Source: Undaria pinnatifida (lineage: Eukaryota; Sar; Phaeophyceae; Laminariales; Alariaceae). Taken from it: DNA of 64,000 nt. The notes beneath the pieces were generated by a model. That model was not told where the DNA came from and did not search any database. It was given only the letters and a program-made list of their open reading frames with translations. Below, piece by piece: positions 1 to 64,000 of this stretch; position 1 is the first letter of the stretch, and the number at the start of each line of letters is the position of its first letter. The stretch is taken from NCBI GenBank assembly GCA_012845835.1, contig JABAKD010000002.1:12379120-12443119 (forward strand). The letters are read 5' to 3'. A program made the translations under genes and the position numbers.

Positions 1-59
1 GGACAAACTAAAGTTGCAGTTAAATTGGATTATTTTTGGATCGTTGCCTTTTATTTTCT

Positions 60-830
60 GTCCTCCGGAAGGTTAAAACAAAAAAAGGGGGCTGTTGTTG
101 ATGTGTAACCGTTTCTGTTGGTGTGAAGAGTAACTACTGTGACTGTTGCTGTTCGTGTGAAGAGTAACTAGCGCGTTTGCAATTTCCAACCTCTGTTGGG
201 TCGGAGAAAATGTAAAGTAGTATTGAAACCGACGAATGTCATACCCAAAGCCCAAACAACCCTCGAGAAAATTAGGTTGGAAAATAAAAAAAAGGACGCG
301 AAATCATTTCTAACTTATGATATTTGTTTTTGGCCGACTTTTCGTGGGTTGGTTGGCCTTGAATGGTGATCTTCGACGGTTTCAATACTATTTTTACATA
401 TTTTTCTACCAAGCTCGTACCCAACCAAAGTTGGTACATCGCAAGCATCCTAGTACCTGTTGCTGTTTTCGTGCAGATTAGCTCGCTGTTGCTGTTGACG
501 TGAAGAGTAACTGAAGTGGTAAGCTTTTAACCCCTTCATAGCTGCACACTCCTCTTCGTGACAACGTACTTGGAGCTAAACTTCTCGGATTGTTTTTGAA
601 GCGGCTTTTTTTTGTTTCCGCCCGCTTGAGGACAAAAAGATAAATTAAACTGTTGCTGCCTGCGTGAAAAGTAACTGTTATTGCTGTTGGTGTAACAGTG
701 ACTGACTGTGTTGCTGTTTATGCGAAGAGTAACTAATTGGTTGCTGTTGTGTGAGGAGCAACTAACTGTTACTTTTGATGCGAGGAGTAACGGTTTCTGC
801 TGATGTGTAAAGAGTAACTACCTGTTGTTG
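60..830. repeat. GTTGCTGTTG-type minisatellite, about 28-bp unit
   Basis: Degenerate tandem units read roughly 'GTTGCTGTTGGTGTGAAGAG' followed by TAACTAACT. They are interrupted between about 200 and 470 by a stretch similar to 10430-10740 ('gggttggccttg', 'cccaacca'). The same array occurs at 34310-34830. There is no coding signal. Confidence 0.75.
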
Positions 831-839
831 CTGTTGATG

Positions 840-1440
840 TCAAAGTTATAGGGCTGAGCCCCCGCTGTCGAGGACACGCTGCGGGGTAGGGATGGAGAGA
901 GGGGGGGGGGCAGGGGGGGGGTTCTAACGGATGGACTTGTTTATGTTTAACTCTTATTTTTTGTTTTTCGTCTTTTTCGCCCGTGTTGTGGTTTTTCCAT
1001 ACCTTTCGAACTGCGTCCTCGTTCTTAGGGACAAAATATACTTGGGAGTAAGTTTTTTTCCGGTAGTTCCCTCATCCAGGACACGCAAGGGTGGAAAAGG
1101 GGCAGGGAGGGCGAAGGAAAAGCAGGGCATGACAAGTTTGAGACTTTCATGCGTGCCACACCAGACGGAAATACAGGGACCGTTGAGCCCTAAGTACGAT
1201 TACCAAAATTTCCTTACATATATATACGTCCAAAGTGGTATAACACAATGATGATAGTGTCGAAAAGATGTTCGATTCATATTGGAACATCATCTTCTAC
1301 GCTATACCATCCGAGGGCGACAATGACAAGAGTAAAGGTGCATAGTATGAGCCCGGTGCGTTTGGTATACGGCCGTGGGCGAGAAGCTTACGGTATTGAA
1401 TTGCTATTGCCACGCCTGAGTGCTAACTGTCATCGTTTTT
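840..1440. other. Non-coding stretch in module A
   Basis: It contains a G-run near 900-920 and a region similar to 35240-35640 ('aggacacgca', 'tatagtatgagcccggtgcg' against 'tatagcacaagctcggggcg'). The open frames here are not shared with the second copy, so I call no gene. Confidence 0.5.
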
Positions 1441-1442
1441 TC

Positions 1443-2300
1443 AGTGAAGTGGGGTTTCTTGGTGATACGTATCGATGTTTTTTGGGGGGGCGATACTCCT
1501 ATAAAAAAACAATTTTGTTGTGGTTACTGTGATCTTATTGAAGTGGGATTTACTGGTGATATATGTATGGAATGTTCGTGGGTCGGGCGGTGATGTTGGA
1601 ATTGGAGTGATGAAGTGAAGGTGGGGAGGGCAAAACCCCCCCTTCAAAATCAGGTGTTACTTTTTTGCGGTGCGCTGTGCTGTGTGCTGTGACTCGAACG
1701 AAGACTTTTCAGACGTTCTATCGACGGGCAATGTAGTTCAGCTGCCATAAATTCGTAGGCCTGAAACATCAAAGGTGGTGAAGTGGGGTTTCTTGTGGTG
1801 ATTGTATGTGTGTTTTTTTTGTGTTGATGGTGATAATCCTAGTAGCTCTGATCTCACGCCTGAGTGTTTGCTGGATTTTAAGTGTGTTGGAGTTTGTTAG
1901 TGATACATATATGGATGTTTGTGTGTAGGGGGGTGATGTTGGAATGGTGATATATCTGAAGGTGGAGAGGGAAGAAAAAAAACGTTAATACGGGTGTTAC
2001 GTTTTTGCGGTGATGTGCTGTGACTCAAAAAAGACTATTCAGACGTTCTATCGATTAGTGATGTTTTTCTCAGCTGTCATAAATTCGTAGACCCTGACAA
2101 ATAAAATTTAGTGAAGTGGGGTTTCTTGGTGATGTGTATGGATGCTTTTTTGTCGGGGGCGATAATCCTATTAAAAGTAAAACGTTGATACAACGCCTGA
2201 GTGGTCATTTTATTTTAGGTGAGGTGGGGTTTACTGATGATATGTATGGATGTTTTGTATGTCGGACGGTGATGTCGGAGTGATGCGGAGGTGGAAAGGG
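1443..2300. repeat. Satellite-like array, about 335-bp period
   Basis: Three long units begin with 'GTGAAGTGGGGTTTCTTG' at about 1443, 1780 and 2110. Each holds a second, weaker half-unit ('ggtttactggtgatat') about 100 bp later, plus a 'cagacgttctatcgac' block. The same arrangement recurs at about 35647, 35990 and 36340. Confidence 0.75.
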
Positions 2301-2309
2301 AGGAGGGGA

Positions 2310-2425
2310 ACTTTGTATCGGCTTACTGTGAGACGGAGATTTTTGTCAAAACTCTCATTTTGGCAAGCTGCGCATGACGTTTTATCTCGGTCATCCCGAG
2401 GGAGCCTGCGGTCTCCGTACGGGAT
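2310..2425 (-). repeat. Repeat family C fragment
   Basis: A degenerate copy of the family whose terminus reads 'CTGTGAGATCGAAGATTTCG' followed by 'GCAAGCTGTGTGTGATACT'. The parallel site in module A copy 2 lies at about 36450-36560. Confidence 0.5.
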
Positions 2426-2469
2426 GTTGAATTTCTTTAACGAAAAAACGTTTACCGGGATCAATTTGC

Positions 2470-2760
2470 TTTCACCAGACGGGCATTTCAAGATCTGGGT
2501 TTTTTTATGTCTTAATCGAAACGGAAGTTTCGGGTTTCGGGATCAGCGATTTTTCATTGACGGGCATTTCTGGATCTGGGATTTTTTATTTCTTTTAACC
2601 AGACGAACATTTCAGGATCTGGGATTTTTATTTCTTTAACCAGATGGACGTTTGTCGGGATCTAGCATTTGTTTAGTCTTTGATGCAACGGACGTGTCGG
2701 GATCTGGGTTTTTTGCCTTTATTTTCTCTGACGGAACGCACGTTTCGGGACCTTGCCGTT
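2470..2760. repeat. Short tandem repeat 'GACGGGCATTTCNGGATCTGGG'-like
   Basis: About six degenerate units of 40-80 bp alternate a 'gacgggcatttc.ggatctggg' core with T-rich 'atttctttaacca' spacers. A reduced version lies at 36550-36720. Confidence 0.6.
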
Positions 2761-2769
2761 GTATGGGAG

Positions 2770-3830
2770 TTGATGAGCGCATGCTTGTTGTGCAGCATGT
2801 CCGCTGTTGTGTGTAGTCGGTTGAAACCATTTTAGAGCTCACCAGCTGGAACCCACCCGCGGTTTTGGTGGCAAAAGTACTTGGAGCTTGTGTGGTGGGG
2901 TGATTTGCCGCACAGCAAAAGACTTAACGCATTTCCACAGCTACTGGGCTACCTTGGACACTGTTTGCTTCGGCAGCACCGTTGTTTCAGCAACCGAGTA
3001 CCGCGCGACACAAATTATACATGGATGTGGTGAGCTCAACCTTCTAGAGCTGCATCCACGTTTTTTGTGGCAACTACCTGGAATTACAGAGTAAAGCATG
3101 TCTTTGCAGTTCTTCAATCATTTTCGCTCATCCGGCAGAGGATCGAAAAAACTAAACCCAATCTTCCTCACGCTCATGCACTTGCCGCGACGAAACTGCT
3201 GTGTACCCGCCTGAAATGACTCTTTGAGGGATGGCGTGGGGAAGCGCCGTTAAACTGAAAGAGTAAGGAGGTTCAACCACGACCCATAAGAAAAAGGCCC
3301 AGAAACATCACCACCCCGGCTGCCCCGCTGGACAAACGCCACCCGTCCGCCCGCCCCCTGCCACCCCAACTATTTGTTTTGCTTTTCCATCTCGTTTATT
3401 TATTATGTTCCCACGCTTTTTCTCCAGCTTAGGACTATCCTTATAGTAGATTGGATAAATTAGATCTCCGGGGTCACATATAGCAGGCACTCTTCTCCCC
3501 CATCTGTCTGCACCTATGTACTCCACATATTTTGCGAATCAATATATACCTCCACACTGAAGTCCTTCAATATAGTTGGCGAGCAGTGTACAATTTATTG
3601 CATCTTGTGCTTGTGTTTCTCATCGTCTCAGCGGTATACACCCCAGCTCGGCTTGACCCCCTGTTTTTCTGACTGCAAAGCTTATCGCACACCAATTCCA
3701 AGCGGTTCGTCCCCAAATGGTGCGTGTAATTCTTGACGGGATTGGCAAGTATTTGGGGAGGCGAGAGGAGGCGTACTTATTGGCTGCTTGTCTTAATTAA
3801 AGTCACGCGTCCCTTTAGAGACGGCGCACG
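2770..3830. other. Rest of module A with a SINE-like 3' tail
   Basis: No gene is visible. Bases 3405-3530 resemble the 3' part of the tRNA-derived SINE family ('ttttctccagctt' then 'ccggggtcacata'). The U6-like 'tgcttcggcagca' at 2967 lies inside the repeat and is not followed by the rest of a U6 gene. Confidence 0.45.
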
Positions 3831-3839
3831 TGGGGGGGC

Positions 3840-4430
3840 AAACACAGATTAACCAAACTTGATATTTACCCCCCTCGATTCTCGTATTAATAGAGAACCC
3901 TCCAGACGAAAACACAGTAGAGCGTCAACGCACAAATCCGACGAAAATATATCTAACATCAACCGCATTCACATGTGGCCGCAGCTCTCTGCCAACGCGG
4001 CCCCCTGCTGGCGCAAGGAATGAACGCGACTTAATCCGGCTCCGACATAATGATTGAAATTGCGTGACTAACCTCAATCCTAACCCCGACCGCCTGGGAA
4101 ACTTCTCCGAATGAAGATTTATTGAATACACAGTTAGAGTGTATAGCTGTCAACCATTTGGTTGAAGATGGGCCAAGTCGTGTGAACACTCTACCACGTG
4201 CTGGCGTGGCTCTGCTGACTCGATTTGCAGCCATTCCCATAGTATAGCAGCGCAAAAACCAAAAGTCAACCTGGAGTCAAATACGTGCACATTATCATCA
4301 CGTACCTCGATCTCTGTTTCTCACCCCTGAGTCATTCGACGGCCCAGGGGTTGCGCTTTTGGGCGCAATGTTTCTGGCCAACTGTAAACTCCTCAAGTGT
4401 GTGACGATCTACCGGTTATCATCCAGAGTC
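3840..4430. repeat. Dispersed repeat family E
   Basis: The shared blocks are 'CTAACCCCGACCGCCTGGGAAA' split by short changes, 'ATGAAGAT', and 'GATGGGCCAAGTCGTGTGAACACTCT'-like text. Related copies occur near 10270-10400, 10770-10860, 13985-14100, 40145-40420 and, for the 'tggctctgctgactcgatttgcag' part, 44235. I see no coding capacity. Confidence 0.6.
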
Positions 4431-4439
4431 TCATAAGTT

Positions 4440-4640
4440 TAAGAGCATAGTTTGTTGTAGGATGTCCACTAGAGCTAGAGCGAGCATTTGTTGGTCCGAC
4501 GATCGGGTTGCGCGATTGACTGCCTTCGAGAAGTCTCGTGCTGCGGGTGAGATATTGAGCTCACCTCACATGTTCGGAGGTCAGAAACTTCCGCTGCACC
4601 TCTCCCGTGGCACATGGCTCCCCTTAGCCTCCTCTGCCGC
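4440..4640 (+). repeat. Dispersed repeat, paired with 62560-62720
   Basis: Bases 4490-4620 align with 62575-62700. They share 'aacgccttc/tgccttcgag', 'gtattgagctc', 'catgtt.gga' and 'cagaa.cttc.gctgcacc'. The open frame across it is not conserved in the second copy. Confidence 0.55.
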
Positions 4641-4925
4641 CACCGCTGCCACCACTATACCACTGCCATTACTACCACTGTCATTACTACCACTGCCTGC
4701 CACTACACCGCTACCGCTTGTGTCGTCCTGTTGCTGCTCATTCCACCCTCCTCGTGCGGCGTGGCAGGGCGAGGCGAGATTATATCGCCGCGAATTGAGC
4801 ACAGCTCTTATGGCAAGCTTCGCCGATTAAATAGATCCGCACGCCACGCGTGGGTAAGTGTGGTCTCGCTTGAAGCACACCGCTCGCACAAAAACAAAGC
4901 TCCGGTATAGGCCTATAAGCTCCCA
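4640..4925. other. ACC/ACT-rich stretch, no gene seen
   Basis: Degenerate 'accactaccactg' trinucleotide repeats fill about 4640-4720. The rest is unique sequence without a convincing reading frame. Confidence 0.4.
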
Positions 4926-4999
4926 ATATGTCCGGTGTGGGTAATTTCCATCGCCACCGCTACTATGGCCGGGGTTATGGCTCACGCATTTTCGATTCG

Positions 5000-5065
5000 T
5001 TTTCCTCCTCTCCCTCCTCCTCCTCCTCATCCTCCACCCCCTCCTCCTCCTCCCCCTCTTCCTCC

Positions 5066-5097
<32 letters not shown>

Positions 5098-5160
5098 GTC
5101 CTCGTCGTCCTCGTCGTCCTCGTCTGCCACCTCCTCCTCCTCGTTCTCCCCCCCCCCCCC
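5000..5160. repeat. (TCC)n/(TCG)n microsatellite
   Basis: Interrupted CTC, CGT and TCG trinucleotides end in a C-run. The three overlapping open frames here (Ser-, Pro/Arg- and Glu-rich) are by-products of the repeat. Confidence 0.85.
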
Positions 5161-5204
5161 TCCATCCATTGGACCGCCCCCGCTCCCCGGCCAACAATTA
5201 AAAT

Positions 5205-6120
5205 AGGAAAAATACAGAGAACATAATCTAAAACGTTCGGCGTCCTCCTATATCCTGTATTAATATGCCTGTTCTTCACGTTAGTCTTTCGAGGCCGTAT
5301 CTTAACATTAGTCCGTTATTTCTCTGTTATATATATACACTGCCACGACCCACTGACCTAGCAGCCAGCTACCCATGGAATCGATACACACAGTATCCGT
5401 ATATATACCGTGCTGATTATCACCCGAACGTATTTACAGAGAGATACTGCACCAGCTCTGTGTTGTGTGTGTATTATGTTGTATGAAGGATCATGGCTTT
5501 CAGCTATTAAGTACTTCACCGTCCTCCTTTTTCCGCTGCTATGCTTGTACGACTGCTTATTGTTGTTAGTGATATACGTTACACATCGCACGAGAGCGTA
5601 CCTTGTTATATGGCCTCAGGCATGCATGCATGTGATGAGTACGAGTACAATGTACCAGGGTACGGTATCACTACCTGATTGGTATATACGTATACATCTC
5701 CGTTTAAGTTTTGGAGGTGGTGGTGGTGTTTACCACACGTACTCAGCAGCTCAACATAACCAAGAGGAGCCCGAATTCCCGGCCAACATGTTAAAGTTAT
5801 CCAACCGTGTGCATGTAGATACATGTACCAGGTACAACAGCGTCTATTAATAGCACCACAGGTATCTACACGTGAAACGGCACGCACGTGCTTGCTGTAG
5901 TACCGTACGCGCGGCTCATCAAGATGAAGAGGATCCCGAATAATTGCCGGTCTGAAAGACAGTTCGAAGATCTGTTTATCAAAGATATTTAGATCAACAA
6001 GATATTTTGACCAAGATCTGTGCCCCCCAGATATTTTCATATTTTCATCAACAGATCAAAGATTGGGAAGAAAATCAAATAATAATGCACAATTGACACA
6101 CTACAAATTAAACTCAGCAC
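5205..6120. other. Non-coding stretch
   Basis: No gene seen. Bases 5285-5315 match 22970-22995 ('ctttcgaggccgtatcttaaca'), showing another dispersed repeat. Short inverted motifs around 'tgtaccaggtac' occur near 5650 and 5823. Confidence 0.4.
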
Positions 6121-6860
6121 AATAATAACAGTTTATATTTTTTCGGGGGGGGGGGGGGATAGCCGACTTTTATTCTCGAATGAATGCTGTATTAATATTA
6201 ACATATTAGATAAATTAATAGTAATACTCTGTATTCGTACTCTCCTCTCCCGATATTGAAGCGGGGAAAAAAACAAAATAAACCATCTACTATACATACA
6301 TATGATAGAGCAGTAGTACTCTATATTGGAAACTACACAGTAATAAATATAAAAAATAGGTATGACGGATGTTAGATCTAGCTCGAAATACCCCACCGTG
6401 AAAGTACCAATACTAACCATTATAGTGGACAAAAACAAAACATATAGTCTACCAGGGTATATATATACATACATATATTTTGTTTAAACCCCTCCCAATA
6501 AAAAACGCACTCATCATGAAGTGTATTTTTTACAAGTACCAACAACGCAGCTTGCAAAGATGAATATTGACCCGAAATTAATCGAACTCACGGCTGACGT
6601 CCTTTAATACTCCGGAGTATATAATACTGTAGTCTAAGGTTTTTATTAAAAATACAAAGGAAGACCTGTGGGGAAAAAAAACTGAGGCCTGTCGACCACA
6701 CACGGCAGAAAAACACATATTTTGTACTGTATGTATGTACGAGTACAATAACTGATACCTGGTACCAGGTATTATACCTGGTAGTAGTAGGCAACACACT
6801 CGAGAGAACTCAAGAGCAAAATCATGAGGAAGAGCCTGAAGTCTGAATCTCCAGCATGGA
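6120..6860. other. AT-rich stretch with a family C fragment
   Basis: A poly-G run lies at about 6145-6159. Bases 6545-6605 match family C ('cgcagcttgcaaagatga'...'ctcacggctgacgt') and are close to 44455-44515. No gene seen. Confidence 0.5.
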
Positions 6861-7620
6861 CCTAAAGCTTGCCCTTGCTACTGAACCCTCTACCTGGCGT
6901 CAAGTGGCAGAGACGGGTGGTTGTCGTTGCAATAAAGCGCCTGCTTTCGACAGGTAGCGTATGTGTGTCAGGTTGCTTATTTCCAGGCCTCCTCGGGCAC
7001 TCGCTTCTTCGTCTTCTTGCTCCGTTGCTTTTGGGCTTTTCAATCGGGTGGCGCAGCAAATGAGCCCTACTTCGAGTTCAAGATAAACATGTGGCTACAA
7101 CAGCAGCAGCATGATGGTGGCTTGGCCTTACGTACCAGAAAAGAGGCAGCTTGAACACCGGGAAGCGGGAAAGTAGGCTGTGATACGCCACGTCCCTCTA
7201 AAAGGCGCCGCAGGTCGCGAGCACTCCTCTCGTCCCCAGACTTATTTTTGTACTCTTTGATCGGGTGGCACAGCAGCACGGCAGGCCGACTTCATGTCAC
7301 ATGCAAGAAGATGAACAAGTGTTGCGGTTAAATCTGCAGCAGCAGCAGTTCAAGGATGTCTGGGGTGTGTGATTGGTGGCTTGGTGAAAACAGACAAGGG
7401 GCCACAAAGAAGCAGCAAGCGGCAGACTTTTGCTTGACGATACATGCTGGGGGAACATGGTTCGTCGACCCAACATCGGGAAGCGGGCAAGCAGCAAGCA
7501 CCTGGGTCTGTGAGGCACCGGTGAGCACTGAGCACTCGTCTGGAGCTATTATCCAGAGCTACGAAAAGATGAGCAGCAGCAACAGCAAGCAGTGCAGAAA
7601 GTACTTGTATTAATAGTGAT
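6860..7620 (-). repeat. Degenerate tandem duplication with exon-like segments
   Basis: Two segments about 220 bp apart (6968-7059 and 7190-7282) share 'gggtggc.cagca' and, read on the minus strand, similar peptides beginning L-L-x-H-P-I (HPIEKPKSNG and HPIKEYKNKSG). A third partial unit at 7370-7530 repeats 'ggtggcttgg' and 'atcgggaagcggg'. CAG runs near 7100, 7340 and 7570 look intron-like. I do not recognise the protein family. This may be a broken multi-exon gene or a repeat. Confidence 0.35.
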
Positions 7621-8450
7621 ATTTTGTTTTAATTGTTGAAGTTTTTCAAAAATACGTCAAGATTCTGTGAGTTCGACCTCAATTGGAATCGAGTGTGTGG
7701 TCGATACCCAATCTTGAAAAAAACTGCGTGACATTTTTATGCAACGTTTTGACTAAACTTTGAAAACTGGGACGACCCGTGAATTCACCCACACAGTAAT
7801 AGTATGTGGTCAACATTCCTGCCATGTGGGTGTTAATGCGCACGGCAAAAGTGTATACGTATATTGTACTTGCCTACTACGAAGCAGCCGTTCACTCTGT
7901 TCTAATTTCAGTACACGATGAACAAAAACAGGGTGGAGTGGCAAAAAAAAGTCGATCCAAAATGTTTTCAATTAGGTAGAGAGTGAGAGTATACGTATGA
8001 TTAGTTTTTTTTTTTTTTTTCAGATCCTCCTGGGGATCCGGGTAAAAAAAGCTCAAGCTCCGTACACTTTCGTTTGTGTACCAGTTTTCGTCCATCTGCA
8101 GAACGCAGACCTTGTGTCAACCTCGCCCCTCCGGTTTAGTCAACACTATGAACTTGCCGGCCTTTTTTGGCTGATCCCTATACGGTATGATTAGGATTTT
8201 TCAGTCCGTGTGAAATCCACATCAGAGGGGACAAGGGCTATACACTTTTCGTACATCAACACGAACGACGCGTATGAAAATACGTGGAAGTGTGGTGAGC
8301 TAAAGTTTTATGTTTCCCCATCCGCCGGAGGATTAAAAAAAAAAAAAAAAAAAACAATTTGGGAGGTAGGGAGAGGAGTGGAGACCTGGTTTCGAACACA
8401 GGCCCTTTGGAAAACGAATAAAAATTCAAAATCCTAGAGCTCGAGAAAAA
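7620..8450. other. Non-coding stretch with T and A homopolymers
   Basis: A T-run lies at about 8005-8021 and an A-run at 8335-8354. They flank text that reads like retrotransposed sequence, but I cannot identify the source. Confidence 0.35.
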
Positions 8451-8900
8451 TTGATCGTGCAATCGTTAGACACCAATCCACGAAAGAAAGCACCGGGGAC
8501 GTCGGCCACAGAGCTTCAGGAACTGCTTATAGCAAACGTGAACGTGGACAAGATTAGACGGAGGGCCACTGCTGCTGTGATCCAAGGGTGTGACACGTCG
8601 GTTGTCACGCTACTGCTGTGCATTGAAATCTGCACCATCTCCACCGCATCATGCTCCATCATGTCGAGAAAATGTAAACGTACGACTGAAAACATGATGC
8701 GCAAATAGCAAATCTTCTGGCATCATTATAGCATGATCTTTGAGTAAGTTCATTACCTGGTTGGAGATAGTGTTGCACCCGCCGCTGGGCACGGTTGCTG
8801 AATCAACTTTCATTGGCGTAAAAAAATCAGTGAGCCTCAGTTTGTGATTATGTCTCTTTCTTGCGTTTAGAACCACCAAACTGTCGCGCTAATCCCTATT
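8450..8900. other. Open-frame fragments of unknown origin
   Basis: On the plus strand, 8457-8590 reads as a credible peptide (NPRKKAPGTSATELQELL...). On the minus strand, 8875-8700 reads ARKRHNHKLRLTDFFTPM..., and 'LTDFF' resembles the end of many transposase or PCNA-binding peptides. Neither has a clear gene structure. A decayed DNA-transposon piece is possible. Confidence 0.25.
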
Positions 8901-8917
8901 CTCAGGAGTCAAAATGA

Positions 8918-8962
8918 TTGCCGACCGACCGACCGACCGACCGACCGACCGACCGACCGACT
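8918..8962. repeat. (GACC)n microsatellite
   Basis: About eleven uninterrupted 'GACC' tetramers. A shorter run occurs at about 10195-10222. Confidence 0.95.
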
Positions 8963-9021
8963 TGGTAGGATCGACATGCACGTTCGCGTTTTTTGTCAAC
9001 CAGTAATTCCCGAAGCTCCAC

Positions 9022-9170
9022 ACTACCCTACCCTACCCTACCCTACCCTACCCTACCCTACCCTACCCTACCCGGTTCCCACCTCCCACCCCACCCCACC
9101 CGACCCTACCCTACCCTACCCTACCCACCCCACCCCACGCCACCCCACCCCTCTCCACCCCACCCTACCT
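9022..9170. repeat. (CCCTA)n satellite, telomere-like variant
   Basis: About ten 'CCCTA' pentamers are followed by degenerate 'CCCAC' and 'CCCTAC' units. The motif is the TTAGGG-type telomere repeat lacking one T. The Pro/Thr-rich open frames across it are artefacts. Confidence 0.85.
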
Positions 9171-9174
9171 TTGG

Positions 9175-10270
9175 ACAAAGATAGGGCAAGACGTCGATAC
9201 CGGACCGTCTTCAACGATCACGACCGCCCGCCGATTGCTAGGACTGTGGGTTGGCTGGCTATACCAATAATAACTCACCCACTAGGTAGTAGTTATTTAT
9301 AGAACACGCAGTTAGCAGCGGTGCGCGGTGCCTACTATATCCTAATATTTGGGCTTGACCAGTTTGTCGAAAGCTTGTTCGACTAAAGTCAGTTAGTTGG
9401 CTGGGTTCGACACCAACTACATCCGGGTTCGACACCAACTACATCCAGTTTTCGTCAAGTCAAGTCCAGCCAACTCATAGCCGCACTGACGGGCGTTTTT
9501 TTCCACCTGATCTCAGCGATGCCGAAAACTAGGATTGATACCCATTCTCCTACCTAGATGTAGCCGGCCTGGAGGGGAACATTTGTTTGCCTCGAAATAT
9601 TAAATACGAGACACCTAATGAAAAGCGAGAAACGGGAATGTTGGCCCATGTTGTAAGTTTCTTATTTGGAGAAGGGCGCGCTCCACACTAACTTCAGCGC
9701 AATGGTTCCTGATGTTCTTATTGACTTGAGTAAATATGGGCCTGGCTTTCTTAGCTTTCTTACTGCTCGTTTCGATTGTGCTGTATTAGGTGTCCTGTAC
9801 TGTACGATAAGTAGATTCCGGAGGCTGCAGTTTAATAAAAGTTTCAGAGATACACAACACCATTGGGCTAGCATTGAGCATTGAGCATTAAGCATTAAGC
9901 ATTAAGCATTGACACACCAAGCTAAAAGGTTACGGTGTACCGCTGACTGCTAACTCAGTGGTCTTATGCTGTGTATCTCTAACTAAAGCACAATCTGAGG
10001 TTATAATCCCTCCACTATTTTTTGCTGTTTTTCTTCCATAATATCTACCACGACGTGCACCAGCAACGACCTGAGAGTAGCTATCAGCTCCATCGCTAGC
10101 CTCTGCTACCACGCCACTTCGTGAACACGAACTGCGTTCCCCGACAGAACGGTTCCGGCTTATCTCCACCCCGGTGTCCCCCCGCGTTTGCATGACCGAC
10201 CGGCCGACCGACCGACTGACCGGCTGACAGTGCCAGGGCTGTACAAATTGACCGCGTTGAACGATGCTTG
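9175..10270. other. Non-coding stretch with a 7-bp repeat
   Basis: An 18-bp 'gggttcgacaccaactac' doublet lies at 9404-9443 and a GCATTRA heptamer array at about 9872-9911. No gene seen. Confidence 0.5.
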
Positions 10271-10920
10271 GTGTCAAATCCTAGCCCTAATCCTGACTCT
10301 AATCCCGGCCGGCTGAGAAATTTTCCTGAACAGGAAGATTAAATGAGGAGATAGCGAGGACCATGAACCAGGGCGTTTTGCGATATACCTAAAGGTGGTC
10401 GGGTAGGACGACATACAACAATGTTATTCGAATTGAAACCGATGGACGTGACTACCCAACAAAGCTAACCCAATCCACAAAAAAATAGGTTAGAAATTAT
10501 AAATAAGGTGTCCAGAATAGGATTGTTTTTTTGCGTCGAACTTTTGGTGGACTGGGTTGGCCTTGGTCGTTTTTTTTCGAACATAACTTCTCGTGGGCTG
10601 GGTCTACTACACAATTTTCAATTCCTAACCCATTTTTCCGTGAGCTGGGTTGGCCTTGGGTTATGCCATGCGTTAGTTTCAATACTAATGTTACATGTTT
10701 TCCTACCCAACCAAATTTGGTATGCCGGAAACACTCTATTTATCGAAGCTGAACCAAGTCGAAAGCACTACTGACCTTGGCCCCGATCGCCTGTGAAATT
10801 GTCGGATTGAAGAAGTAATGAGGAGGTATGATAGTGTGGACTACCCCCTAAACCTAACCCTAACCATTTAACTAAGAAAGGTAGACCGATCGAAAACACT
10901 TGTACAACCCCCCCTCTTCA
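10270..10920. repeat. Dispersed repeats (families A and E)
   Basis: Bases 10430-10740 resemble 220-450 of module A ('ggttggccttg', 'cgtgggctggg', 'cccaaccaaa.ttggta'). Bases 10270-10400 and 10770-10860 resemble family E. 'cctaaccctaacc' at 10850 is a short telomere-like tract. No gene. Confidence 0.55.
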
Positions 10921-10925
10921 CTGCG

Positions 10926-11455
10926 TGTTGAGGATAGGGGTTTTAAACTACCTCCTATCAAGGCAATGTTCAGTAGCATCGATTGACTCATTGCTGTACT
11001 CGTAGTCGTAGCAGAACTAGAAAGTAACGTATAAGCGTTACAGCTGAGTCGGAACTTTCTTGGAAGAAATATTATAGAAAAGCAGCGGGATTACCACCTG
11101 TTCGACTACTGCTGTATGTTTTGAGTAGGTCGTATCGTATCAAGTAGTCGAGTTCTCGAAATCAGAGGCTTCTGAAAGGAGTGGTACTCTGGACGCTGAG
11201 ACGGATGATGCGGGTGGCCCCACCCCATTCACTCTTTTCTCATCCTTTTATTCTTCCTCGAGTCAGTTTTCAGTGTCCCCTGAACTCTGGACATAGCAGT
11301 CCATTGTGCTCAAGTGTTTATTTTCTTGGCCGAAAGCGCCCGTCAAAACATCACAATATTTCTACCTCGTGCATCTTGCACGCTCCTTCGGTTAGCTTAA
11401 TTGCTGCCAGCGCCAGCCTTTGCGACCACGCCAGGTCGTATCTTCACATACGTCA
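10926..11455 (+). repeat. 5' LTR of the copia-type element
   Basis: Direct repeat of about 530 bp, nearly identical to 13452-13979. Its ends are TG...CA, as usual for LTRs. Confidence 0.75.
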
Positions 11456-13451
11456 ATAGGTTATGAGCCTCTTTTGGGCTGATTTGCCAACGTCCTTGCT
11501 GCACGTTTACAGCTGTTGGTCTTCTCGTCTAAAAATTGCACGAGGACAAATTCTTTGGCGTACTTCGTAATACTGGGTAGCTTGAAGAAATGGTTCTAAT
11601 ATTGACTTCACGCGTCCAATAGCGCTCGCGAATCCGGACTACCCACCTTCTACACGCATGATATTGCGCTAGCAGTCCTCTTACCTGTTTTTTGCATACA
11701 GCGTGCAATCGGTCTCTTTTTTCGAATATCCCTGAGATGTACTTGATGTACTCGTAGATGCGATGCCTCTGCTGTGTCGTGGCTGATCTTGCTCCTTGAA
11801 AACAATTCCAAAAATCCTCCGCGCTTGATGAAGTGCAGATCTTTCCCCGAACTTCTCGGGAACGCCTGGCGCATTCAGCGGGACGCCGTTGGTTGCGTAG
11901 TGCCAGTAGATACATAGATCAATGCGCGAGACTCATAACCTAAAACACTGACACGTCTTAAGTCTCTGTCTCCGTGCTTAGAGTTGCAGAGGTGGCACCA
12001 AAGTGTCTGTTGGGATCACTTGTGGAGAAGAAAGAAGATAATTTGAAAGTGGCGCGTATGTGGCCAAAACATGGTCACGAAGGAGAGAAGGAGAAAGTAG
12101 GAGAGGAGAAGAAGGTGTAGGGAGTGATCAAGGTGGGGCTTACGTTCACCTGATCAATACGGTACAATGCCCGTGTTACGGGGAGATATACTCTACGGGT
12201 AGTTGTACTTACCGACAAACCGTCCTACAGTAAAGTTCCTTGCAACATTCCCTGCAACGTTCCTAGATACTTTTGGTGGGAAGTTAGTAACAAGATGAAT
12301 ACACAACACACCGACGGGAACTAAAAAACTGAGATTCCCCGCATATTGTATTTCTCTGCATCTAGATTAAGATACTAAGTATACTCAAGGTAGTGAATAC
12401 GAATCAAATAGATACTAATGGACTGCAGAGTCAATATTACAGTACGCCCCCTTTGCAGAGGAGTCAACAGCTAGAGGAATATGATACTCAGAATAATAGA
12501 AAGCACAAATCGTACGCCGTGTTCAAACCTCCGTGTATGGCCAGCGGTAATATGATAGTTACCATGTCGCTCAAGAGAATAGAAATACGGCTCATAGTGG
12601 GTATAAGTTTGTCAGCAAAATCACCGACCAGTTAACCGAGTGGACCGCAGTCTAACTTCTCTGCAGCAAAGATCAAGCCCTTGCCTCGCTTCAGCTGTTT
12701 GTCACTCCAACCGTGATACCTCTCTCGGCAAACGCATCATCAGAGGATGTGCAAAAAAAAAGGTAAACTTACGGGCGACGAGTTCAAGGATTACTGCCTA
12801 GGATCAGGCATCACTTACAATTCGCTGTCGCCAACACACCACAGCAGATCAGTGTATTGGAACGCGTCGGACGGGCGTTGTGCAGAACGTTAGCTGCATG
12901 CTCGTTGACAGTGGACTCCCTCCTTTCTGTGAGGAGAGCTCATGACGACTAGATTTCGCTGTGCGAGGCGATCAACCCGCCAAGAGCACTGGCATCCAAG
13001 AATGGGGAAGGGGGTTACATAGTTACCGTATTGTGGTCCGTAGGATAATTCCGTTGGGATTAGCGGATAACTAATGCACTCGGGTTAATCACCGGAGTTC
13101 AGGGTGTGTTGATTGTTTGAGTAACGCAAGCAACAGTAATGTATTTGCTGAGTCGCAACCTGTTCATCGTCCTAGTCTTGGACTTGAGACACAGTTTGGA
13201 ACCAGTTGCACTAATGGCTTCGTGATTGGACTCACAGCTCCTATAGCTCTCATTGTACAAGCGTTAACTTTGATTCGGTTGGAATACATGGGATACGGAA
13301 ATTCGAGTTTTATTAATTGCTTGAGCAAGTTTGCATTACACCTCAGTGGGAAATGACATGTTTCGTATCTCTGATTGGTGTGTCTAACTTGGTTTCACGT
13401 GCAACATGCTATTGAGGGAAAATTCGATATGCCACTTTCATTGTGGTGGAG

Positions 13452-13979
13452 TGTTGAGGATGGGTTTGAGACTACCTCCTATCAAGGCAATGTGCAGTAG
13501 CATCGATTGACTCATTGCTGTATTCGTAGTCGTAGCAGAACTAGAAAGTAACGTATAAGCGTTACAGCTGAGTCGGAACTTTCTTGGAAGAAATATTATA
13601 GAAAAGCAGCGGGATTACCACCTGTTCGACTACTGCTGTATGTTTTGAGTAGGTCGTATCGTATCAAGTAGTCGAGTTCTCGAAATCAGAGGCTTCTGAA
13701 AGGAGTGGTACTCTGGACGCTGAGACGGATGATGCGGGTGGCCCCACCCCATTCACTCTTTTCTCATCCTTTTATTCTTCCTCGAGTCAGTTTTCAGTGT
13801 CCCCTGAACTCTGGACATAGCAGTCCATTGTGCTCAAGTGTTTATTTTCTTGGCCGAAAGCGCCCGTCAAAACATCACAATATTTCTACCTCGTGCATCT
13901 TGCACGCTCCTTCGGTTAGCTTGATTGCTGCCAGCGCCAGCCTTTGCGACCACGCCAGGTCGTATCTTCACATACGCCA
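13452..13979 (+). repeat. 3' LTR of the copia-type element
   Basis: Direct repeat matching 10926-11455 in the same orientation. The 92-residue open frame present in both is only a by-product of LTR sequence. Confidence 0.75.
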
Positions 13980-13984
13980 ATATT

Positions 13985-14205
13985 GTTTTCAAACTGGGCC
14001 AAAACTCGTGAACACTGTCACCCTCCAAACACACATTGTCGATGATGGGCCAAAAAATGTAAACATTACTCCCACCCCCCTGTTGCCTGCTACCAAGAAC
14101 AGATTATGTCCATAGAGAAGTTTGGGGAGTACAATCCAGAAGTAAAAATAAAGGATACAAGCAAGGGAAAGGCTAGCGCTAAGAAAGGTCAAAGAGGAAG
14201 AACAT
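13985..14205. repeat. Family E fragment
   Basis: 'gggccaaaactcgtgaacac' and 'gatgggccaa' match the family E blocks at 4160 and 40265. No gene. Confidence 0.45.
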
Positions 14206-14209
14206 TCAG

Positions 14210-14520
14210 TTTTTTTTTTTCCACACGTCTACTTTCCAGCTTCTGGAAAAGCCGTGGTCACAGGTGTCGTCCCTTCTCCCTCCCGGTTCTTGCCTTCAAA
14301 TTTTATCGCGCATAGAGGTCAACAATCCCACTGCTCGTCGATTTTCATCGAGTGTGGCTAACTCACGCTCTCGCGCTTTCCGCAAGTCAATTTGTGCACA
14401 ACTAAAAGTCCCTACGAAATTTATACGAGTATGCACTCGGGGGGACTTGAAATCACGAAACTGACCTATATCAGGCTCGAGGATAACCTCATACGTCACC
14501 GGGGCGACCGGCTATTAGAG
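14210..14520 (-). mobile_element. tRNA-derived SINE, copy 1
   Basis: Read on the minus strand, the copy has a tRNA-like head with an A-box-like block ('cggtgacgtatgagg', near 14500) and a B-box-like block ('gatttcaagtcc', near 14450). A body follows ('gcgcgagagcgtgagttagc', 'atcgacgag', 'gcgcgataaaatttgaaggca'), ending in an A-run of 11 (T-run 14210-14220). It matches 19759-20081, 63187-63412 and 63785-64000. Pol III-transcribed SINEs move with LINE machinery. Confidence 0.8.
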
Positions 14521-15240
14521 ATATACCGGGGGGTTATAGAATATAGAGGAAGAGAAATGCATTTACACAGTTCAATGGACTACCGTATACGATACAAGAT
14601 AACACATCCGCAGAAGATAAGATACCACACCCCCCACACAATACAACACCCGGTGGTATTTTTTTTAGTCTCAAACGAGGGGGGGGTTATCACCCGGGTC
14701 ACATTAATAGCACGCCCCCATAGGTTACGCCGCATGTATTCACGGGGCCTGCTACTATTACCCGGGTGATGCTTCATTCTGTCTTGTGGTCACATAGAAC
14801 ACACACCTTTGTGTGCGGGTAACCACCCCGTACGGAGACTTTCAACTACATGAACGTGGGGGAGAACAGATCACGGCGCAGGTGCCTCCGCTCCTTCGAC
14901 AGCTGCATTTAGCTTCGACCGCAGCAGTGCGGCAGCAGGAATTTTTACAGCAAGTGTTGTCACCCCCCTTGCCTGCAGGTGTGCGGCAGCAGTAGTTGTT
15001 TACAGGCAGTATTACCACACACCCTTTTATAACCCCCCCTCGCTACCACACCCCTTGCAAGTGTGCGGCAGTGCTATCACACTCCCTGGTTCATCACGCA
15101 CCCCTTCATGGCCCATGCGGCCTGCACTTTATCACTTGGGCTACAACAATATACTACCCCCCACACAGAATACAACACCCGGTGAATTTTGTTTTGAATT
15201 CGAAAAATGTCATCGTCGGGGTGTGTTGTCTTATGTCGTA
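14520..15240. other. Non-coding stretch with short repeats
   Basis: A 'cacaatacaacacccggtg' block occurs at 14636 and 15166, and 'cccgggt' occurs near 14693 and 14760. No gene seen. Confidence 0.4.
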
Positions 15241-15261
15241 CACGGTACGCGAAAACTCTGA

Positions 15262-15665
15262 AACTGCGACGTTGTGCAGGGGGGCTGGACCTGCCAGAAA
15301 ACGAAGGGGGTATATCACTAGTTGGGTGGAGGAGGAAGAAGGCGCACAGAGCTGCCCCTGTGGCAAGGTAGACGAGAGCAGACCTCACATGGTGGGAGAA
15401 TGTGAACTGTACAAGGAGGAACGGGATAAACGAATACGACATGGAGAACTTTGGTACACTAGTAGACAATAGCGAGAAAACGAACGCCATCCTAGGAGAC
15501 AGATGCATGTCCCAGACCGGCCAAACAGGAACGAGTCAAAATAAGCAATCAGAGTTCATAATGTACCGTATCGAAGAAACGTAATGAGCGCCCAAAGGTT
15601 GGAGGTGTCTCTTTTAGGACTAGAAAAAATGCTCGGTCTCGAAAGGGGTGCGTGGTCAATGGTCA
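15262..15665 (+). mobile_element. LINE 3' end, ORF2 C-terminus (copy 1)
   Basis: The translated stretch carries a C-x-C-x8-H-x4-C knuckle at about 15354-15404 (CPCG...H...EC) followed by a Tyr/Arg-rich helix. This is the usual C-terminal signature of non-LTR retrotransposon reverse transcriptases. The frame stops at 15472. Downstream, another frame continues with SEKTNAILGDR, which also appears in the second copy at 39095-39560, so there is at least one frameshift. Only the last part of the element is present, as expected of a 5'-truncated LINE. The 3' boundary is near 'caatggtcaaatga'. Confidence 0.75.
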
Positions 15666-16000
15666 AATGACAGTCCTAAGGTAGGCAACGAATAAGTACC
15701 CCCCCCTCCCCGCCCCGCCACTGCTTCGTTGTTGTTTTTTTCTAGACCTACGAGGATTTGACGGCGACAATCTTCTGCGTGAAGCAAAAGAGCGAGCTGC
15801 GATGTACGTCATGCTTAATCGTCTGACGACGGGGTGGTGTAACACATGTCCATCACAATGGGCGGTCCTCTGCATCTCCATTGCCCAGACCTTCGCACCC
15901 AGGATACGGTTAGTCACTTTTTGCATCTGATAATGCCGAAGAAAGAAGAGAGGTGGACACGGGAAGGGGAAGGGAGGGGGGCGTTAGGTTAGGCACGTTA
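15665..16000. repeat. Inverted paralogous segment, left copy
   Basis: The segment 15780-15950 is similar, in inverted orientation, to 17200-17345. They share 'ggagatgcagaggac.gcccat' (minus strand here), a preceding 'cctgggtgcg' against 'cctgggcgtg', and an ATGCAGAAA-type start. Minus-strand translations read MQKVTNRILG...EMQRTAH and MQKMDKYVLG...EMQRTAH. Either strand could once have coded. I do not recognise the family. Confidence 0.4.
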
Positions 16001-17000
16001 CGAGTAGAGATGAACAGTCGATGGGTGAAGGCAAAATCGGTCCACTCCGCATGCGTCTTCGAGGAGAAAAAAGAGCCACAAAATTTGTTTTTGAGGGTGC
16101 GGGCAAATCGCTGAAGAACGGGATAGGATAAACAAATAGCTACCAATAGCTGACCTGCCGTATAACACGCAGCATAGCACACTCCCTGGGAAGAATTTTG
16201 CGTGGCGATTTCCTCCAACGTATACGAGGGGGGCGCAGCCGACGAAACATGGTGGCCTTTGAAATATCTCACCGAGGTATGAGCACTTCCACGGACTCAT
16301 CGCTCGGCGTTTGCATCCTCTCTTAGTCGAGAAAAACCAGCATGGAATGGAACTTGCCCGGAAGGGTGTGCTTTTGGTGCGTGTTGTACGGTGACAATGG
16401 TGCATTGATTTGAGTACCCTATGCCTCGATTGAACCTGCCAGTTTTTGTTGCAATGGTTGAGCAATGGTTGAGCAATGGTCGAGGCGTCATATACGGTAG
16501 GGGTAGCACCTATTTTTTCTCGCGCTCCTCGCGTGGTAAACGACTCTCTACCTTACTCAATAGGCCTACGTTGAGAAAAGCTATAAGCTAACCCCTACGT
16601 AGATTCCTGTGGGCTAGGTATCCAACGAGGAAGGATCCAAAGACATTGGGCAGCTGTTGAGGTGTAGAGCTCGATGGTCAGAAACGCTTTTTAGTAGAAA
16701 AACGCTTCACCCCTATACCCTATCGTAGCTCGTGTCCGTGGAGGTATTAATAGTAGAATCTACCCTGGCGAACGGACGAAACGCTTGGCTAGCAGGGGGC
16801 TTCATGGCAACGTAAGGGGAGAAGGTTTGAACCCCGAAAATCGCATCCCTGGGGCGCACTTGTGCTGTTTTTAGTTCTTGAGAGAATCTAGTGCTCTTAA
16901 ACCCTATCTAATCTAGTGATCTAGTGCTCTTAAACCCTATCTAATCGCTCACCCAAATGTGAAGCACCTGCGCATCAACCACAGCAAAGTAAGGTCAAAT
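16000..17000. other. No defined gene; possible cytochrome b5-like fragment
   Basis: On the minus strand around 16243-16187 a short frame reads SYTLEEIATQNSSQG, resembling the start of a cytochrome b5 domain, but no haem-binding exon was found. A 12-bp 'gagcaatggtt' repeat lies at 16450-16485 and a 33-bp direct duplication ('tctagtgctcttaaaccc') at about 16887-16946. Confidence 0.3.
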
Positions 17001-17200
17001 AGTTAGCAGTATATATCTTGTCAACACTGGTTGTCTATTTGAAAGGACGTCTCGCGGATGCGCCTGCTGAGTGAGCCGGTTGCCTTCATCCCTACGGTGT
17101 TGATCTCCACGTGACATGCCCATCTCACCCCCCAAAACAATTCCCCCTCCCCTCCCCCCCCCCCCCCCCCCCCCCGTCATCTCCCCGTTGCCGCCTGTCT
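17000..17200. other. Poly-C tract and flanks
   Basis: A C-run of about 21 lies near 17155-17175. Open frames through it are artefacts. Confidence 0.6.
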
Positions 17201-17345
17201 CTCGTCTTTACCTTTGGCTGATGCAGAAAATGGATAAGTATGTCCTGGGCGTGATATTTGGTGCTGCGGTGGAGATGCAGAGGACAGCCCATCGCGATGA
17301 TGGGCATGCGTGTGTGTTCAACCGTGCGTTTAGATGCTCCATCAT
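17200..17345. repeat. Inverted paralogous segment, right copy
   Basis: Partner of 15780-15950 in opposite orientation (see that entry). Plus-strand peptide: MQKMDKYVLG...EMQRTAHRDDGHA. Confidence 0.4.
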
Positions 17346-17354
17346 GACAAGCAG

Positions 17355-17429
17355 TGACGTCACATCATTCCAGTGGCATCACATCATATCACCACATTGG
17401 CGTCACATCATCACATTGGCATGACGTCA
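17355..17429. promoter_or_regulatory. Pair of TGACGTCA (CRE-type) palindromes
   Basis: Perfect 8-bp TGACGTCA sites lie at 17355-17362 and 17422-17429. Between them are repeated 'gcatcacatcat' and 'gcgtcacatcatcacattgg' units, some of which are CRE half-sites. bZIP factors of the CREB/ATF type bind such sites. No gene start is visible next to them, so function is inferred and weak. They may be a chance product of the tandem repeat. Confidence 0.4.
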
Positions 17430-17587
17430 GCGGTGGTGCGGATGTATTTTGTGCTGGCGGCCAAGTCGGGCGGTCCTGCATGCATCCTCTCTTCGCTTCG
17501 CTTCAGGTACGAGAGGCACATGGGGAGCGCCACTTTAACATTAAATAGTATTTTCCCGTTAGACCAACTCCTGAGGGTACCTTACCG

Positions 17588-17734
17588 CTTCTTCGAGAAA
17601 ATGGTTGACATACTTGGATTCTACATACCCTAACCCTAACCCTAACCCTATCCCAATGAAACACAACCGACCAATGTAGGGCGAAACCCCCCTCGTCTCG
17701 TACACAGTGTGCGTCAACCATTTTCTCGAAGAAG
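17588..17734. mobile_element. 147-bp inverted-repeat element holding telomere repeats
   Basis: Perfect 22-bp inverted repeats (17588-17609 and 17713-17734, starting CTTCTTCGAG) enclose 103 bp, including CCCTAA-type telomere repeats at about 17628-17652. It has the form of a tiny non-autonomous DNA element, but no target duplication is evident. Confidence 0.5.
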
Positions 17735-18390
17735 TGCCATGGTCAAGCTCTACTGCAACTCCTCGTGTATATAGCAAATATACGCGACACCGCTTGATAG
17801 CCAGCACTGTTAGTTATAATGTAAACTTCATTTTACACTAATTCCATGTATTTTGTCCGCAAAATCGCGGATGCAGAGTGTACTATTATTAAAGGAAGGG
17901 TTATTGTGGAGCTCTTAATTCTGGGTCGAGCTCAAATTCTTATATGGAGGCTTGTGTCCCCCAAAATATTTTTTTACAGTATATATACGCGTATTATAAG
18001 GGTCCATATGGTACTGTAGTGGTTGAGTCGTATCATAGCTAGCTTACGATGTGTGAGTGGGAGATTCGGAGCACGTATTACACGGTACGGTCCTGCGTAA
18101 ACTAACCTGGTAGACAATTAGACACAGTGTTGTTGAGCCACACGCTTTTTGCTACACGGCGGTTTGTTGTTTCGAAAACTGCTCAGTGTGTTCGTCAGTT
18201 ACTCCCGTCTTGTGTCATGCCCCGTATTGGCAGCCTGGGGCGACAATAATAGCGCACATACAGACCACGAGGATACGATGACCCTCGAGCCTCTGGCTAT
18301 AATTCACATACCACACTCGGATGTAACCGTTAAATTATAACGACAGTAGTCTACTTTAAAAAAATGGAAAAATTCGCACTTCAGCCGGCT
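17735..18390. other. Non-coding stretch
   Basis: No gene, repeat array or RNA gene that I can support. Confidence 0.4.
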
Positions 18391-18545
18391 GTGAGATCGA
18401 CCAAAAAGGATTTAGATCAAAACTCAGCTTTGTAAGCTGCGCGTGATACTTCATCCTTCGATCACGCGCGTGTTACGGGGTGTGCATATCCTCGCGAAGA
18501 ATACAGGTCGGTGACTCCCCTGCCAATGTCAGGGTCTCTATATAT
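18390..18545 (-). repeat. Repeat family C copy
   Basis: It has the terminus 'ggctgtgagatcga', then 'gtaagctgcgcgtgatactt', then 'aggtcggtgactcccc.tgcc', in the same order as at 61184-61320. Confidence 0.65.
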
Positions 18546-19420
18546 ATATACTTCCGTCTTGTGTTGTACTTTCGCTCGCCACAAACTGTGTTCAATCGCA
18601 CAACAGACTAGTCATGTCAGTTTTGAAAGCTTCAACTCTATGCAGCATGGAGTATTTCAGGACACACAACACGATGCCACCATGCTAAATAGGGGGGATA
18701 GGTATACACGGAGGGGAGCACTGTTTGCGGTATTTGCTGTGTATATCTTTGTCTCGTAGGTTGTGACCACGGAGCTCGTTCGTATTATTTATTTAATAGT
18801 ACCAGGAACCCTAGATATCCAAGTACAGGGTAAACGATTGGTGTGCGTACGAACGGACACTGACTGGATTTTGGCCGGGTTTCGATGCTTATGTATACAA
18901 GCGCTCCGAATGGGTGCCGGCATACGCCGGGACCCATGCTTCGGGTAGGGCAGGGCAGCACTTCGAATTGTTCGATTCAATACTTGGTAGAGTGAAAAAA
19001 GTCACCACACACAAACATAATCTGCGCGTACAGTATGTAAGGTAATGCCAAGAGTTCGACATAGACTAACAATTATTCACAGCAATGTACTATTATTAAT
19101 GTATCGTTTTTTATGTGAATCCGATTCCGAGCTTCATTAATCAGATTTCGATCGGATAAATCCGAGCACACGCCGACTGACCCTTTAGTCTGGCGACGAA
19201 ACATGTCGAGTGCGTTTCTTATGATAGTGTCACTCAATCAAGCATGCGAGGCCAGCAAGGTGACTGACTATGTCCGCCTTGTGTGATTATAGAAGTTGTA
19301 CATGGACCATTTGTATAATACAACAGCAGTCAGTCCAGATCGAGTCGATCGGTGCAACTTGCTTGGGTATCGTATTATTACAGCAGCAAAAAACACACTT
19401 TACTTCTTTTCTTTTTCCCA
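18545..19420. other. Non-coding stretch
   Basis: Bases 18755-18785 share 'ctcgtaggttgtgaccacggagctcgtt' with 48225-48250 and 58414-58433, so another dispersed repeat begins here. No gene seen. Confidence 0.4.
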
Positions 19421-19625
19421 TCTAATTTATTGCGATGCTCGCATTACTCTCGCCCTCCCAATGCAGTAGTAGTATAACTTAGATCCGGGGTCGTATAGCG
19501 GGCTCCCCTTCCCCCTCCTCACTGCGGTACCTGCCCTAATTTTTATCGCTAGAAGAATTCAGCATTTTCTTCCCTCGTCGATTTGCGTCGATTTGTACCT
19601 ACCCACGCTGCTAGGCGATTTATGC
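19420..19625 (-). mobile_element. Diverged SINE fragment
   Basis: It aligns in inverted orientation with 63560-63755 ('gatccggggtc', 'cggtac.tgcc', 'ttttatcgc.aga', 'cattttcttccctcgtcga'). It corresponds to the body and tail of the tRNA-derived SINE family. Confidence 0.55.
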
Positions 19626-19758
19626 AGTTAGTTGATATATTTTCCCCCATATATTTCTGCAAATAAATAAAGCCGACAAAGCTCACAACGGTGGTTATTT
19701 AACTCAAGGACCAACGCTAGTATTAATAGTAGAAGTATTCGAGTGTAACCCCACTAGA

Positions 19759-20081
19759 CCACCGGGGCGACCGGCTCTATATCAATCACTGCCTCGGTGG
19801 CGTATCAGGTTATATCCTCGAGCCTGGTATAGGTCAGCTTCGTGAGTTCGAATCCCCCCGAGTGCGTACTCGTATAGTTTGTCGTCTTGTGCACAAACTA
19901 ACTTGCGGAAAGCGCGAGAGCGTGAGTTAGCAACACTCGATGAAAAATTGACGATTATTGGGTGCTGAACTCTATGCGCCAAGAAAAATGAAGGCAATAA
20001 CCGGGGGGGGAAGGGAAGGACGACACCTGTGACCACGGCTTGTATGTCCAGAAGCTGGAAAGTAGAAGTGTGCAAAAAAAA
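19759..20081 (+). mobile_element. tRNA-derived SINE, copy 2
   Basis: The head has A-box-like 'cggtggcgtatcagg' at about 19795 and a good B-box 'gagttcgaatcc' at 19845-19856. The body is shared with copy 1 ('tgcggaaagcgcgagagcgt', 'ccacggctt', 'ccagaagctggaaagtag') and ends in an A-run at 20073-20081. A GC-rich 17-bp piece at 19759 ('caccggggcgaccggct') sits in the orientation opposite to that expected from copy 1. Confidence 0.8.
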
Positions 20082-20089
20082 CATTAGAA

Positions 20090-20760
20090 GAGACGATCAA
20101 TCGGCAATCAGCAGCAATAAGGAGCACGTCAAGTACCAAGCAACACAAACCTAGTTGTCAGTTAGGTACCAACACACTACCGCTTGCACTTGACCGGCAA
20201 ACGGTCACAGCAACGGAGTCAGGGACCACAGCAACAACAAAGCACGCCATTCTACTGCCTACTGACCATCACCTTCGAGTGGCGCAGCTTAACAACAGGA
20301 GGAACTTGTATAATACAACCCTCGAGGCCCCGGGGACGCAGCCACTCGCAATGCTGCTGTGTGGCTTTTCCTGGTGCTGTATTCATAATCACTACTACCT
20401 CCTCGTCGTTTAGTCATGCGTGCGCTTGCCACGTCTATATTCATGTATGTACGTGTACCTACCGAAATTCAATAAACAAATGCACTACTATGATCCCTAC
20501 CGCAGTATCATGGGATTTTTTTTACAGTAATATTATTCGAGCGAAGCGAGTTTCTAATCTACACCTGGGCCTCGCAATATAGGCTCCCATGAAAAAAAAA
20601 TAGTTTGCGGCGTGTCTTCGACTAAACTCGATTTTTAGTGTGGGATCATTTGATTTTAGACTGCAGGTGTAGACAGACCACCACGGAGCAACAGCAGCAA
20701 CACACACAGCAAACCACACGGGCAAAAACAGCAGCACACACCGCTCACACAGCCGGCACA
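20090..20760. other. CAG-rich non-coding stretch, possible intron
   Basis: Scattered CAG/CAA trinucleotides and no credible frame on the plus strand. The sequence runs into the PIF1-like exon, so it may be intron. The 156-residue minus-strand frame at 20522-20992 overlaps that exon antisense and looks spurious. Confidence 0.4.
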
Positions 20761-20762
20761 TA

Positions 20763-20996
20763 GACTTGGGGCCGAAGGAGGCCTGCACGGGGCTTACTTT
20801 CGTCTGTCTCAGTAGGGCCAAAAGACTTGCGGACCTCATGGTAGAGCCAATGAGTTTCGACAGGATAGGCAAGCTTGGAAACTCCGACACCATGAAGGCT
20901 AGGTTGCGGGAAGAGGTTAGGCTGGTGGTCTTAGCACAAAGCACGCGGGGTAGGTTCACAGGCATGGGCGTCTTCAACGCCGTCGCGGCCAACTAA
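20763..20996 (+). CDS. PIF1-like DNA helicase, C-terminal fragment or last exon
   Basis: The plus-strand frame reads DLGPKEACTGLTFVCLSRAK, then RLADLMVEPMSFDRIGKL, and ends at TAA. This is the motif-VI region of PIF1-family helicases, where 'GltfVxlSRxkrLxDLmxEPmxfdR' binds nucleotide and couples ATP hydrolysis to unwinding. About 77 residues of the C-terminus are present. The Walker A and B motifs are absent. An AG at 20762-20763 or the CAG at 20750-20752 could be the acceptor of a last exon, since upstream sequence is CAG-rich and non-coding. Alternatives are a truncated pseudogene or the helicase end of a Helitron. A host PIF1 paralogue and a transposon origin cannot be separated here. Confidence 0.6.
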   Translation, partial: DLGPKEACTGLTFVCLSRAKRLADLMVEPMSFDRIGKLGNSDTMKARLREEVRLVVLAQSTRGRFTGMGVFNAVAAN

Positions 20997-20999
20997 TTA

Positions 21000-21450
21000 C
21001 CACATCAGTTGCAATACAACAAACGTCACATCGGCTCTATTCCACCTGTGGTGCCCCTCGCAATCATACGAACTAATGGCCCGTGGACGCACACGTCTGA
21101 CGACAATTACATCTATCAGCTGTCGCTCGTTTTAGCGACAGCTATTGTATCTTTATTATTAATATTATGTTTGCCCTCCGACAATATAGCGTAGATGCCG
21201 TTCCGATGTAAATCGAATATCCTTCCATAAAGCAGCAGTAGTACCTAATATGAAGTCGAATGATCGCACCATAATGCAGTGGTATCTTCCGCCAACCATT
21301 TGCCCATTCCCTTTCCCCACATCTTCTCATTTTATCTACTATTTCCCTTTCCTAGATATGTTTTAGCTGAGAGTCTACCTTAATCCTCATCAACATTGCC
21401 ACCCCAGGCCAGTGTGTGTGTGTGTGTGTGTTCTTCACATTAAACCGTTC
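21000..21450. other. Non-coding stretch
   Basis: A (GT)n microsatellite lies at about 21414-21431. No gene seen. Confidence 0.45.
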
Positions 21451-21454
21451 TTCT

Positions 21455-21600
21455 ACTCGTCGACATCCAGCACACCCAGTGTCCGTACTGATTCTTCACC
21501 CTAGAAAGATCAGCTCTGTGGTCACAAGCCACGACACAGAGATAATGCATCGTAATGCATTCGACAACGCAATGTCATGCCCTAGTACTGGGTACGACAG
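21455..21600 (+). repeat. Dispersed repeat 'GACATCCAGCACACCCAGTG'
   Basis: The block, with 'tccgtactgattcttca' after it, recurs at 29232-29275 and, reduced, at 29565-29600. All three are followed by A-rich sequence. Confidence 0.55.
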
Positions 21601-21654
21601 GCACAACATACATACGTCAGCAACAGAAATACATTGGAAGAGAGAAATACGAAA

Positions 21655-21735
21655 TAAACAAAAACAAAAACAAAAACAAAAAACACAAATAAAAACAAAG
21701 ATAAAAAAAAAAACAAAAAATGAAACAAACAAAAT
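21655..21735. repeat. (CAAAAA)n A-rich microsatellite
   Basis: 'acaaaa' hexamers decay to A-rich text. Open frames on either strand here are artefacts. Confidence 0.85.
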
Positions 21736-21779
21736 GAAGGGGAAATCGAAGACAGTGGCCGTAGTCCTCCCGATTCTTT

Positions 21780-22720
21780 TTTTCGGCACAAAATATGATG
21801 CTAATTTGGAAATAATGTCTGACCAAGTTTTATTTTATCAACCTCTCCATACATCAAGATCCGAAGAATAACTGGAGAGTACCGTTCAAAATAAAAATTT
21901 TTGCGCGCTTCTCGCTTGGATGGCGGCCTGTTCGAAAAAAATTATTTGACCGAGAAATGCTACAACACGGCCCACTGAGCTATACTTAATCACTTGACTC
22001 AGTAGGCCAGTGAGTAGCGTTACTACCAGGTATTACATATATCGTATGTTAAACTACCAAAATAACCATTCATAATGTCGTCAGCGCTTGAAAAAGAATG
22101 TCGTCAGCGCGCACGCTTGAAAAAGACAAATATGAAGTCGGTAAGAATCAAACTCACGACACATAGCACTACCCAAGTGCTGTCACTTGACTCACTCACA
22201 GCTAGTGGGTTATGCAATAAAACCACCAAATACCTGGTATGTTTTCCAGTTCGTTTATTAATTATCACCGACTTCGTAAGAGCGATCTCCGGAGCTATCC
22301 TCTCTCACTGCAGTTGGTGGTACTCAGAAGAACACTAACTAACAACTATCATAACATTCATAACGTCTCCAGCGCGCACGCTCCTGAATACCAAATACTC
22401 AGTATGATCTGGGTGAGAATCGTACTCACGACACATTATTCGTTGGTTATACGATCGTATAGCACTATACCCACTGAGCCGAAAGGAAACGACACAGAGC
22501 AGTAGTAGCTACGATAGGGCAAGCGCTTGGAGGCGGCCATGAAAACAGCATCGTCGTGAAGAAATTTAGATGCCAATTTGGAAATGATGCCAACTTGAAA
22601 TTGTTGTCCCTTATTTATTCGCTCAAGTTCTACATATGCCAAGATCCAAGAATAGCTCGGGCGTATACCGCCCAAAATACAAAAAAAAAGCGCACTTCTC
22701 GCTTATCTCGCTCAGCCCAC
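21780..22720 (-). repeat. Duplicated segment with tRNA-like pieces
   Basis: 21795-21925 and 22565-22705 are diverged direct copies ('ccaatttggaaat.atg', 'caagatcc.aagaata', 'gcgc.cttctcgctt'). Between them, minus-strand stretches near 22480-22395 and 22215-22140 carry a B-box-like 'cgtgagtacgattctcacc' or 'cgtgagtttgattcttacc'. The former also has an A-box-like 'ggctcagtgggtatagtgc'. They look like tRNA-derived sequence, not intact tRNA genes, because the anticodon arm cannot be folded convincingly. Confidence 0.45.
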
Positions 22721-23440
22721 TGTAAAGTTATAGGGGGGACACAGAGTGCCCCCAGCAGGTTTGCCAATTGAGCAGGTCCTCAGAGAATACTCACTTTCTT
22801 TGCCTTCGTGGAGACGTAGCTTTATTCGATTCCACCAGGGCCCCGGATAGCTTCTGAGATCGGAGGCACGTGCCTCCGATTTATTTCCTAAATTTCCCGA
22901 GTATAAAACGCCAACCTTATCATACGAAACCCATCCAAATGATCTCAAATTCGAATAATTACAGGCCTTTCGAGGCCGTATCTTAACACTAGCCCACCCT
23001 GATGAGTCGCATATGCAGAAATATAGGAGATTCGGGGAAACCCCGGTTCTACGAAATAGACCATGAGTCGAAGATGCGGCTCCTCAAAACCCACTCCCAC
23101 ACCTCTAACCGCCTGGCTATGGAGCCAGGAACACGCGAAGAAAAGCAGTTGAAAGAAACGCAGGCCCTACAACAAGGCAAAAGTCACCCCTCAAAAACCT
23201 GCCGCGCGCCGCCGGTGTGGCGGGCGGGGGCAGAAAAGACTCGAGAACCTGCCGCATGTCGATCCCGGCCAGGTGCGGAGGAACGGATACGGCAGGGCGA
23301 GGGGCGTTGGAGCCGCTCCCCGAAGACGGCGCTCGAACGAAGCTATTTGACCGAGAATCCCAGTTCCGAGAATCGCATACTGAGGCCCAGACGAAAAAAA
23401 ACTCCTGACCGAATCCCCGAAAAAAAGAATAATCGTATAT
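22720..23440. other. GC-rich stretch, no assigned gene
   Basis: A 181-codon frame (23002-23547, +) is Arg/Lys/Glu-rich and then turns into AT-rich text; I see no family signature. A 22-bp perfect palindrome sits at 22859-22880. Confidence 0.35.
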
Positions 23441-24230
23441 TTTTTTATATATTTATGTATATAGAAATAACTGTTTTATTACTAATATGGGAAATATTTT
23501 CAGCGATTATTTCTCTCTTTAACAGGGACCTCCGACGCCAAAAATGAAAAACATCCACTATGGAACCAGCAATCATAGTTATTTCTGGTTTCAGAAATAA
23601 TCGAGGCCAGACAGAAATCAGCGGATCTGGCGATTTCTGAGCCCAGAAATAACAGCTCTTCTTCCAACCTCTAGGAACTGGGATTATTTGACTTTTGGAT
23701 ACTACCTCGTACCAAATATCACATGTCACCACTGCCTACTCCGTACCTGGTATGATACCTGTCTGCTGATACCTGTCTGCTGTACACGTCACCCATCACC
23801 CACAACAAAGAATCACAAACACACATACGACAGCACACCGCGCTTGTTGTGTGTGAGACAGAGCTTCGTCCTCACACAAACGTGACAGCAACAGCAGCAC
23901 CACCATGAAAACCACCACAGCATCACCACAGCAGCAGCACAGCAGCAGCACAGCAGCAGCACAGCAGCAGCACAGCAGCAGCACAGCAGCAGAGACAGCA
24001 GCAGAGGCGGTGGTGACGTAACGTCGCGAGCGACAGTGTACGTGCCAGATTTTCAAAAATGAAGGCAGACAGACAGACGGCAAGACAAGACCTACCAATT
24101 CAACATAAAATCACTTTCCAAAAATCAGAATTAATGGACGCCCCTTATTTCTGATGGAGTTATTTCTGGCGCCTCAAAACTACAAAAATAATCGCCAGAA
24201 AGAGTCTAGACTACTACCAGGTAGTCTAAT
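23440..24230. repeat. AGAAATAA-rich block with CAG minisatellite
   Basis: Multiple 'agaaataa' motifs in both orientations at 23500-23655 and 24145-24200 flank a 690-bp region, giving weak inverted ends ('gcgattattt' left, 'aaataatcgc' right). An 11-bp 'cagcagcagca' array lies at 23930-23995. Confidence 0.45.
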
Positions 24231-25200
24231 GGCTCAATTTTTTTCCATAATACTTCGTATAGACTAGCCTATCTTGTAGGTCTTAGTTTGAGGAAATACA
24301 TGAACCACACACGCAGCTTTTGCTGTAAGCGCGGCGTCTGACTGGCCGATCTAGACGGTACAGCGGTACGAGCAGTGGCGCGGCTTTCGCGACAACAACG
24401 AGCAGCAGCGCTCCACAAACAAACCCACGGCGGCTAGCAACAGTGTGCAGCGAACGTCGTTGATTTGTTTCGCTTGGTCGCGATTTCGCGCTGATTGCAA
24501 CGATTCAAGCTTGTTCTGCGAGACCGCCAGGGTGCGAAAGGGAGAAGGGAGGAGAATGGAGGACTAATCTCCAGAGGGGGGCGCCGTCGCCGACGGCACA
24601 CGCCCGTTTCACGTGTATTGCGACGCCTGCATCGACGGGTACCACTAATAATACCTAGTAACACAGACGCGGAATAGGACGCACAACGACTTGATACTCG
24701 CAGAACAATCTGATCTGACATGTATGTGATCGACATCATGGAAAAATAATTCGTATTCTTCTGATGTGACCCGCTGATATTGCTTCTTTTCACCAAATTA
24801 TTCTGCCGTTCAGATTTTTTCCGTTCGGGGGTACGCATCTCAGCATCGTCATAGGTCACGTACACCTTCGAAGGCTTTGTCGATGGTACAGGAGTGACCA
24901 CACCCGAACCGGCGGAGGACAAGCCGACGAAAGGCCGGTGTGGCAGCGCTCTGCCCTCTGTCCTCCCAGCTAGCACTGGCTATATGCTTTGCCTCTGGCT
25001 AAGGGTGCTTCCCTTTGGTACCCTTCAGTGCAGAGAATGCTTGCCGACAAGAGGCACGTGCGATGTGCACTTTGGTACTTGTTTGGGGGCTTGTTTTGAG
25101 CAGCTGGTTTTGAGGACCATGTTTGTTGTTCGTGGTGTCGAAAATTTCTAGCTAAACTGCTCTGCCTGCAAAACTTCGAATCCACAGCAGTACCCAGCAC
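24230..25200. other. No gene I can support
   Basis: A 180-codon minus-strand frame (24976-24434) is basic and lacks any recognised motif. A plus-strand frame at 24894-25151 is Cys-rich. Neither is backed by repeats, splice sites or a known family. Confidence 0.3.
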
Positions 25201-25209
25201 GTCTGGACG

Positions 25210-25445
25210 CCGTGCGTGGTGTGGTAGGTGGTAGTGTGGTGTGCGGTGTGGTGTGATGTGGTGATGGTAGTGGTGGTGATGGTTTGGTGGCTTGGCGTGG
25301 CTGGTGGCTTGATGTCTGGTGGCGTGGTGGCGGTGTCAAAAAGTACGCTTTCGACGTTGAATACCTTATTCCCCATGTATGTACACCAGCTCGTCTGTGG
25401 TGGTGGTGGTGGTGGTGGTGGTGGTGGTGGTGGTGGTTGTGGGCG
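25210..25445. repeat. GTG/GGT microsatellite
   Basis: Degenerate 'gtggtg' repeats run from 25215 to 25340. A pure (GGT)n run lies at 25398-25437. Confidence 0.85.
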
Positions 25446-27180
25446 GTAGCTCAGTGCCGGACACCAATGTGTGTCACGGTCCATCTGTTCTCCTCGCGCA
25501 ATATTGTTGCTCTCGGATGCTGTACAGCATAGACTAGTCTAGTATATTCCTTGTTTGCTACCCTCGGTTTGGTTTGGCGTAGAACGCCATTGGAACCGTC
25601 TGGCCGCGTGCCGTGACCGATCGATTTCTAACCCAATTGCGGTGTTGGGTGTTGGTTGGACTACTACCGCGAGTGGTGGTGATGATACCTGTTTCACTAT
25701 TAATAGTTCGGAAGTACATGAGAGTAGTGCGGTGTTAGTTGCAGTGCATCAATCTACCCGGTGTATTTCCATCTATCTATCGGTTTCGCTCGCTTTCTAT
25801 GTAGGATACGGAAGCAGCAGTCGACCACACAGAGGATGACGAACGAGTGATGGTCAAGTGCTCTGGTACATACTCTCGTCTTCAAGGACAGCTCACAGGA
25901 CACCTATTTTGATACTTAAGGACAGGAATGCTGGTTCAGGCTGGGTTTCTTATTTACGTTCTACGCTAACTTCAGTACATTACCCAGCTTCACCGAATTT
26001 CTTATTTGTAAATATGAGTCTGGGGTTTCTTGTCGTCCTCGCCTCTGTTTTCATATAGCTAAAATGTGTCTTATTTATTGCACGCTGTACTGTACTGCAC
26101 GAGCGCAGTGTGTGAACAAGTTTCTCAGTTCTCAGCGTTTAGCCTGGGTTTACTCCCTAGAGTTTCGGAGCCGCGCCTCTTCCGAGGCCACCACACCGTG
26201 ATACCGCGCATATATCAGCTTGTGCAAAGTCCAAGTTGTAGTCCTATCCGGATCCCACGTTGGATATTGTAGAAACCTGTATCCATGCACTGTACTCCAT
26301 GCATTTTTATTCGCATCAATATCCACGTTCTCTCGTTCGTTCCTTCGTAGACAAGAGAGCAGCAGACAACAGAAAAGCCACAACCCAAACTTGCTGCAAG
26401 GAGACCAGCCACTGGAATGGGCACGAGTCAGACATAAGCCTCCTGTCGTATCGTGTCACATGGAACAACTATGATTACAGGACGAAACTAATATAGATGA
26501 CGGCCTGATGAGGCAAGACATGGATGGGTGTTGCAGGGATCTCGCATAGCGTCCGCACATTATGTGCGCAGTGAAAACTACTACATACAGCATATTCGTG
26601 CGCTGACGAGAGTAGGGGCTCTATACTACTTCAAGTAGGCTGACCGTTCAAACCAACAAAACATTATGTAGATAATGTTTTGTGTGCGTTCGAAATGAAT
26701 CTGATGACGATGGTGCTCGACGACCGACGCGGTTCAAGAAATGTTATGAACTGCTCTCACGAAAAGGCCGAAACTTGCTGAGGGAAACACGCCCCGCTGA
26801 AGCGCAACTCGCAGATGCCGGTTGACGTCTACAGAAGGTTTTATAGATACATGCCACGTGAAAACCTCTTGTTAAACTGCGTGTGTTGTGTGAGGACTTC
26901 CTCGACCGACGGCTGTCCCCCGCAAAGAGGAAAACTAGTGGAATCAACCACTGCGAACTGGCAAATTTGAAGTAATGCGGTAAACAAACACGCCATTTAA
27001 TACTTGTGAAACCCCGAAAGATTCGCGAATCACGACATCACCACTCACGACATCTCATATTTGCATCATCCGCGTGTGTGAGAAAAAGTACCGAATACAT
27101 CATTTATTTGTCTGATTGGTTGAAGTGCCTTTCGAGCCCCTCAAATATTTGGGGTTGGCGTTAGGGTTACTGTTGGGATC
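25445..27180. other. Non-coding stretch
   Basis: No gene, RNA or array that I can defend. Several short frames exist but none has a motif or splice structure. Confidence 0.35.
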
Positions 27181-27183
27181 GGG

Positions 27184-27583
27184 TTGGGTCTCGGCCGACG
27201 TTCACGATATAACGTGACTAAAAGGGTGTGTGCAGACATTTTTTTCACACCGATAATGCAAATAGGAGTTGCAGAAAGGTTGCGTTTGAGTTTCAAGGGT
27301 GATTTCAAAATTATTTTCGTAATTTCCAGAACTTTTCAAAACGCAGCAACAGCGAAACACCAAGCAGGCACAACCACAGGCAAAGACGCACCCCCTGAGC
27401 ATAGGCAACCAGCAGTCGACGGCACCACCACCACCACCACCACCTCTAACTACCACCACCCACCACCACCCACTACCACCGCCAGACTGCTCCATTTCAC
27501 TACCGCTGCGCCAGAGGCACACCCGCACAGAAAAAGACACAGCAGAGCCACGAAATCGGACAGAAACCAAAAGCGCGCGCAAA
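27184..27583 (+). other. Putative 5' leader of the 27584 gene
   Basis: An (ACC)n microsatellite lies at about 27423-27470, then an A-rich leader ends '..gcgcgcaaaatgg'. No in-frame coding evidence. Confidence 0.35.
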
Positions 27584-28111
27584 ATGGAAACGCATTTCAA
27601 GCCAGTTCCAACACCTCCGGTGTGGGCTTCGGCGTTTTCACCGGTTGTCGCTGATGCGTTGTCGCTGGATGCGGCAAGGCAGAGGCCCAAAAACCCACGC
27701 CAGCTGACCTCCTGTGGAAGCAAAGTCTTCCCTTACACGCTGGTGATGCCGCCGCCGCCAAACTCATTGGCGCCAGTGCCGCAGAAAAGCTCGTTGGTGT
27801 CGGTACCCCGGCACAGTAGCGGTGCTGCGTTGAAGCAGCTGGAAGGCTGCAACGGCAGTACATCGACCGACCAGCAAGTCCAAGGAGGATCGAGGCCAAG
27901 GTCGAACAAGAGGCTGGCTTATGACGCGGATGATGAGCTGGAGCCAGTCCAGCTGCATTACCAGAACAACGTCAGGGGACGCCCGCGGCGCATTACGCTG
28001 AACATGCGAAACTGCGATGAATATGAGGTGATTTTGAATTTCGAGCGCGGAATTCGGTCGAGCGTTAGGAGTGGTGGTGTGCACATGTCAATCGAAAGTT
28101 CTGTCATATGA
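27584..28111 (+). CDS. Hypothetical protein, 175 aa
   Basis: An intact 175-codon frame opens with ATG in a favourable context (AAAATGG) and ends TGA at 28109-28111. Composition is protein-like and not driven by a repeat: a Pro/Ser-rich N-terminal half (residues 1-100, with MPPPPNSLAPVP near 55), a basic patch near 105 (SRPRSNKRLAYDADDELEP) and a C-terminal part with NVRGRPRRITLNMRN around 130. GRPRR resembles an AT-hook (GRP core), which would suggest DNA or chromatin binding, but one short match is weak evidence. No signal peptide or membrane segment. I do not recognise the family. It could also be one exon of a longer gene. No second copy occurs in the window. Confidence 0.45.
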   Translation: METHFKPVPTPPVWASAFSPVVADALSLDAARQRPKNPRQLTSCGSKVFPYTLVMPPPPNSLAPVPQKSSLVSVPRHSSGAALKQLEGCNGSTSTDQQVQGGSRPRSNKRLAYDADDELEPVQLHYQNNVRGRPRRITLNMRNCDEYEVILNFERGIRSSVRSGGVHMSIESSVI

Positions 28112-28320
28112 TTGCGAGTGGGTCTGACGTTGCTTCGTGCCCGCTTCATTCACAGTCTGCCCTTCCCCGCCACGGCGCTTGTCCGTTGGAGGTACACGCC
28201 ACGATACGCAGCAACCGAGATAATTTGTCTGTACTCCCGCTATTGTTGTTGAGCAGTGAAAGGAACACCGTTAGCCCAACACAATAATATGTACAAGGCT
28301 ATGTTCAGTTGGGTATATGC
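28112..28320. other. Downstream non-coding stretch
   Basis: No feature seen between the hypothetical gene and the CCCGGG array. Confidence 0.4.
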
Positions 28321-28324
28321 TCTT

Positions 28325-28680
28325 GATTACCCGGGTATGTACCCGGGTATGACCTATGGTACCCGGGTATACTTCGAAGTATATACTCTGGGGGTAACCG
28401 GATATACCCGGGTATATAAACGGGTATATACCCGGGTATGAACTATAGTACCCGGGTAAATACATTGCGGGTACCCGGGTACATGCCCGGGTATGACGTA
28501 CAGTATCCGGGTATATACTCTGGGGGTACCCGGGTATCTACCAGGATATGACCTACAATATCCGGGTACATACCATGGGGATATGTGGGTATTACCCGGT
28601 TTTGCATTACAATACCCGGGTATGACCAATATAATAACCAGTTTCACTACCCGGGTACCCCAAAGTATATAGTCTATATA
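28325..28680. repeat. ACCCGGGT palindrome array
   Basis: About ten ACCCGGGT palindromes, mostly TACCCGGGTA, recur every 15-60 bp with linkers such as 'tatgacctayrgta' and 'tatactctgggggta', giving a degenerate higher-order unit of roughly 100 bp. A decayed relative lies at 33845-34175. Both contain 'ctctgggggta' and 'gtatacttcgaag'. Confidence 0.8.
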
Positions 28681-29215
28681 CCGGCTAGCCATACCGGCAC
28701 TACGCGGCATAGGGACTGCTCCTATAGTTTAGATCATATACTGTTTCAGAAACTCTTAATTAGAGACTAGCTCATAGAGACTAGCTCATGTTTTTTGTGT
28801 AAGACAGGATATGTCCTACACTAATTTCAGTATTACATAAAGGTTTTCTTGAGTTTCGTGCGAAACCCGAACCCCAATGTCTTAACTTCCAATGTCTTGA
28901 GTACTGACGCGTAATCTGTACCGGTTATGTACCATATTTGTAATTAGCACAGCACAGCAGTGCAAATTTCCAGCGCGCAACGCCGGTGTCTGATAGGGAT
29001 CTTAAAGCGCTTGGTGAATCCTTATCCACAAGCAGGAGATAACGCCTGCCAGGTATGATGAGGGGGTAATTGCTACAAATAATAACACCGTAACGGGCAG
29101 AGGGGACGCCATGTTCGTTTATGGCTCCCGGTGATTTGAGTGAGGCAAGGACGGAGGAACACGCCGCGTGTATCCCCACTCGTCAAGCCGAGATGTGTGA
29201 GTGTGTTCTTCATAT
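28680..29215. other. Non-coding stretch
   Basis: An 84-codon minus frame (29179-28925) has no motif. No other feature. Confidence 0.35.
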
Positions 29216-29830
29216 GGAACTGTTTTTCCGGCCCATCGACACCCAGCACACCCAGTGTCCTTGACGATTCATGATCCTATCAACAGACAGAGACGACCTC
29301 TTCGGTCACTAACTGCGAGACAGAAATAAATATCGCGAACACAGTAAGCAGATTTGGTCGTGAAATATCATACGTGCTTAATACGAAAGCGGACAACACA
29401 CAAGCTAGTAGACCAGACCAATTGCACATGTGCAGGGAACAAAGATGAAGAATAGAAGAAACAAAAATAAGTAATGATATATACAATAAAAAAACGCGTT
29501 AAACACGTGATAAAATGAACGGTTTATGTTGTGCTCTTCTCATTCAACTATTCCTTTCACCCATCTACATCCAGCAGTGTCCGTGCCGATGCCTCCAAAA
29601 TGCAGTAAGGTCATACGGCCATGCAATGCCACACGCAAATAATACGAAAGTGGAACACAAGTAAGCCAGAAAAAAACAGACAATTTGCAAGGAAGAAATT
29701 AAGGAAGAAGAAAAGAAGGAGGTTCTAAACGGAAATAAAAAAGAAGAAGGCACGCAGGGTGGAAGGGAAGGGGTACCCAGGAAAAAAAAGAGTAAAACAA
29801 AAATAAAAACCGAAGACAGGTGGGTCAATA
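29215..29830. repeat. Two copies of the 'ACACCCAGTGTCC' repeat
   Basis: 29230-29440 and 29560-29680 align with each other ('taatacgaaag.ggaacacaa.c.ag') and with 21455-21600. The downstream part is A/G-rich. Confidence 0.55.
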
Positions 29831-30430
29831 TATTTCAAGTTTTCGTATCATGCAGTGCATACCGGTATGCTCCTGCTCATGATAAATATTCTGAACATTC
29901 TTCCTTCGGCCAGTTCTTGTACAGTTGGATTTGTCAGTCGAAAACGGACCGTTTCGGCTGAAGCCCAAATCGAGCTTTCTTAGGCAGTCGAAGAGGAGCT
30001 TTTTCGGCTCAACTGTTTTCGAGTGACTTTATCGGCTGGCAGATCCAGTCGAAAAAGTCGGACGAAAAAATATATTTTAACCCATCATATCGCTCATCCC
30101 ACCACTAACACGCACAGCCACACGCCCACACACGCCCACCAGGTACCACACCGCAATATCATACAACATCTCGACGACGTTCGCTTAGCTTCTATCACGG
30201 CTCCTGCTTCACGCCGCAAGTCAGCGTGGTGCATTCCTACTGTAGCTCCACCCGCCAGCAGCGTGTATCATACGATGACTGCAGTGCTCGGTATCGATGT
30301 CAACAACGGCTACGTCTGCTCTAGGATTGGCCGCTCTCGGCTGAGTGCAACGCCACGAACTTAGCTTTAGCGGCTTTCCGCTAAGTCCAACGCCGACGCA
30401 CGCATTAATCACGGAGAACGCACGAAGCAT
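29830..30430. other. Non-coding stretch with CAGTCGAAAA motifs
   Basis: 'cagtcgaaaa' or 'cagtcgaaga' with 'ttttcggct' recurs four times at 29935-30060 in both orientations. No gene assigned. Confidence 0.35.
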
Positions 30431-30432
30431 AG

Positions 30433-30624
30433 AACCCCCACTCGATTTTCGCCGGCCATGAAGAAGTATTCCCTCGCACCAACCGCCTCCAGAAAGATCT
30501 CAAAAACTATAGAGCCGACTTGACTGTCGACAAGAAGGAGGCCCAGGAGAATTCACTCGAAAACAAAGTCCGGTCGTCACAAGCCGTTTTCGACCTCAGA
30601 CGGAATCCGACGGCCACTTTATAA
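30433..30624 (+). other. Exon-like open frame, 63 codons
   Basis: After an AG at 30431-30432 an open frame reads NPHSIFAGHEEVFPRT...LQKDLKNYRADLTVDKKEAQ and stops at TAA 30622. It is Lys/Glu-rich with helical spacing and is not repeat-derived, so it may be a last exon. No ATG, no upstream exon and no known family were found. Confidence 0.25.
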
Positions 30625-31320
30625 CACTTGCTCCTAAAAACACTGATGCTCGAACGGGTGCCCCCAGCCGACCGGGTCATCTAGGTCCCTTCTTCAGAGC
30701 CTTAGCCCCGAAACATATACCAGATGTGATCGTTGAGATTTTTTTCTTTTTTTTTTCGATTTGTTATTTATATTTTTTTTCGAATCACGACCCAACCCAA
30801 CTCCAACCCTAACGATAAGACTCAGCTAGAGTTGTCCCGATGGTCGGCGTCGCCGTCAGTGTTGCATTTCTTGAAAAATAGTGCGGACTCCCTTAATGTA
30901 AACATTTGTACTGTTTTCGTACTATATGTGTGGGTATTTTGCTTTTGAAAACACGGTGGTAAAGGCTGACTTCACCCGATCATGGATCGCGCGCCGCAAA
31001 GCATGCATGCGAGCCAGACCCCGCATCACTCCCCTTTCTCTCTCTGGTGCTACAGCAGCCATCTCTCAATCGCCCCACTCCTCCTTGTGATGTCGCAACC
31101 CCCGCCCTCACGCGTGCTAGGGTAAGGGGTGCTGGTCAATTCATGACTACACTACCCGATATCGTCGGAATTTTACACTCGAAATATGTGTTTTAGAATA
31201 GTATGACAGTATTCTTGCATTATAGTGTTAGGGTATTCCTTTCTCGTCTAGACCCCACGGGAATTTCGTCGTGTTTCAGTTGCTCTTTTTTCTCGAGAAG
31301 GTCATTTTTTGTGTGGATGG
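30625..31320. other. Non-coding stretch
   Basis: Bases 31055-31170 contain decayed MITE-family text ('cacgcgtgctagggta', 'atatcgtcggaatttta'). No gene. Confidence 0.35.
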
Positions 31321-31323
31321 AGT

Positions 31324-31430
31324 ATCAATGTGCGAGTATCAATGTGAGTATCAATGTGAGTATCAATGTGAGTATCAATGTGAGTATCGATGTGAGTACC
31401 AATGTGAGTATCAATGTAATGTACCAATGT
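31324..31430. repeat. 12-bp tandem repeat GAGTATCAATGT
   Basis: About eight units, the last ones carrying single changes. The 'VSINVSIN' open frame is an artefact. Confidence 0.9.
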
Positions 31431-31617
31431 AATGGACCACTAGAGCTCCTCGAGTGATGAGTCTTCGACAAAGTTGGAACCAGTTCGTCCAGTACCGTAG
31501 CTCATGTTTCTCTTGATCGACCCGCTCCCCTCACACTGATGCCACAACCCTCGCCTTTCCATTGGCCTACTCCTTTCTTTCTTTCATGCCACAACCCTCG
31601 CTCTTTGATTGGCCAAG

Positions 31618-31895
31618 ACTCGTGCTACGGTAGAGGTGCACCACGTTTTTTTCTGAGGTTCCTCACTTTAGGAGGAGGTTAAGACACATGTCCTTCTTAA
31701 CACACAAACACTGGTTTGATCCCGGATGAAAAATAAACCTGCTGAGACCGGGTGAAAAATCCCATGGGGGCCTAGTTATATACCACGAGAATCATTCAAA
31801 GAAATTGTCCAATTTCCGACGATTTTGGGTTAAGGGGGGTGCCGTCATTCAGAAACCATTTCAGACGAAAAGTGATACCCCTATCGTAGCACGCT
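31618..31895 (-). mobile_element. MITE family D, copy 1
   Basis: About 280 bp with terminal inverted repeats of about 30 bp (left 'cgtgctacggtagaggtgcac', right 'ctatcgtagcacgc') and conserved interior ('ccgacgattttgggttaa', 'gtcattcagaaacc', 'cccatgggggcct'). There is no transposase; it is a non-autonomous DNA element. Confidence 0.75.
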
Positions 31896-31925
31896 TCCCA
31901 ACACAACCCTCGCAATTTGATTGGA

Positions 31926-32185
31926 CGCGCATGCTATGGTATAGAACCACCTAACGTTTCTCGGGTTCCTGACGTGAACAGCCCCATACCGTAACCAAAA
32001 AAGTGTGTTTGTGACGAAGAAATGAACAATGAAACTCGATGACCAATCCATGACCTACTGTAGGTACTCATCGAAAAAGAGTGTAAAACACAACAAAAAT
32101 ACCAGCGATAGTCGCTGGCCACTTCCTCACCGTCACTCAGAAACACACTGTGGACAAAACCTCGCGCTTTTAGCGTAGCACGCGT
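31926..32185 (-). mobile_element. MITE family D, copy 2 (degenerate)
   Basis: Ends 'cgcgcatgctatggtatagaacc' split by changes and 'gcgtagcacgcg', with 'cgtcactcagaaaca' near the right end matching the family. The interior is largely diverged. Confidence 0.55.
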
Positions 32186-32199
32186 CATTGGCCCACTCT

Positions 32200-32424
32200 C
32201 GTTGGTGCCGCAACTCCCGCCCCTCGATTAGCCCACTCCCCCCTCCGATACCACAATCCCTGTCTCACGATTGGCCCACTTTTCCCATCCTCTCTCCTTC
32301 TCCCCCTACTCCCTCCCACCCTTCCACTTCCCCTCCTCTCCTCCTCCCCTCCCCTGCTCCCCTTCCCTCGTCCCCCCCCCTCGTCCCCTCACGTCTTCAA
32401 CCTGGTTGCTGCTTTCGATCCGCA
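32200..32424 (+). other. Pyrimidine-rich tract before the coiled-coil exon
   Basis: A C/T-rich run ends '..gctgctttcgatccgcag', a plausible polypyrimidine tract plus acceptor. It has no coding content. Confidence 0.45.
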
Positions 32425-33061
32425 GCAGCAAGCACAAGAAAACGAGCGCCACCTGAACGAACTAGAGAACGAGGCACACCGTACGGCCGACAGGGTCTAC
32501 AACGACTTTGAAGCTGCTTCTTTTAGCATGAACAGGAAGCTCCGCCTTGCTCGCAAACTCCGCAATGTTCTCCACCAGAACAGGATCGTTGCACACCGCA
32601 CATGGAGCCGAGCTTCTGCGCTCGAGAGGCAAGCTGAGGAGGCCCACCTCGCTCACCAACGTGCTAAACTTGAGGTGGACGCCATGGCTCAGGGGGGAGT
32701 GCTTTCGGCTCCGGGGAGGGAGGAGAGGGAGTCGTCGGTTCAGAAGGGCGCCGAGGAAGCAGGGAAGGACGAGAAAGTAGCGAGGGGGGAGGCGAACGAA
32801 GCTTGGTTGGTGGCTTTGAATAGGGGTGAGATGGTGGCGAAGGTGGCAGAGTTGGCAACGGGGGCGGAGAGGGCCCACGGGGATGCGCGGAGGATGGTGA
32901 GGAGGCTGAGGAGGGAGGTTGCTTGCGCTGAGGCCAGGGTGGAGGAGGTTGTTAGGAAGGTGGCTGCTGTGAGGGCGGGAAGGGGGAAGGGGATTGGGTT
33001 GCTGCTGGCGGAGATGGGTGTGCTGGCCGCTTCTCACGAGGAGGAGGACGAGGAGGATGAG
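32425..33061 (+). CDS. Coiled-coil protein, internal exon (unknown family)
   Basis: An open frame runs through 32231-33106. The credible coding part starts after the CAG acceptor at 32424 (QQAQENERHLNELENEAHRT...) and continues past the first ATG at 32528. The peptide is long, charged and helical: Arg/Lys and Glu/Ala with heptad-like spacing (LRLARKLRNVL, SALERQAEEAHLAHQRAKLE, ARRMVRRLRREVACAEARVEEV) and an acidic end (EEEDEEDE). This suggests a coiled-coil. No enzyme motif, signal peptide or membrane helix is visible. A GAG|GTACAG donor at 33061/33062 in phase 0 follows. The 5' exons are not found. If translation starts at 32528 instead, the exon gives 178 residues. Confidence 0.5.
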
Positions 33062-33723
33062 GTACAGGTTATTTATATTAGGGGCGTCTTGTTTTTTTGT
33101 GTGTGATGTCGTTGGTTGGAGGTGCTTTAGTGCTGTAAAATTGTACCAGGTATTTCTTTACACGTTCTTTACGTAAAAAGAGTACTATGAGAGTCTGTCG
33201 ACCTATCCCTGAACATGGAGGACATAGATGGTGGTGTTTCCATTTTGGGCAACTGGCTTCATAATATCTTCAGTTAGTGTTGCTGACTTTGCGTCGTCTG
33301 AGTTTTTTGTTTCTTTAATAACGAGGTAGTTTTGGAAACATCCAAAACATATGGTGTAGGTGATCAAAGCAGTAATATGGGCACGTATCAGCAAAACGGC
33401 AGTCAACAAAAAGTCGATCGCAACGAATTACGCCGCACAATGTCTGAAACCGCCTTGTGTTTCGAGACAGACTGGTGTTGGGTATGTTATAGGCGGGTAT
33501 GTTGCACTCGATCAAAATGCATGCACCAAGACAGTACACGAGTACACGACCGCCCTCGCTCACCCCTCCCCGCCTCCCTTTGCTCCCGTCCCCTCCTCTG
33601 CCCCCCCCACCCCCCTCCTTTCCTCCTTTGCTTCTCCTTTGCCCTTTTTTTACCACCCCTCCCCCCCGCCCCCCCTTTGTCCCCGAAATGAAACCGCTGT
33701 CCATTCATTCGTTTGTTATTTAG
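33062..33723 (+). other. Putative intron of the coiled-coil gene
   Basis: It starts GTACAG and ends '..cattcgtttgttatttag'. A pyrimidine-rich block at 33555-33680 is followed by that acceptor. Open frames in it are C-rich artefacts. Confidence 0.35.
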
Positions 33724-33759
33724 GAGGAGCCGCGGACGACGAAGAGGGCAAGGCACTGA
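33724..33759 (+). CDS. Possible last exon of the coiled-coil gene
   Basis: After the TAG acceptor, the phase-0 frame reads EEPRTTKRARH and stops. It would give a short basic tail to the acidic end of the previous exon. Only the phase match and splice consensus support it. Confidence 0.25.
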   Translation, partial: EEPRTTKRARH

Positions 33760-33844
33760 GCAGGATCTGTCCTACCAATACTTCTATACCTGGGTCCTCG
33801 ATGACCAGAACGCGGTTGCGGTGGCGCCAGATTTTCAAGGGTGT

Positions 33845-34175
33845 GTTTCGTGGGGTATATTCTTTGGGTACAGCCGGGTACCTACCCGAGTAGTGTATAT
33901 CCTCTGGGGGTATTCGAGTACCTACCTCAGTAAGTAGCAGGGTACATACGCTAGGAGTACCTGGACACCTATCTATGACAATACCTACCCGAGTACGACC
34001 ATATTCAACCCTGTTACTACTACTGGAAAAGTTATCCCACACTAATTCCAGGTAGTTTGTCCCCATAAACGTGCTTGCAGTTCTAGAGGGGTTAACCGAG
34101 TACAGACTTAACAGCCAGGGTAATGGTACTCGGGTACCTTAAGGTATACTTCGAAGCACCTTGTATACCCTACCA
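33845..34175. repeat. Decayed relative of the CCCGGG array
   Basis: Repeated 'tacctacccgagta' and 'ctctgggggta' units plus 'gtatacttcgaag' echo 28325-28680, but the central CCCGGG has mostly drifted to CCCGAG. Confidence 0.6.
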
Positions 34176-34239
34176 CAGCATACCCTTACAAGCCTTTTTG
34201 ATGAGGGTCCTGATGGGAATGGGGCGAGTTGTTATGAGG

Positions 34240-37200
34240 TATGATGGTGTATAGCTCATTTCTACTGCCCGCTGGAGGGTCGAAATTTTCAAACAAAAAG
34301 TTTATGTTGGTTTGTAACTGTTGCGGTTGGTGTGGATGGTAACTAACTGTTGCCGTTTATGTGAAGAGTAACTAATTGTTGCTGCTGACGTGAAGAGTAA
34401 CTATATGTGTTGCTGTTCATGTGAGGAGTGACTAACTGTTGCTGTTTTTTTGAAGAGTAACGTTCCCTGCTGTCGAAGTGAAAACTAACTTATGTGGTGG
34501 GCTTTTAACCTCTTTAGAGCTGCACACGCTTCTGCCCGACAAAGTACTTGAAATTTGACTTGGATCGTTTTCGGAGCAGCATTTTTTATTTTCCGTCCGC
34601 CGAAGGATTACAAAAAAAAAATGTTGCTGCTGGCGTGAAGAGCAACTGTTGCTGTTGGTGTGAGGAGTAACTAACTGTTGCTGTTTACGCGAAGAACAAC
34701 TAACTGTTGCTGTTGGTGTGAAGAGCAACCAACCGTTTATTTTGATGCGAGGAGTCACGGTTGCAGCTGATGTGAAGAGCAACTAACTGTTGTTGTTTAT
34801 GTGAGGAGTAACACAGCTGCTGCTGCTGCCGCTGCTGTGATGTGAGTAGGCGTTTGACCAGTCAGTGCGATCGCCCACGCTGGTGCAGCTGAAACACGAT
34901 ACTTTGTTAGAAATCATCACAGCACTTCGGCTGTGAGATCGAGGATCGAAACTCATCATATTTCAAGCTGTGTGTGGTACTTCAGCCCCGCATTCGTGCA
35001 GGGGGGAGACAGTGAAATTTTGCACTTGTTTTTTCAACTTTTTAGTCCCGTGGTTGGTGGTGAACAGCGCTTAACTCTCCGTCGTTCCGGACACACACGC
35101 GAGGGGGGGGGGGGGGGGGGGGGGGGGGGACGTGGATGCAGGAAAGGAGGGAAGGTCCTGTTCTTCGCTTTGAAAAGTTTTACCCCTTTATAATTTCACC
35201 CTCATTTTGCGTGACAAACTACTTGGGATTTTTATGTTCCAGTGATTGTAGGGTTTACTATCCCTTGGCCAGGACACGCACGGGAAGGCGAGACGGAGGG
35301 AAATTTGCAACTTTTTTTTCCGTTTTTTTCCCCCGACGTCGTGAAAGCCTGAACCCTCATCCAGGACATGCAGTGGGGGAGTGGGGGTGGGGGCAGGGCG
35401 GGTATAGGAATCACAGAGCACGACAAGCTTCAGACCTTTGCGCGTACCACCATAGATAGAAATATAAAGATGCTTGAGGTCTTAATTCAAATACCAAACG
35501 ACCCTTACATTTCCGTCCAGAGTGGTATGATAGGGTGATGGTGTATAGCACAAGCTCGGGGCGCTTTAGATACGACCATGGGCGATACGCCTGCGATGGT
35601 GCAATGCTATGTCTTACCTGGGTGCTGACTGTGTGGCTTTACGTCGGGAAGTAAGTGGAGTTTCTTGGTGATATGTATTATTGATGTTTTTGTGCCGGGG
35701 GCGATAATCCTATAAAGAATACAACGTTGTTGTCACGCCTCAGTGGTTACTGTGCTTTTAGTGAAGTGGGGCTTACTGGTGATATGTAGGGGTGTTTGTG
35801 TGTCAGGCGGTGATGTTGGAGTGATACTATGAAGGTGGGGAGGGCAAAAAAAAAACTCAAAAACGGGTGTTACTTTGTTGTGGTGCTGTGTGTGCTATGG
35901 CTCGAAAAATAAACGTTCAGATCTTCTGTCGACGGGCGATGTATTTCAGCTGCCATAACTCCGTAACCCTGACAGGTTATACTTCGTGAAGTGGGGTTTC
36001 TTATGATATGTGTGGATTTTGTATGTTGGGGGGTGGTGATAATCGATAATCCTATTAAAATTAAAATGTCGATGTCACGCCTGAGTGGTTACTGCCTTTG
36101 TGGTGAAGTGGAGTTTATTGGTGATGTGTATGGATGTTTGTGTGTTGGGCGGTGATGTTGGAGTTGGAGTGATGAAGTGAAGGTGGGGAAGACAAAACAA
36201 AACACACGCAAATACTACAGGTGTTCCTTTTTTTCGGTGCTTTGCTGTGTGCTGTGACTCGAAAGAAGACTACACAGATGTTCTATTGACCGGCGATGTA
36301 CTTGAGCTGTCGTACAATGGTAGACCTGACCAAATAATTTAGTGGAGTGGGGTTTCTTGGTGATATGTATGGATGCTTGTGTGTCGGGAGGTGATGTTGG
36401 AGTGTATGTGGGGGTGGGGACGGGAAAAATGATGAAAAACCACATCAGCTTGTGAGAGACGGAGATATTCGCCGGAACTCATAATTGCCAGCTGCGTGTG
36501 ACGTTTTATGTTGACCGCTCTGAGCGATACCGCGGTGTCTGTGCGGGACATTATTTCTTTGACGAAAAACGGTGGTTTCGGTATTTGGGAATTTTTATTT
36601 CTTTGACCTGATGTGGGCATGTGGGGAAATCATGCTTTTCTTAAACGAAGCAGACGCGTCGGGGTTTGTTATTTTCCCTTCATTTCTCTGGCGGAACGGG
36701 CTTTTCGGGGCCTTGCCGTGGGAGCTGATGAGCGCATGCGTGTCCCTGTTGTGTGCAGTCGGTTGAAACCCCCTCTAAAACTCACCAGTTGGACTGGCCC
36801 ACGTTTTCGGTGTGACAAAAACGCTTGGAGCCAGTGTGGGATGACAACATTTGCCGCATAGTAAAGGGCTTGAAGCGAGGCTCTCGTTGAAGAATGTTCC
36901 ATAGACGTTTTTTCGAGAGAGCGACGGTAATGCGCCACGGTACTAGTAGTATAGAGCTGTGCGATACTCGGGTCGGGTCGGGTCGGGTCGGGAACGTTTC
37001 AAATATCACCGGTCGGGTCGGGCCGGGTCGGGGGATTTTCAAACCTCGCGGGTCGGATCGCGTCAGATGTCAACATCTAACAATCTCATGGGTTGAGAAG
37101 CATTGGAGTGAGGGGGTGAGTTCACGTTTTGATAGATTCTCGCCTTTCTGTACGACGGAGATGGGGGATAGGACCGATACCGTTGTGGGGAGGGCGAACC

Positions 37201-38400
37201 TCTAGGGGGGGCTGGATGGAGAGGCAAAAATTGTCAGCATGAAATCGTATTTCTTCTGAGAAGTTTCCCTTTTTGTGTGTGTCGGAAGTTGGAGGAGGCG
37301 TGCGGGTGTTTTTGCACAAGCTCCGGACGCTGGGTATGGATGGGGACAAAATACTGAAAGAAAACCGTTTTTCTTCTTCATTGCTTGATTGGTCGATAGC
37401 CGAGCTGGACATTGTCGGGCGGCATTTCAACAGCTCGTCGACCTTTATAGACCGTTTGCTTTGGCAGCATCGTTGTTTCAGCAACCAAGTTGACATGACA
37501 CACGACACATACATCACGTGGAAGTGTCTGGGCCGGGGCAAAAACTGATCGATCAAACATAAAGCAACCTTCCTCACGCTTACGCGCTTTCCCCGACGAT
37601 GCTGCTGTGTGCCCGCCCGCAATGGCCCTTCGGCGGGGGGGTATGGGGGGGGGATGGGGGGGGGGCGGGGGGGGGGCGGCGCCACTGAACTGCAGGAATT
37701 TTAACCGCGTGACGCACAAAATCAAAACCCCCCAATCATCTCCAACGATAGACAGCCCCCCCGTCGACAAACGCCTGCCTCGAAATTGTCCTTTATGGAG
37801 GGGGACGGGGGGGCGCCACCGAATCGAAAAAAAATCAAAATTATGACGCACAAACGCAAATACCAAAAAAAATACCAACACCGACAGCTCCCCCGCTTGA
37901 TAAACGCCTCCCTAACCCCCCCCCGCCCGCCCCCCGCCCAGGCCAGTTGATATTTTTTCCATCCCAACGATATTTTTTTGTTACATTTTTTCTCCAGGGC
38001 CCATCTTGTTCGTACCAACAACTCAGATCCGGGGTCACACAACAGTCACCCCCCCCCTCCCTCCGCTACACCTGTCTGCACATACTTGTAGTATACACAG
38101 CAGAATGAAGAAGCCAAATATCCGGCGCAGTTCTTTCACATCTCTCGGCGATCAGTGCACAATTTATTCACTGCATGCTTTTGTTTTTGTCTTGAGCAGC
38201 AAAAGCCGCTTCTGCTACTTGCTGCACAACCTTATGCCACACTAATTCCAAAGTTTTTTTCGTCTCCAAAACGTGTTTGCAGCTCTAAAGGGGCTGACAA
38301 GGACTTGGAGAGTGGGGGCGGCTGCTGCAGAATAAGAACCTCGATCGGCACCGCGTTCGATGCTCCTATTAATACGGAAAAATAAAGCTTTATCTCTCTG
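34240..38400. repeat. Composite repeat module A, copy 2
   Basis: Collinear with 1-3830 (see that entry). Sub-parts: GTTGCTGTTG minisatellite at 34310-34830; family C fragment at 34925-34990; G-run at 35103-35129; roughly 335-bp array at 35647-36400; family C fragment at 36450-36560; SINE-like tail at 37990-38100. It also has inserts absent from copy 1, such as the GGGTC repeat at 36970-37040 and G-rich text at 37620-37680. No conserved frame. Confidence 0.75.
36968..37055. repeat. GGGTC repeat block
   Basis: Four CGGGT pentamers are followed by degenerate 'gggtcgggccgggtcggggg' text. A related block lies at 60700-60890, where 'ttcaaaatctcacgggtcgg' also occurs. 'tatagagctgtgcgatac' before it resembles the hAT-like end at 59550. 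Confidence 0.6.
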
Positions 38401-39090
38401 GAAGCAAACACGAAAAAAAGTCGGGGCTGGGGGGGTCAGAAACAGAAACTCGATCGGTACCGCCTTCAATGCTCTTCGAAACACGAAAACGATAAACAAC
38501 CCCCTCTAGACTGATTCTACGATAGCCCCCCCCCCAAACCAGCGATTTTCTTCAGCGACTCCGTTTCATGGCTGCTTGACACGAGGAAGAATGATAGGCA
38601 AATAAGATCTTCACATACTTTCTTTTTTGCAAAGGAAGGACTAGTAGTAGTAGTACTATCCAACGACGGCGCCGGGGTGGCAAGGGGCACCATATTTAAA
38701 GAGATATGCCCGGGAGCTGGTGTCAAAACAAACCGGCGATTTCGTTAAAGAAAGGTCGGGCGGGCTATATCGTAGAACGACTCTCTAGAGCCCCAAAACC
38801 CCTCCCCTATGCTGGTTCCAAGGGATTTGTCCCCAAAAACGGGTTTCTAGTTGTACATGCGTTAAGGTCTGATCCGAAAAATTGAACGGAAAAGGGTCTT
38901 CCGACATCGACCACGCACAAATGCACATATATGGGACAGATCACGATCTACATAACCTAGATCCTTTATAGAACTCTGTCGTAGTGACATGTTGTGCAAG
39001 AGCTATGTTACATAGTACCCCAGGTCCATGTCAGAAACCTTTGCGCTACAGTAGATCATGCAGATAATACACCCTCCCCCCCGGCAGCGA
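38400..39090. other. Non-coding stretch
   Basis: A (AGT)n run lies at 38641-38655. 38395-38470 repeats the 'cgatcggtaccgc.ttc.atgctc' block found at 38341. No gene. Confidence 0.4.
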
Positions 39091-39091
39091 T

Positions 39092-39560
39092 TTTGTGTGT
39101 AGGGGACCTGGACCTACCAGTAAAGAACAAAGAGACATGCAAGTAGTCGGGAGGAGGAGGGCGCGGCTACAAAAATGTGCCCGTGTGGCACAACAACAGA
39201 GAGTAAGACTCACATCTAGTAGGAAAATGTGAAATACACACAAGGAGGAACGGGATGCGTTAGAGGAGGTGAGGAAATTAGACGTATCATATAGGTGACA
39301 TGGAGGAGTATGGTAGACTAGAGAGTGTAGCGAGAAAACGATCGCTATCCTAGGAGATAGTAGGTGGCCGCAGTTGGCGACTTCAAAAGCAGGATCCGTA
39401 GAATAGGATAACCAAACAGTTTCTATATGTGTTTAAATATATAAGGGATAAGGGAAGAAGAGCGTAATGAGCGCCTTAAGTGTAGTAGTAGGTGTATCTA
39501 TTAGGTAGTAGGGACGGTGCTCCGTCTCGAAAGTGATGCGTGGTCAATGCTCAAGTGACT
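39092..39560 (+). mobile_element. LINE 3' end, copy 2
   Basis: It aligns with 15262-15665: 'ggacctggacctacc' against 'ggctggacctgcc', the CPCG...H knuckle at about 39175-39215, 'aaggaggaacggga', 'agcgagaaaacg..cgc.atcctagga', and the 3' end 'gcgtggtcaatg.tcaa'. The zinc-knuckle frame is broken just after the His codon by a one-base shift followed by stops, so this copy is dead. Both copies begin at nearly the same place. Confidence 0.7.
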
Positions 39561-39570
39561 ACATATCCAT

Positions 39571-39850
39571 ATGCTACGATAGAGATGCACACCACTTTTT
39601 TTATGAGGTTCCTCAATTTGGGAGGTCAAGACCTCTCTATGAAGGCAAAAACTGATTTGGAGAGAAAACATTACCAGGTAAACTGCAAGTACCGGATGAA
39701 ACATCCCACATGGGCGAGGTACACAACGAGAATCATGCCCCAGAAAAAAGGTATCGAGAGCTCCGAGAATTTTGGGTGAAGGAGTCCCGTGTTTCAGGGA
39801 AAAAATGACAAAAAAAAAGTGCTACCTCTAGATAATAATCGTAGAACGCG
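39571..39850 (-). mobile_element. MITE family D, copy 3
   Basis: Ends 'atgctacgatagagatgcac' and 'aatcgtagaacgcg'. The interior 'cctcaatttgggagg.caagacctc' and 'agaattttgggtgaagg' is shared with copies 1 and 4. Confidence 0.75.
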
Positions 39851-39885
39851 CCTAAAGGCATAAGAAAGGCACAAGCAACAAACGA

Positions 39886-39926
39886 CTACGCCCCCCCCCC
39901 CCGCTGCCCCCCCCCCCCCCCCTGGC
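39886..39926. repeat. Poly-C runs
   Basis: Two C-runs separated by 'gctg'. Confidence 0.95.
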
Positions 39927-39929
39927 AGC

Positions 39930-40725
39930 ATGATCAAGGTCACATGCAAATCATACAGATCAAGGATCTGCCTACCCTCTGAAATACGTGGATCGTTCTT
40001 TGTGAGGATCTGCTATATGTCCGATGTGCGAACATGCTGCAGCTTTCTGCCTACAGCGCAGCTCTCCACCTGACGCGAGGGGTGCTCCAGGTATACGTCT
40101 TGGCCCAGCTTCGACATAGCAATTGAAAAAACATGCGCTTTAGATACTAAACCCTAACCCTGACCTGGACCGCCTGAGATTTTTCCCTGAATAGTTCGAA
40201 GCATGAAGATATGAAGATATGTTGGAAGAATTGCTGTGGATTTTAGACCATTTTGAGTCGAAAATGGGCCAACTCGAGTGAACAACTCTACTGATTCTAA
40301 ACCCGGCCACCTGGGACTTTTCCCGGCATAAAATGCAATGAACAGCTACTGCATAGTGTCGAGAATGGACTACACCATATTGTGTAGAAGCTGGGGCCAA
40401 GTCGTAAATACTATCAACGCTGTCGTCGGGCCCCATGTGGACATCGCACTCTCATGGATAACCCAAACAAGGAGTGTCTCGGTGTTATCCTCGTGCATGC
40501 AGGAGCGTGTAGCCTCTACGACATTTCATGCTATGAATACACGCGTCGTCGTGCAACTAACTCCTTGCCTCTTGGAGCCCAACAACATGATGAAAGCAGT
40601 GCAATAACTGCTCCCTAGCTACAAAAGCATGCTACGCCTGGGTGGAGGTGTGCGCACAGGTCTAGTTTTGGTACAAGACAGGCTCACTCTTTACTCAAGG
40701 CACTCTGTAGTCTCACCCCACGAAA
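39930..40725. repeat. Family E copy and flanks
   Basis: 40145-40420 carries the family E blocks twice over ('ctaaccctgacctggaccgcctgag', 'ccggccacctgggac', 'atgggccaactcgagtgaac'). No gene seen in the flanks. Confidence 0.5.
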
Positions 40726-40730
40726 AAGCG

Positions 40731-40997
40731 ACGCGTGCTACGATAGAGGAAGCACTTTTCATATAAAAAAAACCGTTTCTGAATGACGGGGCTCCTCTTA
40801 ACCCAAAATCGTCGGAAATAGGCCATTTTTTTTCATGATTCTCGTCATGTACCCAGGCCGTGGGATGTTGCATCCGGTCTACTAGCAGTTTTTTTCCCTC
40901 GAAATCAGTTTTTGCCTTATTATAGAGAGGTCTTAAGCTTCCAAATTAAGGAAACCTCAGAAGAAAAAGTGGTGTGCACCTCTAACGTGGCACGCAT
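40731..40997 (+). mobile_element. MITE family D, copy 4 (best preserved)
   Basis: Left end 'acgcgtgctacgatagagg', right end 'cacctctaacgtggcacgc', roughly 30-bp inverted ends, about 267 bp in all. Interior: 'tttctgaatgacggggctc', 'cccaaaatcgtcggaaat', 'gattctcgt', 'gaggtcttaagctt'. Confidence 0.8.
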
Positions 40998-40999
40998 CA

Positions 41000-41160
41000 A
41001 ACGACTTATTCAGAGAGAAAAAATGTAAGGGTACCTCTCGACGAATCAAAACGTAAGGTTACTCTCTGCGACGAACCATATCCCATGGGGCATAGGTACA
41101 AAAGTAACAAAACACTCTTTTTGCTGTAAAAAGCCACAACAATGTCTATTGGCCAGGGGC
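41000..41160. other. Short spacer between MITE copies
   Basis: Contains a direct repeat 'aaaatgtaagg.tac.ctct'. No gene. Confidence 0.4.
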
Positions 41161-41400
41161 GACGCGTGCTACTATATGAGGTATGATTCATTAGAGGGTA
41201 TACCACTTTTTGGCAACAATATTTTTTGAATGACGGGGCTCAGGGAGGCACTCTTTTTCGGCTGAAATGGTTTCTGAATGACTTAAGACACTCCTTATCC
41301 CAAAATCGTCGGAAATACGCCATTTTTTTTTTTTTATTCTCGTTGTATACCTAGGCCATTGGGATGTTTCAACGATAGCAGTTTTATTCTTATATATTCT
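41161..41400 (+). mobile_element. MITE family D, copy 5 (right end lost)
   Basis: It has the left end 'gacgcgtgctac' and the interior through 'gggatgtttcaacgatagcag', but the right inverted repeat is missing. Confidence 0.65.
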
Positions 41401-41640
41401 CGCCTGTTGTATTTGACAATACGTATCTCTTTCTTATAATTAGCGATGCCAGAAAGTAATGGTAACTACAAATATTCTATAAAATATTCTAGCTTTCGAT
41501 CCATGTATCATACAACAACAACTTATGAAGATTTAACACGTTATTTACTACACTTAAACACTGGGTTGCATGCTGCATTGAACATCAAACCTTCTAGAAT
41601 AGTAAACATTACAAGCCAGATGATATAAAGGGATGTCTTA
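41400..41640. other. AT-rich stretch with a 60-codon frame
   Basis: 41446-41628 (+) opens with ATG and reads MPESNGNYKYSIKYSSFRSM..., with a base composition distinctly more AT-rich than the surrounding DNA. No family is recognised. Confidence 0.3.
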
Positions 41641-42668
41641 TTGCTTCAATCGTCAGGTTTGTCCCCTTTGAGGATTTATAGTTTCCGCGCACATATTGAA
41701 ATGTCCCGCCCCCCGCCCCCCCCCCCCCTCCCCTCCCCCTCCCCTGACCCCTCTTGTTCATGAAAAACCCCAACCCTCCCCCCCCCCCCCCCGTCCCCCG
41801 TCCCCCGATCCCCCCCCTTCCGCCTAGTTTGTCCAAACGCCCCACTCACAATCGAAATCGGCCAGAGTAATAAACACCTATACGCAGTTGATATCACGTC
41901 ATTATCTTTCTGACCATCCATGACGTAGTTTTCAATTCTTTTCCCCCCGACCCCCCCCCTTCAACGCCCCCTCTTTTCCAACCACCCGCACGATCGCCTA
42001 GACCTAGCACCACGCGTACAACAAGCCCCCACATATCTTTGATCTCACAGCCGAATTGTATTTGAATATTATTTGTGACCTAAACCTGCTAAAAAATCTT
42101 CCCCCCCGCCCCCCCCCCCCGTCTCGCTCTCCCTTACTCAAACGCCCCACCAAATATCGAAATCCGCCAGATTAATAAACACTTTACGCACAGGATAATA
42201 TCACCTCATTATCTTTCGAGAGCCATTCATGCCGCTGCTTTCCCCCCCCCCCCGCCCCGAACGCCCCCTTCTTCCCCATCACCCACACCATCGCTTAGAC
42301 CTAGCACCACACGTATAACAAACCCCTCACCTAAAACCCTTCCTTTCCCCCCCCCGCCCCCACCGCCCACCTTCCCCCCCCCCAACCCATCCCAACCCCA
42401 CCCCCTGGAACACTCCACCCTCTCTCTACTCACTGATTGTATGACTTACCCCAGGATATACATGATAAACTGATGCATTATTTCCAAAACCGTCACATTT
42501 ATCCCCTCAAAATAATGTATAGTTTCCACGCACATATCGAGCTGCCCCACACGCCCCCCCCCCGCCCCAACCCCCCCCCCCCTCCCCCAATAATAAACTG
42601 GTGCCAAAACCGTCAGATTTATCCCCTTGAAAGGATTATCACTTACATGCACAAATTGCCCCCCCCTT

Positions 42669-42700
<32 letters not shown>

Positions 42701-42770
42701 AAACCCGCTCGCTTTTGATCAAAACCAGGCCCCCACGTCCTTTAAAACTCCGCCCGCCCCCCCCTCACCG
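41640..42770. repeat. Poly-C-interrupted tandem repeat, about 307-bp period
   Basis: Unit 1 (about 41829-42030) and unit 2 (about 42136-42330) share 'aaacgccccac', 'atcgaaatc.gccaga.taataaacac', 'ttatctttc', and 'gcctagacctagcaccac'. A 'gtcagatttatcccct' block, also in family C, recurs at about 41657, 42492, 42614 and 42846. Long C-runs separate the units. Gly-rich minus-strand frames here are artefacts. Confidence 0.7.
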
Positions 42771-42789
42771 GTTATTCGACTTACAAGAT

Positions 42790-43075
42790 TCACTTGATAA
42801 AACAAGATTCACTTGATAAAAGGATACATTTCCCTCCACAGCTGTCAGATTTTGTCCCCCTCAGAAACGGGTTTTATAGTTTCAGCGCACAGACTGACTA
42901 AAATCACCCTGTTGACCCTGATAGCTACACTGTAGTTGTAAGGGGAGTCGCCGACCTATATCCTTAATGAGGACACACAACTCGTAATGCGCGCGATCGG
43001 AGTATCACACACAGCTTGCAAAGATGAGTTTCGACGAAATCTTCGATCTTACAGCTGGAGTGTATTTTCATTTTT
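42790..43075 (+). repeat. Repeat family C, full-length copy
   Basis: Matches 61537-61826 closely and 61184-61470 inverted. It ends at 'cagctggagtgtattttcat'. The block order is cttgataaa, gtcagattttgtccccctc, aaacgggttttatag, gggtcaacaggg-complement, gccgacctatatcc, cacacagcttgcaaagatga, gatct.acagctgg. Confidence 0.8.
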
Positions 43076-43079
43076 TATA

Positions 43080-43500
43080 GTATTTAAATCAGTTTTCCGA
43101 GAGGGTTTCAAGCTCCAAAATTAACGGAACCTCGGAAAAAAGTGCTGTGCGGCACACCTCAAACTATCGTTAGCACGCGTCCAGGACTTGACCCAAAAAA
43201 TCGCCGGAATGTCATTCTCTTGTTTCGTGATATATGAGAACATTTTTTATGCCTACGCCCGACTCATGTTGCGGTAAAGGTTCACCAGCTTTTTTCTGAA
43301 GAGCTCCTTTTTGAACTTCGGGGGTCCTCTATGCACAATGCCCCACCCACAAGAACAAGATTTTGAGGAAAGCGAAAAGTACGAGGTTACCCGATGAGGA
43401 ATCCCATGGTGGCTACGTACATTTCAAAAACAAAAAATGCGAAAAAAAATGACAATCCGGCGATTTCGGGTTAATTAAGGTGCACCGACATGCGCTACGA
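43080..43500. mobile_element. Nested MITE family D fragments
   Basis: 43090-43190 is a right half in plus orientation ('ccaaaattaacggaacctc', ending 'gttagcacgcgtcc'). 43256-43500 is a minus-orientation copy ('gttgcggtaaaggttcacc', 'ccggcgatttcgggttaa') that abuts the next copy. Confidence 0.55.
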
Positions 43501-43761
43501 TATAGGTAGCACTTTTTGGCTGAAATGGTTTCTGAGTGACGGGGCTCTACACTTATAACCCCAAATCGTCGGAAACATGACATTTTTTTGCATGATTCTC
43601 GTGATATTTTGTACCTAGGCCATGGGATGTTTCAACGATAGCAGAGACCTATTTTTATCCAAATCAATTTTTGGGTTAAGACGGGACATGTCTTAAGCTC
43701 TCACATTGAGGAACCTCAGAAAAAAGTAGTGTGCGTGTGCACCTCTATTGAAGCCCGCGTC
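43489..43761 (+). mobile_element. MITE family D, copy 6
   Basis: Left end 'atgcgctacgatataggtagc', right end 'cacctctattgaagcccgcg', with the standard interior. Confidence 0.75.
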
Positions 43762-43769
43762 CACCGTGT

Positions 43770-44540
43770 AATTCAGAAAGGAGCGTTTCAGCCAAAAAGT
43801 GGTATATGCACCTAGTCTAAATACCTCTATCGAAGCAAGCGTCGCCCCCCCCCCTTGAAGGTTTGGTCATCGCGTTGCACTCTTCCCTTTCAGTTCACTC
43901 ATAAAATCAGTTGTTGGGCGAAGGTATAGCGTATTTTATCAACCCACCACACCCTCAGAAGGCAAAAAGAGCCAGAGCCAGTGCACACCTTAACCTCTAC
44001 CGTAGCATGTGCCGATCTATATAAAGTCTATAGCCCCTCCGTTGAGGATCCCCTTTTTAGATAATTAAAAAACGCCGAAAAGTTTTACACCCCCATAGCG
44101 TAACTCGCGTCCAAATATATTCATAGCAGCGTACGTTGCTATGGGTGTGGCTGATATTTTGTAAAATCGTACCTGGTAGGTTTTATTCGCTAATTTTCCG
44201 CTCTGAAAGTTTCAAAAGAGGGTTCATTTAATACTGACGTGGCTCCGCTGACTTGATTCGCAGAAGAGCATGTGTGGACCACAGCTTTAGTTTTCCGCCA
44301 ACCAGGCCAAGCTGATGATGATGAGATGACGATATGTTGCATTGAAAGTACACACGCAAGTCGGAGATACTCCGCAAATACAACATTCTGGACATAGGAG
44401 TGTCACATTCAAAGAAAACTATATACACCTGTAAAACCGAGCGGCTGGTGTATCACGCAGCTTGCAAAGATGAGTATCGATCCTAAATTTACCGATTTCA
44501 TAGCCGACGTATTTATAATGTTATAAAATAGTTTGATGGG
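43770..44540. other. Non-coding stretch with repeat fragments
   Basis: 44455-44515 is a family C terminus ('cgcagcttgcaaagatgag'). 44235-44270 matches family E at 4200. No gene seen. Confidence 0.45.
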
Positions 44541-44664
44541 TAAAGATTCACCGGCACCATAGCGGCAACAGGCACTATTCCTCATGCTGCCACTACTGGT
44601 TGTTCCCATGTGTGTCAAGCGATTTCACAGGCACTATAGCGGGCAACCGGCACTACTCAACCGG

Positions 44665-45264
44665 CACTATAGAAGGATCACTACTGCTGTAGCTCATTTT
44701 CTTTGGATTATGGCTCATGGTCACAAAACCTGTAGGCAAAAACAAACAACTGGACCAGGTCAAGCCAGGTTGGGGTTTCGCTTGTTACCAATAGCGGCGT
44801 GTCTCCATCCGGCGCAAGGAGCACGACCCACCACATACCCAGGAATTATAATGAAGGAGATCGCGATTTGATCCCTTGACTGCCCCCTACACTAAGCTAG
44901 TATAGTGTGCACGAAAGGAGCCTAGGCAAGCGCCAAAATACCGGTCTTCTAGCACCTTAGCTACTGACTGCCTGGCCGCTCCCCTACCCTGTTACATAAC
45001 AGTTTAGTATGGCCAAACGATGCCTTGACGCGCAAAAAAAAACGGTATCTTAGTATGGCATATTTGCTGCTCACTGCCTGATCGCCCGCCCTAGACCGAC
45101 GCGCCTAAAACGACCGGCCTTTATTAACAACGCTATTTATGATACTACCCGCCCGAAAGCATAAGACTCGCCCTTCGCAAGAACAGGCGAATGTGTTGCT
45201 CACGACCGATGGACTTTGTCATGGCTCTTTACCGACGGCGTGATATGGTGGTCTCTCTATAGTG
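44665..45264. mobile_element. CACTA-like non-autonomous element (tentative)
   Basis: The left end CACTATAGAAGGATCACTAC and the inverted right end (CACTATAGAGAGACCACCAT on the minus strand) match at 15 of 20 positions. Both ends are bordered by CCGG, and subterminal 'ccggcacta' and 'caccggcaataggcac' motifs repeat around them. A third locus with the same subterminal text lies at 50160-50225. CACTA elements typically have such ends and subterminal repeats, but the 3-bp target duplication is not clear and there is no transposase. Confidence 0.45.
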
Positions 45265-45269
45265 CCGGT

Positions 45270-45398
45270 ACATGCAAGCGAACAACACCGGCAATAGGCA
45301 CCATTCAACCGGTACGACAGGGATACAGATCACCAGCGTAAAGATAACTGAATACAGAAGAAGCGGAGAAGGGCGGTGCTTCGGTCTGTCGCGTGTGG
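45270..45398 (-). other. Putative 3' UTR of SF3B5
   Basis: Sequence downstream (minus strand) of the SF3B5 stop codon. It runs into the CACTA-like repeat text near 45320. No canonical polyadenylation hexamer is obvious. Confidence 0.35.
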
Positions 45399-46642
45399 TC
45401 ATACATCATCATCGTCCTTCGCTGGAGGTGGTCCGCACGGCTGGAGCATTTTCTGTTGTTTATTTTCGTTAAGAGGTGCGAGAAAGAGCAAAAGCGGGGG
45501 AGAGGTAACACGACAGAGGGGTAATTTTTGTGTTAGCATTTCAGTTCACGAAATTATCAAGTATCTACTGATGCATATCCATCCTCGGATCCATGTCCTC
45601 ACCTCGTCAATGTGTATAGCACTACGATCGGTTTTGCCATAAAAAAAAGTGTACTGGTACATTATAGCACAGAAACGTAAGCATCGATCTCACACACATA
45701 AAACATATACTCACAATGCGTATCTATCTACCGATAAACGTCGATCACTTATTTACAGCTAAATACTACAGAAGGTAAATAGGTGTATACACAGATTCAT
45801 GCTATCCATGCACATCATCTCATCACCTCGAGCAGCTGGTAGCGCACGCGGCCAATGGCATTGTTCTCTGCCACTGCAAAGTATGAGAGCAAGTCGCTGT
45901 GTCCGATGTGCGAAGCGATCGAGTCTCGGTGCTGGTTGGTGGCCCACTCGCTGGCCAAGAAAAAAATCAGGGCCAGCGTAGGACAGGGAAATGAAGGGTA
46001 ATGAGGCAGGTCAACGGGTGGGATAGGGATCATCAACCGGGAGGGAGGGGGTGTTTGAACGTGGAGGAGGGCAGCGTTTCAACTGAGGGAAAGGGGACAT
46101 TTCGAAAGGGGGAGTAGGGGCATCTCAACGAAAGGGTGACTGGTGACTGGTTGTTCTTGTTGCTTTAACCTATATTTGACTGAATATAGTATCGCAAAAA
46201 ATGAAACAAAAACATGGCGAGTCTGAGATGAATATTAACAGGTAGAGCGTGAAGCAGTACTATTAATATTAATAGCACCATATTGAGCGAGTGAGGTACA
46301 GTTCCTTACATTGCACTTGGGACAAGTCCCCTATCGCTGTTGTTGTTGTTATTTGGTCAGCACAGCTCGTTTCGTCGATAAAATACATATCCCTTGTTGT
46401 CAGCACCCAGTCCGTTTCATCGATAAAATACGTACCAGCATGATAGAACCATAGACTACTTTGAATGTTTTTCGAGCAGTTTTGAAAGGGTTATAACCTG
46501 ACAACGAAACAGCAACTTCGAGGCTCCCCAAGAAGCTCCCACACTTTCACACCCACAATTTCGTGGTGTCCGAATGGCCAGTACCGATGTATTTGTTCTG
46601 GATGTGATCCCAACTCCGGTTCATGTTGAACCGGTCGGCCGC
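45399..46642 (-). CDS. SF3B5: SF3B5 (SF3b10), splicing factor 3b subunit 5; exons 46642-46557, 45950-45827, 45452-45399
   Basis: SF3b10 is a small (about 85 aa) nuclear subunit of the SF3b complex of U2 snRNP, which helps hold the branch-site duplex. The three exons translate as ADRFNMNRSWDHIQNKYIGT...HSDTTKF, EWATNQHRDSIASHIGHSDL..SYFAVAENNAIGRVRYQLLE and KMLQPCGPPPAKDDDDV-stop. They follow the family sequence end to end (compare human TDRY..., SKYIGTGHADTTKWEW, NQHRDSY, YFAIAENES, KMLQPCGPP). Splice sites: acceptor tttctgcag before 46642; donor ATT|GTGGGT at 46557 (phase 2); acceptor cttggccag before 45950; donor GAG|GTGATG at 45827 (phase 0); acceptor aacaacag before 45452. Introns are about 606 and 374 bp. 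All phases agree. The start codon lies in an upstream exon not yet certain. The acidic C-terminal tail is common in the family. I see no break, so it is probably a working gene. Confidence 0.93.
45453..45826 (-). other. SF3B5 intron (374 bp)
   Basis: Begins GTGATG and ends ..aacaacag on the minus strand. It contains no other feature I can support. Confidence 0.85.
45951..46556 (-). other. SF3B5 intron (606 bp)
   Basis: Begins GTGGGT and ends cttggccag on the minus strand. Plus-strand text near 46010-46140 is purine-rich. No nested gene. Confidence 0.88.
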
Positions 46643-48614
46643 CTGCAGAAAGGGGGGGCAGGGGACACGGAGCACGGGGACAAGGAGCGAGGAACACAGA
46701 GACAGGGAACACGGAACAATGGAATGGGGGACGCGGCGGTTAGCGTGCGCCTAGCGGGACATGGTAGTCGGCTTGGTGCTTACCCTTCACAGAAGAAGCG
46801 GTTGTGTAGGTCGCACAACAAGCTTCCGCGGGGACACACGAAGAAAGCGCTCGCAAGTCCGCACGCCATAACACGAGCGAATGCGAAATACATAAACCCA
46901 TACCGCGCCAAACATAGGTGCGACCGAAGCCGATTCTACGACCGCCGACCAAGATCTCTCTCCGGATTGAAGTCAGGACCGCCGACTTTTTTCTTCGACC
47001 AATCGCGACAAGCCAAGCAGAACCCGGAAAATAAACAGCAAGCAGCAGCAGCAGCAGCAGCAGCGCTGAACACCACCGAGAGTCTCGTGCGAGTCCCACA
47101 GTAGGAACTCACACAGAAGGATAGTCAGCTGGGATATTTGTAGCTGTCGTAAACTTTTGGGCGTTCGTGGAAGGTGCTGAAAGCTAAAAGTCACAACTCG
47201 TCAACTAACGGTTGTGTCGAAAGAGTATCCACGCCGGGCAGGGCGGACAGCAGCATACACGCAACACGCAAGGGCAAGGCAGAGATCAGAAGATCAGCTA
47301 GGATCGGGCCCGTTTGCGCACTCACGCCTGTGCCTCCCAGGGTGTACTAGACATAATACTTGTACCAGGGTGCCATGCGACCATTTCTGCTTCCTACTGT
47401 GCTTGGTACTGCTGTAACAGGCGACACGACCTTCAGCCTTCAGCACAGACTTGCTTATTGCATGGCCAAATCGCCTTGCTGTACTTACAATGTATACGAG
47501 CTGGGCCGGGCAAGAGGCCCTGATAAGGACAATATCGCAATATCACACCCAATTTTTGGAGTTTGGATCAGAAATTTTGACACGTGATTTCAAACAAGCT
47601 GAGCAAGACATTCAAAATCGGATGCAAAAAAAAAATGGAAAAAATGTCTTATTACGGTCGGCCCAAATTTTTGCTGAAGTTTGAGGCGGGGAAAAGTGCA
47701 TCGATTTTTTTTTTTTTTTTTGCATCTTACTTCTACTTGTTTTTTCAGCTTGATTCAAATCACGTGCCAAAATTTCAGGTCATAACTTCAAAAATTGAGA
47801 GGTCCATGGCTAAGTTTCCACCGAAGCGCCTCTGCATACAAATTTACATATATTTCAGGGATTCATCCATAACTTTCGAACGAAAGTGACCCATGAAATG
47901 AAACGCATATGTCCCTACTTCTCGCCCCAAGATGTACATGCCTAGAAAAATTGAGCCAATTCCATCCACGTTGTATTTCGAGCAATTTTAGAAAAAGCAA
48001 CACAAACAAATCATGAAAAAATGCTCAAACTAGGGGACGTGAGTGGCAAACACTTTTTTCGGCACCAACGTGGCAGATTCTCAAGCTGGAGGGCTTAAAC
48101 TGACCACCGTATCTAGCTGATTACGAGGATATGCTCAGTTTGCAGTGGGTCACTGTCGTTCAAAAGATATGCCCGACTGACGGATTAGGAGGTTTCTTGG
48201 CCGGCCCATTTCGTATTCCTTTCTCGTAGTTTGTGACCACAGAGCTCGTTTCCATGAGGCGTCAGGACGGACACGGGGTGTGCAGGATAGGTATTGATCG
48301 CTCACACCAAGCCTACCATTAGTAGTAAATCAAAAATAACCCAAGCTACATAAGTGGTGCAAATATCACGTGGCCCCCAAGTAACAGAAACCCCGCCAAA
48401 CACCCCATGGACCAGCACCCACGGGTCTCTCACGCCCAGCCTACTGCGGCGCTGCTGCGTTGTTGCTACGACTGCTGTGTGCGGCAGACGTCGCTCTTGT
48501 CCATACTGTAACCGAAATACTCCACGCAATGACTTATCAATGATGCTTGTCCTTCAAGGAAGTACAGCATGCTGTTAACAAGCGAACCGGGCGCGGAAAT
48601 TGAACTCTTACCAT
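46643..48614 (-). other. Upstream SF3B5 region, possible long first intron
   Basis: The acceptor is secure (cccctttctgcag). A candidate start lies at 48614-48612, where ATG is followed at once by GTAAGA. That would give a phase-0 intron of about 1.97 kb and restore M-A-A-D-R-F. Other first exons are possible. The region contains degenerate 'ggaacacgga' repeats (46660-46725), a (CAG)8 run (47037-47064, plus strand) and the inverted repeat at 47566-47781. The 176-codon plus-strand frame 46574-47104 overlaps SF3B5 antisense and is rejected. Confidence 0.35.
47566..47781. repeat. Fold-back inverted repeat, about 60-bp arms
   Basis: The left arm 47566-47626 ('gatcagaaattttg.cacgtgattt'...'gatgca') is the imperfect reverse complement of 47721-47781. 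The spacer has an A-run and a T-run. It looks like a small fold-back element. Confidence 0.65.
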
Positions 48615-48655
48615 GATTGCTGAGAGGTCTCCGCAGGGAGAGACGTACGGGTATT
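47782..48655. other. Non-coding stretch
   Basis: 48222-48280 contains the dispersed 'ctcgtagtttgtgaccacagagctcgtttccatgaggc' type repeat, shared in parts with 18755 and 58414. No gene. Confidence 0.4.
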
Positions 48656-50340
48656 CTACGTGCTCGGGTCAGGGTTGGCTGCCCTACGCGTAGTGCAGCG
48701 CAAAATCTTGTTTTCAGGTTTTGAGAAATTCGATTATCGTCGAATGAAGGGTTTCAAAACATTGCTTGGCTATGCAGGCAAGGGGGTACTCGAGAAAAAG
48801 CCCGGCCGGAGGCAGAACACCCGAGGCACCACACCACAGACCACTCCACAGCAGACAGAAGCAGAGCGCAGGCGACGATAGGCATCAGACTTGCTCATCA
48901 GCGGATTTTTTCCCCACGACGCGACGCGGTGGAACGATAAGGTGAGCAGAGGCCGACATGGAAGTTCAACTGTGAGGGAACTTCGTGACGTACAGCAGTA
49001 GTTCTTCGTGTTCAATGACTCGTTGGGTAAACCTCGTTGCTTGTTGCAGTTCACGCTAAACGCGTCGCGTATGATGCCAACATACCAACCCAAAGCAGAC
49101 GCAAGGAGACAGCACTTAGAACCCCCGACAACACAGCACACTGGCCTTGATTTGCCAAACCAACTACCTGAACGTCCCCTTTCCTCTCCTCTTCTTTTGT
49201 CCTACCAATTACCCCCCCCTTTCCTCTCGTCCTCCTTCTCATGGTATCATGGGGAAGGCAGCAAGATGAACCACGCTTGAACCGACAAAGCATCGAGCGT
49301 TTTGATCACTATGATACCGTGCTATGACAGGAGACAGGAGTGCTTGTCAGTTTTTGAGGGTTTCACCACCTCCCGCAGACGTGCTGTGACAGCAACAAAA
49401 CACTACTGTAATTGCACTAGACTGCTACCAGGTGCCTGGCATCTGGTAGGTCCTACGTAGTGGAAAACACTCGACCCAACACCCTTGCAACAGCCTTCCT
49501 TGACAGCGCGCGTTTTCCCTTGCTTGACAAGGGACATGTCTTGTGCCATCTGATACCAACATTTCATAGCCGAGTCTTCCACTCGTGCGTAGCCTCTCTT
49601 GTCAGTATGTCGTACGAGTTCTCTGCTGCCCTGGGTGATGTCACGTCACACACGGTCGCCAAAGAACCGATACCGTGGGAGTCCCCCAATAAGGCGGCCT
49701 GAGTACGGCGACATCCCGATATAAGGTGGTCAAAATCGCTTGGCAAGACGGGGAATTGCACGCATAACCTGAAGAGAATAGTGCGGCTTCCCTATACAAG
49801 GCGGTTATACTCGTATTGCTCTCGCACCACTCTCGCTGAGTGTACGCTCTCCCTCGTCTGCTCTGCTACCACCCGCCCGACCGTTGGCTTATTTACACCG
49901 CAGCGGCAGCAGCGAGATCGTCTAAATATGTATCTGTCTGCCGTTGCGAATAGGGATAGATGGCTCGTATCCCCCCATCCCTCTAACACAGATCGGCGCG
50001 GTGCCCCCCCCACTTGCTGCCTCCCTGCTCTTATCAGACCCTCTTCGTTCGGCCCAGGAAGAGGAGCAAAAGTGTCGTCCGCTGCGTGCACATACCACGT
50101 GCCAAGTGTATAGCAGTTGTTGGCAGCTGTGCTCGTTAAACGGAACTACCTGTTGGGCATCTCCCTATAGTGCTGGTTGAACAGTGCCTATTGCCGGTAT
50201 AGTGCCAGTGGAATCGCTTGACGCGGCGAAACTCGCTATGTTAGTACCACTATCGGTACTATACCCGATATTGCCGGGTGTCTGATATACTGAAGGCATT
50301 CTTCGCTGGCACATACTGACGCTATAAGGAGACCACCCCT
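48655..50340. other. No gene I can support
   Basis: A frame at 48710-48880 (+) follows a good acceptor (cttgttttcag) and reads FEKFDYRRMKGFKTLLGYAG..., but no partner exon is seen. 49680-49800 repeats 'ccc.ata.aaggcgg'. 50150-50225 carries the CACTA-like subterminal text. Confidence 0.35.
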
Positions 50341-50528
50341 GACTGTTGTTGGGTCGCGTGACTTCAAGCAGCTACAGGCTACCAGGTACATCGAACACGC
50401 TGCTCTTCAGGGTTCGTGCACCTGGTGCTATATCGTGCCAGGCACAAGGAAGAGCTTATTCACCAGTGCGGGCATCAAAGCTATACAAGGTACCAGGTAC
50501 AGCAGAGCAGGGGAGGGGGAAGCGAAAT

Positions 50529-51596
50529 ATGGAAGGCAAGGCCGTCGACGCTCTTCGCTTGGTGGCCCTATCGGGCGTAGTCCGCCCCTTCGAGATTGAG
50601 CTCGTGTGCCTGGCGGCATGCAACGCGTGTCGAGAGAGTAGCGCGGACTACTCGGTGGTCGTCAAAACCAACAACATCCGCACAGTAGTAAGACCCCCCC
50701 CACCAGTAACACTAGCACCAGCACCAACGGCAGCAGCAGCACCGAAACCGTCTGGACTAGTTTCCTGCAGTGGCAGCAGCACCAGCAGCACCAGCAGCAC
50801 CAACAGCATTAGCAGCGGCAGCAGCAGCAACAGCGACAACGATAACACCAACAACAACGGCGGTGGAAAACCTACAACCTCAATCAATATCACTACCACC
50901 ACACCAAGGATAACCCCCCATCGGCGAATATCCCGTCTAGCCTTCCATCTAGACCTCCAACTAACCCACGTAACCTGGCCAGAAGGCCTCCAAATCCTCC
51001 GCTTCGGCTGGGCGTTTGACCACCCCTTAGAATGCCCTCTTCCCCCCTCCCTCCTCGAGGTCGACCTGGGGGGCATCTTCAACCACCACGTCGAAGACGT
51101 GGCATGGCCGCCCCGACTCACCAAGCTCCGATTTGGCGACCGCTTCAACCGCCCCATAGAGCTCGCCACCTGGCCAGCCACCCTCAAGAGCCTCAAATTC
51201 GGGGCATCATTTGATCAGCGCATCGAATCTGTGGACTGGCCACCCGCCCTAGAAAGTCTAAGCTTAGGAGATGCCTTCAACCACCCCGTTAGGTCTGCCT
51301 CCTGGGCCACTACGAGCCTGAGGAGGCTTGATTTCGGGATGGCGTTCCGTGAAGCGGTGGAAGGGGTGGCGTGGCCGGCTGGCCTCGAAGAGCTCAGGTT
51401 TGGGGCTTGTTTCGACCAGGCCCTGGACACGAGGCAACTTCCCAGGAGTTTGCAACTCCTGCAGGTGCCGGACCTGTACCTGTTTGATGATCACACGTTT
51501 ATGATGCCGGGCCATTTGCCGGATGGCTTGCCGGAGGGCTGCGAGCTGTGCGTGCAGACGGTTGTCTTGTGCGATCAGGACCTTATCGCCTTTTGA
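50529..51596 (+). CDS. FNIP-repeat (leucine-rich type) protein, 355 aa
   Basis: ATG at 50529 (aaATATGG) opens a 355-codon frame ending TGA at 51596. The frame extends 61 codons further up to a TTG without another ATG. Residues 1-54 form a conserved-looking helical domain (VDALRLVALSGVVRPFEIEL...). Residues 55-130 are a Pro/Ala then Ser/Thr/Asn linker. Residues 148-300 hold seven units of about 22 aa with the core W-P-x-x-L-x-x-L-x-F-G-x-x-F-[ND]-x-P-[IVL]. This is the FNIP repeat, known from Dictyostelium, some giant viruses and stramenopiles, and thought to form a solenoid for protein binding. Residues 301-355 close the fold. The partner is unknown. No signal peptide or membrane helix. The linker overlaps CAG/AAC repeats; an intron there was considered, but GT-AG phases do not match. 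Confidence 0.85.
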   Translation: MEGKAVDALRLVALSGVVRPFEIELVCLAACNACRESSADYSVVVKTNNIRTVVRPPPPVTLAPAPTAAAAPKPSGLVSCSGSSTSSTSSTNSISSGSSSNSDNDNTNNNGGGKPTTSINITTTTPRITPHRRISRLAFHLDLQLTHVTWPEGLQILRFGWAFDHPLECPLPPSLLEVDLGGIFNHHVEDVAWPPRLTKLRFGDRFNRPIELATWPATLKSLKFGASFDQRIESVDWPPALESLSLGDAFNHPVRSASWATTSLRRLDFGMAFREAVEGVAWPAGLEELRFGACFDQALDTRQLPRSLQLLQVPDLYLFDDHTFMMPGHLPDGLPEGCELCVQTVVLCDQDLIAF

Positions 51597-52035
51597 TTGC
51601 TCTTGGGCGGGGGCTGAGGGGAACGCGGGAGAGGGAGGCGGGAAGGGGAGAGGGCGGAGAGGAAGGGGAAGTGGGGGGAGGAGGGGAGGGAGAGGGAGGG
51701 CGAAGAAAGGTCTTGTGCGACCAGCACCTTATCGCCTTCTGGTCGCTCTGTGGAGGGGACCGGAGAGGAGGGAGCGCGGGAGGGGGGAGCTATGGGCTCT
51801 TCTGATTGTTCTGGCGACGGGGGGAGGGTGGAGAAGGGGAGCCGGAGGGGAAGCGGCTATGGGCTCTTCTGGTTGCCCTGGGGAGGGGAGGAGAGGAGAG
51901 GGGGGCTATGGGCTATGATGATACCGTCATGACCCATGGGGGAGGAGGGGGGGTGAGGGAGGGGGAAGGGGAAGGGGGAGGGATGGGGGGGGGGTGGGAG
52001 GGGGATGGGGGGGCGGCGGGGAAGGTGGGGGGGGT
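51597..52035. repeat. Purine-rich degenerate tandem tail after the FNIP gene
   Basis: The last part of the gene ('gtcttgtgcgatcaggacctt' through 'atcgcctt.tg.t.gctct') is repeated at 51708-51750 with few changes. Shortened 'gctatgggctcttctg.ttg' units follow at 51790 and 51857, and 'gctatgggctatg' at 51905. The intervening text is almost pure G/A. Confidence 0.75.
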
Positions 52036-52780
52036 AATTTTGTTGTTGTTCTTGGTTTATCTGTCAGTGTTGCTTGGCGGTTTTCGCCCTTCTGTCGGAT
52101 GGGTAGATTCATCCCGGCGTGCTACTGGATATAGTAGACGCCACATATATTTTGCAGAGGGCGTAATTCCGTGTTTTACGAATTATTTAACACTGTTTTG
52201 TTGTTTGGTTATGGGTTACCCGTCTGTGTACTGTTGTCCTTGCGTGCGCTGATACGCGTCGTGACGGCGGTGTTTCAGATGCATCGTGTGATGATCGTGT
52301 TGTACTACTACGTACTACTATTGGTTAACCTTTTGCAAGTGGTCGAACGGACTAATACCCCACTAATTCCTCAACAGTATACAGCAACGGCCCTTTAACA
52401 AGACACCGGGATATTGGCCCAGGCTAGATTTCTGCGATGAGAAAAAGTGTGTTCCACACTAAACTGTAGTGTGCCGGCTCCCAAACGTTTTGTTTTCCCC
52501 TGGATTTCTCAGGCGAGTTTCTCGCGGGGCTGTTTCTTTGTCGAGGGCCGATAGTGTACATTAACGTTGTCAAAAAGTATGTACCTGGTAGGTGCCAGTG
52601 TAAATCATAGTTGGAGACGGTTGGGCCGCCCCACCTGTCCGTTTGGTAGAACACCTAATCTCTTATGAACTCCTATACGGAGGAGCTGTATCTGCACATC
52701 TACTGCAGCCTGTTGCGGCAACATAGCAAGCGGCCTTTTTTTGTTTTTCATGGTTATACGCAAGGATTTTCACGGTGTAG
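52036..52780. other. Non-coding stretch
   Basis: No gene or array that I can support. Confidence 0.4.
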
Positions 52781-52784
52781 AACC

Positions 52785-53165
52785 GAACCGCGGTGCAGTT
52801 TTTTCAATTGCAGAATCCAACCGCGCGGTGCGGTGCGATGCGGTACGGTGCGGAAGTCAGTATTTATAATCAAACGGCTCGGGGCGGTGCGGTCCGGTGC
52901 GGATTTTGTTTTTCGTTTTCATACGGCGCGAGGCGTCGCGGTGCGGTTTGAATTGGTGCGGTTCGGTAAAACACGGCCCATCCCCGCACCCCACCTTAAC
53001 GCACTACTCGATTTTGAAGGCCATAAGGGCCTTTTAACGGTTTTTGTTTTTGTGAAATTTGAACGGTGCGGGATTTTGCTTTTGGAATCGTACGGTGCAG
53101 TGCGGTGCGGTGCGGTGTGGATTTTTATTTGTTGAGAACCGTACGGCGGTGAAGTGCGGCTTTGT
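52785..53165. repeat. Degenerate GGTGC(G) repeat
   Basis: 'cggtgcggt', 'gcggtgcgg' and 'gtacggtgcgg' units alternate with T-rich 'ttttgtttttg' spacers. Frames through it are artefacts. Confidence 0.75.
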
Positions 53166-53210
53166 AGGTGAAGTGCGGCTTTGTAGGTGAAGTGCGGCTT
53201 TGTACAAGGC
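53152..53210. repeat. 19-bp tandem repeat, three units
   Basis: 'GGTGAAGTGCGGCTTTGTA' occurs three times in a row (the first unit with one difference at its start). Confidence 0.9.
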
Positions 53211-53214
53211 AAAT

Positions 53215-53935
53215 CGTGCGATGCGATTCAGTAAAACCCTTGCTTGTGTATTGCATACCTCTCGGTGCAAGGGCATGTCAAATAGCCGTTTTTATGCTCT
53301 GGAGATCGACAAGTCGATGTTATTCGTGCCTAACTACTTTTTCCTTCTGCTGCTGTACCTGATTTTTTTTTTTTCCCGGTGGCACTTATGAGTCGTTCTT
53401 CGGTCCTTGGAGGCGTACCTGGTGTGTCAATGTGTATACTACTGCACAGCGGTACAGGACACCTACGAGTAGCAGGGAACGGGATCACGATTGGCCCAGA
53501 ATAGACTCTTGCGTGGGAAAGGGAGCGTTGCTCACTAACTGCAGTACAACGGCATCGGCATTTCCAGGTTCTCTGTAAATCTCAGGCTGTGCGTGTCTTA
53601 ATTCTCGGTTTCGTACAGTTGGTATTGATCGGCATTTTATGTACAAAAGGATGAGAACAAGCGCAGAGCTGGTTTTGTTCTGCTTTTTTCAGGGGGGGAA
53701 AGGCGGTCGGGGTGTTTTTGTTAGGATATTTATTTATAGTGCAAGATGCGTGCGCTGTTTGGGTTTTGTATTACTTAGTGCATGCGGCTTCGACTTCTGT
53801 TCATATCGTGACATATTAATTCACTCTGTTTTAACTATTTTCATACCCGGGGTAGTGCGGAAACCTCTGTTCAGCCCCAGCTATTGCATGTTCTCCTGCT
53901 GCAGCGCCTGCAGGTCGCGTGTCTTCTTCCTCTTT
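53215..53935. other. Non-coding stretch
   Basis: No supported gene. Confidence 0.4.
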
Positions 53936-53937
53936 TA

Positions 53938-54255
53938 TCCTTGCGATATGGCGCTGAAGGTTGGAGATGAAGTGTATGTGGCACTCTCACACTAACTCCA
54001 CGTTTGTGGGTACTGCTGTACAGACCTTGTTTTTTCCTGCCTCATGTCCCTGAATATTGAAGATGAAATGTACGTGGCGTTCTCACATTGAATCCGACAC
54101 TCTTGGGAGTATAATCAGCACCAGTGCCTTTGTTTTTTTGGTCCTTGCGCTATGGCTGTGGGGATTGGGGACGTGTAAAATATCAATATGGAACTCTCAC
54201 ATTGACTCCACATTAAATCTTTTGAGGGTATTGCACCGTTTTTTGTTTTTTTTCC
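53938..54255. repeat. About 115-bp tandem repeat, three degenerate units
   Basis: Each unit holds 'ttggagatgaa.tgta.gtggc', 'ctctcaca.tgaatcc' or 'ctaactcca', and a T-run. An inverted copy of the unit lies at 54530-54590, giving a fold-back arrangement with a perfect palindrome at 54517-54534 between. Confidence 0.65.
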
Positions 54256-54845
54256 TTACGCTACGTGTAAACAAGGCAACAGTGGTGTTGTCTACACAGC
54301 AACAGAAGGTAAAGTTATTGCTACGCTTCATTGTAGCTTTGATAGTTACTGTTAAAGATAGACGTATTGAAAAACGTACCTGTGGTAGTATTTATGCTAC
54401 TACTGCTGTGTTATAATTTCACGAGGGCCTCATCTTCATTTGGACGGTGTTCAGAGCCGCCGTGGATCTACGAGGAAAAAATAGAAACGACATAGGTCTA
54501 TATTAATACTACACTACACAGCAGTACTGCTGTGCACCCTCAGACTTGGAGTCAATGTGAGCGTTCCATGCACTTCATCTTCAAAGAGGGAAACGGAGAA
54601 TAGGTACTGCACAGCAGTGTTTTTAGCCTATCCGAATCATGGGTGCCGGCGAATGCCTACACAATTCGTTGCCCTTGTAATATCGTGCCAGGTATGTTTC
54701 GTATTAATACTACGGGGACCGGCATCTGCAATGTGGTATTAGTAATGCCATTTGCTAATTTCCCACCACAGAAAAAGTATGCAGGAAAATAAACAAAGAT
54801 CAAACAACGCATCAGAACTCAAATATTTTACGCCTCCTTAAAGCT
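54255..54845. other. Spacer with inverted repeat unit
   Basis: Contains the inverted unit at 54530-54590 and the 18-bp palindrome CACAGCAGTACTGCTGTG at 54517-54534. No gene. Confidence 0.5.
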
Positions 54846-54847
54846 AA

Positions 54848-54919
54848 GGGGGTATAGCTCAGGGGTAGAGTGTTCGCTTCGCATGCGAAATGTCTGGGGT
54901 TCAAATCCCCATACCTCCA
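54848..54919 (+). tRNA. tRNA-Ala(CGC), copy 1
   Basis: A 72-nt cloverleaf: acceptor GGGGGTA/TACCTCC with the G3-U70 wobble that marks alanine tRNAs, D-arm GCTC...GAGT, anticodon arm TTCGC-TTCGCAT-GCGAA with anticodon CGC, and T-arm TGGGG-TTCAAAT-CCCCA. There is no intron and no encoded CCA. Internal A box (TAGCTCAGGGG) and B box (GGTTCAAATCC) are intact, and a T-run (tttgttttt) follows as Pol III terminator. This is the most canonical of the three copies. Confidence 0.96.
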
Positions 54920-55775
54920 CTTTGTTTTTCCATGCACAATTATTTATTGATTTTTTTTTTCCCCTCTGTTTTATTTCCAGTTCCCTATTTGCTCTATTTC
55001 GATTGATTGGGAGACGTTTGTGTTATTTTAAGACTTGGTTAGGGGAGGCAATTGGGTAACCACCCAACAAACTGAGTCTTATACCATTTGTGAGTGATTG
55101 ACGTTGTGAGGTCTCATATCGTGCTATACGTATACATTATTTCGGCTGGTTATTGTTGTGTACATCAACGTTTTTGTGTACGTACCCAGGTAGGAACATG
55201 AATGGTCTTCAGTGGTTTGTGTTTCTTCGTCCTTTGTTTTCGGCATTTATCTTTGTGATTGCGGCACACACGCTGCGCACCATTCTCACGAAGAAAGGTG
55301 TAACTTCTTCAGCTTTCGAAGCGTATTATAGTCACGTAACCAAGGTATGATCGGACCACAAAAAATAGTAATTGAGAATTAATCGAGTGTAGAGTGGTAT
55401 ATTCTCCTTCCTATCTATGACGCGACACACAGAATCACCACACGATGTGTTCGCATGCGTTGGGATGTATTGTCAATGCGTGTTTTTCATCATTTGAGTG
55501 TATTAATGTTTGTTTGACATCCGATGATAATGCGGGAGCAGATTCCCATAAATGGAAAACCAAGGGAAACCAAAAGAAAAGGAAATCTACCATGACGAAG
55601 TCCATCTCTTTTCTTGTACCTGATCTATTGCCCTGTATGTTTTCGGCTTCGGCATATATACCTTGTATATATGCGCATAATGTTATTATTGTGGGGCCTG
55701 TTTATAAAATATCTTCGTTTATACAATGCGCGATCGCGGGAGCAGCCAGGCTTCATGAGCGCGTCCGTAATTGTT
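54920..55775. other. Spacer between tRNA genes 1 and 2
   Basis: An open segment at 55198-55349 between 'tacccag' and AAG|GTATGA reads MNGLQWFVFLRPLFSAFIFVIAAHTL..., a possible exon with one hydrophobic helix, but nothing else supports it. Confidence 0.35.
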
Positions 55776-55847
55776 GGGGGTATAGCTGAGGGGTAGAGTG
55801 TTCGCTTCGCATGCGAAATGTCTGGGGTTCAAATCCCCATACCTCCA
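55776..55847 (+). tRNA. tRNA-Ala(CGC), copy 2
   Basis: Identical to copy 1 except C13 to G in the D-stem (GCTG), which loses the pair with position 22. All other stems, the G3-U70 pair, the anticodon and the B box are kept. A T-run follows (ctttttttctc). Flanking DNA is unrelated to that of copy 1, so the duplication is old or the flanks have been replaced. Probably functional. Confidence 0.93.
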
Positions 55848-56428
55848 CAAACTTTTTTTCTCCCTTCTCGACGCCATGATAACATATTCCCGGTACAATA
55901 TGCAAACGGACCGACGAAATACCCTCGTACAAGGGTTGAGGCGTTAATAAGGTTTGAGTCGGGTTTCGCTCGACACTTATCAAACATGTTTTTTCAAATA
56001 ATTAATTTAGAAATGAATGGCCAAATTAGAAACTACAGACTGAAGTTAGTTGTAGTAGTACAGTGGACTAGAAATTCACTGACTGTTGTATACGTAATAC
56101 ATTATAGTATAGTACGACAGCAACGGTAGACTAGAGTAGTGAAGGACGTGCCCCGCGTCAAACGAGCCTACGAAGCAACAGTACAAATTAAAAGTAAATG
56201 TAACAGCCAAAAAAAACTGAAAAAAATGTCAACCAGGCGAAAAATCTTATTGCACGTGTGCACCATTATTGCAACACGAAGAATTAAAACGTCTGCTTAT
56301 TAATGCTACAATGTACTCGACGAGTACTACTTGTACGTAATCTTGACGATAAAAAATATGAACGTGTAACATGCAAACGATGGTATGAAAAAAAATCGCC
56401 ATCCTCAGGGACCTAGTCTGTTTTTTGT
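55848..56428. other. Spacer between tRNA genes 2 and 3
   Basis: No gene or repeat that I can support; AT-rich in its second half. Confidence 0.4.
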
Positions 56429-56500
56429 GGGGGTATAGCTCAGGGGTAGAGTGTTCGCTTCGCATGCGAAACGTCTGGGGCTCAAATCCCCATACCTCCA
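56429..56500 (+). tRNA. tRNA-Ala(CGC), copy 3
   Basis: Same 72-nt fold, with two changes: C for T in the variable region (ACGTC) and C in place of the near-invariant T54 at the start of the T-loop (CTCAAAT). The latter alters the B box (GGCTCAAATCC) and the T54-A58 pair, so transcription or stability may be reduced. The Pol III terminator is weaker (tattattttaattttt). It may be a decaying copy. Confidence 0.85.
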
Positions 56501-56529
56501 CATATTATTTTAATTTTTGCCCTCCTTCT

Positions 56530-56815
56530 GTGATAAACCGACCGGTCTCCTGTGTATATAGATACAGCCCTCTGATGTTGTCCCTTTCAAAGCGGGTTAT
56601 ATAGTTTCCGTGCACATAATAAGGCTTAACACCTTAGTCCTGTTGACACAGGTGTGGGCAGGGGAGTCACCGACCTGTGCCCTTACACGAGAAGGTATAC
56701 ACACCCCGTAACACGCACGATCGAAGCATCACACGCAGCAGCTTGCAAATATGACTTTCGATCAAAACGTTTTTCGGTCGATCTTAAAGCTGAAGCGTCA
56801 TTTTAATTTTTTCCA
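56530..56815 (+). repeat. Repeat family C, diverged copy
   Basis: Same block order as 42790-43075: 'tgtccctttcaaagcgggttatatagtttccg' in parts, 'ggggagtcaccgacctgtgccctt', 'gcacgatcgaagcatcacacgcag', 'agctgaagcgtcattttaat'. Confidence 0.65.
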
Positions 56816-56886
56816 ACCTTGATAGTTTTTTTCGTTTAGGCCTCGGTAGATTTCTGCACGTCTGGTGGATTAAAGAATAGCCACCT

Positions 56887-57230
56887 GGTATATACGAATT
56901 GCCGTTTTCGGTTGCTTTTTACTTTGGTTTAGTGTGCCGAGTGTCGTATCGGTGGTATCGAGACCTTTTTTTGGTATATACGAATTGCCGTTTTCGGTTG
57001 CTTTTTACTTTGGTTTAGTGTGCCGAGTGTCGTATCGGTGGTATCGAGACCTTTTTTTGGTATATACGAATTGCCGTTTTCGGTTGCTTTTTACTTTGGT
57101 TTAGTGTGCCGAGTGTCGTATCGGTGGTATCGAGACTTTTTTTTGGTATATACGAATTGCCGTTTTCGGTTGCTTTTTACTTTGGTTTAGTGTGCCGAGT
57201 GTCGTATCGGTGGTATCGAGACCTTTTTTC
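56887..57230. repeat. 86-bp minisatellite, four near-identical units
   Basis: Units start with GGTATATACGAATTGCCG at 56887, 56973, 57059 and 57145, an exact 86-bp period. They end in 'gtatcgagacc' plus a T-run of six to eight. The units differ almost only in T-run length, so expansion is recent or homogenised. Confidence 0.97.
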
Positions 57231-57900
57231 GGGCACCGTACACTCGTTGCACTCTTTACGCCAATCGAACTAAACGCTTCACGAACTCGAATGAAACGTC
57301 ATCCCGTTTCGGGAAACCTTTTGGCTATTAAGGCGCGTAGTATTTGACGGCAGATATTGAATTTTCCTAACGTAGCGCTATTTACGCACTCTGCTGGCTA
57401 AGGGATATCGTCAAGCGGCTCAATCAACCTATTGTCTTTCCAGTCACACCATGCCGATCCGGCAGAATCAACCGAAGCGTCTTTTCAAGCACAGCATCCA
57501 AGTCGGCCGAGTCAACCTAGAGCCTCCACAAGCCACAGCATCCAAGCACAGGTCACCCCGGCGCGTGAGGGCTAGCGTCAAGGTTAGGGTTCGAGTCGCG
57601 GGTGGTGGGCGTTAGGCGGCACGGTCGAAAGCTCCGTGAAGACTCACTATCAATCAAGCTTCAAGTAGGGCTCTATCAGACTGATCTAGGTGCAGATATG
57701 CTACTTGTAGGACAACGCGGTTCGACCCCTTGACCGACGGCCGACACACAAAAGATAGATGTCGGTTGACGGCTGTCCACGGAACGCTCCATACTACTAA
57801 TAAAACAGTATATTACGTATAAAGAGGCCCTGACGGGACAAAGCCAGACCGTCAACCGACATCTTCGCCGACACAGGCTACTAATAGTACAGTGTGAAGG
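57231..57900. other. Non-coding stretch with a small hairpin
   Basis: 'atgtcggttgacgg' (about 57760) and 'ccgtcaaccgacat' (about 57848) form a 14-16-bp stem with a loop of about 75 bp. No gene. Confidence 0.45.
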
Positions 57901-58260
57901 TGCACCGTGTTTGCCTTCCGAGAGGTGGTGGCTTGATAAACTACTCTATACCTCACCCAAAAGAGTATTTGGACTTAAACTGAAAGTGCAACCCTAAGAT
58001 GACCAAACGGGTCCATGGCCTAGGTATACAAAAATATTCAAGATGGCAAAACAGGAATGCCATTCCGACCCTTTTTGAGCTAAGGAGCCCGGTCATTCAG
58101 GAAATATGCTGGCCAAAAAGTGCTGACCTCCATCGTTTCACCGTGGCACACGTTCGCCCTTCTACAAAAATTAACGCCAAAAGACGCCTTGATGCGCTCA
58201 AAAAGACCGGGGTATATCTGTATTTTTTATTTATAGCATGCGAAGTATTTGATTAGATGT
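57900..58260 (+). repeat. Dispersed repeat F, copy 1
   Basis: Aligns with 62095-62310: 'gcaccgt.tttgccttc.gagag', 'ttgataaactactctatacctcaccc', 'gtgcaaccctaagatgaccaaa', 'tcattcaggaaat.tggcca'. The 85-codon frame is not kept in the other copy. Confidence 0.6.
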
Positions 58261-58885
58261 TGCGCGTATAGACTATTATTTCATTTTCTCCCTTTTTTTT
58301 TTCTTTTTTGTTGCAAATAGTCTGGTGTGCTGTCTTGATTTTTTTTTTGCCCGCATGTCCATTGTGGTCCATTGCATGGCCAGATCTTGTTCTATCTGCG
58401 ATTTGTACCTCTGTCTCGTAGTTTGTGACCACAGCAGTAGTATTAGTAGCATTAGTAGTAGAGCTTGTCTCTCTAAGAGGCATCGGCACGGACACTGGTT
58501 GTGCTGCATGTACACGGGTGCAACTATCAGTTCAATGTCAACAACACTTTGACGTGCACAGAATCGCACACCAATGGCCTTGCATCAAAACGTCCCTTAA
58601 AGCACCTATCCATCTGCGTTGTTGCTTGCTGCTGATATTCTGCTTCGCTGCTATCCCAACAGCAGAGGCAAAACGAAACGAAAAATTGAGATGACGGCTA
58701 CAAAACGCCACCTCTCCCGACCCCACCCCCCCCCTTTCGAGATCGCACGGAAAAAAACGTCGGCAGGTGCCCCACCGGGTCTCACGTTAATCAGAGTAGA
58801 CCTTAGGGGTATTTCGCAAGGACTATCGTCGAGGCGCCCGCTCGGCCCCTCTGGCAACGTTAACTTTGCCACGATCAATTCGTCT
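58260..58885. other. Non-coding stretch with a dispersed repeat
   Basis: 58410-58510 has the 'ctcgtagtttgtgaccacag' and 'aagaggcatcggcacggacac' blocks seen near 48225. An (AGT)n run lies at 58434-58462. No gene. Confidence 0.4.
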
Positions 58886-58894
58886 CCCCGAAAA

Positions 58895-59255
58895 CCATGT
58901 CTCAAACCAACCAACCAACCAACTAACCGACCAATCAGATAAAAAATCAATAATCATCCAGTCAATCGACCGACCGACCAACCAACCACCCACCCAAACA
59001 ACCAACGAGCCGACGAACCACTCAACCAATCAACCAATGGAATCGATTAACCAATCAAGCAACACATCCATCAAATAAACAACCAAAGAAATCAATCAAC
59101 TAATCAATCAATCGATCAATCAATCAATCAATCAATCGATCGATCGATGAAACAACCAACCAGCCAACCAACCAACCAACCAATCATTCAACTAATCAAT
59201 GTATCAATCAACCAACAAATCAATCAACCAATCGATCAATCAATCAATTTCCTTG
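58895..59255. repeat. CAAC/CAAT tetranucleotide array
   Basis: About 350 bp of interrupted 'aacc', 'aatc' and 'gacc' tetramers. Frames rich in Asn, Gln and Thr are artefacts. Confidence 0.92.
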
Positions 59256-59540
59256 GTTCCGAACAGCCCGTCACCGAGGTAGTGCAAGTTCTCCACGCCG
59301 CTCCCCTTGTTCACCGTTTGGCTGAGAAAAAAAACACACACACATCACAAATTCGGGCGTAGGTGAAAAATAAAAGTGCGACATTATAAAAATTTCCCCT
59401 GCAGCATGGAGTTAGTCGTAGAGAGATATTGAAAGTCTCACAAGCGTGATCTAGCCCCTGGTAGGCAGCGCAAAGAGCAATTATTGTTTAGGAGCACGAG
59501 TGCACGATGCAGCAGAGAAGAATGCACGAGCATAAGGCAC
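59256..59540. other. Non-coding stretch
   Basis: No supported feature. Confidence 0.4.
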
Positions 59541-59549
59541 TGTCGTAGC

Positions 59550-59882
59550 TAGAGCTGTGAGTCGGCACGACATACATCACCAACTAGTTATTAGTCGGAA
59601 TATTAGTTAGTCGTTTCCCGCAGGTGCCGACTATCCGACTTGTTGGGTTTCCATACTTGCAGGAAGGATTGTCTAATACGACATGCATTGTTTCCTTTTG
59701 AGCGGGCCCCTTTAGGCCGGGGGGAGCTCATTTGGCTCGCTTCGCTCGCCTGACTTAAGTCGGCAAGTCGACTGGCCATCAGTTAGAGTCACCAGCCAAC
59801 TCGCCGACCAAGGTCAGCTAGTTGGCTAACGGCAGCTACCGATTAGTTATTAGTCGTGAAATCCTGCCTACTCACAGCTCTA
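59550..59882. mobile_element. hAT-like MITE, 333 bp
   Basis: Ends are TAGAGCTGTGAGTCGGCA and its inverted form with one mismatch (18 bp), fitting the hAT consensus YARNG. Flanking 8-mers gtcgtagc (59542-59549) and gcggtagc (59883-59890) agree at six of eight positions, as expected of an aged 8-bp hAT target duplication. Subterminal inverted motifs ('gattagttattagtcg') occur near both ends. No transposase. Confidence 0.75.
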
Positions 59883-59894
59883 GCGGTAGCTGTC

Positions 59895-60395
59895 AGGAGG
59901 ACGATTACAGTACTGTATACCACTGCAAAAGAGCCTGCGACAGTCGACGCGCTCTACAATAAAAGGTAGCCCTATTTTGTTTTTTCTTCGTTCTCCTGAA
60001 TGACGGGGCTCCCCAACCCCATTAGAGCCCCAAAGCCGTTCCTTATACTATTTCCAAGTAGTTTTCCCCCCAAAATCAGGTTTCCAGTTGTAACAGGCGT
60101 TAACCCAAAATCGTCGAAATAACGTCATTCTCGTTTTGTAGTACGTCTTTTTGTATACCGTTTGAGTTTGTTCATCGAGTTGCAATTTTAGTTTACTCAA
60201 AATCCGGTTTTGGGCGTGGAGCTCCTCGAGTGATCACCCTTAGAAGCCAAAAGACGGTACGTCTCCGCCATAGATGAGGCAGTGGTACAAGGTTCATCGT
60301 TACAAATATGAATCGACGAGACTTTAACGCCTTTATAACTGGAAACCCGTTTTGGGGACAAAAGTATACTTGGAGTTAGTATAGGGGGGCGTTTC
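59895..60395. repeat. MITE family D fragment and related text
   Basis: 59994-60130 has 'ctgaatgacggggctcc' and 'acccaaaatcgtcgaaataacg'. 60050-60090 and 60335-60385 form a diverged inverted pair ('ccaagtagttttccccccaaaatcaggtttccagttgta' against 'taactggaaacccgttttggggacaaaagtatacttgg', in parts). Confidence 0.5.
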
Positions 60396-60399
60396 GGGC

Positions 60400-60700
60400 T
60401 CTAGATGGGTTCGACTGTAGTTATTAGCTGGGTGGCGAAGCATGTTAACGAAACGACTGTAGTTTTTTTTCTCGGTATAAAACGCAAGCACGAGGCACAA
60501 TCGCACCGCCCAGCTACCAAAATTGCAGAACTCCTTGAGCTACCGGAGCCTATAAAACACACTACTAGTAACAATCGCACCACTCAGCTATAAGAAATGC
60601 AGAACACCCTGAGTTTCCGCAGGCAATCAAACTGCACCGCCCAGTCAATCAATGACTATCGGTACCGTAGCCATTTTTCAGGGCGTTTCATGGCTCATGA
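60400..60700. repeat. Degenerate 70-80-bp repeat 'AATCGCACCGCCCAGCTA'
   Basis: The block occurs at about 60500, 60574 and 60633 with changes. The 62-codon frame across it has no motif. Confidence 0.4.
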
Positions 60701-60890
60701 CCCGGCCCGCGGATCGGATTGGGAGGTATTGGAAATCTCGCGGGTCGAATCGGGTTGGGTCCCGGGTTGCTGGAGGCCTCACGGGTCGGGCCGCGTCGGG
60801 TCAGGAGGTGTTCAAAATCTCACGGGTCGGTGCCGTGTCACCCTGACACGATTCGACCCGCGAGACATGATCTGACCCGTGCAGGAGACC
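60700..60890. repeat. GGGTC/GACCC repeat block
   Basis: Degenerate 'cgggtcg' units turn into the inverted form 'cgacccgcgagac', 'ctgacccgtg' near 60850-60880. Related to 36968-37055. Confidence 0.6.
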
Positions 60891-61180
60891 CTTCAATTAT
60901 TGGCCACACAGTGTTTCTGGCTGACTCGAGATTCCTTAAACTGACCACCAATGCAGCATATCGTTTACCTTGAATATGGAAACAAGTTAATATCTTGAAT
61001 TAGTATGAGTTAGTATGGACCCGTTAACCTTTTATCACCCCCTCTATATTATTATGTATGCGTTCCTCTTTAGCTAAATGAATTTATTACCCCCTCCCAC
61101 CCCCTCGAAATGTATTTGAATTAAAGCTAACTAATACATATTTACATTACCCCCTCGCCATATATATTATAAAAAATGAA
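60890..61180. other. AT-rich stretch
   Basis: No gene. 'cccctc' motifs recur within AT-rich text. Confidence 0.4.
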
Positions 61181-61183
61181 AAT

Positions 61184-61826
61184 ACACTCCAGCTGTGAGA
61201 TCGAAGATTTCGTCGAAACTCATCTTTGCAAGCTGTGTGTGATACTCCGATCGCGCGCATTACGAGTTGTGTGTCCTCATTAAGGATATAGGTCGGCGAC
61301 TCCCCTTACAACTACAGTGTAGCTATCAGGGTCAACAGGATGATTTTAGTCAGTCTGTGCGCGGAAACTATAAAACCCGTTTCTGAGGGGGACAAAATCT
61401 GACAGCTGTGAAGGGAAATGTATCCTTTTATCAAGTGAATCTTGTAAGTCGAATGCCATATATATAAATACGCATCTTCTTCAAACCCAGGCCCCGACGC
61501 CCCTAAAAAATCCGCCCTGCCCTCAACGGTTGTACGACATACAGGACACACTTGATAAACTGATGCATTTCCTTCCGCAGCTGTCAGATTTTGTCCCCCT
61601 CAAAAACGGGTTTTATAGTTTCCGCGCACAGACTGCCTAACATCACCCTGTTGACCCTGGTACAAGCTACCCTGTAGTTCCAAGGGGAGTCGCCGACCTA
61701 TATCCTTAATGAGGACACACACACCCAGCAATACGCGCGATCGAAGTATCACACACAGCTTGCAAAGATGAGTTTCGACGAAATCTTCGATCTCACAGCT
61801 GGAGTGTATTTTCATTCATATAATAT
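61184..61826. repeat. Large palindrome: two family C copies head to head
   Basis: The left arm 61184-61455 is minus-oriented and the right arm 61537-61826 plus-oriented, with a spacer of about 80 bp. The outer boundaries are symmetrical (ATGAAAATACACTCCAGCTG and its complement) and bordered by 'tatata..' text on both sides. The arms differ by scattered changes and small indels, so they are not freshly duplicated. The 71-codon minus frame 61815-61600 is not open in the other arm. Confidence 0.85.
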
Positions 61827-61829
61827 ATA

Positions 61830-62095
61830 TATCGTCCCTCTTGCGCAAAATGAACTAGTTACAGCGAACCGACTCCCCTACTCTCGCCTCTCCGATATCT
61901 CGAAAAAACTAAACAACCTACAATATGTATGCAACCATGAGTCTTGATGAAAAGTTCGATCCCACACCTGAAGCGCAGTTTTCATTTCTTCTATTCTATC
62001 TCTTCATTTAATTGATCCCACTACCCCCCCCTACATACCAAATACCGTTCGAATGCCTTTTTTCGCTTCACAATATTATTCGCTATACACGGCAA
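61830..62095. repeat. AT-rich spacer with a family C terminus
   Basis: 61930-61985 reads 'atgagtcttgatgaaaagttcgatcccacacctgaagcgcag' in parts, a diverged terminus. No gene. Confidence 0.5.
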
Positions 62096-62310
62096 AACGT
62101 GCACCGTTTTCGCCTTCTGAGAGTGTTTACTTGATGAACTACTCTACACCTCACCCCCAAAAGTGCCTCATGAACAGAACTAAACCGAAGGTGCAACCCT
62201 AAGATGACCAAAAACAGTATTTAAAAGTTGCAAAACGAGACTCTCACATACCGACCACTTCGGGTTCACGAGCCCCGTCGTTCAGCAAAAGAAATTTGGC
62301 CAGAAACCGG
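62095..62310 (+). repeat. Dispersed repeat F, copy 2
   Basis: Partner of 57900-58260 (see that entry). Confidence 0.6.
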
Positions 62311-62311
62311 C

Positions 62312-62433
62312 ATACCTTGATACCTCTATTGATTCTTACTCTCAATAGAGGTACAAAGGTATACCGCGGCGCCAAAAAAAGGTATACCTTAATACCTCTA
62401 TTGAAAGTTTCAATTGAGGTATTAAGGTATACC
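62312..62433. repeat. Two tandem hairpins with related stems
   Basis: Hairpin 1 (62312-62366): ATACCTTGATACCTCTATTGA pairs across a 9-nt loop with its near-complement. Hairpin 2 (62381-62433): stem of 24 bp with one mismatch and a 5-nt loop. Both are followed by 'ccgcggc'. The arms share the core ATACCTCTATTGA. Confidence 0.8.
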
Positions 62434-62985
62434 GCGGCAGGGATTGCAGTTTTTGGATTAACTAATGTTTCTGACCTTCTGACCGCTTGACCTCCTTTAA
62501 GCGTGGAACAATCGGTTACTGGTTACTGTGATAACTTTACGAGTGAGTACACATATATATATATATGTTTTAGGACAAGCGAATAGAAATGTTGGTGGTG
62601 TTACGCGAACGAACGCCTTCCAGGTCATGTTCCGCGTGAGGTATTGAGCTCCTCATGTTAGGAGCTCAGAAGCTTCTGCTGCACCCTTATCGTGCGATTG
62701 CTCTTTAGCCTAATTTCGAAGGGTTGAGTCCGTACTCTATACACAGGCCCTGCATGACACCTCATAGCGTCACATACAGGATCTACCTGGTACTGGATAT
62801 GGTTTACCAGGTAACTCGCGATCTCTCCGAGGTGTGGAGTACTATGATCGTCTTACGCGCGGATCGATTAGCTTCTTACTGCGCATCCCGACGACACACC
62901 TGCACCCTAGCAGCCCCGGGCTGCTTCCAGTGGCCGATACTGTAACCATTAGATCGTCATTTTTTTCCGACAGTTTTTCTCTCCG
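62434..62985. other. Non-coding stretch with repeat
   Basis: 62560-62720 pairs with 4440-4640. A (TA)n run lies at 62551-62563. No gene. Confidence 0.4.
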
Positions 62986-63150
62986 AAGGATTGCTGAGCG
63001 ATTACTCAAGGATTCCTCACGGAATGCTCAAAGATTACTCAAGGAATACGCAGGGATCGTTCACGGATTACTCGAGGACTACTGAATGATTACTCAAGGG
63101 TTACTAAAGTGTTACTCAACAAGGCTTACTCAAAGGGTTAGACTAACGGG
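62985..63150. repeat. Degenerate GATTACTCAAGG repeat
   Basis: About ten units of 12-18 bp around 'gattactcaagga' or 'ggttactcaa'. Confidence 0.75.
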
Positions 63151-63186
63151 TTACGGTCATAACTCACTCTTGTAATTTTTTTAAGT

Positions 63187-63412
63187 CGTCACTTTTTACT
63201 CTCCAGCTCAACTCGTAAGAGTTTTTCACCCTCAGCGACCTTCAGGACAAGGTCATCGTCACAGGTGTCTTCCCGCCCCCCCGTCCCCCCGCTCCCCCGC
63301 CCCCCCCTCCCCGTAAGACATGTGCCTTCAAACGTGTTATGTATCGCGGATAGGGTTTCAGCATTCCCACTTTTTCAGCTTTTGATGCTCGTCGATATAT
63401 ACACTAACTCAC
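63187..63412 (-). mobile_element. SINE copy 3, head missing
   Basis: Body and tail of the tRNA-derived SINE ('ctctccagct', 'cacaggtgtc', 'gccttcaaacgtgttatgtatcgcg', 'tttcagcattccc', 'gctcgtcga') with an expanded C-run at about 63276-63310. The tRNA-like head is absent. Confidence 0.65.
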
Positions 63413-63559
63413 ATGTCCGAAGTTGACATGGTCGTCACCCCCACTGCGAGCGCCACCTTCTTCCCTTCCGCCAGTATACACTTAACAAGTACACACAGCA
63501 TACAGCATACACAATAGAGCACATGCAAGGTGTTAGTAATATATTGACGGCGTTATACA

Positions 63560-63755
63560 ACAGGTAGAGCACATGCAATTCGACGCGAGTCGACGAGGGA
63601 AGAAAATGTTGAATTGTTCTCGCGATAAATTTGAAGGCATGTACCGTAGTGGGGACGGGGGAGGAGGGCCTGCCATGTGTGACCCCGGATCTGAGTTACC
63701 ACTGGGAGGGAGCGCGAGAGTAGTGGGAGGATAATAAATGGGACGAAGAAGAAAA
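63560..63755 (+). mobile_element. Diverged SINE fragment
   Basis: Inverted match to 19420-19625: 'tcgacgagggaagaaaatg', 'cgataaatttgaaggcatgtaccg', 'gtgtgaccccggatctgag'. Confidence 0.55.
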
Positions 63756-63784
63756 ACCTATAAGTATATATGTCGACGTTCCCG

Positions 63785-64000
63785 ATGGTTGAGTGGGTGA
63801 ATCTCGTCCCTACTAGCTGCAAGGCCGTGGGCGTTCAAGTCTCACCGAGTGCATACTCGTGCTCATGGGGAATTTTCTTGCGAAAAAAAATGACTAGCGG
63901 AAAGCGTGAGAGCGTGGGTTAGAAAAAGTCGACGAAAATCGACGAGCATAAGAAGCTGAAAAATGGGAATGCCGAACCCTATGCGCGATAAAAATGAAGC
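63785..64000 (+). mobile_element. SINE copy 4, running off the window
   Basis: A-box-like 'tggttgagtggg' at 63787-63798, B-box-like 'gcgttcaagtctc' at about 63831, then the shared body ('gcggaaagcgtgagagcgtgggttag', 'tcgacgag', 'ctatgcgcgataaaaatgaag' in parts). The tail lies beyond base 64000. Confidence 0.75.

What the first reader, a model, noticed from the sequence alone, without database searches (positions are those of the whole stretch)
45399..46642. A conserved spliceosome gene (SF3B5) hidden as short exons
No single long frame shows it, yet three minus-strand exons join in phase to almost the whole SF3b10 protein. It is the clearest host gene here and fixes the window as nuclear, intron-bearing DNA. 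Seen: translations and splice sites. Known: family sequence and role in U2 snRNP.
Basis: partly seen in the sequence, partly recalled or inferred. Interest (0 to 1): 0.7.

Follow-up and report, generated by a model that had tools for sequence, protein, structure and literature searches.

The report
Algal gene for splicing factor SF3B5
This is the ordinary, apparently single-copy gene for a small conserved part of the RNA-splicing machinery (SF3B5), split into short exons in the nuclear genome of what looks like a brown alga.

Summary
Three minus-strand exons (46642-46557, 45950-45827, 45452-45399), with AG acceptors before all three and GT donors after the first two, join in phase to 87 codons plus a stop. 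The joined protein matches Pfam SF3b10 over the whole model (1-78 of 78, E 2.6e-37) and human SF3B5 at 50 of 84 aligned residues. Searches of the window's own 511-Mb assembly found these exons and no other copy. The best candidate is an ATG-only coding exon at 48614-48612 (donor ATG|GTAAGA; MAADRF...); the second is 46915-46904. Both are inferred. The assembly also matches families of SF3B1, SF3B2 and PHF5A and encodes fucoxanthin-chlorophyll proteins, so the host is probably a brown alga. It is a normal housekeeping gene, new only as one more family member. No transcript data were available. Interest is low.

The parts
48612..48614 (-). Candidate first coding exon of SF3B5: the ATG alone, donor ATG|GTAAGA, followed by a 1,969-nt intron (48611-46643); gives MAADRF...
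   Evidence: Inferred. Best-scoring of 91 in-phase ATG-to-donor choices within 3.36 kb upstream, with recalled generic donor weights; an ATG directly on a donor of score 5 or more occurs once in both strands of the window, which must be this one, as it scores 5.1.
46904..46915 (-). Alternative first coding exon (MFGA), donor GCG|GTATGG, 261-nt intron
   Evidence: Inferred. Nearest in-phase candidate with a fair donor (score 2.0); candidates of 1.9 or more occur about 3 times per 3.36 kb in this window.
46557..46642 (-). SF3B5 coding exon, AADRFNMNRSWDHIQNKYIGTGHSDTTK(F)
45951..46556 (-). GT-AG intron, 606 nt, phase 2
45827..45950 (-). SF3B5 coding exon, (F)EWATNQHRDS...RYQLLE
45453..45826 (-). 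GT-AG intron, 374 nt, phase 0
45399..45452 (-). Last SF3B5 coding exon, KMLQPCGPPPAKDDDDV and stop
45120..45125 (-). AATAAA, possible poly(A) signal 274 nt after the stop
   Evidence: Motif match only

Best explanation
A functional nuclear gene for SF3B5 (SF3b10), the roughly 90-residue core subunit of the SF3b part of U2 snRNP, in a fucoxanthin-bearing, probably brown, alga. The pre-mRNA is spliced from at least three coding exons and most likely four, the first perhaps holding only the ATG. By the known family role the product sits between the beta-propellers of SF3B3 with the C-terminal HEAT region of SF3B1, and helps hold the complex that fixes U2 snRNP on the branch point. Shown: exon structure, protein homology and no second copy found in this assembly. 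Inferred: start exon, transcription, function and lineage.
For: Joined frame intact; Pfam full-model match, E 2.6e-37; 5 of 5 distinct PDB sequences at E 0.01 or better are named SF3B5, YSF3 or RDS3 complex subunit 10; 50 of 84 residues as in human SF3B5; no second copy found in the assembly; families PHF5, DUF382 of SF3B2, CPSF_A and SF3b1 matched in the same assembly. Place and partners of SF3B5 in SF3b: passages of PMC7452928 and PMC8785561.
Against: No transcript evidence. The start exon is not settled. Donor ATT|GTGGGT is weak by recalled generic weights (0.28). Orthology rests on family match and copy number; no tree was made. SF3B4 and SF3B6 were not searched for, and the CPSF_A matches were not assigned to SF3B3. 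One of the 2 PHF5 matches and 3 of the 7 CPSF_A matches carry stops inside, which I take as frames run into introns but did not check.
Confidence: 0.96

Rival explanations
1. A decayed or silent duplicate of SF3B5; the working copy lies elsewhere.
For: No start codon next to the conserved part, and no expression data.
Against: No stop or frame break in 87 codons and splice borders intact; no other copy found in 511 Mb.
Confidence: 0.02
2. The same gene, but the protein starts at the internal ATG (46624-46622) with no upstream coding exon.
For: It is the first in-frame ATG after the upstream in-frame stop.
Against: It would drop AADRFN, of which ADRFN aligns with residues 2-6 of human SF3B5, and the conserved part begins just after a good-looking acceptor, a pyrimidine tract plus CAG.
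Confidence: 0.06
3. A virus-borne or virus-derived SF3B5 rather than an ordinary host gene.
For: None found.
Against: No relative confirmed in the IMG/VR contigs (27 stretches matched a short pattern, none confirmed), though that scan used exact peptides of this one protein and reaches close relatives only. Two GT-AG introns and a contig of at least 12.4 Mb.
Confidence: 0.01

Closest known systems
Human SF3B5 (PDB 5ife chain B, 86 aa)
   Same: Colinear over 84 residues without gaps, 50 identical, including KYIGTGH, NQHRDS and EKMLQPCGPP
   Different: Acidic tail PAKDDDDV here; gene split by at least two introns, whereas the human gene is intronless (recalled)
YSF3 (PDB 5hy7 chain D) and RDS3 complex subunit 10 (7dco, 5gm6)
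   Same: Same family; E 1.2e-26 for YSF3 and about 4e-5 for the two subunit-10 sequences
   Different: More distant; the subunit-10 sequences align only over query residues 15-72

Membership tests
SF3B5 / SF3b10 (PF07189) | Match over the family model above the curated cut-off | tested here: met
   127.2 bits against a cut-off of 27, positions 1-78 of 78
SF3B5 / SF3b10 (PF07189) | Small protein of about 85-95 residues with little else | tested here: met
   87 codons plus an unplaced, probably short, N-terminus; the solved relatives are 84-95 aa
SF3B5 / SF3b10 (PF07189) | SF3b partner subunits encoded in the same genome | tested here: inconclusive
   Families of SF3B1, SF3B2 and PHF5A matched; CPSF_A matches at two places not assigned among SF3B3, DDB1 and CPSF1; SF3B4 and SF3B6 not searched
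SF3B5 / SF3b10 (PF07189) | Physical presence in U2 snRNP / SF3b | not testable with these tools
   Needs pull-down or structure
Spliceosomal GT-AG intron-bearing nuclear gene | GT-AG borders that restore the frame | tested here: met
   Both introns between the three exons
Spliceosomal GT-AG intron-bearing nuclear gene | Spliced transcripts | not testable with these tools
   No RNA reads on hand

The most novel reading that the evidence does not exclude
The first coding exon of this splicing-factor gene holds nothing but the start codon, so a splicing subunit can be made only if the machinery it belongs to removes a first intron of about 2 kb: a possible autoregulatory switch.
Probability: 0.05. 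Interest if true: 0.35.

Novelty: new member of a known kind. Interest (0 to 1): 0.1.

Why it matters
It gives a corrected gene model for an essential splicing subunit in this assembly, with candidates for the missed 5' exon, and it marks this part of the window as ordinary nuclear DNA. Beyond annotation it changes little.

Tried and rejected
A start codon contiguous with the first exon was rejected: in frame there is a stop upstream and no ATG between it and AADRF. Ninety-one in-phase ATG-to-GT choices (exon up to 200 nt) within 3.36 kb upstream were ranked and the best 20 printed; the rate of such sites was then measured on both strands of the window, these sites included. The donor weights were recalled generic eukaryotic frequencies, not trained on this genome, so the ranking is only a guide. 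A viral SF3B5 was sought in IMG/VR and none was confirmed. Two other window open frames, 14996-15469 and 32528-33103, gave no Pfam family. The species was not settled: the paper on Undaria pinnatifida gives 511,280,173 bases in 114 scaffolds, GC 50.14% (passages of PMC7058681), close to but not the same as the 511,146,479 bases in 68 contigs here; a further search listing gave nothing decisive. Papers on SF3b were picked from a search listing. A paper search for brown alga, SF3b, spliceosome and intron together listed two papers, neither about this gene by title and start of abstract.

Full report
Observation. On the minus strand the exons 46642-46557, 45950-45827 and 45452-45399 are 86, 124 and 54 nt long and join to AADRFNMNRSWDHIQNKYIGTGHSDTTKFEWATNQHRDSIASHIGHSDLLSYFAVAENNAIGRVRYQLLEKMLQPCGPPPAKDDDDV and a stop. 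Both introns, 606 and 374 nt, begin with GT and end with AG. The joined protein hits one Pfam family at E 0.01 or better, SF3b10, over the whole model at E 2.6e-37. In the PDB the 5 distinct sequences matched at E 0.01 or better are all named SF3B5, YSF3 or RDS3 complex subunit 10; the human one aligns over 84 residues without a gap, 50 of them identical.

Copy number. The window is G000:C26:12379120-12443119 of an assembly of 511,146,479 bases in 68 contigs. The family search found 2 matches, the first two exons, and the protein search 3, one for each exon; none lies outside this gene.

The missing start. The conserved N-terminal segment runs up to the acceptor at 46643|46642, and in frame upstream there is a stop with no ATG between. 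The true start must lie on an upstream exon that ends in phase 0, or the protein starts inside at 46624. Among 91 in-phase choices in 3.36 kb, the best donor is at 48612 (ATG|GTAAGA, score 5.1), which gives MAADRF, and the nearest fair one is at 46904 (GCG|GTATGG, score 2.0), which gives MFGAAADRF. Three others score between these two: an ATG-only exon at 48319-48317 (2.5) and two starts sharing the donor at 49168 (2.3). Over both strands of the window, in-phase candidates of score 5 or more occur 6 times (0.16 per 3.36 kb) and those of 1.9 or more 113 times (3.0 per 3.36 kb); an ATG directly on a donor of 5 or more occurs once, which must be this one. These rates include any real exons. For comparison, the two donors that the homology fixes score 0.28 and 2.22, so a high score is not required of a real donor here, which weakens the ranking. 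I put 48614 at about 60% and 46915 at about 15% by judgement; the weights were recalled, not trained here.

Context. The same assembly matches PHF5 (2 matches, one with a stop inside), DUF382 of SF3B2 (2), SF3b1 (2) and CPSF_A (7 matches at two places, 3 with stops inside, not assigned among SF3B3, DDB1 and CPSF1). SF3B4 and SF3B6 were not searched. It has 61 matches to the chlorophyll a/b-binding family. One of them (L025:1366-2028) aligns with the PDB chain FCP17 of 9ygv over residues 23-221 at E 2.3e-122, 186 of 199 residues identical by my hand count of the printed alignment; the tool does not show that chain's organism. FNIP repeats are plentiful (106 matches, a lower bound because 150 of 397 candidates were scored), which I recall as usual in brown algae. 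Undaria pinnatifida has a published assembly of similar size but different length, scaffold number and GC (passages of PMC7058681).

Mechanism. SF3B5 sits between beta-propellers A and C of SF3B3 with the C-terminal HEAT region of SF3B1, and SF3B5 or SF3B6 is missing from some species (passages of PMC7452928). About 49% of SF3B5 residues take part in contacts between subunits, and SF3b helps recognise the branch-point adenosine (passages of PMC8785561). SF3B5 is also reported in SAGA in human and fly (passage of PMC7452928); nothing here tests that for algae. The gene is ordinary: one more member of a well-known family.

Noticed in passing
window 50346-51596 (+): Open frame of 416 aa with FNIP repeats (Pfam E 2.1e-21); the assembly has at least 106 FNIP matches, one of them here.
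   Followed up: partly
window 54848-54920, 55776-55848, 56429-56501 (+): Three tRNA-Ala(CGC) genes within 1.7 kb; a search with the first found 11 places in the assembly, three of them these.
   Followed up: partly
window 56800-57315: Tandem array with an 86-nt step, central copies 99% alike, just downstream of the tRNA cluster.
   Followed up: no
window 47550-47797: Inverted repeat with 93-nt arms 76% complementary, 62 nt apart, inside the proposed first intron of SF3B5; possibly an old fold-back element.
   Followed up: no
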